Source: Acetomicrobium hydrogeniformans (GTDB lineage Bacteria > Synergistota > Synergistia > Synergistales > JAFGMB01). Taken from it: 64,000 nt of DNA. The position numbers were made by a program, and so were the translations under genes. The stretch is taken from the NCBI GenBank assembly GCA_016841745.1, contig JAENYO010000003.1, positions 360,287 to 424,286 of the forward strand, written 5' to 3'. Shown piece after piece: positions 1 through 64,000 of the stretch. Below the pieces are notes generated by a model, which was given only the letters and a program-made list of their open reading frames with translations, was not told where the DNA came from and did not search any database. The number at the start of each line of letters is the position of its first letter. Within the stretch, counting starts at the first letter, position 1.

Positions 1-264
1 CATCGTCGTCATCATCATCGTCGCCGGGCTGACCATTGTCATCGTCGTCATCATCGTCGCCGGGCTGACCATTGTCATCGTCGTCATCATCATCGTCGCC
101 GGGCTGACCATTGTCATCGTCGTCATCATCGTCGCCGGGCTGACCATTGTCATCGTCGTCATCATCATCGTCACCGGGAGTGCCGTTGTCATCGTCGTCA
201 TCATCATCGTCGCCGGGCTGACCATTGTCATCATCGTCATCATCGTCACCGGGAGTGCCGTTGT
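1..264. repeat. Tandem repeat of 39 and 36 bp units
   Basis: Seven head-to-tail units with boundaries at 1, 40, 76, 115, 151, 190 and 229. Lengths are 39, 36, 39, 36, 39, 39 and 36 bp, so they differ by exactly one Asp codon and the reading frame is always kept. Units at 151 and 229 carry a variant (NGTPG instead of NGQPG). The array continues to the left edge and may be longer. It lies inside the coding region of the secreted protein. Confidence 0.95.
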
Positions 265-1078
265 CATCGTCGTCTCCAGGATTCGGAGCTGGTCGATTCC
301 TTCTGTCGGGTCTTCCTTCATCTGGATCTTCCCTGTCACGCAAACGATAGACTTTACCGGTTTCCCAATCCCAGGCATACTCACCTACCCCGGAATTTGC
401 CTGGCCATTTACATTAAGAAATACCATCTTTCGGGAAACAGCTTCGGAAATATTTATATATCCTCGAATCTTTCTTACCGGTTCGATCCCAAAAGGCCTG
501 TTATCTTTTTCATTAACATTCCAGAGCTCGTAGCCCTTGTTGACTATCCACTCTGAGCCTGCAAGTCCTCTGAGCTTGCCCTTTTCCTTAAAGGCTTCTT
601 CTCCGGAACTGCGATATAGTACTCCTATGGTTTTTCTGGAGTCGAAAAGATCTTTTGCTATCTCGTAAGCCTTTCTGGAAGAAACAGGGTCTTCAAGCTC
701 AAGGAGTGCTGAGACACTGTAAAGGGCGGTATTAAATGCTACAAGGGATCTGGAGTAACCCTCTGGTCCCAGAAATCCTTTCAGCTGGTTCCATTCAGTT
801 ACATTTCCTTCTAAGAGGTAATTTAAAAGTCTGATGCCCTTTTCTGATACTACGGAAGGATCTTTTTCAAGAGCTATCTCCTCCCACAGACTTTCCGCGT
901 CTATTTTTTCACCGCGAACATCATATATTCTTTCAGATTCTACAAGTTTTTCAACATTTTCTTTTTCAAGATATATCTTCACAAGCTCTTCGTAAGATGT
1001 GCCATAGGCTATGCCTGCCGAAATAATGAACGCTGACGCTACAAAAAATACTGACCAGAATTTAAACCTGTTTTTCAT
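1..1078 (-). CDS. Secreted protein with C-terminal acidic tandem repeats (partial)
   Basis: The frame is open from an ATG at 1078 to the left edge, giving at least 359 residues; the C-terminus is outside the window. The N-terminus is a signal peptide (Lys/Arg start, hydrophobic core to about residue 25, AYG before the likely cut). About 240 residues follow that I do not assign to a family, with no membrane segment visible. A Pro/Arg/Asn linker then leads into seven copies of a unit of five or six Asp followed by NGQPG or NGTPG. A strong Shine-Dalgarno (GAGGGAGG, 1085-1094) fixes the start. I infer an exported surface or periplasmic protein. The repeat may be a linker to a C-terminal sorting signal or a calcium-binding stretch; neither can be decided here. 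Confidence 0.8.
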   Translation of the reverse strand, partial: MKNRFKFWSVFFVASAFIISAGIAYGTSYEELVKIYLEKENVEKLVESERIYDVRGEKIDAESLWEEIALEKDPSVVSEKGIRLLNYLLEGNVTEWNQLKGFLGPEGYSRSLVAFNTALYSVSALLELEDPVSSRKAYEIAKDLFDSRKTIGVLYRSSGEEAFKEKGKLRGLAGSEWIVNKGYELWNVNEKDNRPFGIEPVRKIRGYINISEAVSRKMVFLNVNGQANSGVGEYAWDWETGKVYRLRDREDPDEGRPDRRNRPAPNPGDDDDNGTPGDDDDDDDNGQPGDDDDDDDDNGTPGDDDDDDDDNGQPGDDDDDDDNGQPGDDDDDDDDNGQPGDDDDDDDNGQPGDDDDDDD

Positions 1079-1774
1079 CTCCAATACCTCCCTCTCTGTT
1101 ACTCTCGGACTTTCCCTTTTGGACGCTATTTCTCTCAAATACATTAATGAAACCTTTAGTAAAAATGAGTTGTATGTTATTTATTTGAATATATATCCAC
1201 CTCTAGACCTATTGTAATGAATCAATTACATACTGGGGGTATTAATAGCACTATGAATAGTCATTCCGTAGAACTATGTTCTATAGGACTATTGGATCAT
1301 CTTTGTTGGGTATATGAATTTCTATTCTGTTTTCAAGGTTCTTAAAGCTGTGGCTTAAAGTATGAAAATTATTAAAGTTAGAAAGCTCTAACTAACTGTA
1401 AGATAAGTCTATCTTAATCTTCAGAAAAAATCTACCATAATGAAGAGCAGATAAATGATATGGTAGCTAAATATCTTTGTTATTAGCAATATATCTCTTG
1501 TTATCTGCTTATTTCATGTTTTTAAGTTTTAAACATATTCTGAGGGTGAATTTATGATTGAAATTAAATGAATTTTGTTAAATAAGGGAAAAATAGAGAA
1601 GGAAGATAGATCTGTCACTTGTAATTATCTTATAGATTGAAATCTTAACTTCAAAGCTGGATTAAGTTTTAGGAAATTCATGCCTGAAAAGACTTCTACC
1701 CGGTCTGTTGAGGGAATATCACGATTCTTGTAGAAGTTTTGCGGTCAATTTAATAGCTTATGAACAAATGTAAA
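1079..1774. other. Long AT-rich intergenic region
   Basis: About 700 bases without a convincing gene. It is AT-rich and carries the Shine-Dalgarno of the leftward secreted protein at its left end. An inverted repeat of 8 bp (1692-1699 with 1730-1737, ACTTCTAC / GTAGAAGT) has a 30-base loop. A small RNA cannot be excluded, but no promoter-terminator pair stands out. Confidence 0.5.
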
Positions 1775-1817
1775 AATCATAAGGAGTTTCTGCAATTTAC
1801 TGAAACTCCTTATGATT
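1771..1817 (-). terminator. Intrinsic terminator of the Fe-alcohol dehydrogenase gene
   Basis: Perfect 16-bp inverted repeat (1775-1790 with 1802-1817) with an 11-base loop, followed on the minus strand by a short T run. It lies just past the stop codon of the leftward dehydrogenase gene. Confidence 0.85.
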
Positions 1818-1831
1818 GATCGGATGATAAC

Positions 1832-3112
1832 TTAGCCCATGCTTTTTATAAGGGAGAGATCTCCAGTTTTTGCTGCTTCGAGGACCGGTCCCATATATTC
1901 ATCTATCTGATCTGTAGAAAGAGGCACAGGCATGTTTTCGAGTTTCATTTTAAGCTGAGGATCCTTTGCAGCATCAAGGGCCCTTTGTATATGGGCATCT
2001 GAAAATCCATCCAGTTCGGCCAGGGTGGTCGGGAATCCCATGGCCCGAGCAAAACTCATAAGACCATTTGCCACAGTTTCTCCCAGCTCCCGTCCCTTGA
2101 GGGAAGTCAGGTTCGCCGTTATGTACCCATGATGTTTGAATATGTTTCCCACGGCAAGGAGCTGTTCCGTGATTGCGGGAGCAAAGAACACTGTATAGTA
2201 TGGGTTCATCAGTCCGCAGGCTCTGCCATGGGAGGTAACATCGACCAGGGAGAAGCTTGTCAGGTGCCCTCCATTGGTGCCTCCAAGCATTATGGCATAT
2301 CCGCCCAGATCGGTACCTAGCCCAAGCAGTTCGCGAAGTGTCTTGTCTGTAGGGTCCTTAAGTAGCCTGGGTGCGGCTTCAACAATAAGCTCGATCCCCG
2401 TAAGGGCAACTTCTCTTATCTTCTCCAGGTTTTTGCCTTTAGCTCCATAGAATACCTCCAGGCAGTGGGAGATCCCGTCCATGGCACCGTCCAGTGAAAC
2501 AGATGTGGGAATACTTTCTGTGACACCATAATCGAAGACAGCCCTGTCTGGTATTACAGCGTTATCCACGATCAGTTTTTTCTGTCCGGTCACCGGATCC
2601 GTTACATTAGCATATTTGGTCAGGTGGGATCCCGAGCTGGCATTTGTCTGGATTGCTATTAAAGGCAGCATGGTTGCACCGGTTTTTTCCAGTTTATCCG
2701 TGACTTTACCGGTACCGAGATAATCGTCTATCTCCAGAGACCTCAATCCCAGGGAATAGAGGACATTTGCAGCCTTGACTGCATCCAGGGTACTTCCTCC
2801 GCCTACGGCCATAAGACAGTCGGGTCTGTAGAGAAACATGTATGTGGCTATTCTGTATACATCTTCTCGGGGGGAATTGGGTTGTGAACCGGGCACGATC
2901 TTTTTCCCGCAGATGACCAGTCCCTTTTTCAAAAGGTCTTTGTGGATCTTTTCAAATACAGATTTCAAATGACCGGTATTTCCGATCAAAAGAACTCTTT
3001 TTCCGAATTCACCGGCATAGGAACCTGCCATTTCCAGTTTGTCTATTCCAAAGGAATAATTGTCTCCCTTGAACTGCCTTATCAGTTCAGATGCCCTGTC
3101 TTTCAGTCCCAT
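1832..3112 (-). CDS. Iron-containing alcohol dehydrogenase
   Basis: A 426-residue group III (iron-dependent) alcohol dehydrogenase, a cytosolic NAD(P)-linked oxidoreductase. The nucleotide-binding GGGSTLDAVKAANVL motif lies near residue 105. The TNASSGSH loop follows near 165, and the metal-site histidines are in ISHCLEVFYG and further toward the C-terminus (SHGRACGLMNPYY). Length fits the family. AGGTTTG ahead of the ATG supports the start. It is divergent from glycerate kinase across 217 bases, which makes a joint role in hydroxyaldehyde or glycerate metabolism possible, but the substrate cannot be read from sequence. Confidence 0.88.
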   Translation of the reverse strand: MGLKDRASELIRQFKGDNYSFGIDKLEMAGSYAGEFGKRVLLIGNTGHLKSVFEKIHKDLLKKGLVICGKKIVPGSQPNSPREDVYRIATYMFLYRPDCLMAVGGGSTLDAVKAANVLYSLGLRSLEIDDYLGTGKVTDKLEKTGATMLPLIAIQTNASSGSHLTKYANVTDPVTGQKKLIVDNAVIPDRAVFDYGVTESIPTSVSLDGAMDGISHCLEVFYGAKGKNLEKIREVALTGIELIVEAAPRLLKDPTDKTLRELLGLGTDLGGYAIMLGGTNGGHLTSFSLVDVTSHGRACGLMNPYYTVFFAPAITEQLLAVGNIFKHHGYITANLTSLKGRELGETVANGLMSFARAMGFPTTLAELDGFSDAHIQRALDAAKDPQLKMKLENMPVPLSTDQIDEYMGPVLEAAKTGDLSLIKSMG

Positions 3113-3329
3113 TCAACAAACCTCCAATCCAGTTATGGTTATGAGTTTTCAGGGAATTACCAGCGCTTTTACCTGGTGGTTGTACCATTCCATAAGGAAA
3201 CTTTTAGAAGTGTTATCCATATTTAAAAATTATAAAGTATATTTTCACATATAGGGGATAAAGAAATATAATTGACCCATATGTTGTTTACAGAAGGCCT
3301 TTAAATTTAAGGATGAGGGATGATCAAAG

Positions 3330-4577
3330 ATGGGATGTTTGAGACGGGATGCAATGGATATAGTATTAAAGTCTATTCAGGAGGTTCTTCCTGAAAATTC
3401 AGTCAGAAGGGCCCTTGAAGGCAGGGCCTTTCCTGGCAGGGTATTTCTTGTCGCCATAGGTAAAGCTGCCTGGCGGATGGCTTCTGCTGCCGGGGAATGC
3501 CTTGGAGAAAGGCTTGACAAGGGTGTGGTAATAACCAAGTATGGCCATAGCCTGGGAGATATCGGGAGAATGAGGATATTCGAGGCCGGTCATCCTCTGC
3601 CCGATCATAACACCATTCTGGCTACATCAAAGGCCCTGGAGATGGTGAAAGACCTTTCCAGCTCGGATACTGTTCTTTTCCTGGTTTCCGGAGGAGGTTC
3701 TGCCCTGTTTGAGAAACCCCTTGATGGAGTGACCCTGGAAGATCTTGTGAACATTACGGATCAACTGCTGACATGCGGGGCAGATATTGTGGAAATAAAC
3801 ATGATACGAAAACGATTATCATCGGTCAAGGGTGGTCGTTTCGCAGAACTAATATATCCGGCCCGGGTCCTTTCAATAGTGCTTTCCGATGTTCTTGGAG
3901 ACCGCCTGGACAGCATAGCATCCGGTCCGGCCTATCCGGACAGTTCCCGTACAGAAGATGCCCTTGCTGTTGTGGACAGATATGGATTGAAGCTCAAACC
4001 TGCCCTGCTGGAATTGCTCAAAGATGAAACACCCAAGGTACTGGACAATGTAACCACCACGATAACGGGAAGTGTTATGGTCCTCTGTAAGAAAGCACGA
4101 GAGGCGGCTGAAGAAAGGGGCTACAGGACCATGGTCCTAACTACAACCCTTGATTGTGAAGCCAGAGAAGCAGGCTCTCTTGTTGCGGCTATGGCAAGAG
4201 AAGAAGTCGCCAATAATCGTCCCCTTGTAAAACCATGTGCAATAATTCTGGGAGGAGAAACGGTGGTGCATCTCAAGGGAAAAGGAATGGGTGGAAGGAA
4301 CCAGGAACTTGCTCTTTCTGCAGCGGCCGGAATTGCCGGACTCGAAGGTGTCGTTGTGATATCGGCTGGTTCAGATGGTACCGATGGTCCAAATGATGCC
4401 GCTGGAGGCCTTGTAGATGGACAGACCTTCAACAGACTTAGGGAAAGAGGCATAAATATTTACAGTAGTCTTGATGACAATGATTCCTATAATGCCCTTT
4501 CTGCGAGTGGGGATCTGGTAAAAACAGGTCCTACGGGAACGAACGTTAACGACCTTACCATTCTGCTATGTAAATAG
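3330..4577 (+). CDS. Glycerate 2-kinase (MOFRL family)
   Basis: A 415-residue protein of the GckA/TtuD type, which phosphorylates D-glycerate to 2-phosphoglycerate using ATP. Visible motifs are GKAAWRMASAA near the start, the Gly-rich GGGSALFEKPL near residue 125, NMIRKRLSSVKGG, LSDVLGD, and the C-terminal MOFRL block with GGRNQELALSAA, SAGSDGTDGPNDAAG and TGPTGTNVNDL. Length is usual for the family. An overlapping out-of-frame ATG lies at 3320; the chosen ATG keeps the family N-terminus. A second in-frame ATG (3354) is possible. It may feed three-carbon hydroxyacids into glycolysis. Confidence 0.92.
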   Translation: MGCLRRDAMDIVLKSIQEVLPENSVRRALEGRAFPGRVFLVAIGKAAWRMASAAGECLGERLDKGVVITKYGHSLGDIGRMRIFEAGHPLPDHNTILATSKALEMVKDLSSSDTVLFLVSGGGSALFEKPLDGVTLEDLVNITDQLLTCGADIVEINMIRKRLSSVKGGRFAELIYPARVLSIVLSDVLGDRLDSIASGPAYPDSSRTEDALAVVDRYGLKLKPALLELLKDETPKVLDNVTTTITGSVMVLCKKAREAAEERGYRTMVLTTTLDCEAREAGSLVAAMAREEVANNRPLVKPCAIILGGETVVHLKGKGMGGRNQELALSAAAGIAGLEGVVVISAGSDGTDGPNDAAGGLVDGQTFNRLRERGINIYSSLDDNDSYNALSASGDLVKTGPTGTNVNDLTILLCK

Positions 4578-4594
4578 ATCTGGTAGAAAAAAAT

Positions 4595-4625
4595 TAAAGG
4601 GGGCAGGAAAAACCTGCCCCTTTTT
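4595..4625. terminator. Bidirectional terminator between convergent genes
   Basis: Stem GGGGCAGG (4600-4607), AAAAA loop, CCTGCCCC (4613-4620), with T runs outward on both strands. It serves both the glycerate kinase gene and the leftward MazG-like gene. Confidence 0.92.
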
Positions 4626-5012
4626 CTATGCCATTGAGTCTATGAGTTCCTTCAGCTTCGGTTCTGGAGGCTGCCAGCCCTCAGGTTTTATAACCTTGCC
4701 ATCTTCACGGAAATGAGGTTTTCCGTCAGGCCATATTTTGTTCATGTTGGCGGTCTGGACGATCTCAAAGAGTTCCTGGGGAGGAACACCCATTTCTACA
4801 AGTGTGCCAAGTGCAAAGTAGATAAGATCTATCATGGCATCGGCCTGTCCATAAACATCTTCAGCTTCCAGAAATTCATCCACTTCTTCCCTCATCCAAT
4901 CTGCCCTGGCAAGAGATCGTTCCCTTTCCAGCATATGGGGGTCATCTCCCACCGGCGCCTTGAAGGTTTTGTGAAAGAGTTTTACGTCTTCCCATGCTTT
5001 GTTAAGGCCCAT
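4626..5012 (-). CDS. MazG-like all-alpha NTP pyrophosphohydrolase
   Basis: A 128-residue protein of the all-alpha NTP pyrophosphohydrolase superfamily, which hydrolyses nucleotide triphosphates or related phosphoribosyl compounds. The metal-binding pattern is visible as REEVDEF (near residue 41) and ADAMIDLIYFALG (near 57), the paired acidic helices of the fold. An Asn-rich segment (QTANMNKIWPDGKPHFREDG) follows, as in the phosphoribosyl-ATP pyrophosphohydrolase-like branch. AAGGAGTG upstream supports the start. A housecleaning role is likely; the exact substrate is unknown. Confidence 0.82.
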   Translation of the reverse strand: MGLNKAWEDVKLFHKTFKAPVGDDPHMLERERSLARADWMREEVDEFLEAEDVYGQADAMIDLIYFALGTLVEMGVPPQELFEIVQTANMNKIWPDGKPHFREDGKVIKPEGWQPPEPKLKELIDSMA

Positions 5013-5114
5013 CTTTTTTCACTCCTTATTCTGCATTGATGTATGAAGACTATTTTACATTAAACAGTGCATCCTGATGATAACTTTGAAATGATCTTCA
5101 GCTCGTTATCTCTC

Positions 5115-5549
5115 TTACTTCGATCTCAGAAACAAGAGGGGAACAAAGAAGACAATGAAAGGAAACCCGACCTTGTCCGCAACATTGCACCCTACCACCA
5201 CTCCAACGGAGGATGATCTTGTCCTGAAGCTCCAGAGCTTTCCCTGAACTGTAGTATTACCGTTATGGACATCGACTCTCCAGTAGTATCTTTGATTTAA
5301 CCTCAAGCTGTTGTAAAGATCGAACCTTGTTGCTGTAGATCTGTAGAGCAGCCTTTGAAGGTTTTCCGGGTTTGTACCTAAATAGAGACTGGAGCTCTCC
5401 CCATCGTGGTCCCATGCAAAATCCGTGTAGATGGAAACTCCCCTAGAACCGTCGGGAGGCCACGGGTTATATGCTCTTTCCAGGGCTATGCTTCTGGTAG
5501 CAGGATAGATGAAAAGAAGAATAAAACACAGGATAATTCTTTTTATCAT
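5115..5549 (-). CDS. Small secreted FN3-like protein with Cys/hydrophobic C-terminal tail
   Basis: A 144-residue protein with a signal peptide (about residues 1-22), a single beta-sandwich-like domain and a C-terminal sorting-type tail. The domain has the fibronectin III-like signature YYWRVDVHN followed by LWSFRT. The tail is GCNVADKVG, then a hydrophobic stretch (PFIVFFVPLLFL) and a basic end (RSK). This three-part end resembles the Synerg-CTERM signal known in Synergistetes. A paralogue lies at 20052-20501. AAGGAG about 10 bases upstream supports the ATG. Function is unknown; export and anchoring are inferred. Confidence 0.8.
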   Translation of the reverse strand: MIKRIILCFILLFIYPATRSIALERAYNPWPPDGSRGVSIYTDFAWDHDGESSSLYLGTNPENLQRLLYRSTATRFDLYNSLRLNQRYYWRVDVHNGNTTVQGKLWSFRTRSSSVGVVVGCNVADKVGFPFIVFFVPLLFLRSK

Positions 5550-5694
5550 AATGGCCCATCTCCTTGTCTCCTGCAGGGAGAAAAGCCTGTCCTCCGGTCA
5601 GATGTTGAAGCATAATATCAATCTTGTTCTAAAAGGAGGATATCAGGGTGTAAGGAACTGTATAGTGGGCAGGATAATTATCCCTGTACTTTCT

Positions 5695-6447
5695 TTAAGA
5701 TGATACCAGATCTGTTATTTCTCTGGCAGTTTCTGTAACCATGGGGACCATATCTTCCAGCCTTGTTTCTATGCGATGGGTCAGTCCGTCCAGGATCAGT
5801 CCGGCAAGGAGTTCTCCCTCTGGTCCAAGGATAGGAGCACCGACGGCAGATCCGCCGATGTCAACTTCCTCTATGCTCACGGAGTATCCTCTTTCCCTTA
5901 TCAGTTTCAATTCTCTCCTCAGGGTGTCAGGTGATGTCAAAGTGTTGTCGGTAAATTTTTGAAGGGGAGAAGAGAGGATCTCTTCCCTCACCTGAAGGGG
6001 GGAGTATGCCAGAATGATCTTCCCCATTGCGCCGGCATGAATGGGAAGTCTTGTCCCGATCCTGAAATGATACTTGATCGGATTTGATGTTTCCACAACT
6101 TCCAGGCAGCGGATCTCCTTTTTTTCACGGACTGCCAGGACTACAGTTTCGCCCGATACTTCGGAGAGAGACTCCATCAGGGGATGTGCAAGGAGGGCCA
6201 ATTCATGATTGAGTCTCCATTTCTGGGCGAAACACATGAAGCGTATACCAATACGATATTCCCTTTTTCTGGGATTTCTATAGACCCAGCCCTCTTCCTC
6301 AAGGGATGAAAGTATCCTGTGAAGAGTGCTTTTCGGCATGTTGCACTTTTCTGCTATTTTTCTTAAACTCGTGCTCTTCTGTTCTTCCAGCAGAGTTTCC
6401 ATTACCCTTGCAGTTTTTGAAACAAGTCCTTCGGAAATGAGATCCAC
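5695..6447 (-). CDS. IclR family transcriptional regulator
   Basis: A 250-residue IclR-type regulator. Residues 12-75 form the winged helix-turn-helix (LRKIAEKCNMPKSTLHRILS). Residues 80-245 form the effector-binding GAF-like domain, with IHAGAMGKIILAY and GGSAVGAPILGPEGE typical of the family. The start is a GTG at 6447 with only a weak ribosome site, so the N-terminus is uncertain by some residues. It is divergent from glutamine synthetase across 270 bases that contain a promoter and a near-palindrome, so it may control that gene. The effector is not known. Confidence 0.9.
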   Translation of the reverse strand: MDLISEGLVSKTARVMETLLEEQKSTSLRKIAEKCNMPKSTLHRILSSLEEEGWVYRNPRKREYRIGIRFMCFAQKWRLNHELALLAHPLMESLSEVSGETVVLAVREKKEIRCLEVVETSNPIKYHFRIGTRLPIHAGAMGKIILAYSPLQVREEILSSPLQKFTDNTLTSPDTLRRELKLIRERGYSVSIEEVDIGGSAVGAPILGPEGELLAGLILDGLTHRIETRLEDMVPMVTETAREITDLVSS

Positions 6448-6564
6448 CTTCTTAGCTGGAAATATACATGAAAAGATAAAAGAAAAAGCATTTTAATTCA
6501 AGTATTCCTGAAAAATCCTTCCGCCAAGTGCTGTTTCCGCACAAAAAAAATTACCTCGAATAAA

Positions 6565-6593
6565 TTGACAAAATATTTAACCAGGAATACCAT
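6565..6593 (+). promoter_or_regulatory. Probable promoter of the glutamine synthetase gene
   Basis: TTGACA (6565-6570), 17-base spacer, TACCAT (6588-6593). It points toward the glutamine synthetase gene, leaving a leader of about 115 bases. Confidence 0.6.
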
Positions 6594-6634
6594 TGTAATA
6601 TATTCTATTGAGTAGAACTATTGTCCCATTTAGC

Positions 6635-6646
6635 GGAATATATTTC
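6635..6646. promoter_or_regulatory. Candidate IclR operator
   Basis: GGAATATATTTC is a 12-bp near-palindrome with one mismatched pair, in the leader between IclR and glutamine synthetase. IclR-family sites are often AT-centred palindromes with GGAA/TTTC-type ends. The assignment is inference. Confidence 0.35.
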
Positions 6647-6717
6647 AAGGTCTATATTGTTTTGGGGAAAGATCTGTTTCCTTTGTTTCAGAGATCGATC
6701 ACACAGGGGGTATTAAA

Positions 6718-8139
6718 TTGTTCAGCAGTTATGGTGAATTAGTTGGATATGTAAAAGAGCAGGAAGTGGAAATGCTGGATATAAAGGTAACAGATATCCA
6801 GGGAAGGTGGAGGCATCTTTCAATACCTGCCAGCAGACTGTCGGAAAAACTTTTCGACAAGGGTTTCGGATTTGATGGTTCCAATTACGGCTATGCTCCC
6901 ATTGAGTCCAGCGATATGGTTTTTGTTCCGGATTTCAGAACGGCCTTTATTGATCCTTTCTGGGAGAGAAATACCCTGAGCTTTCTCGGCAGTGTAAAGG
7001 AGATAACTTCTGAAGGGTTCAAACCCTACGGCGGAGATCCCCGGATGATCCTTAAAAAGGCCATTCAGGTAATGAAGGATATGGATATTGCCGATGAGTT
7101 CATCGTAGGACCTGAATTCGAATATAACATCTTCGATGGAGTCCAGTTTCGGGATGAGCTCAGCGGAAGCGGCTATAAAATAATCAGCAGACCTTCGGGA
7201 TGGAATGTCGAAGACGAGGCTCTTGAGGGAGGGCATCAGCTTCCTCCCTGCAGGGCATATCATATTGAAGCACCCCATGACATATATCGGGATCTCAGGT
7301 CTGAGGCAGCATTACTTATAGATCAGTTGGGGATCGATGTTAAATATCATCATCATGAAGTAGGTACAAATGGTCAGCAGGAAATCGAGGTTCAGCTTGA
7401 TGAGGCCATGAAACTTGCCGATGCATCCATGTTGATCAAGTACATAGTAAAAAACAGTGCAGCCAAATACGGTCTGACGGCGACTTTCATGCCAAAGACC
7501 ACTTTCGGAGAGGCTGGTAACGGACTCCACGTCCATATGCTTATGCGTAAGGATGGCAAGTCAGTTTTTGCCGGACCCGATTCCAATTACGCAGCCCTTT
7601 CCGATACGGCCCTCCACTTTCTTGGGGGCATCCTCACCCACACCCCGGCCCTTATGGGGCTCGTCTGTCCTTCAACAAATTCCTATCGTCGACTTGTCAG
7701 AGGTTATGAGGCTCCCATCGCAATTGCCTTCGCTACAGGAAACAGAAGCGGCGCCATCAGGATTCCCGGTTATGCAAAGGACCCTGAAGCCAGGAGATTC
7801 GAATTCCGTTCAGGAGATGCAACAGCAAACATTTACCTCATGTTTGCTTCCCTCCTTATGGCCGGACTTGATGGAGTCAGGAACCGGATAGATCCCATGA
7901 AGGGAGGATTCGGTCCACTGGAAAAGAATATTTATGAACAGACTGGTGGTATTAAACTTTTACCTGCAAGTCTTGACGAAGCTCTGGATGAGCTCAAAAA
8001 GGGCCATTCCTTCCTGGCCTCCGATGACGTTTTCTCTGAACATTTCCTCACCCACTGGATAAAGATTAAAAGGCAGGAGGCCGTAGAAGTCAAGGCCAGG
8101 GTAACGGCTAAAGAATATGAACTTTATTACAACTGCTGA
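6718..8139 (+). CDS. glnA: Glutamine synthetase, type I
   Basis: A 473-residue type I glutamine synthetase, which makes glutamine from glutamate, ammonia and ATP. Visible landmarks are the beta-grasp N-terminal domain (LDIKVTDIQGRWRH, GFGFDGSNYGY), the metal-binding Glu in VGPEFEYNIFD, VGTNGQQEIEVQ, the glutamate-binding block GEAGNGLHVHMLM, NSYRRLVRGYEAP, and RRFEFRSGDATANIYL. A Tyr lies where adenylylation occurs in other lineages (ENIYEQ), but control by adenylylation is not established by this. The start is TTG at 6718 with AGGGGGT eight bases upstream; no better ATG lies nearby. An IclR regulator is divergent. Confidence 0.95.
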   Translation: MFSSYGELVGYVKEQEVEMLDIKVTDIQGRWRHLSIPASRLSEKLFDKGFGFDGSNYGYAPIESSDMVFVPDFRTAFIDPFWERNTLSFLGSVKEITSEGFKPYGGDPRMILKKAIQVMKDMDIADEFIVGPEFEYNIFDGVQFRDELSGSGYKIISRPSGWNVEDEALEGGHQLPPCRAYHIEAPHDIYRDLRSEAALLIDQLGIDVKYHHHEVGTNGQQEIEVQLDEAMKLADASMLIKYIVKNSAAKYGLTATFMPKTTFGEAGNGLHVHMLMRKDGKSVFAGPDSNYAALSDTALHFLGGILTHTPALMGLVCPSTNSYRRLVRGYEAPIAIAFATGNRSGAIRIPGYAKDPEARRFEFRSGDATANIYLMFASLLMAGLDGVRNRIDPMKGGFGPLEKNIYEQTGGIKLLPASLDEALDELKKGHSFLASDDVFSEHFLTHWIKIKRQEAVEVKARVTAKEYELYYNC

Positions 8140-8174
8140 TAATGAATAATTGAAACGCTTAAAGGATTATGTTG

Positions 8175-8216
8175 ACAGGGGGGTAGGGGAAGGGAATTCT
8201 CCTGCCCCCCTGTTTT
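8175..8216 (+). terminator. Terminator of the glutamine synthetase gene
   Basis: ACAGGGGGG (8175-8183) pairs with CCCCCCTGT (8205-8213), with further pairing inside, followed by TTTT. It separates glutamine synthetase from the next gene and rules out a start for that gene upstream of it. Confidence 0.88.
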
Positions 8217-8257
8217 GTGATATAAAGAAAAAGGTTAATTATGGAGGTGTTAAGGCA

Positions 8258-8884
8258 TTGAAGATGTCTTGTGTCGGAATGAAGATCTTTCTGGGATTTC
8301 TGTTTTTATGGGGATCCTTCTTTGTTTTGTCTCCATGTGGATCAGCTGGCCCGATCCTTCCTCTGTCATCGGACAGTCTTGTCCTGGCCTTTGGTGACAG
8401 TATAACCTATGGAACAGGTGCTCCTGGAGATAGTTCATATCCGGTCCTACTGGAAGCGATTCTCGGTATGAAAGTGATCAATTCGGGTGTTCCCGGAGAG
8501 ACCATATCCGAGGGTCTGGAAAGGCTTCCGGGTGTTTTGGAAAAATATTCTCCACGGCTAGTCATTCTCTGCGAGGGTGGCAACGACCTGTTGAGAAAGA
8601 GAGAAGAGGATGAAATAGAAAGAGATCTCAGGAGTATGATCTCGATCCTGCAGGAAAGGGGTATTGATGTACTGGTCATTGGTGTTCCGAGTACCGGACT
8701 GACTCTGTCGGTGCCCGGATTATACAGAAGGGTTGCCCGCGACCTGTCTGTTCTTTATGAAGGAAAGATCCTCAGAAAGATTTTGTCGAATGCTGCTCTC
8801 AAGAGTGATTATATACATCCCAACGGAGACGGTTACCGGATGATGGCTGAAAAAATAGCCGAGCTTATTGAAAAAAGCCGGTAA
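8258..8884 (+). CDS. Exported SGNH hydrolase (TesA/arylesterase-like)
   Basis: A 208-residue GDSL/SGNH hydrolase, probably a periplasmic esterase or lysophospholipase. All four blocks are present: AFGDSITYG (Ser), GVPGET (Gly), EGGNDLL (Asn) and DYIHPNGDGY (Asp-x-x-His). A hydrophobic signal peptide precedes the domain, with LSPCGS that is not a clean lipobox. The open frame extends back to 8150 but that would run through the preceding terminator. GGAGGTG (8243-8249) sits nine bases before TTG 8258, which I take as the start; ATG 8264 is an alternative. Confidence 0.87.
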   Translation: MKMSCVGMKIFLGFLFLWGSFFVLSPCGSAGPILPLSSDSLVLAFGDSITYGTGAPGDSSYPVLLEAILGMKVINSGVPGETISEGLERLPGVLEKYSPRLVILCEGGNDLLRKREEDEIERDLRSMISILQERGIDVLVIGVPSTGLTLSVPGLYRRVARDLSVLYEGKILRKILSNAALKSDYIHPNGDGYRMMAEKIAELIEKSR

Positions 8885-8960
8885 GATCGATAAGAGAAGA
8901 CGATCGAAAAAATAGAGGCGATCTTTCCCTCAAATTTGAGAGTATTTTACTGTTTTTGCA

Positions 8961-9003
8961 AAATTAAAGAAGGGGACCTCCTGAGGCCCCCTTCTTTAAT
9001 TTT
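8961..9003. terminator. Bidirectional terminator
   Basis: ATTAAAGAAGGGG pairs with CCCCTTCTTTAAT around a short loop, with an A run on one side and a T run on the other. It serves the SGNH hydrolase gene and the leftward racemase operon. Confidence 0.88.
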
Positions 9004-9009
9004 CGGATT

Positions 9010-10305
9010 TCAGGAACTGGTTTGGAAATTCCAGTTTTCTTCTGAGTTATAAACGGGAAGTACTATCCCTCCCTGGGGTATTACCCATGAGGAAAAGCTG
9101 CTTCCATATTTTTTGATGATAAGGGGAAGGATCTCTTCCAGAGAGTCTATCTTATGGCAGTACATTTTTCGGGAGTCTATCCCGGTGACTGAAGAGTAAA
9201 GGTAAATATCACATTTCTGTGCCAGCTTTGCCAGATAGTAAATTTTATGTGCTCCAAATCTGAAATCTTTCTCAAAGGTTTGAACAGCTTCGTATGGTTC
9301 CATCTTTCTTTCTGCCCATTCCTGAAAAACAGGATGTCCATAACCTTCTGCCAATTCTGCAAAGAAAACGATGGTACCGCCTTCCTTTAAAGCAGCAGAG
9401 CACATTTCAAGAGCCTTATGGGCCTGGTACATGTTTATATCCTTGGGAAAACCCCCTGCAGATACAAAAACTACGTCTGCCTTTTTTTCAACAGGAGCAA
9501 AATTCATCTTCCTGAAGACTTCTATTCCCTTTTCCCATGCTTTTACAGCATCACCGGCCACCAGCCTGACCACCTGTTTATGGCTGTTACTCACGCAGTT
9601 AACAATAAAATGAAGGGGACAATATTTTTCAACTGCTTCAACCATCTGTTCACTTACAGGATTTCCGGATGTTTTCCCTATCCCTACTCCCGGAAAGGTC
9701 ATCATATGGTGATTCTTCATTATGGTCTCTCTTCCGGCTACACCGGGAAGGATGCTTTTTCTCCCTCCGGCAAACCCGGCATAGTAGTGTAAAAGAACTT
9801 CACCTATGGCTATCCGGATATCTGCTTCAGCAATAACCCGGTTGATTTTGAGTTCATTCTCACCTGAAAGTATTCCCATGGTAACCAGATCGGGAGAATC
9901 GCAGTCATGATTTATGATATTGTATTCCCTGAAAATATTTTCTCCCGTTATGCTTATGATCTCTTCCCGATTCATAGGCCTGTGTGTACCTGTTGCTATT
10001 ATGATGTCTATCTGTTCCTTTGATATTCCCTGACCCAGGAGCTTGTCCAGGACTGGCGGCAGTAGTTCCGAGGTCGGAGTAGAACGGGTCAGATCATTTA
10101 CTATGACTGCCACTTTCCGGGGCTTGATCATCCGGATCAGATTCGGGAGAGAAGGCCCCGATGTGGGTTTTTCAAGCAGAGTCCTGACCTCTTTACCCAG
10201 GTCTTTGATAGGATCGAGCCCGGAAGGTTCCAGTATCCCGAGAAGATTTTTATCAGGGATAGTTATGGAAAGCTCTTGTTTCCCGTATTTCAATGTAGTT
10301 TTCAT
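9010..10305 (-). CDS. LarA-family nickel-dependent 2-hydroxyacid racemase
   Basis: A 431-residue LarA homologue (DUF2088 family). Known members use a nickel-pincer nucleotide to racemise lactate or other 2-hydroxyacids. Residues that in LarA bind substrate and cofactor are recognisable: DLTRSTPT near 72, GTHRPM (His) near 106, LLHYYAG (His) near 171, GGRKSILPG (cofactor Lys) near 180, and NHHMM (His) near 198. It is the last gene of the operon behind the TAXI transporter, 70 bases past the permease. The cofactor makers LarB, LarC and LarE are not in the window. The substrate is inferred to be the acid imported and oxidised by the same operon. Confidence 0.87.
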   Translation of the reverse strand: MKTTLKYGKQELSITIPDKNLLGILEPSGLDPIKDLGKEVRTLLEKPTSGPSLPNLIRMIKPRKVAVIVNDLTRSTPTSELLPPVLDKLLGQGISKEQIDIIIATGTHRPMNREEIISITGENIFREYNIINHDCDSPDLVTMGILSGENELKINRVIAEADIRIAIGEVLLHYYAGFAGGRKSILPGVAGRETIMKNHHMMTFPGVGIGKTSGNPVSEQMVEAVEKYCPLHFIVNCVSNSHKQVVRLVAGDAVKAWEKGIEVFRKMNFAPVEKKADVVFVSAGGFPKDINMYQAHKALEMCSAALKEGGTIVFFAELAEGYGHPVFQEWAERKMEPYEAVQTFEKDFRFGAHKIYYLAKLAQKCDIYLYSSVTGIDSRKMYCHKIDSLEEILPLIIKKYGSSFSSWVIPQGGIVLPVYNSEENWNFQTSS

Positions 10306-10377
10306 AGATCAGCCTCCAAAATGAACTACAGATCCAGTTTTCATATCATTATATGGCATTCAGAGAAGATATCCCTA

Positions 10378-12354
10378 TCAGGCCTCCTGTTCCCTGGATT
10401 GAAGAGGAGGGGTATAGGAGGTACCTGCCAGTTTCTGCCAAATTATAACAATAACTGTAAAGGCTATACCAAAGCCATCTGTCATTATCCCGGGAAATAT
10501 CAGCAGGACCGCTCCGGCGAAAAGCATGATCCTCTGGGCTATATTGAGTTGTCCTATCAGGAAATTCTGTACTGCTGCTGCTATCGCTATAACGCCTATA
10601 ATACTTGTTCCTACTGCTATTCCTATATCCATAAAAGATCCCTGAACCAGTAACAATTCCGGGCTATAGACAAATGTAAAGGGTATCAGGAAAGCAGCAA
10701 GAGATATTCTGAACCCGGTCCATCCGACTTCCGAAGGTTTTTGACCGGATATACCGGCAGCACCGTATGACGCTATTGCAACAGGAGGAGTAAGATTGGA
10801 AAGACATGCGAAGTAATATGCAAACATATGCGCAGCCAGTGGATTTATTCCTAATTGTAGTAGTGCTGGAGCTGCAATAGTTGCGGTAACTATGTAGCAG
10901 GCGGTAGTAGGAAGACCCATTCCCAGTATTATACAGACCACCATGGTCAGGAAAATCGTTACGATAACGCTTCCATGAGCAAGTGATACTATGTTGTCTC
11001 CCAAAACAAGTCCTAATCCCGTGAGATTTGTAATCCCGATTATGTTTCCCACAACGGCACATGCCATACCCACTCCCACGGTTCCCCGTGCTCCCTGCTC
11101 CAGTGCCCTCAGAAAGGCTTTGGGAGTAAGTCTTGTTTCTTTTTTCAGAGAACTCACGACAAGTGAAGATATAATTCCGTAAAAAGCGGCATATAGAGGT
11201 GTCCTGCCCGTAAGAAGAAGCCATACAATAATCAGGATAGGGACCATAAGATGTCCCCTTTCCTTCATGACGACCCGTAAGGGGATAATATTTTCGCGGG
11301 GTATTTTTGTCATGCCCATTTTAATAGCTTCTATATGAATTACAGCATACTCGGCGAGGTAGTAAAGTACGGCTGGTATGGCAGCTGCCAACATGATCTT
11401 CGAATAATGGATACCCAGAAATTCTGCCATTATAAAAGAAGCGGCTCCCATGACAGGAGGCATTATCATCCCGCCTGTTCCAGCTACTGCTACAACTGCT
11501 GCTGAAAATACGGGTTTGAATCCGGCATCCCGCATTAAGGGGATGGTAAATGTTCCCGTTGCTGCAACGTTCCCTACGGCACTTCCATTTATCATTCCCA
11601 TAAGACCGCTTGCGATAATGGAAACCTTTGCTTCTCCTCCAATGGTACGCCCCGCCAGGGACATGGCAAGGTCCTTGATAAAAAGTCCCATACCCGTTTC
11701 TGTAAGGAATGCACCAAAAAGGATAAAGAGAAATATGTATGTTGATGATACCCCCAGGGCTATGCCGAAAATACCTTCAGATGAAAGAAACAGATGGTAC
11801 ACAATTCTTTTGAAGGTAAATCCCGTATGACCCAGGACTCCGGGTATGTATTCACCCCAAAAACCGTAAGCGAGGAAAATCATGGCCAGGATTGTGAGTT
11901 CTTTTCCTATGGTTCTCCGTGATGCTTCCAGGACACATATTATAAGGATAGTTCCCATAACATAATCAGATGTTACGGCAGTGCCCCTGATACTGAAAGC
12001 ATCAAAAAAGAAAAGAATGTAAAGGCTGGAGGATAGTCCCAATGCCAACCATATATAATCAAAAAAACTCAATCTCTTCCGGGGCGATCCTTTGAAAGCC
12101 GGGTAAAGAAGGAAAGTGAGAGTGAGAAGGAAAGCCAGGTGAACGCTGCGGTGCTTCATAGCCATTAAGGTGCCGAAACCTGATGTATAAAGGTGAAAAA
12201 CGGACATGGCAATAGCCACAATGCTTATAACTATAGCCCACTTGCCATTGAATTTTCTGAATCTGGACTCAGAGTCTACCTTTTCAAGGACCTTTTCTGC
12301 GTCAAGTTCCTTTTCGGTAGATGTTTCGGTATTTAGATTAGTAGTTTCGGCCAT
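10378..12354 (-). CDS. TAXI-type TRAP transporter fused permease (QM)
   Basis: A 658-residue inner-membrane protein in which the small and large TRAP permease subunits are fused, as is usual for TAXI systems. The N-terminal 45 residues are polar and acidic. About 16-18 hydrophobic helices follow, with the DctM-like signatures GLMGMINGSAVGNVAATGTF cut into loops and MGLPTTACYIV. It works with the receptor encoded just upstream, driven by an ion gradient. The frame extends to 12378, but AAGGAGGTT lies directly before the ATG at 12354, which is the better start. A hairpin separates it from the receptor gene. Confidence 0.92.
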   Translation of the reverse strand: MAETTNLNTETSTEKELDAEKVLEKVDSESRFRKFNGKWAIVISIVAIAMSVFHLYTSGFGTLMAMKHRSVHLAFLLTLTFLLYPAFKGSPRKRLSFFDYIWLALGLSSSLYILFFFDAFSIRGTAVTSDYVMGTILIICVLEASRRTIGKELTILAMIFLAYGFWGEYIPGVLGHTGFTFKRIVYHLFLSSEGIFGIALGVSSTYIFLFILFGAFLTETGMGLFIKDLAMSLAGRTIGGEAKVSIIASGLMGMINGSAVGNVAATGTFTIPLMRDAGFKPVFSAAVVAVAGTGGMIMPPVMGAASFIMAEFLGIHYSKIMLAAAIPAVLYYLAEYAVIHIEAIKMGMTKIPRENIIPLRVVMKERGHLMVPILIIVWLLLTGRTPLYAAFYGIISSLVVSSLKKETRLTPKAFLRALEQGARGTVGVGMACAVVGNIIGITNLTGLGLVLGDNIVSLAHGSVIVTIFLTMVVCIILGMGLPTTACYIVTATIAAPALLQLGINPLAAHMFAYYFACLSNLTPPVAIASYGAAGISGQKPSEVGWTGFRISLAAFLIPFTFVYSPELLLVQGSFMDIGIAVGTSIIGVIAIAAAVQNFLIGQLNIAQRIMLFAGAVLLIFPGIMTDGFGIAFTVIVIIWQKLAGTSYTPPLQSREQEA

Positions 12355-12388
12355 GTCCGAAACCTCCTTAACTTTCATGTACTTGGAA

Positions 12389-12417
12389 GCAGGAGGAACG
12401 GGTAAAGTTCCTCCTGC
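12389..12417 (-). promoter_or_regulatory. Intercistronic hairpin between receptor and permease
   Basis: Perfect 11-bp stem GCAGGAGGAAC / GTTCCTCCTGC with a 7-base loop and no T run, placed between the TAXI receptor stop and the permease start. It may protect the upstream mRNA or reduce read-through so that more receptor than permease is made. Each arm contains GGAGG or its complement. Confidence 0.75.
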
Positions 12418-12436
12418 ATTGTGATGTCTTTCCTGA

Positions 12437-13453
12437 CTATTGAGCGATCAGCTTTGCCGGTATCTCAATACCCTGTTCTCTGTAATATTTAACTGACCCG
12501 GGATGGAGAGGTAGAGTCATTCCATTGAGGGCGTTTTCCAATACGGTGTTTTTTGTAGCTTTATGGGCATTGACAAGATCTTCATGATAGTCATAGATCC
12601 CTTTGGTAATCATGTAGATCAATTCTTCAGGCTGATCGTCTCTTGTGAAAAGAATGTTTGAAAGGGCTATGGTATGTATGTCTTGTTCCTGTTTCGGGTA
12701 GGTCCCGGCCTTGATAGTATAGGGGAAATACCATGGATATTTTCCGGTAATTTCCTGTATCTTATCTTCTTCCAGGGAAATCAGCTTTGCAGCCCCGGTA
12801 GACAATACATCCAGCACTGCTGCAGTAGGTACTCCGCCAGCAATGTGGGAAGCAATTATCTGCCTGTTTTTCAGAAGATCTACAGCTTCGTTGTATCCTA
12901 CAAAGTCGGCTTTTACATTTACTTCCCCGGCGTCTTTCATGTAGTTAAGCCCGTAAGCACTCAGCATTTCCCTGGTGTTAATTTCTGTAGCACTGGCAAC
13001 GGCTCCCGGCACTATTTTCTTTCCTTCCAGTTCTGAAATACTGCTTATCCCTGAATCAGCAGCTACTACCCAGTGCATTACATTGGGGTAAAGGGCTGTA
13101 ATTCCTCTCAGTGATCTGGCAGGAAATCTTTTTTTCCCATCATAGGTTCCGGTACCATTAAATGCATAATAGCAGATTCCGTTTTGGCCTAAGGCTATCT
13201 GAACTTCTTCATTCATCATAAGTTCAACATTCTGTGGAGTTCCTGCAGTTGATTGGGCTGCAGCTTTAATCCCATCGAGTTTCTTTGTCCATATCTGTGC
13301 CATGGCATTTCCTATGGGGTAATATGCCCCGCCTGTTGTAGCTGTAGCGATATTGATCCTGTAGGTCTTTGCCTCTGCCTGAACGGAAAAACTGAAGAAA
13401 ATACAAGTTACTGCGAGTAATGCTATTAACAGAATGCCAACCAGCTTTTTCAT
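12437..13453 (-). CDS. TAXI family TRAP transporter solute receptor
   Basis: A 338-residue periplasmic binding protein. A signal peptide covers residues 1-28 (ending VQAEA). The mature start YRINIATATTGGAYYPIGNAM is split here as YRINIATATT and GGAYYPIGNAMAQIW and is the hallmark of the TAXI family. AQSTAGTPQNVELMM and YHEDLV follow. TAXI substrates are mostly unknown, with glutamate, 2-oxoglutarate and other carboxylates reported. It lies 18 bases after the DUF1667 gene with AAGGGGG upstream, so it is part of the same operon. Confidence 0.93.
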   Translation of the reverse strand: MKKLVGILLIALLAVTCIFFSFSVQAEAKTYRINIATATTGGAYYPIGNAMAQIWTKKLDGIKAAAQSTAGTPQNVELMMNEEVQIALGQNGICYYAFNGTGTYDGKKRFPARSLRGITALYPNVMHWVVAADSGISSISELEGKKIVPGAVASATEINTREMLSAYGLNYMKDAGEVNVKADFVGYNEAVDLLKNRQIIASHIAGGVPTAAVLDVLSTGAAKLISLEEDKIQEITGKYPWYFPYTIKAGTYPKQEQDIHTIALSNILFTRDDQPEELIYMITKGIYDYHEDLVNAHKATKNTVLENALNGMTLPLHPGSVKYYREQGIEIPAKLIAQ

Positions 13454-13472
13454 GTTATTTCCCCCTTAAGAA

Positions 13473-13910
13473 TTATTTTTGTTTCAGCAATTCCCTTTCT
13501 CCTGTTATGCAATTCCCGGTAAGACGAAGTTCCTTTTCTTCGCGCTTAACCTTTCTTGTAACGATGATCCTGCAATCTGTACCTGCCGGCTTCTCTATAA
13601 CCACATCTCCGATTTCAAGGGGAGCGTCCATTGTAATGGACCTGATATCATCCATTACTTTCCCTATGGATTCCAGTGGAATAGGTGAATCCGTCCTTAC
13701 ACTGGCCAGGGGAAATTCTCCTCCACTTACCAGAACACTGCTGGCAATGGTCCTCAGCGGATTTTCCACTTCCTGTCTTGCCCAGCTTTCTCCCCTTTTG
13801 CAGGTGTTCCCTTCAACCTTAACGAATTCAGCTTTTTCTCCATCCTTAACTTCAACCTTCAGGGTACATCCATTAGGGCAGACCACACATGTGTATTCCC
13901 TGATGCTCAT
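13473..13910 (-). CDS. DUF1667 (COG3862) redox-partner protein with CxxC pairs
   Basis: A 145-residue protein with Cys motifs CVVCPNGC near residue 8 and NTCKRGESWARQE near 36, then DPLRT-like NPLRTIASSV. DUF1667 proteins are usually encoded with a GlpA/LhgO-like oxidase and a second FAD oxidoreductase, as here, and are thought to form one complex with them. The ATG overlaps the stop of the FAD oxidoreductase by four bases (ATGA), which indicates translational coupling. A metal or iron-sulfur centre on the Cys residues is likely but unproven. Confidence 0.87.
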   Translation of the reverse strand: MSIREYTCVVCPNGCTLKVEVKDGEKAEFVKVEGNTCKRGESWARQEVENPLRTIASSVLVSGGEFPLASVRTDSPIPLESIGKVMDDIRSITMDAPLEIGDVVIEKPAGTDCRIIVTRKVKREEKELRLTGNCITGERELLKQK

Positions 13911-15145
13911 TCCACGCTCACCTCCAGCCTTGAACAGGAAGCAATATCATTGGCTTTAAGATCTACCCTTATCATTTCCGCCGGATGGAGACGGACCATT
14001 CTTTTCCTCTTTATTTCCGTTTCCCCGTCCTTTATTACAATGGTTCTGTTCCTCCAGGGTGCAGATACCCTCATGGATAAAGTGAGATCCATTCTTCCTG
14101 AAATGGCCTGGGGCAGGGTGTACCTTATCCCTTCTCCAGCTGAAACCGGAATGGAAGATCTTCCTTCTTTAATCCCCCTGACATAATTGGCTGCAAAGGC
14201 TCCGGCGCTTGCTGCTTCCAGGGAAACCCAGTCGACCAGGTCGTGAACGTGAAGCACGTTGCCGCAGGCAAAAATTCCCGGAATACTGGTCATAAAAGCA
14301 TCATCCACTATGGCTCCACTCGTTTTGGGATCCAGCTCAATACCGGTATCCCTGGAAAGGTCATTTTCAGGAATGAGGCCTACCGAAAGCAGAAGGGTAT
14401 CACAGGGTACGTATCTTTCTGTTTCGGGAATGGGGCATCTATCCTGGCCAACCTGGGCCACGCTGATCCCTTCAAGGCGATCTTTACCATGGATATTGGT
14501 AATAGTTGTGCTGAGGAAGAGGGGGATATTGAAATCGTTAAGGCATTGCTGAATATTCCGGGGAAGTCCGCTTGAATAGGGCAGGAGTTCGAAAACTGCT
14601 TCCACATGTGCTCCCTCAAGGGTCATCCTTCTTGCCATGATAAGACCTATATCACCGGAACCGAGAATGCAGACCCTTTTCCCGACCATTATGTTCTCAA
14701 GGTTTATGAGGTTCTGGGCTGCGCCGGCTGTGTATATTCCAGAGGGCCTCCTGCCAGGTATGGAAATAGCTCCCCTGGTTCTCTCCCTGCAGCCCATGGC
14801 AAGAATTACCGCACCAGCCTGGATGACTCGATAACCTTCCCTCGAACTTACAGAAAGAACCCTGTTCTCATCAAGGGAAAGGACTATGGAACCTTCCATT
14901 ACGTTTATTCCAAGTTCCTGAAAACGGTCGATAAAACGCCCTGCATATTCCGGACCGGAAAGACTGCTGCCGAAGGTATGAAGGCCAAAACCGTCATGGA
15001 TACACTGGTTAAGAATACCTCCAAGTATCCGATCCCTTTCGATGAGAAGTACATCCTCACAGCCATTCTCTCTGGCGGATATAGCAGCCGCAAGTCCTGC
15101 CGGTCCTCCTCCTATTATGACAATACCTCTTTTTTCAACGGTCAT
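13907..15145 (-). CDS. FAD-dependent pyridine nucleotide oxidoreductase
   Basis: A 412-residue two-dinucleotide-fold flavoprotein. The FAD site is IVIIGGGPAGLAAAISA near residue 8. The NAD(P) site is RVCILGSGDIGLIMARR near 155. GIFACGNVLHVHDLVDWVS near 285 is the second FAD contact. It resembles the middle subunit of GlpA-like/COG0446/DUF1667 complexes and probably passes electrons between the substrate oxidase and NAD(P). The stop codon of the upstream oxidase shares a base with its ATG (TAATG), so the two are coupled. Confidence 0.9.
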   Translation of the reverse strand: MTVEKRGIVIIGGGPAGLAAAISARENGCEDVLLIERDRILGGILNQCIHDGFGLHTFGSSLSGPEYAGRFIDRFQELGINVMEGSIVLSLDENRVLSVSSREGYRVIQAGAVILAMGCRERTRGAISIPGRRPSGIYTAGAAQNLINLENIMVGKRVCILGSGDIGLIMARRMTLEGAHVEAVFELLPYSSGLPRNIQQCLNDFNIPLFLSTTITNIHGKDRLEGISVAQVGQDRCPIPETERYVPCDTLLLSVGLIPENDLSRDTGIELDPKTSGAIVDDAFMTSIPGIFACGNVLHVHDLVDWVSLEAASAGAFAANYVRGIKEGRSSIPVSAGEGIRYTLPQAISGRMDLTLSMRVSAPWRNRTIVIKDGETEIKRKRMVRLHPAEMIRVDLKANDIASCSRLEVSVE

Positions 15146-16623
15146 TATTTCTGATCCCCCTCTCTGACTTTGCCGACAAAAAGAGGGGAAGTCCTGCTTC
15201 TCAGGATAAACTCTTCAGGAGAGAGCCCGAATTCATCCCTTAGTATTTTAGTTATCCTGGGCATGCAGAATCCTCCCTGGCATCTTCCCATGCCTGATCG
15301 GGCTCTGTATTTGATGCTGACGAAGGTCCTTGCTCCGAGGGGGTTGTTTATGGCATCCAGAATTTCCTGTTTTGTTATCTTTTCACATCTGCAGATGATT
15401 TCTCCGTAATTTGGATTTTCAGAGATGAGTTGTTTCTTTTCTTCCTCCGGAAGTTCGCTGAAGAAGAAGGGAGATCCCTTTCTGTCCGGGCTGAAATGTA
15501 CATTAGGCCTCAGGGGCAGGTGGTCACCGACCATTGACAAAACCATCTCAGCAATTGCAGGAGCAGATGTGAGTCCCGGGCTTTCTATACCTGCCAGGTT
15601 GATAAACCCGTTGATGTCTCTCCTGTCCTCTATGACGAAATCGCTATTCCCGCCCACTTCTGGAGGAGTGAGCTTCGGGCGAACTCCTGAGAAGTTGCGG
15701 ATGAAGTCGGACATCTGAAGATCAGGGAGAAGATTATGCCCTTCTTCCCGGAGAGATTTCATAATCTCTGCAGTACATGCATAATCTTCATGTTCTTCAA
15801 TATATTCAGCACTTGGTCCTATGAGGATATTCCCGTCAACGGTGGGGGTCAGATGGATACCCAGACCAGGATCATCTGTTCTGGGTGCAGGGTATATGAG
15901 TGTCTTGATGGTACCGTTGAGGCGTTTGTCAAGGACATAATATTCCCCTCTGCAGGGATAGATCCGATATTCTTCAATTCCAGCCATTCTACAGATCGAA
16001 TCTGCAAACAGGCCGGCAGCATTGATCAACACCTGAGTCTGGAGACGGGTTCCTGACTTCATCCTGATCATAAATCCACCATCTGTCAGGGTTTCTATTG
16101 AGGAAACCTCCTGACACAGGTGGAAGTGCACTCCGTTATCATGGGCATTCTCCGCAAGACCTATGGTCAGACCATAGGGACATACTATTCCGCTGCTTGG
16201 AGAATATAATGCACTGATCCCACTTACACCGGGCTGGATTTTCCGCATTTCTTTCTGGTCAAGGATTTTCAGACCTGGAACTCCATTAACTTCACCCTGT
16301 TCCTTCAAACGATACAGGGTGGGGATATCTTTCTCATCTTTGGCGACAGTGATTTTGCCGATTCGTTTCATCTTTACCTTAATATCCCTGCAGAGTTTAT
16401 CCATAAGCTTATTCCCACGGACGTCCACCTTCGCCCTTAGTGTCCCTGGTTTGTAATTGATACCGGAATGGATAACTCCGCTGTTCCTGCTGCTTGTTCC
16501 GAGTCCTACATCGGATTCTTTTTCTATGAGTGAAACAAAGAGGTCATAGCGTGAAAGTTCGCGGGCTATGGCACACCCGACAACTCCTCCTCCTATGATC
16601 GTCACATCGTATCCTTTTTTCAA
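15145..16623 (-). CDS. LhgO/GlpA-like FAD dehydrogenase with C-terminal BFD-type [2Fe-2S] domain
   Basis: A 492-residue flavoenzyme of the DAO superfamily, oxidising a 2-hydroxyacid or glycerol-3-phosphate-like substrate. The FAD motif VTIIGGGVVGCAIARELS begins near residue 7. GTSSRNSGVIHSGINY near 43 is typical of L-2-hydroxyglutarate oxidase and GlpA. The C-terminal 90 residues carry a BFD-like Cys cluster (CRCEKIT, GRCQGGFC). The frame extends to 16662, but AGGCAGGTG precedes TTG 16623, which gives the family N-terminus. First gene of the operon. The racemase and TAXI neighbours favour a hydroxyacid substrate over glycerol-3-phosphate. Confidence 0.88.
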   Translation of the reverse strand: MKKGYDVTIIGGGVVGCAIARELSRYDLFVSLIEKESDVGLGTSSRNSGVIHSGINYKPGTLRAKVDVRGNKLMDKLCRDIKVKMKRIGKITVAKDEKDIPTLYRLKEQGEVNGVPGLKILDQKEMRKIQPGVSGISALYSPSSGIVCPYGLTIGLAENAHDNGVHFHLCQEVSSIETLTDGGFMIRMKSGTRLQTQVLINAAGLFADSICRMAGIEEYRIYPCRGEYYVLDKRLNGTIKTLIYPAPRTDDPGLGIHLTPTVDGNILIGPSAEYIEEHEDYACTAEIMKSLREEGHNLLPDLQMSDFIRNFSGVRPKLTPPEVGGNSDFVIEDRRDINGFINLAGIESPGLTSAPAIAEMVLSMVGDHLPLRPNVHFSPDRKGSPFFFSELPEEEKKQLISENPNYGEIICRCEKITKQEILDAINNPLGARTFVSIKYRARSGMGRCQGGFCMPRITKILRDEFGLSPEEFILRSRTSPLFVGKVREGDQK

Positions 16624-16708
16624 TAAGGACACCTGCCTTAGATAAAATATTGTCGATCTCAAACTGCAACTCGTCGATTGTTTCAGGGGAAAGGGGAGGA
16701 TAAATATC

Positions 16709-16722
16709 TTGGTATACCAAGG
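16709..16722. promoter_or_regulatory. Palindromic operator, GntR/FadR type
   Basis: CTTGGTATACCAAG is a perfect 14-bp palindrome matching the TGGT-N-ACCA core of FadR-subfamily operators. It lies between the hydroxyacid operon and its divergent GntR regulator, just downstream of the predicted operon start. Confidence 0.75.
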
Positions 16723-16743
16723 TATTCCAAAACCTCATTAAAA

Positions 16744-16772
16744 ATGCTATCATAATGTTTAGATTATTTCAA
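16744..16772 (-). promoter_or_regulatory. Probable promoter of the hydroxyacid operon
   Basis: On the minus strand TTGAAA (16767-16772), 17-base spacer, TAGCAT (16744-16749). Transcription would begin near 16737, so the palindrome at 16709-16722 would sit in the early transcribed region, where a bound repressor could block. Confidence 0.5.
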
Positions 16773-16867
16773 GAAGTATCTCGCATACGAAAATTCATTT
16801 AACTGGTTTGCCTGTGTTACTATTTATGTTGATCGTTGATATCAGACATAAGACAGGAGTATGGAAA

Positions 16868-17632
16868 ATGAATGATAGTCGAAAAAAGACAATAGACGAT
16901 CTTATGGAGCTAATTGAGTCAGGAAGCGTTATTGATGAGAGAGGTAAATTGCCTACGGAGAGGGTATTGTCTGACCTTTTGAAGGTCAGTAGAACTTTGT
17001 TGAGAGAAGCTATTGTTTCCCTTGAAGCCATGGGGCTTCTGGAAGTTCGTGAAAGGCAGGGTATTTTCCTTTTAGGAAGAGGAAACAGGGATCTCCCTCC
17101 CAGGATAGGTCTGGCCTTTCTCTGGCCAATGGAAACCCTGGGGCAGGTTATGGAGATAAGGCAGATCATCGAGGGAAAAGCTGCCTATCTTGCATCTTTG
17201 AGAAGAACAGATGATGAAGTGGAAAAACTGAAAGCATGTCTGGGAGAGTTGAAAATGATCTTTTCAGGACACGGAAGTGATGAGGCCCAGCAGGGGGCCT
17301 ATTGGAACACGGTCCTCCATAATACGATCTTTCAGGCAACTCATAATACCATCTTGTCCAGAATCCACGAGAATATTACCGAGCTTATGGAAAAATCCAT
17401 AGTATCCATGCGAATGCAGATCCTTGATTCAGAGCAGCCGGAAAGAGCTGCGGCAATTCTTCAGCAGCATGAGGACCTGGTCAATGCAATTGTCATGCAG
17501 GATAGCCATAAAGCGCTCAAGGCAGCTGAATCTCATCTGGGTTATACCTTTGACATTCTTGAAGAGCAGAGCAAGCTGAACCCTTTTTCTGAACTCCTGA
17601 CCAGAAGGCTTGAAATAAATTCTGAATCTTGA
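16868..17632 (+). CDS. GntR family regulator, FadR/FCD subfamily
   Basis: A 254-residue regulator. The winged helix (residues 5-72) contains LPTERVLSDLLKVSRTLLREAI in two parts and GLLEVRERQGIF. The all-helical FCD effector domain follows (MEIRQIIEGKAAYLASLR, LHNTIFQATHNTI, HEDLVNAI), including the Asp/His-type metal ligands usual for the fold. The frame extends back to 16808, but AGGAG at 16855-16859 fits ATG 16868. It is divergent from the LhgO-like operon and shares the palindromic region, so it is the likely local regulator, with the imported hydroxyacid as a possible effector. Confidence 0.9.
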   Translation: MNDSRKKTIDDLMELIESGSVIDERGKLPTERVLSDLLKVSRTLLREAIVSLEAMGLLEVRERQGIFLLGRGNRDLPPRIGLAFLWPMETLGQVMEIRQIIEGKAAYLASLRRTDDEVEKLKACLGELKMIFSGHGSDEAQQGAYWNTVLHNTIFQATHNTILSRIHENITELMEKSIVSMRMQILDSEQPERAAAILQQHEDLVNAIVMQDSHKALKAAESHLGYTFDILEEQSKLNPFSELLTRRLEINSES

Positions 17633-17675
17633 TGTAGAAAGATCTTTGCAGGGGATCCGGAAAAATTACTGATCA

Positions 17676-17703
17676 AAAGGGACCCCGGGAATGGAGTCCC
17701 TTT
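17676..17703. terminator. Terminator between convergent genes
   Basis: AAAGGGAC (17676-17683) pairs with GTCCCTTT (17696-17703), between the GntR gene and the leftward amidohydrolase gene. Confidence 0.65.
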
Positions 17704-17732
17704 AAAATATCATACATACCTTCCTGTCACCG

Positions 17733-18929
17733 CTATTTCCCCTGTTCAGAAAGGAATTTCCAGGCAAATCCTGCGAGCATGGCAATGCCGGAGGGAAGAA
17801 CATCGTCATCGATGTTAAATCTTGGAGAATGATGCTGATTGTTCGTTCCCTTTTCTTTATTCCCGCATCCCAGGAGAAAGAAGGTGCCAGGGACCTTTTC
17901 CCCGTAATAGCTGAAATCTTCGGATCCCATAAGGAGAGGGGCTTTTTCAACGCAATTCTCCCCTAACATTTCAACGGCAGTGCTTCTTGCGAGATCTGAG
18001 AGATTCTCGTCATTTACCGTTACCGGATATATATTTGTAAATCTGAGGGTTCCTTCGCATCTCATTGCAGTACAGATACCCTTCATGATCCTTTCCATCT
18101 TTTCGGGAATAGCTGCCCGTGTTTCGGGGCTTGTGGTTCGGATATTGCCTTTAAGTGTAGCCGATTCCGGTATTATATTGGCGGCAGTCCCTGATTCTAT
18201 CTGGCCAATGCTCAGAACCACTGTGTCCTGAGGGTCGATTTCCCTGCTGACTACCGTCTGCATCGTTGTTATTACCGTCGCTGCAGCTATGGTCGGATCA
18301 ATGGCATTATGGGGCATCGATCCGTGGCCGCCCTTACCCTTGACTGTTATTTCCCATACATCTGCCGAAGCCATTATCGGACCGCTCCTGAATCCGATTT
18401 TCCCTGAAGGGACGGAGGACCATATATGCAGACCGGCGATAGCATCAACTCCATCAAGAACTCCTTCGCCTATCATGGTTTCCGCACCCGACTTCAACCC
18501 GTGTTCCTCTGCTGGCTGGAATATAAGCCTTACACGGCCGGGAAGATCATCCTTGATCCCGGACAGAATGGTTGCCGCCCCGATGAGCATTGCTGTATGA
18601 GCATCATGGCCGCATGCGTGCATAACCCCATCTCTTGTTGAACGATAGGGTATGTCATTCTCTTCTGTAAGGGGGAGCGCATCAATATCTGCTCTCAAGG
18701 CAACCATAGGACCTTCTTTTTCCAGGTTAAGGTCGGCTGTAAGTCCGCTTTCAGTTCCCCCGAAACCTGTCCTTATGTTCTCGAACCCCAGTTCCTCTAT
18801 TATTTCAGCAATTTTACGGGTTGTTTCAACTTCCTGCCAGGATAATTCCGGATTTGAATGAAAATAATGCCTTAGTTCTGTCATTCGGGAACCCTGTTTA
18901 TCTGCAAGTTCTCTGATCTTGTTAAGCAT
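17733..18929 (-). CDS. M20 family amidohydrolase (N-acyl amino acid type)
   Basis: A 398-residue M20D peptidase-like amidohydrolase, removing acyl groups from amino acids or splitting amide conjugates. Metal-site motifs are MHACGHDAHTAMLIG near 100, QPAEEHG near 137, GLHIWSS near 165, HGSMPHNAIDP near 200 and GSEDFSYYGEKVPGTFF near 358. Length is usual. The frame allows GTG at 18938, but GGAGG lies eight bases before ATG 18929, the preferred start. Cytosolic: no signal peptide. It fits peptide and amino acid scavenging. The exact acyl group is not known. Confidence 0.9.
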   Translation of the reverse strand: MLNKIRELADKQGSRMTELRHYFHSNPELSWQEVETTRKIAEIIEELGFENIRTGFGGTESGLTADLNLEKEGPMVALRADIDALPLTEENDIPYRSTRDGVMHACGHDAHTAMLIGAATILSGIKDDLPGRVRLIFQPAEEHGLKSGAETMIGEGVLDGVDAIAGLHIWSSVPSGKIGFRSGPIMASADVWEITVKGKGGHGSMPHNAIDPTIAAATVITTMQTVVSREIDPQDTVVLSIGQIESGTAANIIPESATLKGNIRTTSPETRAAIPEKMERIMKGICTAMRCEGTLRFTNIYPVTVNDENLSDLARSTAVEMLGENCVEKAPLLMGSEDFSYYGEKVPGTFFLLGCGNKEKGTNNQHHSPRFNIDDDVLPSGIAMLAGFAWKFLSEQGK

Positions 18930-19096
18930 AATGGCCACCTCCTGGTTGGATTAGTGCCATTTTACACTGAAATCTTCAAATCATCTGAGTCCTCAGAATT
19001 AAATTATCCCCCCCTGTTCTCGAATTCAGGGAATTCATGTTATCAGACCTGGATACGGAGAAGATGTGGCAATTCAATCAAGATGCTATCATGGGT

Positions 19097-19124
19097 TTGA
19101 CATGAAAGTTTCATGGAGTATAAT
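19097..19124 (+). promoter_or_regulatory. Strong sigma-70-type promoter of the binding protein gene
   Basis: TTGACA (19097-19102), 16-base spacer, TATAAT (19119-19124): a full-consensus pair of hexamers. The leader to the ATG is about 70 bases. Confidence 0.85.
19101..19115. promoter_or_regulatory. Palindromic operator inside the promoter spacer
   Basis: CATGAAAGTTTCATG is a perfect 7-1-7 palindrome overlapping the last bases of the -35 hexamer and filling most of the spacer. A protein bound here would block polymerase. The regulator is not identifiable from the window. Confidence 0.7.
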
Positions 19125-19197
19125 AAACCCTATTAATAAACTTAAGTAAAATAATAAACTGTAGAATAAACAAATATATCTTCAAGGAGGAAATACT

Positions 19198-19950
19198 ATG
19201 AAAAAAATACTATCTATCTTTGCGGTATTGGCCCTTGTTCTCATTGCCGGAACGGCTTTTGCCGCATCTGTAATGGATAAGGATGTTATTGTTGTTGGAA
19301 CTGAGGGTACCTATCCTCCCTTTGAATTTCACGATAAAACGGGGGCTCTTGTAGGTTATGATATCGACCTGGTCAACGCTGTAGCAGAAAAAATGGGCAA
19401 AAAAGTGGAATGGGTTGATATGGCTTTTGACGGACTTATTCCCGCTCTGCTGACAAACAAGATAGACATGATAGCAGCCTGCATGAGCGTGACATCCGCA
19501 CGGAGCAAAAAAGTTAATTTTTCCGATCCCTATGTGATAACCTTCAGTGCTTTTATCACATTGAAAGATGATGACAAGATCAAGGGTCTGGATGATCTTA
19601 AGGGCAAGAAGGTCTCAGTTCAGTTAGGGACTACAGAAGACCTCTATGTTACCGGTCTTGAAGGGGTTGAGGTCAGGAAATTCAGCAAACTTGATGATGC
19701 AGTAAGGGAAATATCCCTGAACCGGGTAGATGCGGCATTTATGGATGAGCCTGTTGCACAGGACTATGTCAATTCTGATCAGTTTGAGGGTAAGCTGAAA
19801 GTGGCATTTTCTGTGGAACTCGAAGGCGCCCCCAAGGCATTTGCTATGAACAAGACCGATACGGTATTTCTCCAGGCAACTAACAAGGCATTGAAAGCAC
19901 TGAAAGAGGATGGAACTCTTTCTTCAATCGAGCAGAAATGGGAACAGTGA
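19198..19950 (+). CDS. ABC transporter amino-acid binding protein (solitary)
   Basis: A 250-residue periplasmic binding protein of the polar/basic amino acid type (family 3). Signal peptide 1-22 (GTAFA). Signature segments are GTEGTYPPFEFHDKTG near 34, GYDIDLVNAVAEKMGKK near 52, DGLIPALLTNKIDMIAA near 75 and VNFSDPY near 104. No permease or ATPase gene lies nearby, so it must use a transporter encoded elsewhere. It has its own consensus promoter with an internal palindrome, a good AAGGAGG site and a strong terminator, which points to a high-level, regulated single-gene unit. Confidence 0.92.
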   Translation: MKKILSIFAVLALVLIAGTAFAASVMDKDVIVVGTEGTYPPFEFHDKTGALVGYDIDLVNAVAEKMGKKVEWVDMAFDGLIPALLTNKIDMIAACMSVTSARSKKVNFSDPYVITFSAFITLKDDDKIKGLDDLKGKKVSVQLGTTEDLYVTGLEGVEVRKFSKLDDAVREISLNRVDAAFMDEPVAQDYVNSDQFEGKLKVAFSVELEGAPKAFAMNKTDTVFLQATNKALKALKEDGTLSSIEQKWEQ

Positions 19951-19985
19951 TCTGAGAAGAGATTTTATAGCATACAGGCTATTTA

Positions 19986-20032
19986 ACACATACAGGGATG
20001 TCCCGATAAAGGGACATCCCTGTATGTGTTTT
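19986..20032 (+). terminator. Strong terminator of the binding protein gene
   Basis: A perfect 19-bp stem (19986-20004 with 20011-20029), 6-base loop, then TTTT. It also lies ahead of the 3-prime end of the leftward gene and may act in both directions. Confidence 0.93.
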
Positions 20033-20051
20033 AATAAGTAAGGTCTTTCCT

Positions 20052-20501
20052 TTAGTTTCTGGGTAAGAGATTGAATAGGGTAATTAAGGGTAAAAGAATA
20101 AGAACCTGGGAGAAGGAGACCCCTTTTGTTAAGCTGCAGCCTACCGACTCTGAAAGCGATTCGGTCCTGAATGACCACAGGTCTCCTTCAAGAATCTCTT
20201 CTCCGGAGTTGACGTCTACCCTCCAGAAAAACACAGTATCGAAAGGGAGCTTTTGAGGCGATTCGATCCATGTCATTGTTGTATAGGATGTGACAAGTCT
20301 GAGATCCTGCGGTGAGATACCTGCATAGACATTGCAGCTGTCCCCCTCATATTCCCAACTGAAAACAGGTTGAAGGGGAACACTTCCCGCCCCGTCTGTT
20401 GGTGCAGGATCGTAGGCTTTTGTTGCACCTGCTGATGGAGATGTGATAAAGCATAAGATACAGAAGATCATAATTACCCTTCCTGCGATCATTCTCTTCA
20501 T
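20052..20501 (-). CDS. Small secreted FN3-like protein, paralogue of the 5.1 kb gene
   Basis: A 149-residue protein built like the one at 5115-5549: signal peptide (cut near SAGA-TKA, about residue 26), one beta-sandwich-like domain with FFWRVDVNSG and LWSFRT, then a tail with VGCSLTKGVSF, a hydrophobic stretch (QVLILLPLITLF) and a basic Arg near the end. The shared AYxPxPxDG start, WRVDV and LWSFRT blocks show common descent. The frame extends to 20573, but GGAG sits nine bases before ATG 20501. Export and C-terminal anchoring are inferred; the function is unknown. Confidence 0.82.
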   Translation of the reverse strand: MKRMIAGRVIMIFCILCFITSPSAGATKAYDPAPTDGAGSVPLQPVFSWEYEGDSCNVYAGISPQDLRLVTSYTTMTWIESPQKLPFDTVFFWRVDVNSGEEILEGDLWSFRTESLSESVGCSLTKGVSFSQVLILLPLITLFNLLPRN

Positions 20502-21007
20502 CCTTCGATTCTCCTCTCCGTGTAAATAAAGGTCTGACCTTTTTCTCCAGGGGTTTTCCCCATCCATTTTCACGCAATTACAAAAAGCAGATCGGTTGTA
20601 ATGAAAAAAGGCAGATCTGGAAGGGGATAAAATGGACTGAGAAAGAAGAGGAAAAGTGTGATCTTTGCATAGACTGCTATGTGAAGGAAGATTATATGAT
20701 TTGATTATATTAGAGATAACGCGAACAATCCATCCGTTAATGACACTTTAATCTCAGGACATGTATTCACGATGCAGAGAGAGGCCTTAATTGCAGTTCT
20801 CCCAATTCGATCCAGGCAAAGATAAAATAATATGTCAAAGGTTTTGTTACAGACATGTTACCCCTATGTTTCAATTCAAAGATAAAATCAGATTTTAAAG
20901 AACTTGTGTTATTTCAGAAAAATCAGCCATCATGCTATCATGTACTTCAAACAGTTTTTCTTTGATATTTCGAGATAGTTGATCTAATAGATCTGGGAGG
21001 GATGGAA
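20502..21007. other. Intergenic region upstream of glutaminase
   Basis: About 500 bases without a gene. It holds a 12-bp direct repeat CAAAGATAAAAT at 20817-20828 and 20877-20888, exactly 60 bp apart, upstream of glutaminase. No promoter close to consensus was found. The repeat could be a pair of protein sites on the same face over several turns, but this is weak. Confidence 0.4.
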
Positions 21008-21925
21008 TTGCAGATGATTCTGGAACAGACGGTCAAGGCCTGCAGTCCCTGGTGCACTACCGGGAAGGTTGCATCTTATATTCCTGAACTTGGCAAAGCT
21101 GATACCATGGCTCTTGGAGCGGCCATCGCTGATGTTAAAGGGAATATATACACAGCAGGGGATTATGACCAGCTATTTACCATGCAGTCCATTTCAAAGG
21201 TGGTGACCCTTTCTCTTGCACTGATGGAACTTGGAGAGGAGATAGTTTTTTCCAAAGTTGGAATGGAAGCTGTAGCAGATCCTTTCAATTCCATAATGCG
21301 TCTTGAGATGGATAAGCCCCATAAACCTCATAATCCCTTTATCAATAGCGGAGCTATTGTACTGGCTTCCATACTTCCTTATTCGGATAATGATGCAAAG
21401 ATGGATGCCATTCTGGATATGACCAGGCAGCTTACTGGAAACACTTCCATAAACGTCAACAAGGAAGTCTATATGTCTGAAAAATTTACCGGGGAGAGAA
21501 ACAGGGCCCTGGCATATTTCCTTAGCAGTACACAGGGTATTGATGGAGATGTTGAAGAGATTCTGGATGTTTATTTCAGACATTGCAGCATGGAGGTCTC
21601 GGCAAAGGATCTTGCTGTTATGGGTGCCACCATTGCTGAAGACGGAAGAAACCCCTATACGGAAGAAGAGGTTCTTTCTCCGGAGATCTGCCGGATAGTC
21701 AGGGCATTGATGGTGACATGCGGAACCTATGACGGTTCGGGAGAATTTGCCGTAAGAATAGGCATGCCCTGTAAAAGCGGAGTAGGCGGCGGCATAATGG
21801 CTTCTCTTCCCGGAATGATGGGGATAGGCGTTTTTGGTCCTGCCCTTGATTACAGGGGTAATTCTGTTGCGGGAGCCAGGATCCTGGAGATGCTGGCTGA
21901 AGAAAACGGTTTGAGAATTCTATGA
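21008..21925 (+). CDS. glsA: Glutaminase
   Basis: A 305-residue serine-dependent beta-lactamase-fold glutaminase, hydrolysing glutamine to glutamate and ammonia. The catalytic Ser-Lys pair is in MQSISKVVTLSLAL near residue 61. NPFINSGAIVLASIL, ERNRALAYFLSS, CSMEVSAKDLAVMGATIA and KSGVGGGIMA are typical blocks, and the length is usual for the family. The frame starts at ATG 21002, but the GGGAGG box ends at 21000, too close; TTG 21008, seven bases away, is preferred and ATG 21014 is also possible. It is monocistronic with its own terminator. With glutamine synthetase it closes the local glutamine cycle. Confidence 0.92.
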   Translation: MQMILEQTVKACSPWCTTGKVASYIPELGKADTMALGAAIADVKGNIYTAGDYDQLFTMQSISKVVTLSLALMELGEEIVFSKVGMEAVADPFNSIMRLEMDKPHKPHNPFINSGAIVLASILPYSDNDAKMDAILDMTRQLTGNTSINVNKEVYMSEKFTGERNRALAYFLSSTQGIDGDVEEILDVYFRHCSMEVSAKDLAVMGATIAEDGRNPYTEEEVLSPEICRIVRALMVTCGTYDGSGEFAVRIGMPCKSGVGGGIMASLPGMMGIGVFGPALDYRGNSVAGARILEMLAEENGLRIL

Positions 21926-21973
21926 ATTACAGATTCAGATTTTAATATAGATTCCTCAAGGCAGAATATTAAC

Positions 21974-22016
21974 AGCAGAATAAAGGGGTCGGAATATTAT
22001 TCTGCTCCTTTGTTTT
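21974..22016 (+). terminator. Terminator of the glutaminase gene
   Basis: AGCAGAATA (21974-21982) pairs with TATTCTGCT (21998-22006), followed after a few bases by a T-rich run. Confidence 0.78.
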
Positions 22017-22043
22017 TTCAGAAAAATTCAAGTTGGCAGCTGC

Positions 22044-23255
22044 TTAAATTTTTGAAAAGGGAAGGGCATTAATTCCCCGGGCCAATGGCATGTTGCACTT
22101 TCCTGGATTGATAACATATCCCATACCGACCCTTTCGCCGAACTCCTTTCTAAAGAATCTTATCCCCTTATCTACTTTTTCTTCCTTTTCAATATCTGAA
22201 GATACTTCCAGAGGAAAAAGAAGTGCCCCCTTCTTCACGGCTAGACTGACTTCCATTCCTGTGGCTTTTCTCCAGAAATATATATCCGCAATTCCAGCCT
22301 TGTGAATCAACCTTTTGAAGACCTCGCTTATCACGGCTGTTTCGAAGATCCTTTCTCTGTAAGGGCTTTTTTCTGCTTCCGATGAAGATTTCATGCCAAG
22401 AACATGACAGAGAAGTCCGGTGTCGGTGAAATAAGCCTTTGGAGACTTTATCATCGGTTTGCTGGTTCCGTAAACCAGGGGTGGCAGCAGGAATATCTGA
22501 TATGTCTCCACCAGAAGATTCACCCATGCTTTAAGGATATGAAGGGTCATTCCCAGACTCCGGGCTATCTCGGAGAAATTCAATGGTTCTCCGGTTTTTC
22601 TTGCAAGTATATAAAGGAGCTTTCTTATCCCATGGGGAGGGACCTTTTTTCTAAGGAACCTTATATCTTCTTCGATGACCCTTTCCAGGTACGAAGCATG
22701 CCACTGGGTGGGGTCCATGTCCCTTTTACCTGCGATCTCAGGGAAAAAACCCCTGAAAAGGTTCTGCCATAGAAAAGAGCCGTTCATGAAAGGATTATGG
22801 AGTTTCGTTCCTTCCTCCCAAGGGAGGCAGGAACCATTATTGCCCGAAAATTCCGCTAATGTGACAGGAAAAAGGGAAAACCAGGCCATGAGATCATTAT
22901 CTATGGAAGAGAAAGTCCTGGCAGGAAAAAGGTCCCTGGAACTGAGAAGGATGAAATGTCCCCTTTCTGAAATTCTATTGATACTTTGGGTAATAAAGGG
23001 AAGAAGTTCAGGTGCTCTGTCAATTCCGTCAAGAATGACAGGTCCTGAATGAATTTCCAGAAAACTTTCGGGATGTTCCCGGGCCATGGTACTTATGCCC
23101 CTGGATTCAAGGTGAACATAATTGTATTTGTCAGGAAAAAGAGAGCGTATAAGAGATGTTTTCCCCGTTCCTCTCGGGCCGGATATCAAGAGCAGGGGAA
23201 AGTTCATTTCCGCTTCCAGAATTCTGGTTTCAAGGGTTCTTTTCAGATAAGTCAT
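22044..23255 (-). CDS. AAA ATPase with DUF4143 domain
   Basis: A 403-residue P-loop ATPase. Walker A is SGPRGTGKTSLIR near residue 25; Walker B is PVILDGIDRAPEL near 70; an ISSRD-like sensor (ILLSSRDLFPA) follows. The C-terminal half is DUF4143, with FETAVISEVFKRL and VKKGALLFPLEVS, an arrangement related to restriction-endonuclease-like folds. Such proteins are common in anaerobes and archaea, and their role is unknown; some act like toxins or in DNA-linked processes. The frame reaches 23285, but GGGAGG lies seven bases before ATG 23255. Confidence 0.85.
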   Translation of the reverse strand: MTYLKRTLETRILEAEMNFPLLLISGPRGTGKTSLIRSLFPDKYNYVHLESRGISTMAREHPESFLEIHSGPVILDGIDRAPELLPFITQSINRISERGHFILLSSRDLFPARTFSSIDNDLMAWFSLFPVTLAEFSGNNGSCLPWEEGTKLHNPFMNGSFLWQNLFRGFFPEIAGKRDMDPTQWHASYLERVIEEDIRFLRKKVPPHGIRKLLYILARKTGEPLNFSEIARSLGMTLHILKAWVNLLVETYQIFLLPPLVYGTSKPMIKSPKAYFTDTGLLCHVLGMKSSSEAEKSPYRERIFETAVISEVFKRLIHKAGIADIYFWRKATGMEVSLAVKKGALLFPLEVSSDIEKEEKVDKGIRFFRKEFGERVGMGYVINPGKCNMPLARGINALPFSKI

Positions 23256-23388
23256 TTTAAGGCCTCCCGATGAATCATTATCCATTAATCAATTGAAACT
23301 TCAAGAGGAGGGATGAATATAATGTCTTGCCGAAATACTGATTAGTGACTATTGTTTAATTTCTGAACCTGAAGAAGGGGGATTCATT

Positions 23389-23562
23389 ATGGTATTGTCC
23401 AGATGGATAATTTCCCTTCCAGGAACAGTTATGACGCCAGGATCTGAAAGGAAAGATTTCGAAGTCGCCGAAAAGAAAATCCTTTTGGAGCAGTATACTC
23501 AAAATGAAAAGATAATACTTTCACTGTTCCAGCAGGAATGTTTCGGTAGAGGAGGGAAATAG
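23389..23562 (+). CDS. Small hypothetical protein upstream of yjbQ-like gene
   Basis: A 57-residue frame, too short for most ORF cut-offs. It starts at ATG 23389 with AAGGGGG about seven bases upstream. It stops at 23560-23562, one base before the GTG of the YjbQ-like gene, so the two are probably translated together. The product begins with a hydrophobic LSRWIISLPGTV segment and continues with a charged helix. No family was recognised. Confidence 0.6.
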   Translation: MVLSRWIISLPGTVMTPGSERKDFEVAEKKILLEQYTQNEKIILSLFQQECFGRGGK

Positions 23563-23563
23563 A

Positions 23564-23959
23564 GTGCTGGAAAAACTTGAAATAAGAACGGCATCAACCA
23601 TGGAGATGAAGGATATCACTATTATGGTACAGAGAATAGTTGAAAGGGCTGAATTATCCGAAGGGAACTGTCATATCTTTATTCCTCATACGACTGCTGC
23701 AGTTACTATAAATGAAAATGCTGACAGGGATGTAAAAAGGGATATCCTCCAGGAGCTTGACAGGATGATTCCCCTGGAAGACAGTTATTACCACCTGGAA
23801 GGCAATTCTGCAGCCCATATCAAAGCCAGTGTCATCGGTTCCTCTGAAACATTAATTATAGATAAGGGGAAAATGATCCTGGGAACCTGGCAGGGTATAT
23901 TCCTCTGTGAGTTCGACGGTCCGAGAGATCGGACCATCTTTGTAAGGGTATCCTCTTAA
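23564..23959 (+). CDS. YjbQ/UPF0047 family protein
   Basis: A 131-residue member of the UPF0047 (YjbQ) family, some of which show weak thiamine-phosphate synthase activity. Typical segments are NCHIFIPHTTAAVTINE (the conserved His-Thr-Thr), DRDVKRDI, HLEGNSAAHIKASVIGSS and LGTWQGIFLCEFDGPR. Length is normal. The GTG start at 23564 is preceded by GGAGGG at the end of the small gene. Its physiological role is unsettled. Confidence 0.9.
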   Translation: MLEKLEIRTASTMEMKDITIMVQRIVERAELSEGNCHIFIPHTTAAVTINENADRDVKRDILQELDRMIPLEDSYYHLEGNSAAHIKASVIGSSETLIIDKGKMILGTWQGIFLCEFDGPRDRTIFVRVSS

Positions 23960-23962
23960 TTG

Positions 23963-24028
23963 CAGATAAAGGAGGACTTCCTGTTTCGTCAGAGAATGCA
24001 CTTTTTTCCAGGGTCCTCCCCTTATCTG
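23963..24028. terminator. Possible terminator between convergent genes
   Basis: An imperfect inverted repeat: the left arm 23963-23977 (CAGATAAAGGAGGAC) faces the right arm 24013-24028 (GTCCTCCCCTTATCTG), with a loop of about 35 bases. It lies between the YjbQ-like gene and the end of leuA. The long loop makes termination less certain. Confidence 0.4.
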
Positions 24029-24042
24029 ATCTGTAGTCTGAT

Positions 24043-25596
24043 TTATGATGCCTTAGCTATTTCAAGGTCTATACCCCGAGCTGCAGCCAGCTGGAACAGT
24101 CTGTTAACAGCATTGATATACGCCTTTATGCTGGCTTCGACTATATCTGTGCTTGCACCCCTTCCCTGGGAAACAAGGCCCTGAAGTTCCAGGGCGATAT
24201 GGGCTTCTCCGATGGCATCAGACTTCTCGCTTGCGGCATCTATCTGATAACTTACCAGCTGGGTGTCCATATCGATTATCCTCCTGATGGCAGCGTAGGC
24301 TGCATCTATAGGCCCATTTCCTGTGGCGGCATCGCTTATTATGGTCTCTCCATTCCGGAGACTTATTCCTGCAGAGGCCTGCCCCCTTGTGGTGTGGACA
24401 TTGAAGTCTTTCAGAATGTATTTCCTTTCCGGGGTGATGGCAAGGATCTCATCAATTATGAGGATCTCTATGTCTTCTGTGCTTACAATTTCCTTCCTGT
24501 CGCAGAGTTCCTTGAAAAGAGAAAAGGCCTCTTTCATCTCATCCCGGGAAAGACGGTAACCCATATCTTCGACCTTCTCCCGGAAGGCGTGGTGTCCAGA
24601 ATGTTTTCCGAGGACGAGATCGGTCGAAGGAGCACCTACATCTTCAGGATTCATTATTTCGTAGGTAGATCTGTTGCAGAGCATGCCATGCTGGTGGATC
24701 CCCGCTTCATGCGCAAAGGCGTTAGAGCCCACTATCGCCTTGTTGGGCGGAACCGCGAAGCCGGTCAGTTTGGAAACCAGGTGGCTTGTTGAATATAACT
24801 GAGAGGTCTCGATCCGGGTCTGGACTCCAAAATGATCACTTCTTGTCCGAAGGCCCATCACGACCTCTTCCAGAGAAGCATTTCCAGCCCTTTCGCCTAT
24901 TCCGTTTATGGTGCACTCAACCTGCCGGACTCCATTTCTAATTGCCTCAAGGGAATTGATTACGGCCAGCCCAAGGTCGTTATGAGCGTGGACAGACCAG
25001 ATGATATCTTTCCCGCCGCCAGTTCTTTTAATGACCTCTCTTACCATCTCTGCAAATTCATGGGGTACAGCATATCCGACTGTATCCGGAATATTCAGGG
25101 TGGTTGCTCCACTTGCTATGGCTGCCTGAAAGATTTCAACCAGAAAATCTATATCTGTACGGCTCGCATCCTCAGCTGAAAATTCAACATCCCTTACAAT
25201 GGATCTGGCATGGGATACCCATTTCTGTACACTTTCCAGAACTTCCTTCCTTGTCATTTTCAGCTTATCCCTGAGGTGGATGTCACTGGTGGCGATAAAG
25301 GTATGGATCCTTGGTCTGGATGCATTTATAAGGGCTTTCCCTGCTGCGTCTACGTCATTTCCGGAACATCTTGCAAGACCTGTTATGACGGGTTCCCTTA
25401 TGGCTTCTGAAATTGCTTTTACTGCCTCCATGTCACCCTGTGAAGCTGCAGGGAATCCCGCCTCGACAATGTCCACCCTAAGTTTTTCCAGCTGTCTTGC
25501 GATCTGAATTTTTTCGGCCGTATTCAGATTGATCCTTGCTGCCTGTTCACCGTCTCTTAAAGTTGTATCAAAAATACGAACGTGATCCTGGTTCAT
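24043..25596 (-). CDS. leuA: 2-isopropylmalate synthase
   Basis: A 517-residue enzyme condensing 2-oxoisovalerate with acetyl-CoA, the committed step of leucine synthesis. [15 protein letters not shown] near residue 10 is the metal and substrate motif; [16 protein letters not shown] near 200 and [16 protein letters not shown] near 232 are the catalytic-barrel blocks; [11 protein letters not shown] supplies the later His residues. The C-terminal 120 residues form the LeuA allosteric domain, so leucine feedback is likely. It is the last gene of leuCDBA, 80 bases after leuB. Confidence 0.95.
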
Positions 25597-25676
25597 AGTT
25601 AGTTCCCCTTTCCTTCTGATGGAAACGATCCCCTTTTACCTGTTGTTACCAGAAATCTTATTCCCTTTGTTTATTG

Positions 25677-26810
25677 TCAAAGGATCCTTTCGAGTATTAA
25701 CTGACCAGCTTTTTCAGGGGTGGCGTTGCCTCCCAGTTCTACCGGCAGGTCTTCATCATCGGATTCCTGGAGGTAGGCTGATACGGCACTTTCGATGTCC
25801 CCTGCAGCTTCGTTTTCCCCAATTGAAGAGAGCATGAGAGATGCTGAAAGGATGGCAGCAACAGGATTTGCCATTCCTTTGCCTGCAATATCAGGGGCTG
25901 AACCATGAATAGGTTCATACATTCCCAGTCTGTCGCCTATATTGGCTCCAGCGGCGACTCCAAGTCCTCCTGCCAATCCTGCAAGGAGATCGCTGACGAT
26001 ATCTCCGAATAAATTGGGGCACAATATAACGCCGTATTCCCAGGGATTCCTTACGAGGTGATAGCAGAGGGCATCCACGTTCACCATCTTCATTTCCATT
26101 CCATGTTTTTCTGCTTCGTCTGATGCGACTTCTTCCCAGAAACCGTAAAGCTGGGGCATTGCATTTGATTTGGAGGCCAGGGTAAATGTTTGAAGTCCCC
26201 TGGAATCCGCTTCTCTGCATGCCCTTGCCGTTATCCTCCTTACGCCCTTTTCGCTGGCTATTCCAAGCTGAACAGCCGAAGGAGTGGAAGGTGTCAGTTT
26301 AAGGTCCAGTTTGCCTGAAAGCTCGTAGAGTCCTCTTTTTATGTTCATTTCATAGCTTATTGGCCCATCTGAAGCGCAACCCATACCCATATAAAGATCC
26401 TCCGTGTTTTCCCTGACCACCAGGATATCGAGGATCTTGTCTTCGGGCATCCTGATGGGAATGGGAACTCTCGGGTATTTTTTTGCCGGTCTGAGGTTCG
26501 TGTACATGTCAAAATGAAAGCGGAGGGTCAGTAGAATTCCCCTTTCGAGGATTCCCGGCTTGACCCTTGGATCTCCTATGGCACCAAGAAGAATGGCATC
26601 CATATCTTCCATTTCCTTTATGGCTGTTTCGGGAAGTATCTCTCCTGTTTTCAGATAGTGAGACGCTCCGAAGGGGTAGTCTTTCCATTCGATCTCAAAG
26701 CCGTGTTTTTTCCCTGAATGATCTGCTATTTTCCTGGCTTCTCCTATTACTTCCGGACCTATTCCGTCTCCTGCGATCTGGGCTATCTTATATTTTCCAG
26801 GGGATGTCAT
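25677..26810 (-). CDS. leuB: 3-isopropylmalate dehydrogenase
   Basis: A 377-residue NAD-dependent decarboxylating dehydrogenase of the isocitrate/isopropylmalate family. Markers are AGDGIGPEVIGEARK at the N-terminus, LLGAIGDPRV, the substrate-binding VVRENTEDLYMG, and the metal and NAD region NLFGDIVSDLLAGLAGGLG and EPIHGSAPDIAGKG. It starts seven bases after the leuD stop with AAAGGA upstream. The GHGSAPDI-type NAD loop fits NAD rather than NADP use. Confidence 0.94.
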   Translation of the reverse strand: MTSPGKYKIAQIAGDGIGPEVIGEARKIADHSGKKHGFEIEWKDYPFGASHYLKTGEILPETAIKEMEDMDAILLGAIGDPRVKPGILERGILLTLRFHFDMYTNLRPAKKYPRVPIPIRMPEDKILDILVVRENTEDLYMGMGCASDGPISYEMNIKRGLYELSGKLDLKLTPSTPSAVQLGIASEKGVRRITARACREADSRGLQTFTLASKSNAMPQLYGFWEEVASDEAEKHGMEMKMVNVDALCYHLVRNPWEYGVILCPNLFGDIVSDLLAGLAGGLGVAAGANIGDRLGMYEPIHGSAPDIAGKGMANPVAAILSASLMLSSIGENEAAGDIESAVSAYLQESDDEDLPVELGGNATPEKAGQLILERIL

Positions 26811-26816
26811 TTGAGA

Positions 26817-27329
26817 TTAGTCCTTTCCCTTGTGCTGTATTTTTTCTCTGACATAGGCCGTCAATCCGCCCGTCGCGATAAGCTGCTGGAGAAAGGGAGG
26901 AAAGGGAGAAGTGGAGTATTCCCTGTCCCTTGTTTCATTGGTAATGGTTCCTTTTGAAGGGTCAACCGAGATAATATCTCCCTGGATGATCTCCCTTGCT
27001 GCCTCTGGACAGACAAAAATGGGCAGACCTATGTTAATGGCATTCCGGAAAAAGATCCTGGCAAAGGATGAAGCTATAACACAGGATATCCCGGCACCCT
27101 TGAAGGCTATGGGAGCATGTTCACGGCTGGACCCGCATCCGAAATTCTCCCCTCCCACTATCACATCACCATTGTCAATCTTCTTTGTGAAACCGGGATC
27201 TATATCCTCCATGCAATGCTTCCCAAGTTCCTTTTCATCGTTGGTTACAAGATATCTGGCAGGGATGATAACATCGGTGTCTATATCATTTCCAAAGGTC
27301 CAAGCTTTTCCTCTGATCATACGGTTCAT
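26817..27329 (-). CDS. leuD: 3-isopropylmalate dehydratase small subunit
   Basis: A 170-residue swivel-domain subunit of isopropylmalate isomerase. GKAWTFGNDIDTDVIIPARYL and GGENFGCGSSREHAPIAFK are, respectively, the start and substrate-loop signatures when read in parts (WTFGNDIDTDVIIPARY; GCGSSREHAP). The compact length fits the archaeal/anaerobe type of subunit. Its ATG overlaps the leuC stop by four bases. Confidence 0.94.
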   Translation of the reverse strand: MNRMIRGKAWTFGNDIDTDVIIPARYLVTNDEKELGKHCMEDIDPGFTKKIDNGDVIVGGENFGCGSSREHAPIAFKGAGISCVIASSFARIFFRNAINIGLPIFVCPEAAREIIQGDIISVDPSKGTITNETRDREYSTSPFPPFLQQLIATGGLTAYVREKIQHKGKD

Positions 27330-28591
27330 TCCTGTTCCTCCATTTCTCTCGGGTCAGTTATACGTCCGGTTACTGCACTTGCTGCAGCAACAAGGGGGCT
27401 TGAAAGGTAGACTTCGCTTTCCGTATGCCCCATTCTTCCTATGAAATTACGGTTACTTGTAGAGACACATTTTTCTCCCGCAGCGAGAATACCCATATGC
27501 CCGCCAAGGCATGGGCCGCAGGTGGGTGTACATATGGCAGCACCAGCGGATGCAAAGATCTCGAGGTAGCCTCTCTTCATTGCCTCCGAATATACTTCGT
27601 AAGAAGCAGGGATGATCATGCATCTGACCCTTTCATGGATCTTTCTGCCCTTCAGAATGCTGGCCGCCATTTCTATATCCCTGAGTCTTCCGTTGGTACA
27701 TGACCCGATAAAGACCTGGTCTATCTCGACCTGTGAAAATTCTTTAGCCCGATGGACGTTTGAGGGTAAGTGAGGTGCTGCAACCAGCGGTTCCATACTC
27801 TCGACATCTATTTCCACTATCTGCTCGTATTGGGCGTCCTGGTCAGGATAGATGGGGTTGAAGCTTCGGGAAGCCCTCTTCTCTGCATAGGTAAGGATCT
27901 TTGCATCCGGAACAAAAAGGCCAGCCTTGGCACCGGTCTCTACTGCCATATTCGAGATGGAGAACCTGTCATCCAGGGGAAGGTTCCCAAGGGCTTCTCC
28001 GTGGAATTCAAGAGCCTTGTAACGGGCACCCTGAACACCGATCTTTCCCAGAAGAGCAAGGACCATATCCTTGCCTGTGATCCATTCAGGTCTTTCTCCA
28101 TGGAAAATGACCTTGATGGTCGGAGGTACCATGAGCCAGCTTTCTCCCGTTGCCCAGACTGCGGCAAGGTCAGTAGAACCTACCCCTGTGGAAAAGGCCC
28201 CAAGGGTTCCGCCGGTACATGTGTGGCTGTCTGCTCCCATAACTATATCTCCAGGAAGGATGTAGCCCTTTTCAGGAAGGAACGCATGTTCCACCCCGAC
28301 CCTTCCTACTTCCCAGTAAAGCATCTGCTGTTCCCTGGCGAATTTCCGCCCTTCCATGGCCTGCTGTGCCGATGCTATGTCCTTATTGGGGGTAAAATGA
28401 TCTGGAAGGATAGCACATCTTTCACTGTCAAATACCTTTTCTGCACCCATATCGCGGAAGGATCTTATGGCTGGCGGGGCTGTTATGTCATTGGCGAAAG
28501 CGAAATCCACCTTCACCTGGCAGATATTCCCTATATCGGCCTTGTCGTCTGAATGTGCTTCAATTATTGCCTGTGCAAGCGTTTTGCCCAT
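27326..28591 (-). CDS. leuC: 3-isopropylmalate dehydratase large subunit
   Basis: A 421-residue aconitase-fold [4Fe-4S] subunit of isopropylmalate isomerase. Cluster Cys residues are seen in GSCTNGRLRD near 300 and PTCGPCLGGHMG near 360; ADSHTCTGGTLGAFSTGVGS near 125 is the first Cys block. Its length matches the short LeuC/HacA-type clade found in anaerobes and archaea. It is the first gene of leuCDBA and lies behind a leader-peptide attenuator, which supports leucine rather than homoaconitate metabolism. Confidence 0.94.
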   Translation of the reverse strand: MGKTLAQAIIEAHSDDKADIGNICQVKVDFAFANDITAPPAIRSFRDMGAEKVFDSERCAILPDHFTPNKDIASAQQAMEGRKFAREQQMLYWEVGRVGVEHAFLPEKGYILPGDIVMGADSHTCTGGTLGAFSTGVGSTDLAAVWATGESWLMVPPTIKVIFHGERPEWITGKDMVLALLGKIGVQGARYKALEFHGEALGNLPLDDRFSISNMAVETGAKAGLFVPDAKILTYAEKRASRSFNPIYPDQDAQYEQIVEIDVESMEPLVAAPHLPSNVHRAKEFSQVEIDQVFIGSCTNGRLRDIEMAASILKGRKIHERVRCMIIPASYEVYSEAMKRGYLEIFASAGAAICTPTCGPCLGGHMGILAAGEKCVSTSNRNFIGRMGHTESEVYLSSPLVAAASAVTGRITDPREMEEQE

Positions 28592-28663
28592 TGTGTCACT
28601 TCCTTTTCATAGTGTTTGTCAGATTCTTTGTCTCTGATCCGGGTCAAACCAGCTTTACCCGGG

Positions 28664-28709
28664 CAAAAAAATAAAAAAAGGCCGGAACCCCATAAACGGG
28701 ATTCCGGCC
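28664..28709 (-). terminator. Attenuator terminator of the leu operon
   Basis: On the minus strand GGCCGGAATCCC pairs with GGGGTTCCGGCC around a 6-base loop (28680-28709) and is followed by a long T-rich run. It lies between the leader peptide and leuC, so it acts as the attenuator rather than an operon end. Confidence 0.9.
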
Positions 28710-28730
28710 CTGGAATTAGGCAGTCACAGA

Positions 28731-28820
28731 CTACCTGTAACTCCGGGGAGGAGACCCGCAGTGATCGAGTAGCCCTAGTAGATTGAAGGAATAAACAACA
28801 GTACTGATATTACTTTTCAC
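28731..28820 (-). CDS. leuL: leu operon leader peptide
   Basis: A 29-residue frame starting at GTG 28820 with AAAGGAGGTG about six bases upstream and ending at TAG 28731-28733. Codons 14-18 read CTA CTA GGG CTA CTC, four leucines in five codons, three of them the less common CTA. This is the usual design of a leucine leader peptide: stalling for lack of charged Leu-tRNA would favour read-through of the terminator at 28664-28709. A short hairpin (AGTTACAG / CTGTGACT) covers the stop region and may be part of the switch. Confidence 0.87.
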   Translation of the reverse strand: MKSNISTVVYSFNLLGLLDHCGSPPRSYR

Positions 28821-28867
28821 GGCGGCACCTCCTTTTTCCTGATTGGTTCAGGTAGTAAATTGTCGAG

Positions 28868-28896
28868 ATAATACAATGATATCCTTGATCTGTCAA
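28868..28896 (-). promoter_or_regulatory. Promoter of the leu operon
   Basis: On the minus strand TTGACA (28891-28896), 17-base spacer, TATTAT (28868-28873). It lies just upstream of the leader peptide. Confidence 0.85.
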
Positions 28897-28998
28897 GAAT
28901 ATTTGATCAATTCTCAGGTAAACATAGAACATGTATTTGACGAAACAGGTAAAATATTGACCATTACAGAAATATTGCTGAGCCTGGTTTAGCAGTGT

Positions 28999-29802
28999 TT
29001 AATTTACCTTTAGAGAAACATCTCCCAGGGTGCTGTAAGAGGCCCTGTATGTTCCCCTCTGCAGGGGCATGGGCAGAACGAAAGTTCCAGAAGATATAAC
29101 CATTCCTCTGCTTAGAAACTTGCCTTTTCCGTCAAGTTTCCTGATAAGCCATTTGACAGCCTCCAGGGGATTTCCCAGGACTTCTGAAGAATGTCCCTCT
29201 GCAATCTTTTTATCATTCAGGTACAGTTTCAGATCAATATTACCAAGTTCTTCGTATGACAGTCTTTTCCTTTTTATCCCCGCTACGACTTTTCCAGCTA
29301 CGGCATTATCAGCAGCTATTGTGCCAAGGGAAAGTTTGGGGAACCAGTCCAAAAAGCGTGAGTCAGGTATTTCCAGACCTGCTGCGACGGAAATCATACC
29401 AGGCAGGTCTTCGTCAGCGACAGGATGATGTATGTCTTCCTCAATGAAAAACATCAGCTCGGTTTCTATAAGCGGTTCCGACATATCAGACAGGGTTATG
29501 ACGCCGTCTGACATGTTGGAGTCTGTCAATGTTCCGTAAGCGGGCTCATTTGCTCCGAACCAGCCCTGGGTTTCGGGGCTGGTCAGGCTGATCTTGTATC
29601 CCCTTAAATGTTCCTTCTTATGGGAGATCTTTCTTTTCGTCACAAGATCCTGTACAAGGTATCCGGTTTCCAGTTCAAATCTCATTCTCTCTGCAGTATC
29701 TTTGTCCAGCCCGGTACCGCTGATAGATGCTGAATAAAGGGTTTCAACTGCTTTATTTACCATCGCGGAAAGCTCTCTCTCTCGTTTCTCTTCATTTGTC
29801 AT
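28999..29802 (-). CDS. 2-keto-4-pentenoate hydratase family protein (MhpD-like)
   Basis: A 267-residue member of the 2-oxopent-4-enoate hydratase / oxalocrotonate decarboxylase family. Family blocks are visible: GYKISLTSPETQGWFG near 68, EPAYGTLTDSNM, EPLIETELMFFIEEDI with metal-binding Glu residues near 113, AAGLEIPDSRFLDW near 142, and EVLGNPLEAVKWLIRKL near 212. In known cases the enzymes act on 2-oxo acids from meta-cleavage pathways, but no aromatic catabolism genes are near. Instead the gene sits behind an Ile/Val/Leu-rich leader peptide and attenuator and beside the leu operon, so a link to branched-chain 2-oxo acids is possible. Confidence 0.85.
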   Translation of the reverse strand: MTNEEKRERELSAMVNKAVETLYSASISGTGLDKDTAERMRFELETGYLVQDLVTKRKISHKKEHLRGYKISLTSPETQGWFGANEPAYGTLTDSNMSDGVITLSDMSEPLIETELMFFIEEDIHHPVADEDLPGMISVAAGLEIPDSRFLDWFPKLSLGTIAADNAVAGKVVAGIKRKRLSYEELGNIDLKLYLNDKKIAEGHSSEVLGNPLEAVKWLIRKLDGKGKFLSRGMVISSGTFVLPMPLQRGTYRASYSTLGDVSLKVN

Positions 29803-29847
29803 CTTTATTCAGCCTTGACAAGTAATTCGTAAACGTAAAAAAATGCA

Positions 29848-29988
29848 TTAACGATATCCTTCAAAGGGGCCCCTCCAGCGGACTTCCAGAATTCCCTCTG
29901 AATTGAACATTTCAAAGGAGTCCATAGCTTCGTAAACCCTCATCATCTTTTCTGACTGCTTCTTTCCCATTTTTTCCATTTTATCCAT
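29848..29988 (-). CDS. Met-rich 46-residue hypothetical protein
   Basis: A short frame between the ilv-type attenuator and the hydratase gene, starting at ATG 29988 with GGGAG/AGGG upstream and stopping 45 bases before the hydratase. Seven of 46 residues are Met, all in the first 27. No signal or membrane segment. No family was recognised; it could also be a remnant of a longer gene. Confidence 0.55.
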   Translation of the reverse strand: MDKMEKMGKKQSEKMMRVYEAMDSFEMFNSEGILEVRWRGPFEGYR

Positions 29989-30084
29989 AGTCCCTATCTC
30001 CCTTCTCATTTAACTGACATTAAAATTATTTTTGCACGTTTAACCCTGAGGTATCCCGGGGCTATTTCCCTTTGATGGTTTTTT

Positions 30085-30129
30085 AAAAACAAAAAAAGGC
30101 CGGGAACCGCTTAAAAGCGGATCCCGGCC
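30085..30129 (-). terminator. Attenuator terminator upstream of the hydratase unit
   Basis: On the minus strand GGCCGGGA and TCCCGGCC arms (30098-30129) enclose a smaller CCGC/GCGG pair and are followed by a T-rich run. It lies between the BCAA-rich leader peptide and the 46-residue gene, and closely resembles the leu attenuator in sequence. Confidence 0.9.
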
Positions 30130-30150
30130 CTGGTTTCTGTGTAAAGGTAA

Positions 30151-30249
30151 TTAAATACCGATCACACCAGGAGGGGATCCGCTGCTAATAATTAGGACTA
30201 TAATTATGGAAACAAGAGACTGTAGAACGACATTTTTAATTAGCTTCAT
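30151..30249 (-). CDS. ilv-type leader peptide (Ile/Val/Leu-rich)
   Basis: A 32-residue frame from ATG 30249 (AGGAGGG upstream) to TAA 30151. Seventeen residues are branched-chain: eight Ile, five Val and four Leu, with the block VSIIIVLII in the middle. Composition and position ahead of a strong terminator match leader peptides of ilv operons in other bacteria. The hydrophobic block could also be read as a membrane helix, but promoter, peptide and terminator together argue for attenuation. Confidence 0.85.
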   Translation of the reverse strand: MKLIKNVVLQSLVSIIIVLIISSGSPPGVIGI

Positions 30250-30293
30250 TTCGAACCCTCCTCTGTGTCTGAATTGTATAAATATTGCGTCAC

Positions 30294-30322
30294 ATTGTAT
30301 TGTGGATTACCTTATATGTCAA
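30294..30322 (-). promoter_or_regulatory. Promoter of the attenuated hydratase unit
   Basis: On the minus strand TTGACA (30317-30322), 17-base spacer, TACAAT (30294-30299), about 45 bases before the leader ATG. Confidence 0.85.
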
Positions 30323-30403
30323 TCCCTGCAAAAATATGTATTTCCAGTGCTGAATGCTGAAAATATTTCAAAGAGAGTTCATTCTCGGATCAACATGATC
30401 TGT

Positions 30404-31138
30404 TTAAAGGGGTTGCCCCGTTTTTAAAGCTGTTATTCCTTCAAGGATCCTTTCATGATGGGTTCCAGCCCAGTAAACTTTTTTGCACCCCGGGCATCTT
30501 TTAAATTCGTTGAAGAAGATCCTGGTCAGAGGTTCCAGATCCTGGATAATCTCTTCTTTTCTTACGCTTGCAAGGGTTATGTTGCACAAAGGACATCTAC
30601 TGAAAGGAGATATCCTGTTCTCAAGACCGAATAAATGAACTATTTCTGCCAGCTGATCCCATGGTTTTATGGATCGTACGAGCCTTCCGTAACTGATTAT
30701 TTTCCTTTTCAGGAGATCCCGATCCTTTGTCAGCACGATTCTCTGTTCCTTAAATCCTTTTTCTGCGATATCAGAATCGGACCATCCATTTTCATATGCT
30801 GTGTCAAAGCCGAGGATCCTCATGAGCTTTGCAAGTTTACCCACGTTTACGTCGGCAATGAACCTTATCCAGGGGAAGGGATCCGGTCTTAGAAGGGTAG
30901 GGATAGTTACGTTAAATGGAGGTTCAATGGGATAAACGTGGATGCTGCTTTTATCCTCGGGTATATACCAGAGATCTTTTACCACTCCCTGAGATGTGAT
31001 CATCCCAACCTCTGTATGTGGAACACCGCTTGCCTCAATGATATCTTTCATGGGGGCAATTCTGGAAAAAATATGCTCCATCATGGCCGATCCAATGAAA
31101 AAAGCAAGTGTTCCATGGAATTCAACAGTATATTCCAT
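30404..31138 (-). CDS. Mut7-C RNase domain protein with ubiquitin-like N-terminus
   Basis: A 244-residue protein of the Mut7-C family. Residues 1-85 fit the ubiquitin-like Ub-Mut7C domain. Residues 90-240 form the PIN-fold Mut7-C domain: FIADVNVGKLAKLMRILGFDTAY gives the first acidic site when read as ADVNVGKLAKLMRILG, followed by VLTKDRDLLKR. Two CxxC pairs (CPLCN, CPGCK) form a zinc ribbon. The family is predicted to have RNase activity, with no well-defined role in bacteria. It is a single gene upstream of the attenuated unit. Confidence 0.87.
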   Translation of the reverse strand: MEYTVEFHGTLAFFIGSAMMEHIFSRIAPMKDIIEASGVPHTEVGMITSQGVVKDLWYIPEDKSSIHVYPIEPPFNVTIPTLLRPDPFPWIRFIADVNVGKLAKLMRILGFDTAYENGWSDSDIAEKGFKEQRIVLTKDRDLLKRKIISYGRLVRSIKPWDQLAEIVHLFGLENRISPFSRCPLCNITLASVRKEEIIQDLEPLTRIFFNEFKRCPGCKKVYWAGTHHERILEGITALKTGQPL

Positions 31139-31500
31139 TTTTATTAACCTCTTTGCACAAGATTACTATCTTTTGGAATAGTGATCTTTTCAAAGCTTTT
31201 ATGATTTGCAAACAAGACTTTTTCTGTTTTTCGAAATAATATATTCATGACCTGAAAATACTCCAAAAGAGGGCGTAAGCTTTGTCTAATCCTGACCTTA
31301 AGTCTATGTCAATATCTGTTTAACATTCTACCTTAAGATGATACTATATATATAAATCGCTGACCATCTGAATAATGTTCTGACTCCTTGATACATAATT
31401 TCCGTTTTCCTTTCAGATTGTCTCTCTATGCTCCTGATCTGCTTCACAACTGGGTAACTTGTGATGATCTTCCGAGGCTCTTTTTGGGGAGTGATCGACC
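31139..31500. other. Intergenic region between divergent genes
   Basis: About 360 bases between the Mut7-C gene (leftward) and the DUF362 gene (rightward). It is AT-rich; it must hold promoters for both, but none close to consensus was picked out. GGGGAG about ten bases before 31501 serves the DUF362 start. Confidence 0.4.
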
Positions 31501-32427
31501 ATGAACAGGAGAGACTTTTTAAAAAAGACATTTGCAATGGGATTAGGCCTTGGGTACACGTTCCTTCCTTCCTCTCTGAAAACTTCATGGGGGAGTGAAT
31601 CTGTTCATAAAGGAACTCCTTTTCCCGACCTTGTAGCAGTCAAGGGAGGGGAACCTGGTGAAATGTTTGACAGGGCCATGAGTTTTTATGGGGGAATGGA
31701 AAGATTCATTTCAAAGGGGGATATAGTGGCAGTCAAACCCAATGTTTCATGGGATCTTTCTCCTGAAAGAGCCGGGAATACCAATCCTTTTCTTGTAGCC
31801 AGGGTAGTCAGGAGATGTATTGAGGCAGGTGCCCGCAAAGTCTATGTTTTCGACCATACCTGCAGTAATTGGCAGACATGTTACAGCATGAGCGGAATTG
31901 AAGAGGCAGTTCGAGATGCCGGAGGGATCATGGTTCCCTCCAACCGAAGTCAATATTATGTAAATGTAGATATCCCGAATGGAAAAATACTGAAAAATGT
32001 ACTCGTTCATGAAGTTCTTATGGAGGCTCATTTTTTCATCAACATTCCTGTACTTAAACACCATTCTTCCACAGGACTTTCAATTGCAATGAAGAATCTT
32101 ATGGGAGTTGTGTGGGACAGGCAGGCCTATCACCTGAAGGGTCTGAACCAGTGTATTGCCGATTTCTGTCTTTTCAGAGAACCGGATCTTAACATAGTAG
32201 ATGCCTACAGGGTCATAACTAGAAATGGTCCCAGGGGACGTTCCGTTGAAGATGTTGTCAACATGAAGAACCTTATCATATCCAGTGATATCGTTGCAGT
32301 TGACACGGCTGCTTCCATGGTATACGGAATGGATCCGGAAAAGGTGAAATACATCAGATATGCCTACGAAAACAACCTTGGGAATATGGATCTTTCAAAC
32401 CTGACCATTAAAAAGATCATAATGTGA
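31501..32427 (+). CDS. DUF362 protein with Tat signal peptide
   Basis: A 308-residue DUF362 protein. It opens with a twin-arginine signal (NRRDFLKKTFAMGLGLG), so it should be exported folded, perhaps with a bound cofactor. The DUF362 body shows VKPNVSWDL near 81, FDHTCSN near 118, FINIPVLKHHSSTGLSIAMKNLMG (read in parts from 180) and SSDIVAVDTAASMVYGMDP near 265. The function of DUF362 is unknown, but it is often coupled to ferredoxin-like proteins. It overlaps the next gene by four bases (GTGA) and is followed by tatA and tatC in the same unit. Confidence 0.88.
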   Translation: MNRRDFLKKTFAMGLGLGYTFLPSSLKTSWGSESVHKGTPFPDLVAVKGGEPGEMFDRAMSFYGGMERFISKGDIVAVKPNVSWDLSPERAGNTNPFLVARVVRRCIEAGARKVYVFDHTCSNWQTCYSMSGIEEAVRDAGGIMVPSNRSQYYVNVDIPNGKILKNVLVHEVLMEAHFFINIPVLKHHSSTGLSIAMKNLMGVVWDRQAYHLKGLNQCIADFCLFREPDLNIVDAYRVITRNGPRGRSVEDVVNMKNLIISSDIVAVDTAASMVYGMDPEKVKYIRYAYENNLGNMDLSNLTIKKIIM

Positions 32428-33971
32428 GGTTTCTCAAGTTGCGCAAGAAGATCAGAATTGCCGTTGCTTCTTTTGTAATGCTATTCTGCGTGATATATTT
32501 CGGAGGGCAGGGTACACAGCTTGTCCGGGTGATGGGTCCTGTTCTCGATCTCCAGTTCTATCCTCTCCTTGTCAGAACGGGAGTTCTGTCTCTTGGTTTT
32601 ATGGGTCTTGTCGCTCTTACCCTGATATTTGGAAGATTGTACTGTTCTTTCTTTTGTCCTTTGGGGATACTTCAGGATATTTTTATTTTCAGCCTGAAAA
32701 AATATCCGGGTACTAGACATCTCTCCCTTAGGGAGAAGAGAATTCTTTCCGTTATAAATCTTTTAATAATGTTTCTGTTGTTCATTTCCATTCTTGCAGG
32801 AACCAGGGTACTTGTTTATGCCCTGGACCCATACAGTATTTTCGGCAGAATGATGATAAATCTGACTTTCCCCATAGTTGCCCTTATCCGGAATCTCCTC
32901 ACTTCCATATTTGAACATTCAGGGTTTTATGTACTTACTCCTGTGTCTGTACATAAAACTACTGCAGGAGTTTTATTTTTATCTTTTCTCTCTCTTGGGA
33001 TCCTTTTATTTCTGACAGGATGGAGAGGGCGTTTATACTGTAATTCCTTGTGTCCTGCAGGCATCTTCCTGGGGCTTCTCTCCAGTAAAAGCCTGGCGAG
33101 ATTCCATATTGACCCGGAAAAATGCACCAGTTGCGGGAACTGTGAAAAGTTCTGTAAAGCAGATTGTATTTCCAGTGATCGTAAAGAAATAGATTGCCGG
33201 AGATGTGTCAGCTGTTTTAACTGTATTGACAGTTGTCCTGTAAAAGCTATTTCTTATGGAATAGTATCAAAAGAGGTCAGTTCATCGAGAAGAGCCTTTA
33301 TATCCTGGATTTATGTTTTTCTATGGACAGTGCTCCTTGCAGTTTCTGGTAAGAGACATTCAATTGTTTCGCTGATCTTTTCAGACAGAGATAGGGGATC
33401 GGATATTTCGCCCGTAATTCCTCCGGGAGCAGTATCTCTGGACAGACTTCTCCAGAAATGTACAGGCTGTCAGCTCTGTGTCGTCAAATGCCCCATGAAA
33501 GTCATCGTCCCAGGATCTGAAACAAAAGACCTGAGGAGACTTTTTATTCCCAATCTCGATTATTCCAGGAGTTTCTGCCTTTTTGAATGTAATACATGTA
33601 CTCAGGTATGTCCCACCGATGCCCTTGTCCCTCTTTCCCTTGATGTAAAAAAGGTAACCCGACTTGGGAACGCTGTTTTTTTCCCTGAAAGGTGTATTGT
33701 CCACATCCGGGAGACCGCTTGTGGTGCCTGTGCAGAGCATTGCCCGACCGGAGCGGTATACATGGTCCCTTTCAGGAATGATCTCTATGGTCCTGAAGTG
33801 GATACGGCCTTTTGTATAGGTTGCGGTGCCTGTGAAAATGTATGCCCGGCACTGCCGGAAAAAGCGATAATTATTTCTCCGCTGAAGGATCATGGCCGAG
33901 CTGAAATACGGCAGGACCAGATTCAAAATACATATCCTGGAACTCCTGAAGAGGATGATTTCCCATTTTAA
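32424..33971 (+). CDS. Membrane polyferredoxin (NapH/NosR-like)
   Basis: A 515-residue membrane iron-sulfur protein. The N-terminal 220 residues hold about four to five helices with the NapH-type motifs [10 protein letters not shown] and [10 protein letters not shown] on either side of the membrane. At least six ferredoxin-type Cys clusters follow ([68 protein letters not shown]). It would carry electrons across or along the membrane, probably to or from the exported DUF362 protein encoded before it. It starts at GTG 32424, overlapping the preceding stop. Confidence 0.9.
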
Positions 33972-33996
33972 TATGCTGTCGAAAGGAGGACTTGAA

Positions 33997-34179
33997 ATGA
34001 ATATAGGTATGGGTGAAGTGATACTTCTCCTTGTTCTCGCCCTTCTGCTCTTTGGTGCAAAGAGATTGCCCGAGATCGGAAGAGCTACGGGTAGTGCGCT
34101 CAAAGAATTCAAAAAAGGACTGGAGACAGGAGAAACTGATAAAGAATCCAGTGATGCCAGGGACAAGGATGAAGAATGA
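33997..34179 (+). CDS. tatA: Sec-independent translocase component TatA
   Basis: A 60-residue TatA/E-type protein: one N-terminal membrane helix ([15 protein letters not shown]), the FG hinge, and an amphipathic helix ([21 protein letters not shown]), then an acidic tail. The open frame begins at 33892, but AAAGGAGGA (33982-33990) and the family N-terminus put the start at ATG 33997. Overlaps tatC by four bases (ATGA). Confidence 0.93.
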
Positions 34180-34916
34180 AGTTCCTTTTTCCGGAGAAAG
34201 AAACTGACCTGACCTTTATAGGGCATCTGGAAGAATTACGATGGAGGATAATAAGCGTCATTTTCTTTTTTCTTGTTGTTGTTATTACGATCTTTTATAA
34301 TCTGGGGAAATTCATCGATCTGCTCAAGTTTCCCCTGGCTGGATATGATATTCAACTCTACTATTTCAGACCCCATGAAAAACTCCTGACATATTTCAAG
34401 ATCGCAGTTTTTACGGGGGGTGTCATTACCCTCCCCTTTGCCCTTATGCAGACAGGACTGTTTATTTCCCCCGGCCTGAAAAATAAGGAATGTAGATATC
34501 TGCTCCTTGGAGGTGTAATGATACCTTTAATGTTATTTCTTGGAGTCATTTTTTCATGGTATGTCCTCTCGCCAGGAGTTTTCCGCTTCTTTCTGGATTT
34601 TTCGAGGGAGGATAATGTCCTCCCTATGTGGAGTTTCGGGTCTTATTTCTCCTTCCTGGCTGGATTGCTGCTTGCAGGGGGCATGATATTTCAGATACCT
34701 TTTATAGTGTTTATAATAATATCAACCGGCATTACCACTGCAAGGTCATTATCCAGGATCAGGGCTCCAGTTATAATTCTTGTAGCCTTCCTGGGTGCAC
34801 TTTTATCTCCTCCTGATATCCTGTCCCAGGTACTTCTGGCCCTGCCCATGTACCTCCTCTTCGAGTTATCTATGTTGGTTGGTATATTGGTAGAGAAAAG
34901 GAAAAAATCAGATTGA
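34176..34916 (+). CDS. tatC: Sec-independent translocase component TatC
   Basis: A 246-residue TatC with six predicted helices. Family motifs are [11 protein letters not shown] at the N-terminus, the P-x-E-K-L-x-x-Y-F-K-type [11 protein letters not shown] near 66, [13 protein letters not shown] near 92 and LSPPDILSQ near 212. It recognises twin-arginine signals and, with TatA, moves folded proteins out. No TatB-like gene is present, as in minimal TatAC systems. Its obvious local cargo is the DUF362 protein. Confidence 0.94.
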
Positions 34917-35060
34917 AGGAATTTCTGATTATTTTTTCTGTCCACCCGGTATTTAACTGTATCCCCTTTGATACGGTCTTGATCCCATTGTATTAAAGAC
35001 ACGCTATTTCCCCATACATATGTTATAAATAAAAGTCGAAGGAACATGTCAGATAGTCGA

Positions 35061-35085
35061 CAGGAAACGGTATTACTGTTTCCTG
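35061..35085 (+). other. Hairpin between tatC and the TagF-like gene
   Basis: CAGGAAAC (35061-35068) pairs with GTTTCCTG (35078-35085), and flanking AGATA/TATCT can extend it. There is no T run, so it is not a clear terminator. A second hairpin (TCGGAT / ATCCGA) lies near 35127-35154, also in this gap. Confidence 0.4.
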
Positions 35086-35175
35086 GTATCTATTGTTGGC
35101 GTTTCCCTGAGATAAAAGCAGCTTCTCGGATTATCAGAGCGATTTTATCCGATATTTAAGTAAGGAGATCTGGAA

Positions 35176-36267
35176 GTGAGAGAAAGAGAAGATATCCGCA
35201 TAGCTTTTTACGTTGAGAAGCCTTTTCATGAATATATGGTTTTACCCATATACAATGAAGTAAAAGAAGAATTTCTCTCCCTTATATCTGATGATATGAG
35301 AGAGATCATTGCGTTTAAACCCGCAGCACTCTTTATTGCTGACAAATGTAATAAAGTTTTCAGAAGATATCTTCCTTACACCTTTATCATATGGACCAGG
35401 CATGGTTTTTCTACCAAGAACTGGAGCCATGAATGTCTTGAGCGCTGTGATATTGCCTGTCTTTCAAGTGAGTGGTTTAAAGATTTTTTTATTCAGAGGG
35501 GGCATTTCCCCCGGATAGACTTCTGGGTTACAGGATTTCCCCCAATGGATACTGTATTCCGGAATAGTAGTAAAGCCAGCCCTGATAAACGAAAAAATAC
35601 TATCCTGTATGCTCCGACCTTTGATTATGATCTGGCGGCTGAACCGGTACTGGGTGATTCCTGGATAAAACACGTACGGGCTCATTTTCCTGACTTGAAC
35701 ATTCTTATCAAGCCCCATCCCCTGATAAAATCTGTTCATCCTGAATGGATAAACTCCTGGAAAATAGAGGCAGAATCAGATTTTGGAGTTTGCATACTTG
35801 AAGCAGATGTAGACTTTTATGAAATAATGATAGAAGGAGACATCCTTGTAACAGATGCATCTTCAGTAATGTTTCCATTCCTGGTATTGGACAGACCTCT
35901 CATCCTGGTAAACAATCCAGGACGTTTTCAGGATCCTAAATATGATCCACAGGCTCCTGAGTGGATAAGCCGGAGTATGGGGAGTGAGGTTGAAGATCTG
36001 GATGGGCTGATAATGGCTTTAAAACTTAATCTTTCACAACCCTTGCTCAAGACCAGGGAAAGGCTTCTATATAGCCAGAGATATCTGGGTAATTCCTTCG
36101 ATGGTCGTGTTTGTGAAAGGACATCTTTTCTTTTAAAAAAACTTTTGATGCCCAAAACAGATCAAAGAGCTTCTGTTAAGAGAATATGGCGGAAAAAGAA
36201 GATCCAGGGCTACCTCCACAGCCTGATCCTTAAGTGCAACCCCCGCTATAGTATTTTAAAAGAATAG
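35176..36267 (+). CDS. CDP-glycerol/polyol glycerophosphotransferase-like protein (TagB/TagF family)
   Basis: A 363-residue protein of the CDP-glycerol:poly(glycerophosphate) glycerophosphotransferase family, which transfers polyol phosphate to a growing surface polymer. Motifs are WTRHGFSTK near 74, LYAPTFDYD near 144, IKPHPL near 175 and DILVTDASSVMFPFLVLD near 216. It lacks the extra N-terminal domain of long TagF proteins. GTG start with AAGGAG upstream. The next gene is an IspD/TarI-like cytidylyltransferase, so the pair may make and use a CDP-activated polyol. Confidence 0.83.
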   Translation: MREREDIRIAFYVEKPFHEYMVLPIYNEVKEEFLSLISDDMREIIAFKPAALFIADKCNKVFRRYLPYTFIIWTRHGFSTKNWSHECLERCDIACLSSEWFKDFFIQRGHFPRIDFWVTGFPPMDTVFRNSSKASPDKRKNTILYAPTFDYDLAAEPVLGDSWIKHVRAHFPDLNILIKPHPLIKSVHPEWINSWKIEAESDFGVCILEADVDFYEIMIEGDILVTDASSVMFPFLVLDRPLILVNNPGRFQDPKYDPQAPEWISRSMGSEVEDLDGLIMALKLNLSQPLLKTRERLLYSQRYLGNSFDGRVCERTSFLLKKLLMPKTDQRASVKRIWRKKKIQGYLHSLILKCNPRYSILKE

Positions 36268-36332
36268 AAACCTGTGAAATCCCGGGTTTACTATCTTTTA
36301 ATTCAGGTCAATAAAGAATCGGAGTGAATTTA

Positions 36333-37022
36333 ATGTTTATCAATACGAATATTTCTCATGTGGATATGGTGGCAATGGTTCCTGCAGCAGGCATTGGGGT
36401 CAGATTGGGTAATGGTCCGAAGGCTTTACTGAAGCTTGGAGAAAAAACACTTCTGGAGATAGTAGTAGAAAAACTGGGACAACTTGTTCCAAGGATAATA
36501 GTGGGAGCACCTGAAGGCATGGTTGATTATTTTGAAAGGATCCTTGATGGAAGAGCTGAGTGTTATGAAGGAGGAAGGACGAGGCAGCAAACAGTTTGTC
36601 TTCTCTTTAAACACTGTCGTGAAAAATATGTTCTTGTCCATGATGTGGCAAGTCCTTTTACAAAGAGGGAAACATTTTTACAGGTGACTGAAAGGGCTAT
36701 TTTAAGTGGAGCAGCCAGTTCTTTCTGTCCTTCCAACCTGCCTTTGGGTTTATTGGAAAATGAAACAGTAAGCCAATATCATCCGAAGGAAATATCAGTG
36801 CTTTCAAGAACTCCCCAGGTTTTCAGACGTGAGATACTGAAAAAAGCTTTGAAAAAAACTCTTGAGGAGGGAAAAGAATTTCAGTCCCTTGGTCAGGTGG
36901 TAGTAAACGCTGGATACAAAATAGAAGCAATATATACGGAACCCTCCGACATAAAAATTACCACTCCCCTGGATTGGGAAATTGCCGAGAAAGTCATTGC
37001 ACCCATGTCTGGACTTTTATGA
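36333..37022 (+). CDS. IspD/TarI-like cytidylyltransferase
   Basis: A 229-residue nucleotidyltransferase of the IspD family. VPAAGIGVRLGNGPKALLKLG is the CTP site when read as AAGIGVRLGNGPKALL; EGGRTRQQTV, VHDVASPF (VHDAARP in IspD), SRTPQVF and DIKITTPLDWEIAEK follow. It could be IspD itself (methylerythritol pathway) or TarI (ribitol phosphate). The preceding TagF-like gene favours a polyol-phosphate role, but without other isoprenoid genes this is open. GTG 36324 is in frame, yet GGAG placed eight bases before ATG 36333 decides the start. Confidence 0.82.
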   Translation: MFINTNISHVDMVAMVPAAGIGVRLGNGPKALLKLGEKTLLEIVVEKLGQLVPRIIVGAPEGMVDYFERILDGRAECYEGGRTRQQTVCLLFKHCREKYVLVHDVASPFTKRETFLQVTERAILSGAASSFCPSNLPLGLLENETVSQYHPKEISVLSRTPQVFRREILKKALKKTLEEGKEFQSLGQVVVNAGYKIEAIYTEPSDIKITTPLDWEIAEKVIAPMSGLL

Positions 37023-37040
37023 AAATATAGGTCCTGGGAA

Positions 37041-37092
37041 ATAAAAAAGGCAGGGACCGGAATCGGGTTGGCATTTCCCATTATCCCTGCCT
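37041..37092 (-). terminator. Terminator of fprA
   Basis: AGGCAGGGA (37048-37056) pairs with TCCCTGCCT (37084-37092), with a T run on the minus strand next to it (A run 37043-37048). Confidence 0.75.
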
Positions 37093-37113
37093 GATCTTTC
37101 CTTCTGGATCAGT

Positions 37114-38322
37114 TCATTCCTTCACGTAGCATAGTTTCATCTTTTCTGCCATATTTCTTCCAAGTTCCATGCATTTCGAGATATCTTCGTCAAAGGGAGA
37201 GGATTTTACTTCCACCATGGGTTCGATCAGATCCCAGTTTCCGGAGGAGGCAAATTCCTCAAGGGCCTGGAGTGCACCCTTGCTCCAGCTGTATGAACCA
37301 AGGATCCCTATCATTCGCCCCTTCATCATCTTGTTCTTGAGGTGGTTCAGAAGTTCCGCCATTGGTGGGAACAGGGTCGTGTTATAGGTACAGCTGGCAA
37401 GGACGAGTCCTCTCATCCTCCATATATCCTTGACGACGTAAGATACATGGCTTCTGGAAATATCATGATAGATAAGTTTTTCTATACCTTCCTCAGCAAG
37501 AGCCCGAGCCACGGCATCGGCCATTTTCTGGGTGTTCCCGTACATGGACCCGAAAACTACCACGGCACCGCATTCCGTTTCCTGCCTGCTCCATCTATCG
37601 TAGAGGTCGATTATTCTTCCGGGGTTCTTGCGGTGTATAGGCCCATGGGATGGAGCTACTATACCTATATCAAGGCCCTGGAGCTTGTTTATGGCCTTCT
37701 GGACCTGGGCACTGTATCGGCCTACGATGTTGGAGAAGTAACGGAGCACTTCATCCTCGTAGTAGGTCATGTCAAGTTCATCGTCGAAGATCCCTCCGTC
37801 AAGGCTGCCGAACCCGCCGAAGGCATCACATGAGAAAAGGGTCCGGGTGGTACTGTCATATGTAACCATGGTTTCCGGCCAGTGAACCATAGGTACAAGA
37901 TGGAAGAAGAGTTTGTGCTTACCAAGGCCAAGGCTGTCTCCATCCTGGACTATTACAAGGTCATCACAGATCCCGTAGAAACTTTCAAGCATGCCCTTTG
38001 TCTGTGAATTTCCTACGATCTTCAGTTCAGGAAAAACACACCTGAGGATCTTTATAGCACCGGAATGGTCTGGTTCCATATGGTTCACGACCAGGTAATC
38101 CAGTTTACCATCCTTCCCGAGTATGGCCTTGATCTTGTCTATCAGGTCAGTGAGATAGGGAGCCTTGACGGTATCTATCAGAACAGACTTTTCATCTTTG
38201 ATCAGGTAAGAATTATAGGTTACACCCTTTGGCAGCGGCCAGAGGGATTCGAACAGGTCTGTCTGGTGATCGTTGACGCCGAGCCAGTATGTATCTTCTG
38301 TAACTTTAATAAAATGGTTCAT
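37114..38322 (-). CDS. fprA: Flavo-diiron protein (FprA family)
   Basis: A 402-residue A-type flavoprotein that reduces oxygen to water (or nitric oxide) in anaerobes. The beta-lactamase-fold diiron site shows NHMEPDHSG near 80, CDAFGGFG near 165 and APSHGPIHR near 222. The flavodoxin domain begins with VVVFGSMYGNTQKMADAVARAL near 250. The frame opens at 38355, but AAGGAGG lies just before ATG 38322. It fits a strict anaerobe's oxygen defence; a rubredoxin partner is not seen in the window. Confidence 0.92.
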   Translation of the reverse strand: MNHFIKVTEDTYWLGVNDHQTDLFESLWPLPKGVTYNSYLIKDEKSVLIDTVKAPYLTDLIDKIKAILGKDGKLDYLVVNHMEPDHSGAIKILRCVFPELKIVGNSQTKGMLESFYGICDDLVIVQDGDSLGLGKHKLFFHLVPMVHWPETMVTYDSTTRTLFSCDAFGGFGSLDGGIFDDELDMTYYEDEVLRYFSNIVGRYSAQVQKAINKLQGLDIGIVAPSHGPIHRKNPGRIIDLYDRWSRQETECGAVVVFGSMYGNTQKMADAVARALAEEGIEKLIYHDISRSHVSYVVKDIWRMRGLVLASCTYNTTLFPPMAELLNHLKNKMMKGRMIGILGSYSWSKGALQALEEFASSGNWDLIEPMVEVKSSPFDEDISKCMELGRNMAEKMKLCYVKE

Positions 38323-38405
38323 GAAAAAACCTCCTTCGATCTTTATTCTCCGCATTATAAATTGTTAGCTATTTTCATTAAAAAGTCAAAGAGATCCCTT
38401 AATGC

Positions 38406-38726
38406 TCAGGCTACGCTTTCCTCTTTTAATTTATTTCTGCCGTGGAGATTTTCTGCAGCAAGGAAGGCTATTCCCTCCCTGGTGAGAGCTCTTGCAGTGT
38501 TATTGACAGAGAAGTGTTTGAGAAGATAGTCGTCTCTGAGCTTTTTCATATCACCCGATTCGTTTATTTCTTCCCTGGTGCGGAAATAGTGGAGGATATC
38601 AGAAGGATATGAAGAAAGCTGCTCATCTTCAGGGTCTCCCCCTTCATGTTTTGCAGAGATTTTGAAGTCGATATCCATCCTTCTCTTTACAATTAAAGGA
38701 TCAGAGATATGTTTTCCCCCATTCAC
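38406..38726 (-). CDS. Hypothetical protein
   Basis: A 106-residue frame (if the GTG at 38726 is the start, with AGGA nine bases upstream) upstream of fprA on the same strand, 80 bases before it. The frame continues to an ATG at 38786, and an internal ATG near 38678 is also possible. The C-terminal half is helical and charged (HFSVNNTARALTREGIAFLAAENLHG). Codon use looks like that of its neighbours. No family recognised. Confidence 0.55.
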   Translation of the reverse strand: MNGGKHISDPLIVKRRMDIDFKISAKHEGGDPEDEQLSSYPSDILHYFRTREEINESGDMKKLRDDYLLKHFSVNNTARALTREGIAFLAAENLHGRNKLKEESVA

Positions 38727-38830
38727 ATATGATATCCTGCAGAGAGAAGAGTAAGTACAGATAGATATAATGGAAGTAGAGTGCACTGGAAAAACCAGTG
38801 GTAGTTGCGATAGATGAAGGAGGAGTGAGA

Positions 38831-39406
38831 ATGAAAGTCGTAGGAATCAACGGAAGTCCCAGAAAAGATGGAAACACCGCTGCTATGATCCATGCGGTGT
38901 TCGGGGAGCTTGAAACTGAAGGTATAGGAACGGAGTTAATTCAGGTCGGAGGAGAACTCCTTCATGGTTGTACGGGATGTCGCGCCTGCTTCAGTATGAA
39001 AAATGGCAGGTGTGTCATAGAAGATGATATTATTAATTCCTGTATAGAAAAAATGGTTGAAGCCGATGGAATGATTCTGGGATCTCCAACCTATTTTTCC
39101 AACCTTACTCCAGAATTAAAGGCACTCATCGACAGGGCAGGTTACGTGGCCAAGGCCAACGGAGAGATGTTCAGACGTAAGGTTGGTGCCTCAGTTGTTG
39201 CAGTCAGAAGAGCCGGGGCCATGCATGTTTTTAATTCCATAAACCACTTTTTCTTTATCAGCAATATGATCGTTCCGGGATCAAGTTACTGGAACATGAG
39301 CCTTTCCAGGGATCTCGGGGATTTTGAAAAGGATGAAGAGGGTCTTGAAACGATGAAGAACCTTGGTCGAAACATGGCCTGGCTTTTAAAGAAGATCAAT
39401 TCATAA
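38831..39406 (+). CDS. Flavodoxin-fold NADPH-dependent FMN reductase / iron-sulfur flavoprotein-like
   Basis: A 191-residue flavodoxin-fold oxidoreductase. [17 protein letters not shown] at the N-terminus binds FMN phosphate. [20 protein letters not shown] near 46 gives three or four Cys, as in the iron-sulfur flavoprotein relatives. [21 protein letters not shown] near 82 is the second FMN loop, read in parts. GGAGG before ATG 38831 overrides the longer frame from 38798. Likely a redox carrier; the partner is unknown. Confidence 0.88.
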
Positions 39407-39435
39407 AATATCTTTTACTCCCGGGAGGCATAACG

Positions 39436-40200
39436 TTGTTCAAAAACAGACTGAAAAAAATGATGAAGGAAGGCGAAACAGCCTTAGGTATCTTTAACAT
39501 GATCAATTCACCGGAGCTTGTGGAGATCCTCGGAATTTCCGGGTTTGATTTCCTTGTCATTGATACCGAGCATGGACCTAATTCCGTTGAATCTGCACAG
39601 GCACTTATACGTGCAGCCGAGTACAGGGGAATGACACCCATCGTAAGAGCTACGGAAAATTCCAGAACGAAGATACTTCGTCTTCTGGATGTTGGTGCCC
39701 ACGGGATCCAGGTTCCCCAGGTCAACAGCAGGGAAGAGGCTGAAGCAGTAGTCGACGCAGCTAAATATTTCCCCCTGGGCACAAGGGGAGTAGCCCTTAC
39801 CCGTGCCGCAGATTACGGAAATATGAAGGCCCTTGATTATTTCAGTCAGGCCAATGAAGAAACACTTGTTGTGGCACAGTGTGAAAACATCAAAGGCCTG
39901 CAGGCTCTGGATGAGATAGTGAAAGTCCCCTCGGTGGATGTGGTATTTCTTGGTCCCTTTGACATGTCCCAGTCTCTGGGAGTTCCGGGAGAGGTTTATC
40001 ACCCAAAGGTCGAAGAAGCCGCGGCGAGGGTGGTCTCCATTGCCAGGAAAGCCGGAAAGGCTGCCGGTATATTTGTTCTCGACGGCGAACAGGCCAGGAG
40101 AAGAGCAGAGCAGGGTTTCCAGTATATAACTATCAATGCTGATACAGCTCTTCTGGGAAATGCCTGCAGGAGAGAGCTTGGAATCGTGAAGGCAAGATAG
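39436..40200 (+). CDS. HpcH/HpaI family aldolase
   Basis: A 254-residue class II pyruvate-dependent aldolase, splitting 2-keto-3-deoxy sugar acids or 4-hydroxy-2-oxo acids to pyruvate plus an aldehyde. Family motifs: FLVIDTEHGP near 37, GAHGIQVPQV near 90, the substrate region GTRGVALTRAADYG near 115, and DVVFLGPFDMSQSLG near 168 with the metal ligands. The TTG start at 39436 has GGAGG upstream. It is 30 bases from the flavoprotein gene, so likely cotranscribed. The reaction is not pinned down; the aldehyde would suit the Fe-alcohol dehydrogenase elsewhere in the window, but this is only a guess. Confidence 0.9.
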   Translation: MFKNRLKKMMKEGETALGIFNMINSPELVEILGISGFDFLVIDTEHGPNSVESAQALIRAAEYRGMTPIVRATENSRTKILRLLDVGAHGIQVPQVNSREEAEAVVDAAKYFPLGTRGVALTRAADYGNMKALDYFSQANEETLVVAQCENIKGLQALDEIVKVPSVDVVFLGPFDMSQSLGVPGEVYHPKVEEAAARVVSIARKAGKAAGIFVLDGEQARRRAEQGFQYITINADTALLGNACRRELGIVKAR

Positions 40201-40272
40201 AAGATATGGTCCATTATTTTTTAAGGACTTAGCACTACAGCATTTTTATAGAATTAACAGAATCTGGGCATA

Positions 40273-40307
40273 CAAAAAGGTCAGCCTCAAAAGGCTGACC
40301 TTTTTGT
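40273..40307 (+). terminator. Terminator after the aldolase gene
   Basis: AAAAAGGTCAGCCT pairs with AGGCTGACCTTTTT around a short A-rich loop, ending in five T. One of the clearest terminators in the window. Confidence 0.95.
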
Positions 40308-40515
40308 ATCATGATCCTTCTGTGTCATAACTGGACAAATTATCTAAAAAGTATCATAATTTTAGTAACTATATGGCATTACATACATTTTATATTATCT
40401 TTAATTGTTTTTTTCTACTTCTTGCAAATGTTGATATCATACCTTTCCTCCATGTTAAATGTTAACAGGTTCAGGATCAGAGTACATTGTTTTAGTGCTT
40501 GTCAGGAGGTTCAAA
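40308..40515 (+). other. AT-rich leader of the two-component genes
   Basis: The gap from the aldolase stop (40200) to the kinase start is about 315 bases. Past the terminator it is strongly AT-rich. No clear promoter hexamers or operator were picked out. Confidence 0.4.
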
Positions 40516-42375
40516 GTGTCTGCTGAAAACAACAGTATGGACCCTCATGAAAAGATTTACAGGCTGCTTTTCAACAAAACCAGTGATGCTATTTTTTTCC
40601 ATGAAGTAACAAGTGAAGGCCTTCCTGGTAGTTTCCTCGAGGTAAATGATGTTGCATGCCGAATGCTCTCCTACTCCAGGGATGAACTGTTGAATTTAAC
40701 GGTGAGAGATATTGATATCCCGGCACAGTGGGATAGAATGCGGTCTTTAATGGAAGAGCTTTTTCAGAAGGGATATCATACCTTCGAAACAAACCTTGTC
40801 AGCAGGGATGGAGTATTTACGCCATGTGAGATACATGCCCATCTTTTCCAGTGGGCGGGAAAGAATGTGATTCTGTCTGTTGCAAGAGATATTTCAGAAA
40901 GAAAAAAGGCAGAAAAAGATCTAAGAGACCGTGAGATTAAATTTCAGACCCTTTTCGAAAGTACCATGGATGGGGTGTTCATTTATGAAATTGATTCTTC
41001 AAATATGCCTGGGTCTTTCCTCCAGGTCAATGATTATGCCTGTAGAATGTTCGGCTATTCCAGGGAAGAGATACTCTCAACGACAGGTCAACAGCTTGTA
41101 AAGCCTGAAGACTGGTCAGTTAAGATCCCAGATATGCTTGAGGACTTTTCCCATACAAAACATGCATTTTACGAAAGTGAACTAGTAAGAAAAGACGGTT
41201 CTTTTTTTCCTGCAGAAATAAGTGCACATCTTTTTGAATTGGAGAACAGGCCGGTGGTACTGGCGATATGCAGGGATATATCCGAAAGAAAAAAAGCGGA
41301 GGCAGATCTTGTTACAAGTGAGAAGTTCAGATCCTCCCTTCTTGACAACGCCCCTTATCCTATCCTGGGAATAGCCCCTGACAGATCCATAAGATATGTA
41401 AACCGGGCCATGGAAATCTTTACAGGTTTTTCTTCCGAAGAGCTGCTGGGGAAAAAAGAGCCCTATCCATGGTGGCATAGAGACCTTATTGATCAGACAA
41501 GGGAATCTTTTTTGAAAGCCATAGCTACGGGAATAGAAAAAGTTGAAATCAAGCTCCAGAAAAAAGAGGGCAGTGATATCTGGGCGGAGGTCCATGCCTA
41601 CCCTGTCTATGAAAATGATGAGTTTCAGTTCACTATTTCAAACCTTGTGGATATAACCCGTAGAAAGGAGTCTCAAGAACAGCTTGAGATCTATCAGAAA
41701 AAACTGCGTGATATGGCTTCGGAGCTTGATATAGCGGAAGAAAGGGAAAGAAAGAATATTGCCGAGAAGATCCATGACAGCATCGGCCAGACCCTTGCCC
41801 TTCTCAAGATCAAGAGTTCAATACTTGAAGACCGGATTTCGGATCCCGTAATCGCAGCCATGGCTGCGGAAATCGTAAGCGATCTGGATCAGGTGATCTC
41901 CTTCACCAGGGATTTCCTTTTCGAAATAAGCTTCCCCATCCTTTATGAGCTGGGTTTTGAGGCTGCAGTGAGATGGCTGGTAGATAAAATGTTCTCAGAT
42001 CATGCCTTGAGAGTGATATATGAGGATGATGGTCAGGTAAAACCCATGAGTGAAGATAAAAAAGCTTTCCTTTTCAGATCCTTGAGGGAACTTCTCATGA
42101 ATGTTATTAAACATGCGGGGATTGATGAGGTATTTATAAGGAGTTATCTTGATGGAGACCTGGTTATCCTGGAAGTTGAAGATCGAGGTAAAGGTTTTGA
42201 TATGGAAGAGATGATCAGAAATGTGCGGTATTCTCCCTCCTTCGGGTTATTCAGTATAAGGGAGAGAGTTCATTTTATTGGAGGAAACCTGGATATCTGC
42301 TCCAGAAAAGACCGGGGTACCATGGTCACCATATCTTTGCCTGTCGATGATCAGGTCTGGGGGGAGAATGCATGA
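40516..42375 (+). CDS. Cytosolic PAS-PAS-PAS sensor histidine kinase (HisKA_3 type)
   Basis: A 619-residue kinase with three PAS domains (about 10-128, 135-255, 265-385), a coiled linker, the HisKA_3 phosphoacceptor (KNIAEKIHDSIGQTLALL, His near 425) and a HATPase domain (ELLMNVIKHA, DRGKGFDM, FGLFSIRERVHFIGG). The first two PAS units are near copies (LPGSFLEVNDVACRMLSYSR and MPGSFLQVNDYACRMFGYSR), showing internal duplication. There is no membrane helix, so the signal is cytosolic. AGGAGG six bases before GTG 40516 corrects the longer frame from ATG 40459. It overlaps the response regulator by four bases. Confidence 0.92.
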   Translation: MSAENNSMDPHEKIYRLLFNKTSDAIFFHEVTSEGLPGSFLEVNDVACRMLSYSRDELLNLTVRDIDIPAQWDRMRSLMEELFQKGYHTFETNLVSRDGVFTPCEIHAHLFQWAGKNVILSVARDISERKKAEKDLRDREIKFQTLFESTMDGVFIYEIDSSNMPGSFLQVNDYACRMFGYSREEILSTTGQQLVKPEDWSVKIPDMLEDFSHTKHAFYESELVRKDGSFFPAEISAHLFELENRPVVLAICRDISERKKAEADLVTSEKFRSSLLDNAPYPILGIAPDRSIRYVNRAMEIFTGFSSEELLGKKEPYPWWHRDLIDQTRESFLKAIATGIEKVEIKLQKKEGSDIWAEVHAYPVYENDEFQFTISNLVDITRRKESQEQLEIYQKKLRDMASELDIAEERERKNIAEKIHDSIGQTLALLKIKSSILEDRISDPVIAAMAAEIVSDLDQVISFTRDFLFEISFPILYELGFEAAVRWLVDKMFSDHALRVIYEDDGQVKPMSEDKKAFLFRSLRELLMNVIKHAGIDEVFIRSYLDGDLVILEVEDRGKGFDMEEMIRNVRYSPSFGLFSIRERVHFIGGNLDICSRKDRGTMVTISLPVDDQVWGENA

Positions 42376-43028
42376 CCATAAAGATAATTCTTGTGGATAA
42401 TCATAACCTTTTGAGGGAGGGGCTCAAAACACTTCTTGATCAGCAGCTCGATATGAAGGTCATAGCAGAAGCGGATAATGGAAGAGATGCCTTTAACCTG
42501 GTCAGGAAGTTATCCCCGGACGTAGTGGTTATGGATGTCATAATGCCTGGTTTTAATGGTATAGAAGCTACCCAGAAGATTCTGAAAGAGAATGGGAATA
42601 CAAAAGTCCTTGCCCTTTCGGTCCACTCGGATATCAGGTATGTTGTTGAAATGCTCAAGGCAGGTGCTTCAGGGTATATCCTCAAAGATTGTGCTTTCAG
42701 TGATCTTGCAAAATCCATACGGTGCATAATGAAGGGAGAGGTGTGTCTGAGCCCAAGCATTTCAGAGAAAATAGTTGATGGTTACCTGACTTTTGTCGAC
42801 AAGGAAGATAAATATGCCATGGCCTCTCCGCTGACAACGAGGGAAAAGGAAGTTCTTCAGCTTATAGCAGAAGGCAAGGGAACCAAGGAAATGGCAGAAA
42901 TGCTTCATCTCAGTATCAAAACAGTTGAGGCCCACCGTCAGAACATAATGAAAAAATTGAACTTGAAGACCGTCGCCGAATTGACAAAATATGCCCTCCG
43001 AGAGGGAATTACCTATCTCGATACCTAG
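42372..43028 (+). CDS. NarL/LuxR family response regulator
   Basis: A 218-residue regulator. The receiver domain has the acidic pair near residue 8-10, the phosphoacceptor in VVMDVIMPGF near 54 and Lys near 104. The C-terminal LuxR-type helix-turn-helix is LTTREKEVLQLIAEGKG and LHLSIKTVEAHRQNIMKKL. It overlaps the kinase gene (ATGA) and is surely its partner. Targets are unknown, but the small genes just downstream lie after a terminator on the same strand and are candidates. Confidence 0.94.
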   Translation: MTIKIILVDNHNLLREGLKTLLDQQLDMKVIAEADNGRDAFNLVRKLSPDVVVMDVIMPGFNGIEATQKILKENGNTKVLALSVHSDIRYVVEMLKAGASGYILKDCAFSDLAKSIRCIMKGEVCLSPSISEKIVDGYLTFVDKEDKYAMASPLTTREKEVLQLIAEGKGTKEMAEMLHLSIKTVEAHRQNIMKKLNLKTVAELTKYALREGITYLDT

Positions 43029-43057
43029 ATGCTGAACCTTTTATAGAATTCATTCTG

Positions 43058-43090
43058 AAAGCAGCTTTGCAGTGAAAGCTGCTTTTTGCT
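43058..43090 (+). terminator. Terminator after the response regulator gene
   Basis: AAAGCAGCTTT pairs with AAAGCTGCTTT around a GCAGTG loop, ending in five T. Confidence 0.9.
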
Positions 43091-43253
43091 GTGTTATTAA
43101 CCCCCCAAATAAGATTATCCCTATCCCCTGTTAAGGGAATCCCCTATTGAATACCTCTATCTATGCAGTTATTCTTTGCTCCCGGGGCCTGGTTTCAGGG
43201 ACTCAGTGCAGACAGAAGATACTTTGATGAAAATAACAGGGGAGGCAGATCAT

Positions 43254-43412
43254 ATGAACAGATTGGAAGTTCTGAAAAGGCAGAAAGCATTTCTTGAATC
43301 GAATGAGAGCCGCAGGATGATGAAGGAGATCGAATGGACCCTCAGGTCTAATCAGGTCGCTGAAGATCTGGAAAGAGAAGTAAGTAAAGAGAAGGCTTTT
43401 TCTAAAATATAA
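43254..43412 (+). CDS. Small hypothetical protein, MNRL family member 1
   Basis: A 52-residue charged, helical protein starting at ATG 43254 with GGGGAGG eight bases upstream; the longer frame from 43176 has no such site. It begins MNRLEVLKRQKAFLES and contains MKEIEWTLRSN. The next small gene has a similar start (MNRLSRLLSQREYLES) and a KEI block, so the two are likely paralogues. No known family recognised. Confidence 0.68.
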   Translation: MNRLEVLKRQKAFLESNESRRMMKEIEWTLRSNQVAEDLEREVSKEKAFSKI

Positions 43413-43441
43413 CAATATCTGAAGTAGAAAAGTTCTGCTAT

Positions 43442-43612
43442 ATGAACAGATTATCCAGGCTCTTAAGCCAGAGAGAATATCTTGAATCCCCAGGAGCTCT
43501 TAAAGAAATAAGGGGAGATATGTGGGAAAACTGTTATACAAGGATCCTTCTTGAAATTTACAGGGAAGAAACCGGTAACAGGGGGTTTCTGGCAGCCTTT
43601 GAAGGTCGCTGA
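43442..43612 (+). CDS. Small hypothetical protein, MNRL family member 2
   Basis: A 56-residue frame 29 bases after the previous small gene, from ATG 43442 to TGA 43612. Residues 1-30 align with the first (MNRL, REYLES, KEI), while the C-terminal half differs (YTRILLEIYREETGNRG). The ribosome site is weak, so it may depend on translation of the gene before it. Too short for most gene callers. Confidence 0.55.
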   Translation: MNRLSRLLSQREYLESPGALKEIRGDMWENCYTRILLEIYREETGNRGFLAAFEGR

Positions 43613-43645
43613 AACCGGTCAGTTGAATAAGTGAGGGGGTATTTT

Positions 43646-43819
43646 ATGACTGCTGCAAGATCCAGATTGGTTTATCTTGAGGGGCAGCCTTATTGGAAGC
43701 ATCCTGAAGGGGGCTTTGAGAAGATAGAGGTCTTCCGGAAAGGGTTTCCCGAGAAGCCCCTTTACCTCAAAACCAGGGATGGGGATCTCAAAAGAATAGG
43801 GAATGTTAAAGATAGATAA
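43646..43819 (+). CDS. Small hypothetical protein
   Basis: A 57-residue basic protein from ATG 43646 with GAGGGGG eight bases upstream; the frame extends to 43631 but without a better site. Aromatic-rich, beta-like pattern (RLVYLEGQPYWKHPEGGFEKIEVF). Third member of the run of small genes on this strand. No family recognised. Confidence 0.65.
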   Translation: MTAARSRLVYLEGQPYWKHPEGGFEKIEVFRKGFPEKPLYLKTRDGDLKRIGNVKDR

Positions 43820-43858
43820 GATTCTCAAGGACAATTCCCTTTTAAGGAGAGTGGAGAG

Positions 43859-44056
43859 ATGAAAGCATATAAACAGAATAATTCCCTGGACAGCCAAGGA
43901 AAAAAATATGTTTTCCCTGAAGATTTCTTTGCCGGGTTAGAGGGGCTGGAAGGGGAATCAATGGATCCACATTATCCATTGAACAGAATGTCCAGTTTCA
44001 GGTTTAAGCCTGATCGATCTGGCAGGAGAAGGGCCAAAAAGGATGAAAGGTCTTGA
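43859..44056 (+). CDS. Small hypothetical protein
   Basis: A 65-residue hydrophilic protein from ATG 43859 with AAGGAGAGTGGAG upstream. It has an acidic middle (PEDFFAGLEGLEGES) and a very basic end (RSGRRRAKKDERS). Its stop codon lies inside a 22-bp palindrome (44048-44069) that may act as a terminator stem. No family recognised. Confidence 0.65.
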   Translation: MKAYKQNNSLDSQGKKYVFPEDFFAGLEGLEGESMDPHYPLNRMSSFRFKPDRSGRRRAKKDERS

Positions 44057-44069
44057 ATTCAAGACCTTC
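44048..44069. repeat. Perfect palindrome over the stop codon
   Basis: AAGGTCTTGAATTCAAGACC and its last two bases form a 22-bp perfect palindrome that includes the TGA of the 65-residue gene, followed by CTTTAT. It may be a weak terminator or a protein site. Confidence 0.6.
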
Positions 44070-44092
44070 TTTATAAACAATAGTGGTTAAGG

Positions 44093-44126
44093 AAGAAGGC
44101 GGATTTGTTCCGCCTTCTTATTTTTT
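44093..44126 (+). terminator. Terminator at the end of the small-gene run
   Basis: AAGAAGGCGG (44093-44102) pairs with CCGCCTTCTT (44110-44119), 7-base loop, then a T-rich run. Confidence 0.92.
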
Positions 44127-44177
44127 ATCACCTGGAGGTGTAAGATAAAAAATAATGTAAAATTTTTTAAAAAGCGG

Positions 44178-44771
44178 GTGGAGAGGATCGATCGGAAGCG
44201 GATAGCCATTCATGAGGCAGGTCATCTTGTTATGGCCCTTATTCTGGATCTTGATGTTCTGGGGTGTGATGTATCCAGGAAAAGGGCATCCTTTGAAGGC
44301 GAGCTGGGACGCTGTCTTGTCTTCGACCCAGATCCTGTTGGTATAAGAAAGTTCCTGGTTGCAATGGCCGGGATAATGGCTGAAAACCACTTTTATTCTA
44401 ATGACAGGGGAGGCCTGAAGGACAGGAATGATGCCTTAGGCCATCTTCGAAGGTTTCTTCGTCATTACAATCGCGTGCCTGCCTATGATTCTCTCAAACC
44501 AGTCCTTGAAGAAGCCTCAGTCCTTTTCCATAAACCCGGCATACTCATGATTGTGGAAGAAGCTGCGGATATGCTCGTGAAGAGGATACGGATCGATTCC
44601 ATGGAAGTTGATATTTTCCGGAAAAAGATCAGAGGAACAGGTGATTTTTCGATCCTTTCAGATATGGTGAATGAACTGGTGGAACCTGAAGCACCTTTGA
44701 ACTGGAAAGAAACAGGGCTGATCCTGTTGAAAAAAACTAAACAGCTGGTACTTCGGCTCAGAAAGATGTAG
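44178..44771 (+). CDS. Stand-alone M41-type zinc metalloprotease
   Basis: A protein of about 197 residues resembling the peptidase domain of FtsH without its membrane helices or AAA domain. The HEAGH zinc motif is at IAIHEAGHLVMAL near residue 12, and GGLKDRNDALGHLRR near 75 holds the Asp that would be the third ligand. Helices follow as in M41. The first canonical start in frame is GTG 44178, which has no ribosome site. A perfect GGAGGTG at 44134-44140 points to an upstream in-frame ATA (44145) as a possible unusual start, which would add 11 residues. Cytosolic; substrate unknown. Confidence 0.78.
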   Translation: MERIDRKRIAIHEAGHLVMALILDLDVLGCDVSRKRASFEGELGRCLVFDPDPVGIRKFLVAMAGIMAENHFYSNDRGGLKDRNDALGHLRRFLRHYNRVPAYDSLKPVLEEASVLFHKPGILMIVEEAADMLVKRIRIDSMEVDIFRKKIRGTGDFSILSDMVNELVEPEAPLNWKETGLILLKKTKQLVLRLRKM

Positions 44772-45139
44772 TCCAGAAATACAGAACAGGAGAGGCCTCC
44801 TTCTTCTGTTCTGTTACACCGCAAATCCCTTCCTGATAGAGACTTGGTTTTGAAAAGATCAACCAGGCAGATCAGTAGAATGCTCAGATCCCGTTTGCAC
44901 TTAATTAAAGATGAAGATATTATGATTGCATAAGGGTTGGAAAATTATGTGTTTTCCCGAATAATGCCTTCCACCTCCCAGAAGCACCCTTTATAACCTT
45001 TCTCATTACAGATATAACAATCCATCCAGAGTTGAAAGATGGATTATCCTGCGGGTTTGTTTTGTATTCTTACCAGTTACTGATTGTTTCTTCAAAGAAT
45101 AAATGGAACATATTCCAAATCAGAAGGGGGAACCGTTTT
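44772..45139 (+). other. Intergenic region upstream of the DctP gene
   Basis: About 370 bases. An inverted repeat ACAGAACA / TGTTCTGT near 44779-44814 may end the protease transcript, though it lacks a T run. A modest promoter candidate is TTGCAC (44895-44900), 17-base spacer, TATTAT (44918-44923). Nothing else is clear. Confidence 0.4.
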
Positions 45140-46144
45140 ATGAGAAAAGCAGTAGTTCTGGTAATGGCAGTATTGTTGTGTCTAAGCCTCTTTGCAGCAC
45201 CCGTTCTTGCCAAGGCTGTCAAGTGGGATGCTAATTCCGTATGGCCTCCAAACAACCATCACTCCATGGGGTTGGAAGAATTTGCAAAGATGGTAGCCGA
45301 AAAGACTGATGGGCAACTGGAGGTAGTGGTCCATTCAGGGGGGGCCCTGGGCTACAAAGGACCTGAACTTCTCAAGGCAGTCCGGGATGGCCTTATGCCC
45401 GTATCGGACATGCTTACAAGTGGAGTAGCAGGAGATGAACCCCTCTATACCATGCCGACCCTTCCTTTCCTTGTTAGAGGATTCAAGGAAGGGAAACTGC
45501 TTGCGGATATCTGTCGACCCTACTTTGATGAAGCGGCCGAGAAAAAATGGAAGCAGAAGATCCTTTACATTGCTCCCTGGCCGGCAGCGGGTATCTGGAC
45601 CCAGAAGGAGATCCGGACAGTTGCCGACATGAAGGGTCTTAAAACCCGGACCTATGACAAGAATGGTGCACTGGTCATGAAAGCAGTTGAGGCAACGCCC
45701 TATCCTCTTCCCTTCAGTGAAGTCTATTCTTCTCTGGCAACCGGTCTGATCGATTCGGTCCTTACTTCTACTCCCACTGGTGTTGACGGCAAGTTCTGGG
45801 AGGTCCTTAAATATTTCCAGAGGGTCGATATTACCATGGCCACAGACCTTGTAACTGTAAATCTCAAGGCCTTCAATAAGCTTGAGCCCAAGATGCAGGA
45901 AAAGGTTCTTGAAGCCGGAAAAGAGATGGAGAAGATCATGTGGGCCAGGGTGGAGGAACTTGACCTCCAGAAGGAAAAAATGTGCAACGATAACGGAATT
46001 ATCAGTGTCCCGGTTTCATCGGAATTTCTCGATGAGCTCACGGAGATAACAAGGGAGATCCGTAAGGAATGGTATGATTCAGCACCGGATAATGGAAAGA
46101 AGATCTATGACGAATTTCTGAAACAGGTTGGACGGCAGGGATAG
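45140..46144 (+). CDS. dctP: TRAP transporter solute receptor DctP family
   Basis: A 334-residue periplasmic binding protein. Signal peptide 1-24 (FAAPVLAKA). Family marks are WPPNNHHSMGLEEFAKMV near 32, GGALGYKGPELLKAVRDG near 62, LKTRTYDKNGALVMKA near 155 (with the Arg that binds the carboxylate) and PFSEVYSSLATGLIDSVLTS near 178 read in parts. ATG 45140 with AAGGGGG is preferred to the longer frame from 45032. Together with the two genes after it, it forms a sodium-driven carboxylate importer. The cit genes downstream suggest citrate or a related acid. Confidence 0.92.
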   Translation: MRKAVVLVMAVLLCLSLFAAPVLAKAVKWDANSVWPPNNHHSMGLEEFAKMVAEKTDGQLEVVVHSGGALGYKGPELLKAVRDGLMPVSDMLTSGVAGDEPLYTMPTLPFLVRGFKEGKLLADICRPYFDEAAEKKWKQKILYIAPWPAAGIWTQKEIRTVADMKGLKTRTYDKNGALVMKAVEATPYPLPFSEVYSSLATGLIDSVLTSTPTGVDGKFWEVLKYFQRVDITMATDLVTVNLKAFNKLEPKMQEKVLEAGKEMEKIMWARVEELDLQKEKMCNDNGIISVPVSSEFLDELTEITREIRKEWYDSAPDNGKKIYDEFLKQVGRQG

Positions 46145-46164
46145 TACTTTTGCAGACAAACAGA

Positions 46165-46190
46165 GGGAAGGACCCTTCCGGGTCCTTCCC
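46165..46190 (+). promoter_or_regulatory. Intercistronic hairpin after the receptor gene
   Basis: Perfect 11-bp stem GGGAAGGACCC / GGGTCCTTCCC with a TTCC loop and no direct T run, between dctP and dctQ. It mirrors the hairpin in the TAXI operon and may favour receptor over permease expression. Confidence 0.75.
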
Positions 46191-46234
46191 TCCTTTGATC
46201 GTTCTCTTTTTTATTCTGGAAGGATGAAAATTAC

Positions 46235-46768
46235 ATGGAAAAGATCACCAGATTCAGTGACATTCTTTCCGGTATGGGAGGAGCCCTCTCGGGTATCATG
46301 ATAGCCGCAGGTACTCTCCTTGTCATAGCGGAGATCCTTGTGCGGTCCCTTTTCAACGGAACACTCTATATCACAGAGGAATATTCCGGTTACCTTATGT
46401 CCGCCCTTACGTTTCTGGCCCTTGGTTACACTCTGAAAGAGAAGGGGCATATAAGGATGACCTTCCTTCATAACATACTGCATGGGAGATCCAGGTTATT
46501 CCTGGACATGATATGCTACATGGCCGGTTTTATTTTCTGTACCGTTCTTACCTGGGTGACCTTTCTTTTTTTCTGGGATTCCGTTGTGAGCGGGACCACG
46601 TCCATGCAGATTTCTGAAACCTGGCTGGCCATACCCCAGAGCTTTCTGCCCATGGGAGCGTTTATGCTTGCCCTTCAGTTCCTGGCGGAATTTTTCAAGG
46701 ACTTTATTCGGTTCAAATCAGGTTCCTGGCAGGATGTAACTGAAGAGTCCAGGGATCTGGGCCACTAG
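46235..46768 (+). CDS. dctQ: TRAP transporter small permease DctQ
   Basis: A 177-residue four-helix membrane protein of the DctQ family. GMGGALSGIMIAAGTLLVIAEI begins the first helix (read in parts), RSLFNGTLYITEEYSGYL follows, and EKGHIRMTFLHN near 70 is the common central motif. It links the receptor to the large permease. AAGGATG about ten bases upstream supports the ATG. Confidence 0.92.
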   Translation: MEKITRFSDILSGMGGALSGIMIAAGTLLVIAEILVRSLFNGTLYITEEYSGYLMSALTFLALGYTLKEKGHIRMTFLHNILHGRSRLFLDMICYMAGFIFCTVLTWVTFLFFWDSVVSGTTSMQISETWLAIPQSFLPMGAFMLALQFLAEFFKDFIRFKSGSWQDVTEESRDLGH

Positions 46769-46779
46769 GGGGGATGGGG

Positions 46780-48081
46780 ATGGAGCTTTTAGTTAAGTCA
46801 GTTGCTTTACTGGCCTTCCTTTTCCTTTTCCTGGGCGGAACGGTCTGGATAGGTATATCTCTTTTCATGGTGGGACTTCTTGGATTGATAATCTTTACTG
46901 ATCTTCCTGCCCTTACCATAATGTCAAATATCGTATGGAACAACACCAGTGGTTCTACCATGATGGCCCTTCCTCTTTTTGTCTTCATGGGGGAGATCCT
47001 GTTCCGTAGCAAGATATCCGAAAACCTGTTCAACGGATTATCACCATGGATGGACAGGATCCCCGGCAGGCTTATCCACGTAAATGTTTTTGCCAGTACC
47101 CTTTTTGCGGCTGTCAGCGGTTCCTCTGCTGCAACAACGGCTACTGTCGGTAAAATAACTCTGCCGGAATTCAGGAAGCGGGGATATGACAGGACCCTCT
47201 GTGTGGGATCCCTTGCAGGGGCAGGTACTCTGGGTTTCCTCATACCCCCCAGCATGATGATGCTTGTATACGGTATCATGGCCGATGTAAGTATCGGCAA
47301 GCTCTTTATAGCCGGTTTTATCCCGGGTATCATAATAGCCCTTACTTTCAGCGGTTATGTTATGTACAGATGTGTAAAGGACCCCGAACTGGCACCTGCC
47401 GGGGATCTTTCCTATTCCTGGGGGGATCGACTGAGGTCCATACCCCTTCTTGCCCCGGTAATAATTCTTGTGACCATAGTTCTTGGAAGCATTTATGCCG
47501 GATGGGCCACTCCTACGGAAGCGGCGGCAGTTGGAGTAGCCGGGGCTCTATTCTTTGCCCTCCTTACGAAAAGTCTTACCTGGCAGATCTTGAGAGATGC
47601 TCTTATGGGGTCGGTAAAAACCAGCTGCATGATAATGTGGATAGTATGCGGAGCAGCCTTCCTTTCAGTTGCGGTAGGCTACCTGGGAATAGCCACCAGC
47701 CTTACCAGTTTTGTAAGCGGTCTGGGATTATCCAGGTATACTCTTATCCTCATTCTTTCCATAATGTATCTTGTCATGGGCTGTCTTCTGGATGGATTCT
47801 CAATGATAGTGATGAGCCTTCCCATAGCCCTTCCTCTGATAAACCAGGCAGGTTTTGATCCCATCTGGTTCGGCATCTACCTTGTAATAATGATACAGCT
47901 CGCCCAGATAACTCCTCCGGTAGGTTTTAACCTTTTTGTTATCAATGGACTTATAGATGACGATATCGGAAAGATAGCAGTCGCTGCCCTTCCTTTTTTT
48001 GTTATGCTACTTGTAGTCACGGCGCTTTTAACATTTTTCCCGGATATTGTATTATTCTTACCTAGAATGATGGTGCGGTAA
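46780..48081 (+). CDS. dctM: TRAP transporter large permease DctM
   Basis: A 433-residue, roughly 11-12-helix ion-coupled permease. Typical blocks are PLFVFMGEILFRSKISENLF near 65 (read in parts), GSSAATTATVGKITLPEFRKR near 110 and PPSMMMLVYGIMADVSIGKLF near 150, with PTEAAAVGVAGALF near 238 and ITPPVGFNLFV near 378. ATG 46774 abuts the GGGGGG box; ATG 46780 has proper spacing and is taken as the start. It lies 11 bases after dctQ. Confidence 0.93.
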   Translation: MELLVKSVALLAFLFLFLGGTVWIGISLFMVGLLGLIIFTDLPALTIMSNIVWNNTSGSTMMALPLFVFMGEILFRSKISENLFNGLSPWMDRIPGRLIHVNVFASTLFAAVSGSSAATTATVGKITLPEFRKRGYDRTLCVGSLAGAGTLGFLIPPSMMMLVYGIMADVSIGKLFIAGFIPGIIIALTFSGYVMYRCVKDPELAPAGDLSYSWGDRLRSIPLLAPVIILVTIVLGSIYAGWATPTEAAAVGVAGALFFALLTKSLTWQILRDALMGSVKTSCMIMWIVCGAAFLSVAVGYLGIATSLTSFVSGLGLSRYTLILILSIMYLVMGCLLDGFSMIVMSLPIALPLINQAGFDPIWFGIYLVIMIQLAQITPPVGFNLFVINGLIDDDIGKIAVAALPFFVMLLVVTALLTFFPDIVLFLPRMMVR

Positions 48082-48114
48082 ACTTTAGATAAATTTTAAA
48101 AGGAGCTGTCTGCC

Positions 48115-49152
48115 GTGTTAACTGAAAGGGAGATCAAGCGGGAAAACAACTTTGAGTTCCGAGATGTGGTAAAACTTCTTTCTTCTCTTGGTCTCGGCGT
48201 TCCGGAGAATATTGAATATACAACGGGTCTATATGACAGTGAAGATAATCTGATCGGTACCGGATCCCTGGTGGGTAATATTATCCAGGGAGTCGGTATA
48301 GATCCTTCATGGCATGGGGAAGGACTGTCTGCAAAGATTATAACTTCACTTATGAAGAAGGCAATTTCACTGGGAAGGGATAAACTCTTCATCTTTACCA
48401 AATCCAGCGAGGCAAGGCTCTTTGAAGGCCTTGGATTCCATCTTGTAGCCTCTGTTGAGGGTTATGCTTCGCTCCTTGAATGGGGCCGGAATGGTATTGA
48501 GGAATTCAAAGAGACCCTTCGAGAGCTTTCCAGAGATAAGCCAGAAAATGCTTCCTGTGTGGTAGTGAACTGTAATCCCTTCACAAAGGGGCATCGTTAT
48601 CTTATTGAGAAGGCTGCCAGTGAGAGTCCCTGGCTTTACGTGATACTGGTCCAGGAAGACAGGTCTCTTTTCCCTTTCAATGTAAGACTGGATCTGGTAA
48701 AGAAAGGTGTTCGCGATCTGGATAACGTTTCAATCCTAACAGGGGGCGATTATGTTATATCCAATCTTACCTTTCCTTCCTACTTTACGAGGGATGACAG
48801 GTTTACTTCTTCCCATGCTACCCTTGACCTGACTGTCTTCGGCAGACATATAGCTCCTTCTCTCAAGGCAGTGAAAAGGTATGTGGGAGAGGAACCCTAT
48901 TGTCCGGTAACTTGTACCTATAACGAACATATGAAAAAGGTCCTTCCTCAATTTGGCATGGAGCTTGTGGTAATTCCCCGGAAAGCTCTGGGAGACGTTG
49001 CCATCAGCGCTTCTACTGTAAGGCAGTATATACGGGATGGGAATATGGAAGGACTGGGAGAGCTTGTTCCACCCACCACATATGAATATCTTGTTTCCCG
49101 GGATGCCTCGGGAATAATTGACAGAATAAAAAATAGTTCATCCAGGCATTAA
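48115..49152 (+). CDS. citC: [Citrate (pro-3S)-lyase] ligase
   Basis: A 345-residue enzyme that acetylates the thiol of citrate lyase's acyl carrier protein with ATP. The N-terminal 125 residues are GNAT-like (GSLVGNIIQGVGIDPSWHGEGL); the rest is a nucleotidyltransferase domain with CNPFTKGHRYLIEKAA near 160 and ISASTVRQYIRDG near 300. The length is normal. GTG start with AAAGGAG ten bases upstream, 33 bases after dctM, so in the same unit. Confidence 0.92.
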   Translation: MLTEREIKRENNFEFRDVVKLLSSLGLGVPENIEYTTGLYDSEDNLIGTGSLVGNIIQGVGIDPSWHGEGLSAKIITSLMKKAISLGRDKLFIFTKSSEARLFEGLGFHLVASVEGYASLLEWGRNGIEEFKETLRELSRDKPENASCVVVNCNPFTKGHRYLIEKAASESPWLYVILVQEDRSLFPFNVRLDLVKKGVRDLDNVSILTGGDYVISNLTFPSYFTRDDRFTSSHATLDLTVFGRHIAPSLKAVKRYVGEEPYCPVTCTYNEHMKKVLPQFGMELVVIPRKALGDVAISASTVRQYIRDGNMEGLGELVPPTTYEYLVSRDASGIIDRIKNSSSRH

Positions 49153-49175
49153 TATCCTTCACGGAGACGGTAGTT

Positions 49176-49499
49176 TTGGAAGTAATAAAAAGTGTTTCAG
49201 CAGGTTCTCTCGAATCAAGTGATGTCCTGGACACCATTGGCCCGGCTCATAATAGAAAACTTGATATAGTGGTCAGCCGCATTGTGGAGAAACAGTTTGG
49301 CAGGAGGATCCGCAGAGTTCCTGAAGAATTGCTGAAAAGCAGCGGAATAGATGCTGGATTAGTAAATGTCCAGGACAGGGGAGCCCTTGAATATCCTTTG
49401 AGGGAAGGCTCGAAACGTCTATTTTCCGGTCTTTTGAATAGATTCTCTTTTCAAGCCTTTTCCTTTGATCAATATATTCCCCATGGAGAGACTTTCTGA
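49176..49499 (+). CDS. citD: Citrate lyase acyl carrier protein (gamma subunit), odd C-terminus
   Basis: A 107-residue protein. Residues 1-75 match CitD: SAGSLESSDVLDTIGP, with the Ser that carries the triphosphoribosyl-dephospho-CoA arm, VEKQFGRRIRRVPEELL and NVQDRGALEYPLRE. After about residue 80 the tail (LLNRFSFQAFSFDQYIPHGETF in part) does not look like the short Arg/Ala-rich helix usual in CitD, so the end may be rearranged. TTG start after ACGGAG. citE and citF, which should follow, are absent here. Confidence 0.85.
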   Translation: MEVIKSVSAGSLESSDVLDTIGPAHNRKLDIVVSRIVEKQFGRRIRRVPEELLKSSGIDAGLVNVQDRGALEYPLREGSKRLFSGLLNRFSFQAFSFDQYIPHGETF

Positions 49500-49577
49500 T
49501 TTTTTTAATTGGGGGTACTCTTATCTTTCGAATAGATAATAAACAATTCATTTCTCTGATCAGGGGAGGATTTATTT

Positions 49578-50828
49578 ATGTCCTATGAAACGATAGATCA
49601 ATGGCCTGTACCTTCATGTCTTGACATCGAAGGTCAGGTACAGCTTAACAGACACCATTCTTTCAATGATTATCCAGAGGATCTTTATCAAAAGTGGAAG
49701 GTTGATCCTGCTATTGAAAAACTCAAAGAGGTAACAAATGTGGTCTTGTATGTTGGCAATCTTAAATTGGGTGATTATGTGATGCTTAATCCATTCCTCA
49801 ATTCCCTTAGAACAGCCTTCCCTTCTTCCCATATAGAACTTATGGGAAGTCCCGTTCCACCTGCAAGAGCACTGATCACCGGGGATAGGCTTGTGGACTC
49901 TATTTTTGAGGTTAAGAGAATGAAACACAGACCCTGGTCTTTTCCTGAATATATGAGATGGGGTAAATTGAAAAGAAAGATGGGTAAGATAGATCTCCTC
50001 ATAGACACTCAAAGGCAATTTCTTCCTTCGGTGGCTTTAAAGACGGTCCTCGCACCCGAAAAGAACATAGGTTATTCGAGTGGTTCCATTTTTAGTGACT
50101 GGAAGATCGATGAATCAGGTAGAAATAAGGTTCATGCAACATTTCAGATCGTTGTTATCCTTAGAAGGCTTGGTATTCCTCTTGTTTATCCACTGCACCT
50201 TTTATCCACACCTACCATCATTGAAAAAAAAGTAACTGCATTTTTTCAGGAAAATGGAATGGGCAAAACCATAGCCCTTTTCCCCTTTACTGCTGAAATG
50301 GACGGTTGTAGAAGTTGGCCCAGGGAATATTTCATTAAACTGGCTGAACTGCTTGTTAATAATGGATATTCCATTATTCTTATGGGGGCCACTTCACAAA
50401 GCGAAGAATTGAAAAAAATGCGGGATAAAATTGGAGGGCGCTCTTTTCTTGTAGATTGGACTCAATTTGAGTTGCCTGAAAAGGATTCCATATTTTTATC
50501 CATGGCCTGCCTGAAGAATTGTGAACTCAGTTTCTCCTGTATGAGCGGGGGAGGCCACCTTGCGGCAGCTCTGGGGGTCAGGACTCTTGTTTTTGCTCCT
50601 TTCGAAAGGCTGGACAAGTTTGCCCCCTTAGGTCCAAACGTCTGGAGTCTTTTCTGTAATATCCCATGTTCTCCCTGTGTTGTAAAAGGCAAACTTGCGT
50701 GTAAGGGAGATAGATGGTGTGTTCACTCTATTTCTCCTGATATTGTAAAAAAAGCTATTGATCAGTGTGTGTCCAGTCCTGGCAAATTTCCCCTTGTTAA
50801 TGACAGATCAGGTGTAAGAGCATGTTAA
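49578..50828 (+). CDS. Glycosyltransferase family 9 (heptosyltransferase-like)
   Basis: A 416-residue GT-B glycosyltransferase of the ADP-heptose:LPS heptosyltransferase family, implying an outer-membrane lipopolysaccharide or related glycan. GNLKLGDYVMLNPFLNSLR near 59 is the N-terminal signature, AEMDGCRSWPREYFIKLAELL near 238 the C-terminal start (read in parts), and CMSGGGHLAAALGVRTLVFA near 316 the donor site. A Cys-rich insert (CNIPCSPCVVKGKLACKGDRWC) lies near 355. GGGGAGG precedes the ATG. It sits between citD and citX, an unexpected place. Confidence 0.87.
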   Translation: MSYETIDQWPVPSCLDIEGQVQLNRHHSFNDYPEDLYQKWKVDPAIEKLKEVTNVVLYVGNLKLGDYVMLNPFLNSLRTAFPSSHIELMGSPVPPARALITGDRLVDSIFEVKRMKHRPWSFPEYMRWGKLKRKMGKIDLLIDTQRQFLPSVALKTVLAPEKNIGYSSGSIFSDWKIDESGRNKVHATFQIVVILRRLGIPLVYPLHLLSTPTIIEKKVTAFFQENGMGKTIALFPFTAEMDGCRSWPREYFIKLAELLVNNGYSIILMGATSQSEELKKMRDKIGGRSFLVDWTQFELPEKDSIFLSMACLKNCELSFSCMSGGGHLAAALGVRTLVFAPFERLDKFAPLGPNVWSLFCNIPCSPCVVKGKLACKGDRWCVHSISPDIVKKAIDQCVSSPGKFPLVNDRSGVRAC

Positions 50829-51334
50829 AAAAAATTCTGGAGGCAAGGGAAGCCAGATGGAATCACAGGTTAAAGCTGGTTGAAGAATATAGCCGACCGT
50901 TATTGACCTTTATTCTTAACATACCGGGATCGAACAAGACCGGGGACGTATTCCTGGATGCTCACAAGAGAGTTCTGGAGGAACTGAAAGAACTGTTGAA
51001 GCTAAGACAGATCCCTGTCATACATCTGGAGCGGCGGATCGGTCATGATGGTCCTGAAGGATTTCTGGTTCTGGATCTTCCTGCAGAAAAGATCAAGGAA
51101 CTTGCCCTTGGTTTCGAAGAAAGCCACTCCATGGGCCGGATCATGGACCTTGATGTAATGGATGCGAATGGCACCTGTTTATCAAGAGAGCAGTTCGGTC
51201 TTTCTCCCAGGAAGTGTATCCTCTGTGATGCCCCGGCACGGGAATGTATAGTTCTTCGAAGGCATGAAAAGGAGGAAGTTATCGAAAGGGTAGTTGAAAT
51301 AGTAAATAATTACCTCAATGAGTGTCCTGAATAA
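50822..51334 (+). CDS. citX: Apo-citrate lyase phosphoribosyl-dephospho-CoA transferase
   Basis: A 170-residue CitX, the enzyme that attaches the prosthetic group to CitD. MGRIMDLDVMDANGTCLSREQ near 108 (the GR-x-x-D-x-D-V motif, read in parts) and PRKCILCDAPARECIVLRRH near 135 are diagnostic. The ATG lies inside the last codons of the glycosyltransferase gene, with AGGTG within that gene as ribosome site, so the genes are translationally linked. Confidence 0.9.
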   Translation: MLKKILEAREARWNHRLKLVEEYSRPLLTFILNIPGSNKTGDVFLDAHKRVLEELKELLKLRQIPVIHLERRIGHDGPEGFLVLDLPAEKIKELALGFEESHSMGRIMDLDVMDANGTCLSREQFGLSPRKCILCDAPARECIVLRRHEKEEVIERVVEIVNNYLNECPE

Positions 51335-51355
51335 AGCAGCTATACTTCATTTCAG

Positions 51356-51391
51356 TCTGAAAGTCCCCCTGAACATGGTCTGAAAGTCCCA
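51356..51391. repeat. Short direct repeat
   Basis: TCTGAAAGTCCC occurs twice (about 51356 and 51380), 24 bp apart, just after citX. Meaning unknown. Confidence 0.5.
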
Positions 51392-51469
51392 GTATATATG
51401 ATCATAGAGTAATAAATATCTGTACACTTATGTAGTAATCTTTCTATGACAACGGTAGCTTTAAATACT

Positions 51470-51552
51470 TCGAAAAGGCAAAACCGTCGAGAGGCGGTGA
51501 CGCAAAGCCACGGGTCTAAGTCCAGAGGAATAGATAGCCGGGTTGCCGAAAA
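51470..51552 (+). ncRNA. Cyclic-di-GMP-I riboswitch (GEMM-I)
   Basis: The conserved skeleton is clear: GGCAAAACCG, then GGTGACGCAAAGCCACGGG, then GTCTAAG, and the closing AGATAGCCGGGTTGCCG. GGCAA (51477-51481) and TTGCC (51543-51547) form the base stem, and the GACGCAAAGCCACGGGTCTA core is near-identical to GEMM-I consensus. It lies upstream of a diguanylate cyclase gene and is followed by an intrinsic terminator. GCCGAA (51545-51550) can pair with TTCGGC (51579-51584) in the terminator's left arm, which suggests a ligand-controlled choice. Confidence 0.92.
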
Positions 51553-51575
51553 GTGCATATACAGGAAATTTATGC

Positions 51576-51605
51576 GCCTTCGGCCAGTTGCTGAAGGCTT
51601 TTTTT
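51576..51605 (+). terminator. Terminator acting as riboswitch expression platform
   Basis: GCCTTC (51576-51581) pairs with GAAGGC (51593-51598), followed by seven T. It stands between the riboswitch and the diguanylate cyclase start. Its left arm overlaps the stretch that can pair with the riboswitch base stem. Confidence 0.88.
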
Positions 51606-51619
51606 GTGGGGGGATATTT

Positions 51620-52975
51620 ATGCAGGAGTGGCAATCGGTAATTCATAACTCTTTAAACCATCAAGATGAACGATCTCTTATGAGTCCTGAATTCGTGGGA
51701 GCCCTTATATTTTCTTCAATAGGGATCTTTCTCCTTGCAAGGATCAACTTCCTTTTCTCTCATATTATTGTAGAGGGCTGGTCAATAATGGTGGCTATGC
51801 TTATCTATATCATTTCTGTAAGAACCTATAGATATTCCAGGGATAATATACTCTTTTTTCTGGGTCATGCTTATTGTGCGGTTGCTTTTCTAGATCTTAT
51901 CCATACCCTTGTCTACGAAGGCATGGGTGTTCTGCCCCTTTCGGGAACAGATATGGCAGCGCAGCTATGGATAAGCGCCCGTTACATTGAAGGGTTTTCT
52001 CTCTTGATCGTGCCTTTTATTGCTAAAAAAAGAATTACCAGACTCACATTAACCTGTGTTTTTGGTTTCATAATAATTACAGTTCTTGCCTCTATTTTCA
52101 AATGGAATATATTTCCCTCATGTTATATAGCTTCCGAAGGTCTTACACTTTTCAAGATACTGAACGAATACCTGATTTCTCTTATACTGCTTGCTGCCTT
52201 TATTGTGATCAGGCAGAAAAAAGATCTTACCTCCAGTGGATTGGTCAGGAAAGCCCTGCTTCTGTCAATTATCTTTACCATTGCCTCGGAGCTTTCTTTT
52301 ACCCTCTACAGGGATTCTTACGGATTAATGAATATTATGGGTCATATATTTAAACTGGTTTCATTTTACCTGATATATGAGGGGATCATCATATCTGGTC
52401 TGGATAATCCCTTTGACCGGATATTCAAACAGTTGAAAACAGCAACCATGAAGGATCCCCTGACAGGCCTTTACAACAGAATAGGTCTAATGGAATTGTC
52501 CGAAGGGATGCTGGCCAGAGTTTCAAAGGAAGACCGTCCCATAGGCTGTCTGATGATCGATATGGATAATTTCAAGTCCATCAACGACCGGTTTGGCCAT
52601 AGTATTGGTGACCACGTTATCCAGCAGATGGGGCTTCTTCTCCTCAAGATATGCAGAAAGAGCGATATAGTAGCCAGGATAGGAGGGGACGAATTTCTCG
52701 TTTTCACTTCTATTGACGGGCAAGGGCTCCAATCTCTGGAGAAGAGGATCACTATGGAGTTTCATAACTGGTTCAGTGAAACCAGTTTTGCGCGGATCCT
52801 CGACATAAGTATTGGTTCTGTTCTAAAAGAACAGGTTTCCTTTCCTGAAGTATCCATAGACAGATTGATCATGGAAGCGGACCTTGAAATGTATCGCCAC
52901 AAGGAGTCCAAAAAGAAAAGTTCAGAAAAAGCTGGAGTGATGTGTACCAATAAAGCTGTAACCATAACAGTGTAG
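51620..52975 (+). CDS. MASE3-GGDEF diguanylate cyclase
   Basis: A 451-residue membrane enzyme making cyclic di-GMP. The N-terminal 260 residues contain about eight helices of the MASE3 sensor type (LDLIHTLVYEGMG, QLWISARYIEGFSLL). The GGDEF domain (about 280-440) has DPLTGLYNRIGL, IDMDNFKSINDRFGH and an intact ARIGGDEFLVF. RKSD lies exactly five residues before GGDEF, an inhibitory I-site. The frame extends upstream to 51446 but that runs through the riboswitch; GTGGGGGG before ATG 51620 fixes the start. Two levels of feedback by the product are therefore likely: at the RNA and at the enzyme. Confidence 0.93.
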   Translation: MQEWQSVIHNSLNHQDERSLMSPEFVGALIFSSIGIFLLARINFLFSHIIVEGWSIMVAMLIYIISVRTYRYSRDNILFFLGHAYCAVAFLDLIHTLVYEGMGVLPLSGTDMAAQLWISARYIEGFSLLIVPFIAKKRITRLTLTCVFGFIIITVLASIFKWNIFPSCYIASEGLTLFKILNEYLISLILLAAFIVIRQKKDLTSSGLVRKALLLSIIFTIASELSFTLYRDSYGLMNIMGHIFKLVSFYLIYEGIIISGLDNPFDRIFKQLKTATMKDPLTGLYNRIGLMELSEGMLARVSKEDRPIGCLMIDMDNFKSINDRFGHSIGDHVIQQMGLLLLKICRKSDIVARIGGDEFLVFTSIDGQGLQSLEKRITMEFHNWFSETSFARILDISIGSVLKEQVSFPEVSIDRLIMEADLEMYRHKESKKKSSEKAGVMCTNKAVTITV

Positions 52976-52993
52976 ACGAAAGCATAACGTGTT

Positions 52994-53587
52994 TTAATTG
53001 TTAATTATCACAGTTTTTCTCATAAGGATCCTTACTTCTTCAAGCATTTTCTCTCGTTCTTCCGTTGTAACAGCGGGAACGGCATATAGAAAATGCTGAA
53101 GTAGAACTTCCATTCCGCAAAATCTGAAGATCCCTTCACAGATACATTTTCGAAAGGCATCTCCGTATCCGTAATTATCATAGGCCTCACTGCTGCCTCC
53201 TGTAGTATTGAAGATGGCCACCTTTTTACCTTCCAGGAGGCCTGAAACACTCTTTTCTGTGATTTCGAAAGCAAAACCTGCAGAAAAAACCCTGTCCGTA
53301 TATCCCTTCAGAATTGCTGGCATGCTGAACCACCATACCGGAAAAATGAAGATAAGCATATCCGCTTCGGAAACCATTTTCTGCTCCAGGACGATATCTT
53401 CAGAAGGTGTCCCTGTTCGAAGGGCTTCAATGTCGGAATTTACAAGTACCGGATCAAAGGATTCAGCGTAAAGGTCTGTTATTTCATAATCTGCTCCTGC
53501 ATGCTCGAGCTCTTCCATTACCGCTTCCAGGACTGCATGGTTGAAGCTTTTCGGGTTTGGATGGGTGTATATTACACGATATTTCAT
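52994..53587 (-). CDS. Flavodoxin-fold NAD(P)H:quinone oxidoreductase
   Basis: A 197-residue enzyme of the KefF/MdaB/NQO family that reduces quinones or other acceptors with two electrons, using FMN or FAD. YTHPNPKSFNHAVL near 8 is the phosphate loop; PVWWFSMPAILKGYTDRVF near 83 is the diagnostic block; TTGGSSEAYDNYGYG near 128 follows. GGAGGATAGGGC upstream of the ATG supports the start. It is convergent with the cyclase gene with little space between. A general redox or detoxification role is likely. Confidence 0.9.
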   Translation of the reverse strand: MKYRVIYTHPNPKSFNHAVLEAVMEELEHAGADYEITDLYAESFDPVLVNSDIEALRTGTPSEDIVLEQKMVSEADMLIFIFPVWWFSMPAILKGYTDRVFSAGFAFEITEKSVSGLLEGKKVAIFNTTGGSSEAYDNYGYGDAFRKCICEGIFRFCGMEVLLQHFLYAVPAVTTEEREKMLEEVRILMRKTVIINN

Positions 53588-53741
53588 GCCCTATCCTCCT
53601 TGCATAGTGTTATCAGGTTAAATAGATATTATCTTTACTATATGTTAACATAATTATGAGGTATACCCTAGGGCGTAATACTGTTTTGGTGTAAAATATC
53701 CCGATGATCAGGTTTGTTTCAGAGGAGGTTCAGTTATCAGA

Positions 53742-54983
53742 ATGATCGCTATAAATTCAGAAAGATTGAAAAGATCCCTCGAAGAAATGGGGGAGATAGG
53801 ACTAAATGATCCCGGTGCGGGCAGGACCCGTCTGACTCTGAGTCAGGAGGACCGCGAGGGCCGGAACCTTTTCGTTCGTTGGCTTGAAGAGGCTGGATTG
53901 CAGGTATGCCTGGACCCTGTGGGTAATATATGGGGAATTAGGCAGGGAAGGGATATGAAGGCTAAACCAGTTATGGCCGGATCCCATCTCGATACTGTTA
54001 AAAATGCCGGGATGTTTGATGGGGCCCTTGGAGTACTGGCCGCCCTTGAGGTTATAAGGACCCTCAATGACCACGGTATACGTACAGAAAAACCCCTTGC
54101 TGTAGCCGCTTTTACTAACGAGGAAGGTGCCCGTTTTCAGCCCGACATGATGGGAAGCATGTTCGCTGCAGGATTGCTGGACCTGGAAAGAGCACTGGGT
54201 TCCATGGATGATGACCATGTTACAGTAGGGATGGCTCTCGAAGAAACGGGCTATTCGGGTAATGACAGACTGGAAGCTTCCGCATACCTTGAACTTCATG
54301 TAGAACAGGGGCCTGTCCTTCACCGAGAGGGTATGGATATAGGCATTGTCCAGGGAATCCAGGGAATAGCCTGGTGGTATGGAACCTACAAAGGGGAGGC
54401 TAATCATGCTGGGACAACACCTCTTGAGTACCGGAAAGACAGCCTTCTTGCTGCAGCTGAATTATGCTGTGAGCTGAGAAAGCTTGCCGAAGAACTTGGT
54501 AATGATACCAGGTCGACCGTTGGAAGGCTTCACCCCCTTCCTGATGTAGTTAACGTTATTCCTGCAGAAACCTGGTTCACCATTGATTTTCGCCAATACG
54601 ATAAAAAGCTCTTCGAAAGTGGTAAAGAAAAGGTAGAGAGCCTGGTGGCGAAAATAGCAGAAAAACATGGTCTTGATTTCCAGCTGGAACAGAGAGTAGA
54701 TGCCCTCCCCATACGGTTTCCACTTTCTATGGTTCATCTAGTGGAGAGGGTTGCCAGAAAAAGCGGTTGCAGTTACATGAACCTGCCCAGTGGTGCCGGG
54801 CATGATGCTCAGTTCATGCATCGCCTGTGCCCGACAGCCATGATCTTTGTTCCTTCGATCGGGGGGCGAAGTCACTGTCCCGAGGAGAGCACGGACTGGA
54901 AAGATGTTGATCGGGGTGCAGATGTTCTTCTCAAGTCAATGCTCGAGCTGGCAGGCTTGGTTTATGAGGGGACAGGAGTATAA
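53742..54983 (+). CDS. M20 family N-carbamoyl-L-amino acid hydrolase / allantoate amidohydrolase-like
   Basis: A 413-residue zinc hydrolase of the HyuC/AllC branch of M20. Metal and substrate motifs are GSHLDTVKNAGMFDGALGVL near 80, FTNEEGARFQPDMMGS near 123, YLELHVEQGPVL near 185, and GAGHDAQFMHRLCPTAMIF near 350 with SHCPEE near 376. AGGAGG lies 13 bases before ATG 53742, a little far, but no nearer canonical start exists. It releases an amino acid from a carbamoyl or amide substrate; the exact substrate is open. The short gene following is three bases away. Confidence 0.88.
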   Translation: MIAINSERLKRSLEEMGEIGLNDPGAGRTRLTLSQEDREGRNLFVRWLEEAGLQVCLDPVGNIWGIRQGRDMKAKPVMAGSHLDTVKNAGMFDGALGVLAALEVIRTLNDHGIRTEKPLAVAAFTNEEGARFQPDMMGSMFAAGLLDLERALGSMDDDHVTVGMALEETGYSGNDRLEASAYLELHVEQGPVLHREGMDIGIVQGIQGIAWWYGTYKGEANHAGTTPLEYRKDSLLAAAELCCELRKLAEELGNDTRSTVGRLHPLPDVVNVIPAETWFTIDFRQYDKKLFESGKEKVESLVAKIAEKHGLDFQLEQRVDALPIRFPLSMVHLVERVARKSGCSYMNLPSGAGHDAQFMHRLCPTAMIFVPSIGGRSHCPEESTDWKDVDRGADVLLKSMLELAGLVYEGTGV

Positions 54984-54985
54984 CA

Positions 54986-55237
54986 ATGCCTCAGTGGAGC
55001 ATAGAAGTGATAACGGACCGTAAACTGGATCCTGACGCCATGGTACTTTTCAGTATGGTACCCCTGGAAGAGGAAAGGAAAAGTATTCAGGCGGGAAAAG
55101 ATTTCTGGGAAGATGTGAAAAAGAAAATATTGAAAAAGATCAGGCTTTACAATATGCCTTCAAGTGTTGTGGAGGCATATATAAGGGATGCCAGGAAAAA
55201 TCCAGGCAACAGAATAGCCCTTTTACTCAAATATTGA
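54986..55237 (+). CDS. Hypothetical 83-residue protein
   Basis: A small soluble protein from ATG 54986 with AGGAG eight bases upstream, two bases after the hydrolase stop, so translated with it. Mixed alpha/beta pattern with a basic helix (DVKKKILKKIRLYNMPSS). It lies 19 bases before the aldo/keto reductase gene. No family recognised. Confidence 0.72.
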   Translation: MPQWSIEVITDRKLDPDAMVLFSMVPLEEERKSIQAGKDFWEDVKKKILKKIRLYNMPSSVVEAYIRDARKNPGNRIALLLKY

Positions 55238-55256
55238 CCTGAAGGAGTGTGAAAAT

Positions 55257-56399
55257 ATGCTTTTTAGAACCATGAAAAGATCTGAGGACAAGCTTTCCAT
55301 ACTTGGTTTTGGATGCATGCGATTCCCCCTTCTTGGAAATGATCCGGAAAATATTGATGAAGCCGAAGCGATCAGAATGATCCGTTATGCCATAGATAAT
55401 GGTGTAAATTATATTGATACTGCCTGGCCTTACCACAATGAAAAAAGTGAGCCCCTTGTCGGCCGCGCCCTCCAGGATGGATATCGGGAAAGGATATTCC
55501 TTGCCACCAAGCTTCCCACATGGATGATCAGATCCAGGGAAGATATGGACTTTTACCTCAATGAACAGCTGAAAAAAATTCAGACTGATCATGTAGATTA
55601 CTATATGATCCATGGACTGACAAAGGATAGATGGTCAAGGGTCTTGGATCTTGGTGTTTTCGACTTTATCGAAAAGGCAAAGGCCGACGGCAGGATAAGG
55701 CATATAGGGTTTTCCTTCCATGACCAGCTTCGTGTTTTCAAGGAGATCGTCGATGCCTATCCCTGGAATTTCTGCCAGATCCAGTACAACTACATGGACG
55801 AGAACTATCAGGCCGGAACGGAAGGCTTGAAATATGCGGTATCAAAGGATCTGGGAGTTATCATAATGGAGCCCCTCAGGGGCGGCCATCTTGTCAGAAA
55901 CCAGCCCGAGGATGTCCGGAAGATATGGAATGAGAGTAATGAAAAGGTATCTCCAGCCAATTGGGGTCTGAGATGGGTATGGAACCACCCGGAGGTGACT
56001 CTTTTGCTTAGCGGTATGTCCACCATGGAACAGGTGGAGGATAATATCAGGGCTTCTGAGAAGGGGGTAGCTGAGAGTCTTACTGAAAAAGAAATGGAAA
56101 TGATCTCGAGGGTCAGGGATATATACCGGGACAGAATGAGAGTACCCTGCACCAACTGCCGTTACTGTATGCCATGTCCCGCAGGGGTGAATATCCCTGA
56201 ATGTTTTAATCGCCTCAACATGGCTTACATGTTCGAAGATCCGGAGAATGCAAAAAATACCTATAACATTTTTCTCAGAGCTGGAGGAAAGGCATCAGCC
56301 TGTATCGAATGCGGACAGTGTGAATCCCTCTGTCCCCAGCACATAAGCATAAGGGAACATCTCAAGGAAACTGTGACTCTCTTCGAAAGTGATGAATAG
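55257..56399 (+). CDS. Aldo/keto reductase with C-terminal ferredoxin-type clusters
   Basis: A 380-residue aldo/keto reductase. The catalytic tetrad can be placed in DTAWPYHN (Asp, Tyr), FLATKLP (Lys) and YMIHGL (His). The C-terminal 90 residues carry two Cys clusters, CTNCRYCMPCPAGV and CIECGQCESLCPQHI, for iron-sulfur centres. Fusions of this kind are common in anaerobes and may use ferredoxin-linked chemistry. AAGGAGTG before the ATG. It forms an operon with the carbamoylase-type hydrolase and the 83-residue protein. Confidence 0.92.
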   Translation: MLFRTMKRSEDKLSILGFGCMRFPLLGNDPENIDEAEAIRMIRYAIDNGVNYIDTAWPYHNEKSEPLVGRALQDGYRERIFLATKLPTWMIRSREDMDFYLNEQLKKIQTDHVDYYMIHGLTKDRWSRVLDLGVFDFIEKAKADGRIRHIGFSFHDQLRVFKEIVDAYPWNFCQIQYNYMDENYQAGTEGLKYAVSKDLGVIIMEPLRGGHLVRNQPEDVRKIWNESNEKVSPANWGLRWVWNHPEVTLLLSGMSTMEQVEDNIRASEKGVAESLTEKEMEMISRVRDIYRDRMRVPCTNCRYCMPCPAGVNIPECFNRLNMAYMFEDPENAKNTYNIFLRAGGKASACIECGQCESLCPQHISIREHLKETVTLFESDE

Positions 56400-56753
56400 T
56401 CTGAATCGATATGACAAAGCCGGGCTTCAGTGTCCGGCTTTGCGGACTTTAAAAGAGATGATATTTTGTTTTATAAGATATGCAGAATGATTTTTCTTGA
56501 ACCCCCAAAATTTCCTTCCGCCATTTGTGAATTCTCATCATTTCCTGCTTCTGTTCTGCTCAGGATCATACAGACTGATTTTAAATACTTTCGGGACTTC
56601 AGAAAATATTTGATTAAAAGTCTCTACAGCAGTTTTCAGGCCCGAAATTGTTGTAGAGCGAACTCTTTCAGAAAATTAACATAACCGTTATGTTCCATCA
56701 GATCCCCGAGGGGATTCTTTTCTGAAGAACTATTGAGACTGGAGATGTCAAGT
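56400..56753 (+). other. Intergenic region
   Basis: About 350 bases. AAAGCCGG (56416-56423) pairs with CCGGCTTT (56434-56441) and may end the aldo/keto reductase transcript. The 84-residue frame at 56430-56684 lacks a ribosome site and overlaps this hairpin, so it is not annotated. Confidence 0.45.
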
Positions 56754-57323
56754 TTGAAAAATTTCTTTGAAAGAAACCGAAGCAGGCTCACCTGGATCAT
56801 TATCCTTCCAGTTTTATTAATATTGACCATTTCGCCAATTAGCGATAAATCTTTTTATGATCCCTATCTCGAATATTTGGGATTCTTCTTCCTGATGGTG
56901 GCATCCATCGGACGGATATGGACCTCCCTTTTCATCTGCGGCCGTAAGGACACCGAACTGGTGAAAGACGGTCCTTTTTCCATCTGCAGGAACCCTCTGT
57001 ATCTTTTTTCGTTTATCGGCGGGGTTGGGTTAATGTTTGCCGGCCAGAATCTGGCCCTTGCAGGATTGATGGTACCCTTATTCTGGGGTTACTATCATTT
57101 TGTGATAAAGGGGGAAGAAAAAAGACTTCAGGAGTTATTTGGTGAGGACTATATTGAATATTCTCGAAGGACCCCGAGGGTCATTCCCAGGTTCTTCCTC
57201 TATCGTTCCCCTTCAGAAGTCACGATCAACATCAGAACTATGGAGATATCTATTATGGATGCAAGCTGTTTTCTCCTGATGATCGTGTTCATTGAAATTC
57301 TCGAGCAGATAAAGATGCACTGA
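56754..57323 (+). CDS. Isoprenylcysteine carboxyl methyltransferase-like membrane protein
   Basis: About 189 residues of the ICMT/PEMT-like membrane methyltransferase superfamily. About four helices; the C-terminal SAM region shows VKDGPFSICRNPLYLFSFIG near 75 (the G-P-x-x-x-x-R-N-P-x-Y motif), and EEKRLQELFGEDYIEYSRRTPRVIP near 120 in parts (the E-E-x-x-L-x-x-x-F-G-x-x-Y-x-x-Y motif). Substrates of bacterial members are mostly unknown. The start is uncertain: GGAG (56741-56744) fits TTG 56754; ATG 56745 and TTG 56733 are in frame. An extra C-terminal helix is seen. Confidence 0.8.
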   Translation: MKNFFERNRSRLTWIIILPVLLILTISPISDKSFYDPYLEYLGFFFLMVASIGRIWTSLFICGRKDTELVKDGPFSICRNPLYLFSFIGGVGLMFAGQNLALAGLMVPLFWGYYHFVIKGEEKRLQELFGEDYIEYSRRTPRVIPRFFLYRSPSEVTINIRTMEISIMDASCFLLMIVFIEILEQIKMH

Positions 57324-57685
57324 TATGATCAGGAATTGAAATATCCATCTTTATACAATTGTGCGAAAATGTGGAAGCCTGTACAAGGAAGCAGTGGAAA
57401 TATTCGAAATTGAAGAATAACCTGAATCGAGATAGCTGGAGTAGAAAAAACCGGGCTCTAAGGCCCGGCTTTTTCCTATATCGAGGAATGGTAAATGAGG
57501 AGAAGAAATACTTGTTTTCTAGTTATAGGCCAGTCTTATCTCCGGAGTTGCAAGGGTAGACTGGATCTGTTCCCCCTGTTTTTCAAGAATATGAAGGAAT
57601 CTACATGTAACATACTCTAGCAGTAAAGATAATCATTATCAACTATCCTCAGGAAATGACATACAAGTTAATCTTTGTTTAATTA
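57324..57685. other. Intergenic region before the epimerase cluster
   Basis: AT-rich stretch with one clear terminator and, at its right end, the promoter of the next unit. The frame at 57359-57559 runs through the terminator and has no ribosome site, so it is not a gene. Confidence 0.5.
57445..57475 (+). terminator. Terminator
   Basis: CCGGGC (57451-57456) pairs with GCCCGG (57463-57468), extended by flanking A/T pairs, ending in TTTTT. Confidence 0.8.
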
Positions 57686-57714
57686 TTGACAACCTCTGAA
57701 AAAAACAGGATAAT
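57686..57714 (+). promoter_or_regulatory. Promoter of the epimerase-racemase-dehydrogenase unit
   Basis: TTGACA (57686-57691), exact 17-base spacer, GATAAT (57709-57714). Predicted start near 57721. The same -35, spacer length and -10 recur before the cluster's GntR gene. Confidence 0.88.
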
Positions 57715-57740
57715 CAGCCTTGAGATAATAATGCATACAT

Positions 57741-57758
57741 CCATGTATTCATACATGG
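57741..57758. promoter_or_regulatory. Palindromic operator candidate of the cluster
   Basis: CCATGTATTCATACATGG is a perfect 8-2-8 palindrome about 20 bases after the predicted transcription start. It contains TGAATACAT on the minus strand, a motif also present at 61025-61033 and 61741-61749. GTAT/ATAC half-sites suit FCD-type GntR proteins, one of which is encoded in the cluster. Confidence 0.75.
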
Positions 57759-57790
57759 CCTCGATAAAGTTCGTTAAAGGAGGTGAAACA

Positions 57791-58750
57791 ATGAAAGGCA
57801 TTTGCCTTGATTATGTCAGGGGGCATATGGGTGGAAATACAATTTCTCTTTTTTCTGGAGAGCAGTTTACCCCTGGAAAGGAACTGGAGGAGGCTTTGAT
57901 AGCTCTGGATGAAAAACACATCTTTTCAGATGAAGCTGCCATAATTTATCCTTCAGGTAAAGAAAAGACTTTAAAGATCAAAATCGTAAGTCCAACAACA
58001 AAAAGGTTTATAACTGCCTGTGGAGGCATGACCCAGGTTTTGGGAAAAGCCATGGGCGAGTCATACCTGGGAGAGAGATTCGGTTTTTCTTCCTTTGACA
58101 CCCATCAGGAAATCTTTTTAGACCTTGATGGAGGTAACCATAGAATAGATATTTTCAAGTCAGGCGACAAAGTATTTCGTACGATAACAAAAATGGATAT
58201 TTTTGCAGAAGAGCTTTATTCCTCCGGGATAGAGGAAATGTTGGTTATGGATATACAGGTATTTCGTGTTGGCAAGTTCCTGGTAGTTAACGCAGATGAA
58301 ATTAAAAAAGCTTTTCCTGTATTGGACCTGGAAAAAATGGATCCGGCATCAAAGAATATCCTTTTTGAATTACAGGAAAAGGCCATGTCTTTTAATAGAG
58401 CTATTGGTCTTGATTATGCTGTTTATGATTGGAATTGCTCTCACAAAGGAGATCTAAGGGCCGTATTCCCTCATTATATTCCAGACGATCATATTGAACC
58501 TTCGTGCGGGACAGGGACTGTTGCCATAGGGGTTGCAACTGCCTGGAACGGAGAACTCCGAAAGAATCTTTCTGGAGATCTTTCAGATGCAAAGATCGTT
58601 AATCTTGCTTTTGAAACTGGGGGAGCGAAAAATCTGGGCGGTCCGGAACTTTCTAACCTCTCATTTTCTGTTGTCGGTAATAAATTAACTGATATCTATT
58701 TTCACCACAGTTTAGTGGAATTAACTTCTCAAGGAAAAATATTTATATAA
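57791..58750 (+). CDS. DapF/PrpF-fold epimerase or isomerase
   Basis: A 319-residue protein of the diaminopimelate epimerase / PhzF / PrpF fold. Two pseudo-symmetric halves each offer a Cys: FITACGGMTQVLGKA near residue 75 and EPSCGTGTVAIGVATAW near 238, the usual pair of acid/base thiols. GHMGGNTISLF near 10 corresponds to the N-terminal substrate loop. The frame extends to 57686, but that TTG is the -35 box; AAAGGAGGTG before ATG 57791 decides the start. It is not a normal DapF by sequence, so it probably epimerises or isomerises a different substrate within this cluster. Confidence 0.8.
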   Translation: MKGICLDYVRGHMGGNTISLFSGEQFTPGKELEEALIALDEKHIFSDEAAIIYPSGKEKTLKIKIVSPTTKRFITACGGMTQVLGKAMGESYLGERFGFSSFDTHQEIFLDLDGGNHRIDIFKSGDKVFRTITKMDIFAEELYSSGIEEMLVMDIQVFRVGKFLVVNADEIKKAFPVLDLEKMDPASKNILFELQEKAMSFNRAIGLDYAVYDWNCSHKGDLRAVFPHYIPDDHIEPSCGTGTVAIGVATAWNGELRKNLSGDLSDAKIVNLAFETGGAKNLGGPELSNLSFSVVGNKLTDIYFHHSLVELTSQGKIFI

Positions 58751-58800
58751 AATGGATGCTTCTTTGAGAAGATATTTTTTTATCACAGGAGGACTAATTA

Positions 58801-59511
58801 ATGGGAAACGATAGTTTACCCAGGATAGGCATTCTGGCATGGGAAGGTGGACTTGTTCCTCCAGGTCTTATGCAGCTGGAAAAGCTGAAGGGGAACAGTA
58901 CCAATCTGGAATCTTACGATTATCCAGTCCAGATAAGGCGAGTAGAAGGTGCCAGTGCAGAAAGCATCGTCATCAACCCGGATGAAACAGTATTGCAGAG
59001 GATGGTTTCTCTAATGAAGGAAATGATAGCAGAAGGCGTAAAAGCTATCACAACCAGTTGCGGTTTTAATGCTATCCACCAGAAAAGACTGGCCGATTCT
59101 GTAAACGTTCCTGTTTTTACTTCGAGTCTCATGCAGATACCTTTTGTGTTGAGGACCTTAAAGAAAGGACAGTCCGTGGCTGTTATTACGGCGAGAAAAG
59201 CAAGTCTTACTCCACTTCATTTCCAGAACTGCGGTATTGCTGATCTTGCCCCAGTTCATATTATAGGTATGGAAGAATGGGAAGAATGGGGGAAAGTGTT
59301 GGATTCCAAGGTTCCAGGAGTGGATATGGGACTTATTGAGAAGGAAATAATCGAGGCAGGTCTACTGGCAAAAAAACAGTATCCTGATGTAGGGGCTTTT
59401 GTCCTTGAATGCACGGATATGCCGCCCTTTTCAAAGGCTATACGGAGTGCGACAGGTCTCCCTGTATTCGATTTTATTACTCTTGTTAACTACGTGAATC
59501 AGGCGGTCTGA
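58801..59511 (+). CDS. Asp/Glu racemase superfamily protein
   Basis: A 236-residue protein with the two catalytic-type Cys of cofactor-free racemases: ITTSCGFNAI near 82 and VLECTDMPPF near 202. Members racemise Asp, Glu or hydantoins, or act as isomerases and decarboxylases. AGGAGG before the ATG, 50 bases after the epimerase. Together with its neighbours it suggests stereochemical handling of an amino acid or amino-diacid substrate. Confidence 0.86.
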   Translation: MGNDSLPRIGILAWEGGLVPPGLMQLEKLKGNSTNLESYDYPVQIRRVEGASAESIVINPDETVLQRMVSLMKEMIAEGVKAITTSCGFNAIHQKRLADSVNVPVFTSSLMQIPFVLRTLKKGQSVAVITARKASLTPLHFQNCGIADLAPVHIIGMEEWEEWGKVLDSKVPGVDMGLIEKEIIEAGLLAKKQYPDVGAFVLECTDMPPFSKAIRSATGLPVFDFITLVNYVNQAV

Positions 59512-59591
59512 TGTAGAACCTTTAAAGGATTATCCTGGTTAAAGAACGAATTCTTTATGGCAGACTGTTAAATTCAGGAGGAGGTATTTTT

Positions 59592-60923
59592 TTGAAAGAG
59601 ATTCTTGTTCTTGGTGCAGGAAGAGTAGCCCGGCCATGTGTTCAGTACCTTTTGAAAGAGCCGGGATACCATGTGACAGTGGTGGATCTGAAGGAGGAAA
59701 ATCTTGTTCATGTCATTGGCGGTCACCCGCGAGGGAAGGGTATTGTGGGAAACGCGGGTAGTGAATCTGAATTGCTTATGGACAAGCTTAACCCTGATCT
59801 TGTAGTGAACCTCCTCCCCGCATCATTTATGAAACAGATTGCCGAACAATGTATAGAAAGAGCTATTCCTACGGTAAATCCTTCTTATATTGATGAGGAA
59901 ACTAGACTTCTTGATACAAAAGCCAGACAAGCAGGGGTGACAATCCTTTGTGAACTTGGACTTGATCCTGGAATAGATCATATGTCAGCTGTAAAAACTA
60001 TAAGAAAGATCCATGATGAAGGTGGAAAGATAGAGTCCTTCTGGTCAGTTTGCGGAGCCATTCCTTCAGCAAAGGATAATACGAATCCCATGGGATACAA
60101 ACTTTCCTGGGCTCCAGCTGGCCTTATCGGGGCAAGTAAGAGGGATGCCAGATTTCTCAGGAATGGTAAGGAAGTATTGCTTCCCGGAGGAGAAACCTTT
60201 AAGTATTCAGATCTTATCGAAGTAGAAGACCTTGGCTGTTTCGAGGTTTACGCAAATGGCAATTCTCTTCCCTATCTTGATATGTACGGTATTAAAGAAG
60301 CAAAAAGTATTTACAGAGGAACAGTCCGTTATCTTGGGTGGAGCGAGACCATTTGCACGATGCTCGAAATGGGTCTTTTTGAAGAAACCAGGATGGAACT
60401 TTCCGGTCTGACCTACAGGGATTTTTCTGCAAAACTTCTTGAAGCTTCCTCCAGAGATAGTTTTGAGGAAATCTTATGCAAAAAATTAAACATAGAGCCC
60501 TACATGGCCATTTATCAGAGATTGAAATGGCTTGGACTCTTTTCAGATGAATTAATCCCAATGGAGCATGGCAGTCCAAGAGATGTTATCTCCAGGTTAT
60601 ATTTTGATAAACTATATTATCAGAAATCCGAAAAGGATCTTGTAATAATGGAGCACAGATTCCTTTCTTATTACCCGGTTTCAGGAAAGAGAGTATTACA
60701 TAAGTCAACCATGGTGGATTATGGTATTCCTGGAGAGGATACTTCTGTTGCTAGAACTACAGGTATTCCTCCGGCAATAGGTGCAAAACTTATTCTTGAG
60801 GAAAGATTCTCAAGTCCGGGTGTTGTCGGTCCCTTTTCCCCAGATATATATGAGTTAGCCCTTGAAGAACTGGAAACAGAAAACATCCTTTTCAAGGAAA
60901 AAGAAGAGCTGATCTGTAATTAA
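59592..60923 (+). CDS. Saccharopine dehydrogenase-like protein A
   Basis: A 443-residue oxidoreductase of the saccharopine dehydrogenase (glutamate-forming, LYS9-like) family. ILVLGAGRVARPCVQYLL at the N-terminus is the NAD(P) site; NLLPASFMKQIAEQCIERAIPTVNPSY lies near 75 in parts; CELGLDPGIDHMSAVKTI near 118 is the family block; GTVRYLGWSETI near 240 and GIPPAIGAKLILEE near 388 follow. It would split or form a secondary-amine amino acid (opine) with glutamate or a similar partner. TTG start with GGAGG upstream. It follows the racemase gene by 80 bases and differs strongly from the second homologue at 61791. Confidence 0.88.
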   Translation: MKEILVLGAGRVARPCVQYLLKEPGYHVTVVDLKEENLVHVIGGHPRGKGIVGNAGSESELLMDKLNPDLVVNLLPASFMKQIAEQCIERAIPTVNPSYIDEETRLLDTKARQAGVTILCELGLDPGIDHMSAVKTIRKIHDEGGKIESFWSVCGAIPSAKDNTNPMGYKLSWAPAGLIGASKRDARFLRNGKEVLLPGGETFKYSDLIEVEDLGCFEVYANGNSLPYLDMYGIKEAKSIYRGTVRYLGWSETICTMLEMGLFEETRMELSGLTYRDFSAKLLEASSRDSFEEILCKKLNIEPYMAIYQRLKWLGLFSDELIPMEHGSPRDVISRLYFDKLYYQKSEKDLVIMEHRFLSYYPVSGKRVLHKSTMVDYGIPGEDTSVARTTGIPPAIGAKLILEERFSSPGVVGPFSPDIYELALEELETENILFKEKEELICN

Positions 60924-60978
60924 GGGGACCGGGAAATTAATGTCGAACGCTATCAGGTAATTTCCTGACTATGTATTA

Positions 60979-61007
60979 TTGACAAAGCAGTTCAACTGAC
61001 AGATAAT
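60979..61007 (+). promoter_or_regulatory. Promoter of the GntR gene
   Basis: TTGACA (60979-60984), exact 17-base spacer, GATAAT (61002-61007): the same pair as before the epimerase gene. Predicted start near 61014. Confidence 0.88.
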
Positions 61008-61024
61008 TTAGGAAATTCGATATC

Positions 61025-61045
61025 TGAATACATCTATGAATGCAT
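61025..61045. promoter_or_regulatory. Operator candidate before the GntR gene
   Basis: TGAATACAT (61025-61033) and TGAATGCAT (61037-61045) form a 12-bp-phased pair just after the predicted start. They match the half of the palindrome at 57741-57758, so autoregulation is plausible. Confidence 0.6.
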
Positions 61046-61058
61046 TGAAAGGCAGAAA

Positions 61059-61709
61059 ATGAACAAAAACACAGAAAACTCGGAAGAAAGAGCCTATAGA
61101 TCTATCGTTGAATTGATATTGACCAACGAGTACAAGCCTGGAGATTTTTTGCTTGAAGTTGAGCTGTCTTCAAAACTGAATATGAGCCGTACTCCTGTGA
61201 GCCGGGCTTTAGCAAGGCTTGTGACAGAGGGTTTTCTTGAGCGGATGAAAAAAAAGGGTTGCTTTATTCCGTTACCCACAGCTGACGATGCCAAACAGGT
61301 TTTTTTTGCAAGGGAAGCTGTAGCGAGTTATGTCGCTTCAGCGGCGGCTCTTAATGCCACGAAAGAAGACATTGCGAAATTGAGAAATGTCGTAAAAAGA
61401 GAAAAGGAAGCATTCCTTTCTAAGAATAAAGGAGAAGAGGCTAAACTGAATGAAGCTTTTCACCTGGGTCTGGCGCAGCTATCAGGAAATCAATATCTTC
61501 AAAAATGCTGTAGAAACCTTTTCTGGCGGTCAAATGTATATATATTCTATTTTGACAGCTTCTACAGGGATGCAGAGATGCCCCAGTTGACTCCCCTTCA
61601 GCATAACGAGATCCTCGATGCTATAGAAGCGAAGGATTCTGAACTGGCTTCTGAATTGATGTGTAAGCATATTCGGAGAACATACGAGATGCTTATAAAA
61701 ATGCGGTAA
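61059..61709 (+). CDS. GntR family regulator (FCD subfamily)
   Basis: A 216-residue regulator. Winged helix in residues 8-75 (LLEVELSSKLNMSRTPVSRALARL and GFLERMKKKGCFI); FCD domain in the rest (FFAREAVASYVASAAALNAT, NEAFHLGLAQLSGNQYL, QHNEILDAIEAKD, LMCKHIRRTYEML), with the His and Asp/Glu positions that bind metal in many FCD proteins. It lies between the two saccharopine-dehydrogenase-like genes with its own promoter, and is the likely regulator of the cluster. Confidence 0.92.
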   Translation: MNKNTENSEERAYRSIVELILTNEYKPGDFLLEVELSSKLNMSRTPVSRALARLVTEGFLERMKKKGCFIPLPTADDAKQVFFAREAVASYVASAAALNATKEDIAKLRNVVKREKEAFLSKNKGEEAKLNEAFHLGLAQLSGNQYLQKCCRNLFWRSNVYIFYFDSFYRDAEMPQLTPLQHNEILDAIEAKDSELASELMCKHIRRTYEMLIKMR

Positions 61710-61740
61710 ATACTACTGCATTTTTTTTGACCATTAGAAA

Positions 61741-61750
61741 TGAATACATT
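61741..61750. promoter_or_regulatory. Operator-like motif before the second dehydrogenase gene
   Basis: TGAATACATT recurs here, 41 bases before the start of the second dehydrogenase. TTGACC (61727-61732) upstream might be a -35 box, but no good -10 follows, so promoter placement is open. Confidence 0.5.
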
Positions 61751-61790
61751 AAAAAATTCATAAAAGAATTCATAGAGGAGGTATGTGACT

Positions 61791-63017
61791 TTGAACGGGA
61801 AAAAGGTAGTTATTCTTGGTTATGGTATGCAGGGACAGGCAGCTTTGTACGACCTTGTGAACAGAACCCATGTTTCAGAAATTATAGTGGCTGACAACAG
61901 ATCAGATCTTGAGGTGTTGTTGAAACAATACCCATCTGAACGAGTTAAATCCTCTAAGCTTGATGCTAGTGATAAAGGGCAACTATCGAAATTGATGGAA
62001 GGTGCAGATGTTGTTCTTGAATTTCTTCCAGGGAAATTTGCGTTTTCTACTGGGCTGCTTGCTGCGGAACTGGGTGTAAATCTGGTCAGCAGTATGTATT
62101 ACGTTAATCCGGGAGAGGAAGATAAAACCAAAGTATCCGGGCAGAGGAAAGCCCTTGCCGAACTTGACAGAAAGGCAAAGGAAAAAGGTATTACTATTCT
62201 GACAGAATTTGGGATGGATCCCGGTCTTGACCTTGTGCTTGGATCAAAGGCTTTATCAGAGTTTGATGAAGTTTCGGAATTTTATTCCTATGGTGCCGGA
62301 TTCCCTGCTCCGGAGGTTGAAGATAATCCACTAAAGTACAAGTTTACATGGTCAATTATCGGAGTTATGCTTTCCTACCTTCGTCCTGCAAAAATAATAT
62401 CAGGTGGAAAAACTTTGGAAGTAGCGGCCAGAGACATGTTTTCCAGGGAAAACATGCACCATCTTGACATTCCCGAGATCGGGAGAACCCTGGAGTGTTT
62501 CCCCAATGGAAATACACAACACTATGCGGAGTTATTTGGTCTAAAAGGGACTATACGCGAAATGGGACGTTACATCTGCCGCTGGGAGGGTCACGGTGCA
62601 TTCTGGGAAGCAATGGCCAAGAGCGGTTTCCTTGATCAGAAACCTGTCAAGGTCGGGAATACATCTGTGGTACCTGCAGAATTCTGTGCCTCCCTCTTAG
62701 CTTCTCAGGACCAGTTTTACTACAAAAAGGACGAACAGGATATGGCTCTGGTAAGGATGGATGTAAGAGGGAAAGCAGAAGGAAAGAAAAAAAGAGTTAC
62801 CTATCAGCTGATCGACAGGCGGGATCTCGCAACCGGTTTTACAGCAATGCAGAGAACCGTAGGTTTTACGGCCAGCATAGGAGCTCAGCTGATCCTTGAT
62901 GGAAAATTCAATAGACCAGGAGTTGCATTACCTATTGATGTTCCCTTTGACCTTGTCGAAAAAGAGGTAGAGGTTCGTGGTATGTCCATCATCAGGGAAG
63001 AATTTCCCTGGGATTAA
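61791..63017 (+). CDS. Saccharopine dehydrogenase-like protein B
   Basis: A 408-residue homologue of LYS9-type saccharopine dehydrogenase. VVILGYGMQGQAALYDLVNR is the NAD(P) motif at the N-terminus. TILTEFGMDPGLDLVLGSKAL near 138 (in parts) is the same family block as in protein A, and FTWSIIGVMLSYLRPAKII and GFTASIGAQLILDGKF follow. GTG 61785 is only three bases from the GGAGGT box; TTG 61791 has normal spacing and is preferred. Two divergent homologues in one cluster suggest two steps, or two substrates, rather than gene dosage. Confidence 0.88.
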   Translation: MNGKKVVILGYGMQGQAALYDLVNRTHVSEIIVADNRSDLEVLLKQYPSERVKSSKLDASDKGQLSKLMEGADVVLEFLPGKFAFSTGLLAAELGVNLVSSMYYVNPGEEDKTKVSGQRKALAELDRKAKEKGITILTEFGMDPGLDLVLGSKALSEFDEVSEFYSYGAGFPAPEVEDNPLKYKFTWSIIGVMLSYLRPAKIISGGKTLEVAARDMFSRENMHHLDIPEIGRTLECFPNGNTQHYAELFGLKGTIREMGRYICRWEGHGAFWEAMAKSGFLDQKPVKVGNTSVVPAEFCASLLASQDQFYYKKDEQDMALVRMDVRGKAEGKKKRVTYQLIDRRDLATGFTAMQRTVGFTASIGAQLILDGKFNRPGVALPIDVPFDLVEKEVEVRGMSIIREEFPWD

Positions 63018-63108
63018 TACATAGTTCCCGAAATATGGGAGGAAAGATCTTCGATATTTGCAGGCTCCGAAATTCGTAAGAGATGGAAAATATTTGATAT
63101 AGGGAGGG

Positions 63109-63138
63109 TTGACATTTTTTTTTAGGGGGGGGAATAGA
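63109..63138 (+). promoter_or_regulatory. Promoter candidate with a homopolymer spacer
   Basis: TTGACA (63109-63114) is followed at once by nine T, one A and eight G (63115-63132), then AATAGA in the -10 position with an 18-base spacer. The -10 is poor. Slippage in either tract would change spacer length. Confidence 0.45.
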
Positions 63139-63191
63139 AACAGAAATATGCTGTAGCTATAGCCTGAAAAATCTAAAGGGGAGGTATGATC

Positions 63192-64000
63192 ATGGAAATT
63201 GAAGGGACTTTTGGAATTCTTTCGATGTTGCCGGTAGTTCTTGCTCTTGTACTCGCTTTTTGGACCAAAGATGCAGTTTTTTCTCTTATGATAGGATGCC
63301 TGACTGGAGTAGTGCTTGCTGGCTTTGATCCTGCAACGGGCCTGAAGAAGCTGTTCCTGACAGCTTTGGGCAATGGTGACTTTATCTGGGTTATGATGAT
63401 TGAGGTTGCTGTCGGGATAATGATAGCCCTTTATCTGAGGGCTGGAGTGATAACAGCTTTTACAGAGTGGGCTTCAACGAAGATAAGGACCAGGAGGGCT
63501 GCTTCCGGATTCGGTTGGCTTTTAGGGATCTTTGTGTTCTTCAGCGATTATTTCAGCCCCCTGTTCAGCGGGCCCATAGCCAGGCCTCTTACAGATAAGT
63601 ACAAAGTCTCGAGGGAAATGCTTGCCTATGAACTTGACTCTGGAAGTGCACCGGTCTGTACTCTCATTCCTTTAAGCGGCTGGGCAGTATACATTGCCGG
63701 TCTTTTGGTCGGATATGGTCCAATTACAACCGTTGAGGAAGGAATGGGTTTATTTATCAAGGCCATTCCCTTCAACTTTTACGGATGGTTTGCAGTTATT
63801 CTTTGCGGACTTATTGCCTGGCAGGTCATTCCTAACTTTGGCCCCATGAGAACGGCTGAATTAAGGGCAAAAAATGAAGGGAAAGTTCTCCGCGATGGGG
63901 CTTCACCTCTTACTGGGGAAGAAATGGATGATATCAAAGCGCTTCAAGGCAAGAAAACAAATCTTCTCTTTTTCCTTGTCTTCCCTGTACTTATAGTCAT
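63192..64000 (+). CDS. NhaC-family sodium/proton antiporter-like transporter (partial)
   Basis: The first 269 residues of a membrane transporter that runs off the right edge. Several helices are seen, with LVLAFWTKDAVFSLMIGCLTGVVLAG near residue 18 in parts, FSDYFSPLFSGPIARPLTDKY near 120 and DSGSAPVCTLIPLSGWAVYI near 152. These are typical of NhaC and related ion-coupled amino acid carriers. GGGGAGG lies seven bases before ATG 63192 (ATG 63186 is too close). As the last gene of the cluster seen, it probably imports the substrate or exchanges it for product; the family name does not prove sodium/proton exchange. Confidence 0.85.
   Translation, partial: MEIEGTFGILSMLPVVLALVLAFWTKDAVFSLMIGCLTGVVLAGFDPATGLKKLFLTALGNGDFIWVMMIEVAVGIMIALYLRAGVITAFTEWASTKIRTRRAASGFGWLLGIFVFFSDYFSPLFSGPIARPLTDKYKVSREMLAYELDSGSAPVCTLIPLSGWAVYIAGLLVGYGPITTVEEGMGLFIKAIPFNFYGWFAVILCGLIAWQVIPNFGPMRTAELRAKNEGKVLRDGASPLTGEEMDDIKALQGKKTNLLFFLVFPVLIV

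Follow-up and report, generated by a model that had tools for sequence, protein, structure and literature searches.

Organisation of the locus

The locus lies on the minus strand of a 64,000-nucleotide stretch of Acetomicrobium hydrogeniformans DNA (contig JAENYO010000003.1), referred to here as the window. In the direction of transcription, the order is promoter, leader, terminator, an ORF of 46 amino acids and a hydratase gene, followed by the promoter, leader and terminator of the leu genes and by leuC, leuD, leuB and leuA.

30294..30322, minus strand: sigma-70-type promoter TTGACA-17-TACAAT, 11 of 12 consensus matches
30256..30262, minus strand: AGGAGGG, ribosome binding site of the leader, with predicted pairing (MFE and centroid) to CCCUCCU in the leader GSPPG codons, a 1:2 arm
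30151..30249, minus strand: leader peptide ORF, 32 amino acids with C-terminal GSPPG, peptide MKLIKNVVLQSLVSIIIVLIISSGSPPGVIGI; similar leaders occur at other units
30168..30183, minus strand: antiterminator segment GCGGATCCCCTCCTGG inside the leader ORF, predicted to form a duplex with the terminator 5′ arm
about 30091..30132, minus strand: attenuator terminator hairpin and T run, -29.2 kcal/mol
29848..29988, minus strand: RGPFEG small protein, 46 amino acids, ending RWRGPFEGYR-stop, putative conserved target of the attenuator
28999..29802, minus strand: MhpD-like 2-oxo acid hydratase/decarboxylase-family enzyme, 267 amino acids, second cistron, lineage-specific
28868..28896, minus strand: leu promoter TTGACA-17-TATTAT (promoter scan)
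28731..28820, minus strand: leu leader peptide, 29 amino acids, matched by RNA model R1 at C14:388959-389073
28678..28711, minus strand: leu attenuator terminator (terminator scan)
24043..28591, minus strand: leuC (28591-27326), leuD (27329-26817), leuB (26810-25677) and leuA (25596-24043)

Ile, Val and Leu account for 17 of the 32 residues of the leader (8 I, 4 L, 5 V). The first-pass annotation had described a consensus promoter, this branched-chain-rich leader, a terminator resembling that of leu, a 46-residue gene and an MhpD-like hydratase, and each of these was recovered. Since promoter-like matches of such quality are not rare in themselves (4 in the region, with 3.4 expected by shuffling), TTGACA-17-TACAAT draws its weight from its position. 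The terminator arms of the module (GGGCCGGGATCCGC) and of leu (GGGCCGGAATCCCG) are visibly alike in sequence; a simple terminator scan listed the leu hairpin, while the module hairpin, which has an internal mismatch, was absent from its list. The RNA from leader to terminator folded at -59.4 kcal/mol, as against -40.1 ± 4.1 for shuffled sequences (z -4.75). The promoter and terminator scans returned neither a minus-strand promoter nor a terminator between the small ORF and the hydratase gene, which makes their co-transcription likely. Elsewhere in the window, a c-di-GMP-I-GGC riboswitch was found at 51468-51551 on the plus strand (Rfam, 71.2 bits).

The RGPFEG family of small proteins

In the Synergistota set of 185 genomes, 180 of which form the order subset, the tail RGPFEG-x-R-stop was identified at 33 places in 31 genomes (tail profile, E ≤ 3.2e-9), and these carriers span five families. 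Beyond these, profile values begin at 3.8e-4, where the matches are motif copies within proteins already counted, or chance; a weak match in G056 was left out of the counts. Genome G001, the nearest relative, has two small ORFs in tandem, which were taken as one, giving 32 units; like the window ORF, both end in RGPFEGYR-stop. A second copy in the A. hydrogeniformans genome, at C3:137178, has its own branched-chain amino acid (BCAA) leader and terminator, and the next long ORF is convergent. Proteins with two RGPFEG motifs were found in ten carrier genomes of three genera and additionally in G070, and six genomes of family f4 have a variant in which GPFVG is combined with RGPFEG. Four weak profile hits in f9 (L086-L089) were frames of another protein, and L075 (G006), L076 (G017), L077 and L079 were without such a tail or without a BCAA leader; none of these was counted.

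A degenerate DNA pattern for RGPFEGYR-stop was located in 8 stretches of the GTDB species contigs, all in Synergistota records. About 4 such stretches would be expected by chance with even base use, yet all 8 had a leader and a terminator upstream.

The 33 proteins are 39–77 amino acids long (script-chosen starts), with a conserved tail of 8 residues. The pooled in-frame pN/pS was 0.29 (16 pairs; 0.06–0.73 for single pairs), as against values of 1.9 and 1.6 for the two alternative frames, and the motif codons vary synonymously: purifying selection acts on the small proteins. Their combined Ile, Leu and Val content is 183 of 1900 residues (9.6%), when that of 87 reference ORFs of at least 150 amino acids, drawn from five stretches of the A. 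hydrogeniformans genome, is 25.0 ± 4.0%, none being as low. Phe, Trp, Tyr and Met are enriched or not depleted, and the exceptions to BCAA depletion are the g21 proteins of G042 and G066 (21–22%). Such depletion is what would be expected if the small protein were made during BCAA starvation. A low content of the cognate amino acid in amino acid synthesis enzymes is described as a guard against starvation in PMC4209129.

No match to the small proteins was obtained in Pfam, NCBIfam or PDB, and a search of solved structures with the small-protein profile gave nothing at E up to 10. The AlphaFold model comprised a low-confidence helix and an unstructured tail (pLDDT 59.4), with no confident fold. 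The RGPFEG-x-R tail was also likened to the substrate loop of glutamate dehydrogenase; the dehydrogenases of A. hydrogeniformans itself read GPYKGGVRY and GPSKGGVRF, and this weak likeness was dropped. Searches of the open-licence literature returned no paper on RGPFEGYR and, among the matches listed, none on the module or on such attenuators in Synergistota; the searched passages of PMC2965389 had no text on Synergistetes and those of PMC8632094 one passing mention. The family is apparently undescribed, and no name for it was found.

Conservation of the attenuator

A BCAA leader and a terminator were detected by script at 31 of the 32 units, the remaining one (L045) having the leader and no T run of five; putative leader ORFs with clustered Ile, Val and Leu codons are present at all 32. 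Codons of the GSPPG region can pair with the 5′ arm of the terminator in 31 of 31 units. For the window unit, none of 200 shuffled leaders gave an equally stable antiterminator duplex; for 21 of the 31 units, no more than 2 of the 200 did. The antiterminators of the other ten are weaker: five units were equalled by 5–10 of 200 shuffles, and five, all of family f4, by 11–38. As families, f4 is hardly above shuffles (8–38/200) and most of f10 is moderate (5–10/200).

When the window antiterminator was projected onto the alignment of 31 units, 90.0% of the cells were paired, with 63% at most when it was slid, and 49 cells were changed on both sides of the duplex, as against 18.7 ± 4.6 in shuffles. 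The number of pairs changed on both sides (7, reached by 66 of 500 shuffles) and the number of further pair types in the antiterminator were not above shuffles. GSPPG would thus be conserved because of RNA pairing and not because of a function of the peptide. In the window, the same codons may plausibly pair with the ribosome binding site of the leader as well, forming the 1:2 arm.

The predicted elements, i.e. a leader ORF, a terminator ahead of the target (31/32) and a mutually exclusive antiterminator within the leader, are those of an attenuator which, as far as sequence tells, is real and works like known ones. A pattern of GSPPG plus terminator matched the module site and one other place in the A. 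hydrogeniformans genome, and the covariance model described below was the better tool.

The hydratase

The hydratase matched Escherichia coli MhpD (1sv6) at 7e-21, with residues 45–249 aligned. Its K, ETE and LE align with K, EAE and LE of MhpD, and this Lys and the E-x-E...E positions are presumably those of the catalytic core of the MhpD family. The enzyme is homologous over the core to the MhpD/2-oxopent-4-enoate hydratase family, yet it falls far below all NCBIfam equivalog cut-offs (best 90 vs 408.8 bits).

According to the first-pass annotation, an ilv-type leader controls this hydratase. The attenuator itself and a shared transcript stood up: in A. hydrogeniformans and G001 the hydratase gene is probably on the attenuator transcript, and G001 keeps the order of a Mut7-C-like gene (by eye), BCAA leader, small ORFs, hydratase and leuC, the two hydratases being 48% identical and located beside leu in both genomes. 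A different reading would make the hydratase the true object of regulation, with a role in the metabolism of branched-chain or unsaturated 2-oxo acids, and would reduce the small ORF to a minor upstream ORF; this conserved order and the absence of an intervening promoter or terminator fit it. That the leader exists for the hydratase is nevertheless unlikely, as the hydratase adjoins the module in only 2 of the 32 units and the small ORF is present in all, two of them standing in tandem ahead of the G001 hydratase. The remaining homologs in the 61 relatives searched sit elsewhere, away from the module; these relatives were taken from the search of genomes, and a search of the GTDB contig collection returned none. 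By its distribution, the conserved target of the attenuator is the RGPFEG small ORF, not the hydratase, which would be a lineage-specific passenger behind the small ORF and may share its control.

Genes behind the small ORF

In two units, the small ORF is followed by the hydratase. All 6 f10 units have an AddB-like gene in this place (confirmed by Pfam for one of them), the two g21 units have a FAD-dependent oxidoreductase that lies past a terminator, and the f8 units vary. For the eight f3 units, 10 kb were inspected: in five, a long ORF of convergent orientation comes next, within 110 nt, and in the remaining three the automatic ORF choice fell on overlapping frames. At least 10 of the 33 copies have an evident stem with a T run shortly downstream of the small-ORF stop codon. 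The downstream gene is, as a whole, not conserved across units.

These arrangements bear on the possibility that the small ORF encodes a second cis-acting peptide, with RGPFEG-x-R-stop stalling the terminating ribosome in the manner of TnaC and thereby setting downstream expression. The position of the tail relative to the stop codon is fixed in 33 of 33 copies, and a same-strand gene lies close behind in f1 and f10, as addB does throughout f10, all of which would suit such an arrest. The terminators and convergent genes behind many copies, and the lack of a conserved gene to be regulated, argue against it, as do the two-motif proteins, which hold the same motif about 30 residues inside the chain; cis action is an unlikely role in general, though cis effects may be at work in f10. 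A variable N-terminal part, a conserved C-terminal peptide and the tandem and double copies are also features of precursors of secreted or modified peptides. With no conserved neighbour, the units are not accompanied by any conserved gene for modification, proteolysis or export, and this, together with the lack of PDB or family matches, renders a peptide precursor improbable.

Among other neighbours, liv-type transporter genes (by sequence look) are located 3–5 kb from the eight f3 units, which may or may not matter; one permease was checked (PF02653, 1.4e-40). In L037-L040 and L044-L049, neighbours recur within a family and not between families: f8 has genes judged by eye to be of protease and rhomboid-like type, and f10 has AddBA. 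A conserved protein of 91–92 amino acids, of no known Pfam family, is encoded near f3/f4 RGPFEG units (L115, L120, L122, L124).

Relation to branched-chain amino acid synthesis

On contig C8 of A. hydrogeniformans, a separate Ile leader/attenuator precedes ilvN-like, ilvC and ilvB genes, of which ilvN and ilvB were assigned from the look of their sequence. This Ile leader and its terminator are present in two identical 173-nt copies spaced 240 nt apart (L112:8338-8750, G000:C8:513337-513749); the second copy runs into N, and the duplication may have arisen in assembly.

Ketol-acid reductoisomerase (KARI, ilvC) was found in 129 of the 180 genomes of the order. Of the 31 carriers, 21 have it and ten are without detectable ilvC. 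Among these ten, G042 and G066 each consist of a single contig and are 99% complete. The LeuA dimer domain is absent from G066 and from five further ilvC-less carriers, some of them incomplete, and is present behind its own leader in G042. Most ilvC-bearing genomes are without the RGPFEG module. The module thus has no fixed link with BCAA synthesis, as carriers without ilvC exist, near-complete G042 and G066 among them. No BCAA biosynthesis gene directly follows the module leader, as would be the case for an ilv or leu operon leader, and leu has its own promoter and leader.

Leaders of ilv genes are of mixed Ile/Val/Leu composition, as is that of the module, and the first-pass annotation had offered a remnant of lost ilv genes as one explanation; this is highly improbable, since the ilv genes persist behind their own leader, no ilv genes were seen behind the module leader or between it and the small ORF in any of the 32 units, and leader and antiterminator have been maintained with compensatory changes.

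Other candidate attenuators and a possible aromatic module

A covariance model built from 31 leaders matched 125 of the 180 genomes of the order at E ≤ 0.01 and gave 14 full-length matches in A. hydrogeniformans at E ≤ 4.3e-5. Named by eye from leader and neighbour, the genes behind these 14 include ilv, leu, panB (Val leader), an aro operon (Phe leader) and a TRAP transporter (BCAA leader), and a further match has a Met/Thr-containing leader. The attenuator before the TRAP transporter (L201, G000:C2:16106-16227) is without an RGPFEG ORF, and its terminator is very like that of the G001 module. A Met-rich leader before a MetN-like transporter was also noted by eye (L228). Many amino-acid genes of the order seem to share one attenuator design, with a GSPPG-like leader end and a GGCCGGG-type terminator.

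At C14:72507-72970 of the same genome (L205:1007-1471), an aromatic leader (YYFYYWF) and a terminator precede two small ORFs of 55 and 35 amino acids, and no long gene on the same strand follows closely. The same layout was found in G001 (C163, L217), with leader YYFYFWF; over both genomes, the small ORFs measure 55 and 35–36 amino acids. The first ORFs of the two genomes are 49% identical, with a pN/pS of 0.51, and gave no convincing match in any other of the 180 genomes; the tails are WWKY/WWRY (WW[KR]Y) and LPCLR. The locus looks like a second attenuator-driven small-protein module. Its proteins are rich in aromatic residues (9 and 11 of 55), and depletion of the sensed amino acids is therefore not a general rule.

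Proposed mechanism and relation to known systems

The most probable reading, held with fair though not full confidence, is that the locus is a ribosome-mediated attenuator whose conserved output is the RGPFEG protein, made under BCAA starvation and most likely acting in trans through its tail, with the hydratase as a passenger. The leader, the terminator, the covarying antiterminator, coding selection, the spread of the family and the absence of a conserved downstream gene form its basis; starvation induction, action in trans and docking by the tail are what we infer from these. With charged Ile-, Val- and Leu-tRNAs, the ribosome would pass through the leader and the terminator would form. With these tRNAs uncharged, it would stall at Ile, Val and Leu codons, letting the GSPPG codons pair with the 5′ arm of the terminator and allowing read-through into the small ORF. 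The protein, itself poor in Ile, Leu and Val, would then be produced under BCAA starvation and act in trans, its RGPFEG-x-R tail docking on a partner. In the lineage of A. hydrogeniformans, the hydratase would have been placed behind the small ORF and be co-expressed as a passenger.

Attenuators are textbook operon switches. The present one shares with the enterobacterial and actinobacterial ilv/leu attenuators a leader rich in the sensed residues and an alternative antiterminator and terminator, and the same logic is described for his genes in PMC9413887. Its target, by contrast, is a small protein that frequently has a transcript to itself, and it occurs as well where ilvC or leuA could not be detected. 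In Bacillus, anti-TRAP (rtpA/yczA) is likewise a small regulator induced by uncharged tRNA via a leader RNA (PMC11255114), but its leader is a T-box sensing Trp, and it is a zinc protein with the known target TRAP; the small proteins, having no Pfam, NCBIfam or PDB match, gave no sign of belonging with it. By analogy, anti-TRAP is the nearest precedent in logic, not a relative. The peptide peTrpL of Sinorhizobium is a short product of an attenuator locus with a role in trans (PMC7298713), but there the acting peptide is the leader itself, when here it would be encoded by a separate ORF behind the terminator.

A more general proposal is put forward tentatively, at somewhat less than even confidence: in Synergistales, one attenuator design may front amino-acid-specific small trans-acting proteins (BCAA to RGPFEG, aromatic to WW[KR]Y and LPCLR) that signal tRNA charging to other machinery, likely BCAA auxotrophs included. 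What has been kept, with compensatory base changes and across five families, is an attenuator driving a stand-alone small protein whether ilvC is present or absent. The RGPFEG proteins, with their short conserved tail, are small enough for direct testing. If they act in trans, a sensor of tRNA charging would here be wired to a peptide regulator, with a logic like that of anti-TRAP reached by another route.

Follow-up and report, generated by a model that had tools for sequence, protein, structure and literature searches.

A conserved, commonly regulated gene cluster of Synergistota with a putative role in diamino-acid catabolism

Synergistota are amino-acid users in guts and digesters. Here, we describe a conserved, commonly regulated gene set of these amino-acid-fermenting bacteria, made up of a carrier, one or two racemase-like proteins and, in most cases, two members of the saccharopine-dehydrogenase family. 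Its probable role is the breakdown of an unusual D/L-diamino acid, or of such an acid in opine-like form. The six genes of the cluster lie in a 64,000-nucleotide stretch of Acetomicrobium hydrogeniformans DNA (the window) and encode a DapF-like protein, a racemase-like protein (Rac), two saccharopine-dehydrogenase-like proteins (SDH1 and SDH2), a regulator and an NhaC-family carrier (Table 1). More specifically, we see about an even chance that they serve, under GntR control, to catabolize a diamino acid of the lysine or ornithine type in D or mixed D/L form, either free or N-substituted (opine-like).

Table 1. Genes and control sites of the cluster, with positions in the window
Feature	Position	Strand	Basis or remark
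Promoter 1	57686..57714	+	TTGACA-17-GATAAT, 11/12 matches
Putative GntR-type operator 1 (GCATACATCCATGTATTCAT), 3' of promoter 1	57733..57752	+	Palindrome; kept in G122 (L079)
DapF-like gene, 319 aa	57791..58750	+	Two-Cys cofactor-independent racemase/epimerase fold
Rac	58801..59511	+	Two-Cys Asp/Glu-racemase superfamily, NCBIfam subfamily PRK07475
SDH1	59592..60923	+	Sister clade of eukaryotic Lys9/AASS saccharopine dehydrogenases; residue pattern
Promoter 2	60979..61007	+	TTGACA-17-GATAAT, 11/12 matches
Putative GntR-type operator 2 (GAATACATCTATGAATGCAT), 5' of regulator gene	61026..61045	+	Palindrome
GntR/FCD-family regulator	61059..61709	+	Domain matches
Third operator-like match, weak, 5' of SDH2	61742..61761	+	2 mismatches to pattern
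SDH2	61785..63017	+	Separate clade within saccharopine-dehydrogenase family
NhaC-family carrier, 474 aa	63186..64000	+	Window end cuts gene; continues to ~64610 (L003:7473-8897)

Organization, control and conservation of the cluster

The original prediction had grouped these six genes and credited them with common control signals, and both points were borne out. All six are present in the window, in two transcription units whose near-identical promoters are the region's two strongest promoter matches, each with the same GntR-type palindrome on its 3' side. In a scan of the whole 3.04-Mb genome, the palindrome occurs at these two sites only, and the promoter-then-palindrome pattern is found nowhere else. 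The start first given, 57686, proved wrong: this position falls on the TTG of the TTGACA -35 box, and the DapF-like gene begins at the ATG at 57791, which comes after AAAGGAGGTGAAACA. The operator also stands 5' of the SDH2 or regulator gene at L079, L084, L086, L092, L097 and L099, and at L173 it precedes an opine-dehydrogenase gene. We predict that the regulator, which has GntR and FCD domains, acts on these operators. Neither a lysine riboswitch nor other RNA control was found at Rfam gathering scores in nine loci.

The cluster NhaC (at least 60% identity) occurs in 18 Synergistota genomes, which represent 6 families and 14 genera. No more than 10 kb away from it, Rac is encoded in 15 of the 18, SDH1 and SDH2 in 13 each and the DapF-like protein in 7; in two further genomes, contig ends interrupt the cluster. 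Most genomes with a cluster-type Rac have it next to SDH1 or close by. With some 2,500 genes in a genome, we estimate that any one pair would be adjacent by chance in far fewer than 1% of genomes. The condition first set for refuting the prediction, that relatives would not keep the genes together, fails: they recur together across 14 genera, beyond chance, and share an operator. A single-sequence SDH1 query of GTDB contigs returned one locus only, and SDH2 had no match outside the phylum at E ≤ 1e-80 in about 204 genomes. The genes upstream of the cluster (51446-57323) are not near it in G122, the nearest relative, and were excluded.

The neighboring genes differ among species, and different clusters may serve different substrates. 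An ornithine-racemase-like protein and an alanine dehydrogenase are encoded beside Rac and SDH1 in two genomes (G128 and G133), the former of which also has a class IV aminotransferase and a CuyB-type racemase there. Another reading is a module for D-alanine or other small neutral D-amino acids, in which NhaC imports the substrate, Rac converts it to the L form, alanine or another amino-acid dehydrogenase deaminates it, and the SDH proteins are redeployed amine or amino-acid dehydrogenases. NhaC, Rac and alanine dehydrogenase do occur together on a 4-kb Vescimonas record and in G142 and G133, and in G142 and G128 the alanine dehydrogenase scores above the cut-off of TIGR00518. However, this enzyme is absent from most clusters, the window's included, and SDH1 keeps the residues that recognize a long diamino acid, so we regard this reading as unlikely.

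The racemase-like proteins and the dehydrogenases

Rac had been described as a two-Cys Asp/Glu racemase-like protein, which its matches to Pfam Asp_Glu_race (36.5 bits) and NCBIfam PRK07475 (248.8 bits, above the family cut-off) confirm. Its Cys pair, C87 and C204, is invariant and lies in CGF and ECT motifs. Racemase activity cannot be assumed from this kinship, because the related algal Alma1 is a lyase. Nor did we adopt a role for Rac as a DMSP lyase, since the bacterial homologs of Alma1 are reported to be without that activity (PMC10349084).

No family in Pfam or NCBIfam matches the DapF-like protein. The DapF family models PF01678 and TIGR00652 were unmatched among 13 members (best E = 0.047), and on this ground we rejected an identity as diaminopimelate epimerase. 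The predicted epimerase thus holds as to fold, by AlphaFold (pLDDT 91.6), Foldseek and a Cys pair (C77 and C239) that is invariant across the family, and fails as to DapF membership. Judged by its modelled structure, it represents a new family that has two Cys and adopts the DapF/proline-racemase fold. About half of the clusters lack it, so it cannot be central to the pathway.

In f10 genomes, genuine DapF paralogs and a DapE/ArgE-like hydrolase adjoin the DapF-like gene. This neighborhood, together with the fold, could point to salvage of diaminopimelate or cell-wall cross-links, with two epimerases interconverting the LL-, meso- and DD-forms and the dehydrogenases oxidizing both amino ends, an arrangement that would suit a symmetric substrate. 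Yet the DapF-like protein fits no DapF model, as often as not it is lacking, and the SDH proteins fall outside the meso-diaminopimelate dehydrogenase family. The diaminopimelate link first drawn, which depends only on the fold of the DapF-like protein, is therefore weakened, and we consider such salvage improbable.

Both SDH1 and SDH2 contain Sacchrp_dh_NADP and Sacchrp_dh_C domains in a three-domain fold, in keeping with the prediction of two divergent members of this family. Literal saccharopine catabolism, in which a glutamate-forming SDH1 would yield glutamate and aminoadipate semialdehyde, draws on the position of SDH1 in our tree as sister to the eukaryotic enzymes and on its full-length alignment with yeast Lys9 (344 bits by profile). 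However, the glutamate carboxylate of saccharopine is held by Arg224 and Tyr78 (PMC6264447), and in our alignment, which is not an enzyme complex, both residues are replaced in all 39 members (21/21 SDH1 and 18/18 SDH2). The replacements in SDH1 are mostly Ala or Pro at 78 and Ala or Gly at 224, and SDH2 has Gly at 224. Both ligands are present in the yeast, Magnaporthe, human and Aureibacter enzymes, and the last, our control, keeps all five residues considered. The other three, Asp126, Arg243 and Arg247, are on the lysine side, where they include the arginine for the lysine-side carboxylate, and are kept in SDH1 and SDH2, with Glu at 126 in one SDH2. In the human enzyme, two saccharopine carboxylates are held by Arg703 and Arg726 (PMC13174811), which we mapped to Arg224 and Arg247 by spacing, and in a model of lysine 6-dehydrogenase R242 holds the lysine carboxylate (PMC6697735). 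Saccharopine breakdown also requires no racemase. On the residues, we reject a direct saccharopine dehydrogenase assignment: saccharopine is disfavored as the substrate, its catabolism here is improbable, and sequence argues that neither protein should be named for it.

SDH2 has Ile or Val in place of a Thr that contributes to binding of the lysine alpha-amine, and may therefore act on a different substrate than SDH1. In our tree, the known lysine dehydrogenase PH1688 falls among other SDH-like genes from these genomes and not with SDH1 or SDH2, on long branches that leave its exact place unsure. A Rhizobium plasmid gene (33% identity) has Gly at the Arg224 position, but the other cluster genes are not nearby.

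Proposed pathway and candidate substrates

We infer a substrate class, a catabolic direction and an order of steps as follows. The carrier, whose full gene matches Na_H_antiporter/NhaC at 140.7 bits, would import a D or mixed D/L diamino acid, free or with a small N-substituent. Rac, joined in some species by the DapF-like protein, may use its Cys pair for proton transfer at the alpha-carbon, inverting the configuration there and so supplying the isomer that the dehydrogenases accept. SDH1 would then oxidize the carbon bearing the side-chain amine, releasing ammonia or a small amine and an alpha-amino semialdehyde, and SDH2, or an octopine-family dehydrogenase in its stead, could oxidize a second amine or a second isomer of the substrate. 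A metabolite may take the regulator off the ATnCATnnATGnAT operators 5' of both transcription units and so relieve repression. SDH1 should yield an aldehyde, yet the core cluster encodes no aldehyde dehydrogenase, and only one genome (L215) has a gene for an aldehyde ferredoxin oxidoreductase near the cluster.

Past position 64000 are a second carrier, an octopine-family dehydrogenase (PF02317, L003:11437-12528, 2.5 kb beyond NhaC) and an M20 hydrolase. This YfcC-ODH-M20 stretch, next to NhaC in A. hydrogeniformans, is absent between NhaC and MFS in G122 and so may be an insertion. In G170, a 57% ortholog of the opine dehydrogenase sits between the regulator and NhaC, in the usual place of SDH2 and behind the same operator. 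The predicted use of opines or D-amino acids gains from this neighbor and its ortholog, as well as from the alanine dehydrogenase, ornithine-racemase-like protein or aminotransferase beside Rac and SDH1, while the specific substrates first named lose ground. Degradation of carboxymethyllysine by Cloacibacillus found no gene-level support for such a gene set in the literature searched, and we keep this compound as a candidate substrate only.

An opine dehydrogenase and MFS genes nearby, with histidine racemase as the nearest PDB sequence relative of the DapF-like profile, also recall biosynthesis of a staphylopine-like metallophore, in which a DapF-like racemase, an opine-forming dehydrogenase and an MFS exporter take part. 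Zincophore clusters, too, come with histidine racemases and MFS exporters (PMC7438024). Against this, no nicotianamine-synthase-like gene was recognized among the genes scanned around the cluster, and the most conserved gene is the NhaC carrier rather than an ABC metal importer. GntR/FCD regulators are, moreover, typical of catabolism. Altogether, metallophore biosynthesis is very improbable.

Returning to diamino-acid breakdown, a bolder and more tentative form of this proposal is an anaerobic route, undescribed and found mostly in Synergistota, that handles diamino acids in D configuration or with N-carboxyalkyl groups (e.g., opines or lysine glycation and cross-link products). It might include two new subfamilies of side-chain-amine dehydrogenases derived from saccharopine dehydrogenases, and a new family of cofactor-independent racemases. 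If true, a route that disposes of D-, N-substituted or cross-linked diamino acids would help to tell which organisms clear lysine damaged by glycation or heat, and would bear on the anaerobic turnover of opines and D-amino acids. Misnaming of bacterial "saccharopine dehydrogenases" has a published case in the carboxyspermidine enzymes (PMC10413350). Here, the conserved residue change and conserved regulon define two more subfamilies, whose substrate class can be predicted, and the cluster offers a new family of racemase fold and a GntR operator and inducer as a handle for finding the substrate.

Comparison with known systems

Rac, with both catalytic Cys in place, belongs to the PRK07475 family of Alma1 relatives, whose bacterial members are reported to be without the DMSP lyase activity of Alma1. 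The DapF-like protein has its predicted fold and catalytic Cys pair in common with DapF, the histidine racemases HisR/CntK and proline racemase, but only 9-17% identity to the solved structures compared. Oxidative ornithine fermentation employs an ornithine racemase, an aminomutase and a thiolase; relatives encode an ornithine-racemase-like protein, whereas ornithine aminomutase and thiolase were not recognized among the genes examined, and to our knowledge SDH1 and SDH2 have no part in that route. Known members of the octopine/opine dehydrogenase family, adjacent here and inside the regulon in G170, split or make N-carboxyalkyl amino acids; the family is unrelated to SDH1 and SDH2, neither of which has a PF02317 domain.

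Among solved proteins, SDH1 and, by fold, SDH2 come nearest to the L-glutamate-forming saccharopine dehydrogenases (yeast Lys9 and the SDH domain of human AASS), from which both differ in the lost ligand pair and in being encoded beside racemase-like genes and an NhaC carrier, not a lysine-ketoglutarate reductase. The L-lysine 6-dehydrogenases (Pyrococcus horikoshii PH1688 and Geobacillus LysEDH) belong to separate clades, and PH1688 has Ala and Glu at the Asp126 and Arg243 positions. Even so, these ammonia-releasing enzymes share the fold of SDH1 and SDH2, a small residue at the Tyr78 position and an Arg at the position that holds the lysine carboxylate.

Layout and control of the cluster

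The cluster's host is a 3.04-Mb Synergistota genome (G000), where it lies on contig C14. All six genes of the original prediction are present on the forward strand; the start it gave, 57686, is the −35 box of a promoter, and the gene proper begins at the ATG further on (table). The common control signals it proposed are borne out. The two best promoter matches in the region share the form TTGACA-17-GATAAT, and each is followed by the palindrome ATnCATnnATGnAT, a pattern matched nowhere else in the genome; its reversed control gave 0 matches genome-wide. The same box lies ∼30 to 50 bases upstream of the second saccharopine-dehydrogenase-family gene (SDH2) and/or the GntR gene in six other genomes (G122, G010, G009, G165, G128, and G183), and 79 bases upstream of an opine-dehydrogenase gene in G170. 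It was not seen in some clusters, e.g., that of G142. From its position and uniqueness, we infer that GntR binds this palindrome.

Features of the cluster in the window
Feature	Position	Strand	Remark
Promoter matches	57686; 60979		
Palindrome	57733; 61026		downstream of each promoter
DapF-like (two-Cys racemase/epimerase fold)	57791-58750	+	ATG at 57791
Rac (two-Cys Asp/Glu-racemase superfamily)	58801-59511	+	
SDH1 (saccharopine-dehydrogenase family)	59592-60923	+	
GntR (GntR/FCD-family regulator)	61059-61709	+	
SDH2 (saccharopine-dehydrogenase family)	61785-63017	+	
NhaC (carrier)	63186 to about 64610	+	runs past window end

Beyond the window follow a DcuC/YfcC-type carrier, an octopine-family dehydrogenase (ODH), an M20 hydrolase, and an MFS carrier. 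Because the MFS gene directly follows NhaC in the nearest relative (G122), the first three may be an insertion in G000. Upstream of the cluster lies a hydantoinase/carbamoylase-type amidase (53742-54983), which was not found close to the nearest relative's cluster. A T-box leader in one relative's neighborhood (L175:14256-14497) precedes a non-cluster gene.

Conservation and variation among relatives

Some of our searches covered a set of 188 Synergistota genomes, and others 392 genomes including ∼204 from other phyla. Counted at 60% identity or more, the cluster NhaC occurs in 18 genomes from 14 genera and 6 families, with partners within 10 kb as follows: Rac in 15, SDH1 and SDH2 in 13 each, and DapF-like in 7 (the G122 and G128 clusters are broken by contig ends). 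G180, G010, and G009 have the full order GntR-SDH2-DapF-NhaC-Rac-SDH1; clusters may lack the DapF-like gene. The cluster is real, conserved, and commonly regulated. The original interpretation is partly supported; the specific substrates it proposed, such as saccharopine or a diaminopimelate-like compound, are not.

Neighboring genes vary among genomes. G170 has GntR-ODH-NhaC-Rac-alanine dehydrogenase-like-SDH1, its ODH (57% identical to that beside the window cluster) taking the usual SDH2 place downstream of the palindrome. After Rac-SDH1, G128 and G133 both carry genes for an ornithine-racemase-like protein and alanine dehydrogenase, to which G128 adds a class IV aminotransferase and a CuyB-type racemase further on. 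In G142, the neighbors of NhaC include an alanine dehydrogenase and homologs of M20 and YfcC. Other genomes carry a second, simpler unit composed of GntR'-NhaC'-SDH1.

Two YhgA-like transposase gene copies separate GntR and SDH2 in an otherwise intact cluster (G022, L089:5099-7515), and a tandem pair of 320-aa genes with identical beginnings adjoins transposase-like genes near its genome's second SDH1 copy (L098:3122-5494). A circular Vescimonas coprocola “plasmid” record (L135, NZ_AP023419.1; 4,032 bases) holds just NhaC, alanine dehydrogenase, and a Rac homolog, has no annotated replication gene, and may represent either a circle arising from assembly or a minimal catabolic element.

The putative stereo-inverting enzymes and the proposed pathway

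The DapF-like protein matched no curated family model. Its AlphaFold model is confident (pLDDT 91.6), and Foldseek assigns it the DapF/proline-racemase fold, with E values reaching 7e-15 and identities of 9 to 17%; Cys77 and Cys239 are invariant among 13 aligned members (alignment A1). In another Synergistota family (L080, L082, and L088), its gene also lies beside genuine DapF-family paralogs (one or two) and an aminotransferase gene. Rac scores as a PRK07475 member. Among bacterial proteins, this family is the one most closely related to the algal DMSP lyase Alma1 (PMC10349084), so Rac may be a lyase and not a racemase. A second Rac-like paralog (L213:9844-10584; G000:C14:193876-194496), sharing ∼43% identity across most of its length, occurs in many Synergistota genomes; its neighbors seemed different in the two loci inspected.

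With its carrier, its putative racemase(s) and side-chain-amine dehydrogenase(s), and a presumed GntR repressor, and with ODH, alanine dehydrogenase, and the ornithine-racemase-like protein as alternates, the gene set fits a proposed role in breaking down D/L-diamino acids or their N-substituted derivatives. The main gap is the missing aldehyde dehydrogenase; one genome (L215) has an aldehyde ferredoxin oxidoreductase close to SDH1. Our literature search found no published description of this gene set.

The two dehydrogenases compared with characterized enzymes

SDH1 forms a sister clade to eukaryotic saccharopine dehydrogenases, and SDH2 (model pLDDT 93.1; nearest Lys9-type enzymes, then lysine dehydrogenase) forms its own; lysine dehydrogenase falls outside both. 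Elsewhere in G000 (L112:8462-9751, contig C8), a candidate separate amino-acid locus holds a lysine-dehydrogenase-like member of the family, with an ABC transporter next to it and two ornithine-cyclodeaminase-like paralogs close by.

In saccharopine reductase, Arg224 and Tyr78 hold the glutamate carboxylate, and Asp126 pairs with Arg243 (PMC6264447). Human AASS holds saccharopine mainly through Arg703 and Arg726 (PMC13174811), which we map to Arg224 and Arg247 because both pairs are spaced 23 residues apart. In modeled lysine 6-dehydrogenase, R242 holds the lysine carboxylate and H181, Y238, and T240 the alpha-amine (PMC6697735); by spacing, R242 and T240 map to Arg247 and Thr245. All five ligands (Tyr78, Asp126, Arg224, Arg243, and Arg247) are present in the yeast, Magnaporthe, human, and bacterial Aureibacter enzymes. 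In all 21 SDH1 sequences of our joint alignment, position 224 is occupied by Ala or Gly and position 78 by a residue other than Tyr, but Asp126, Arg243, Thr245, and Arg247 are kept. In all 18 SDH2 sequences, Gly occupies 224 and Tyr is missing from 78; Arg243 and Arg247 are retained, and residue 245 is Ile or Val. Judging from this ligand pattern, both are expected still to bind a diamino acid by its amino-acid end, but not to hold glutamate as the leaving amine; the pattern leaves room for ammonia or another small amine to depart instead.
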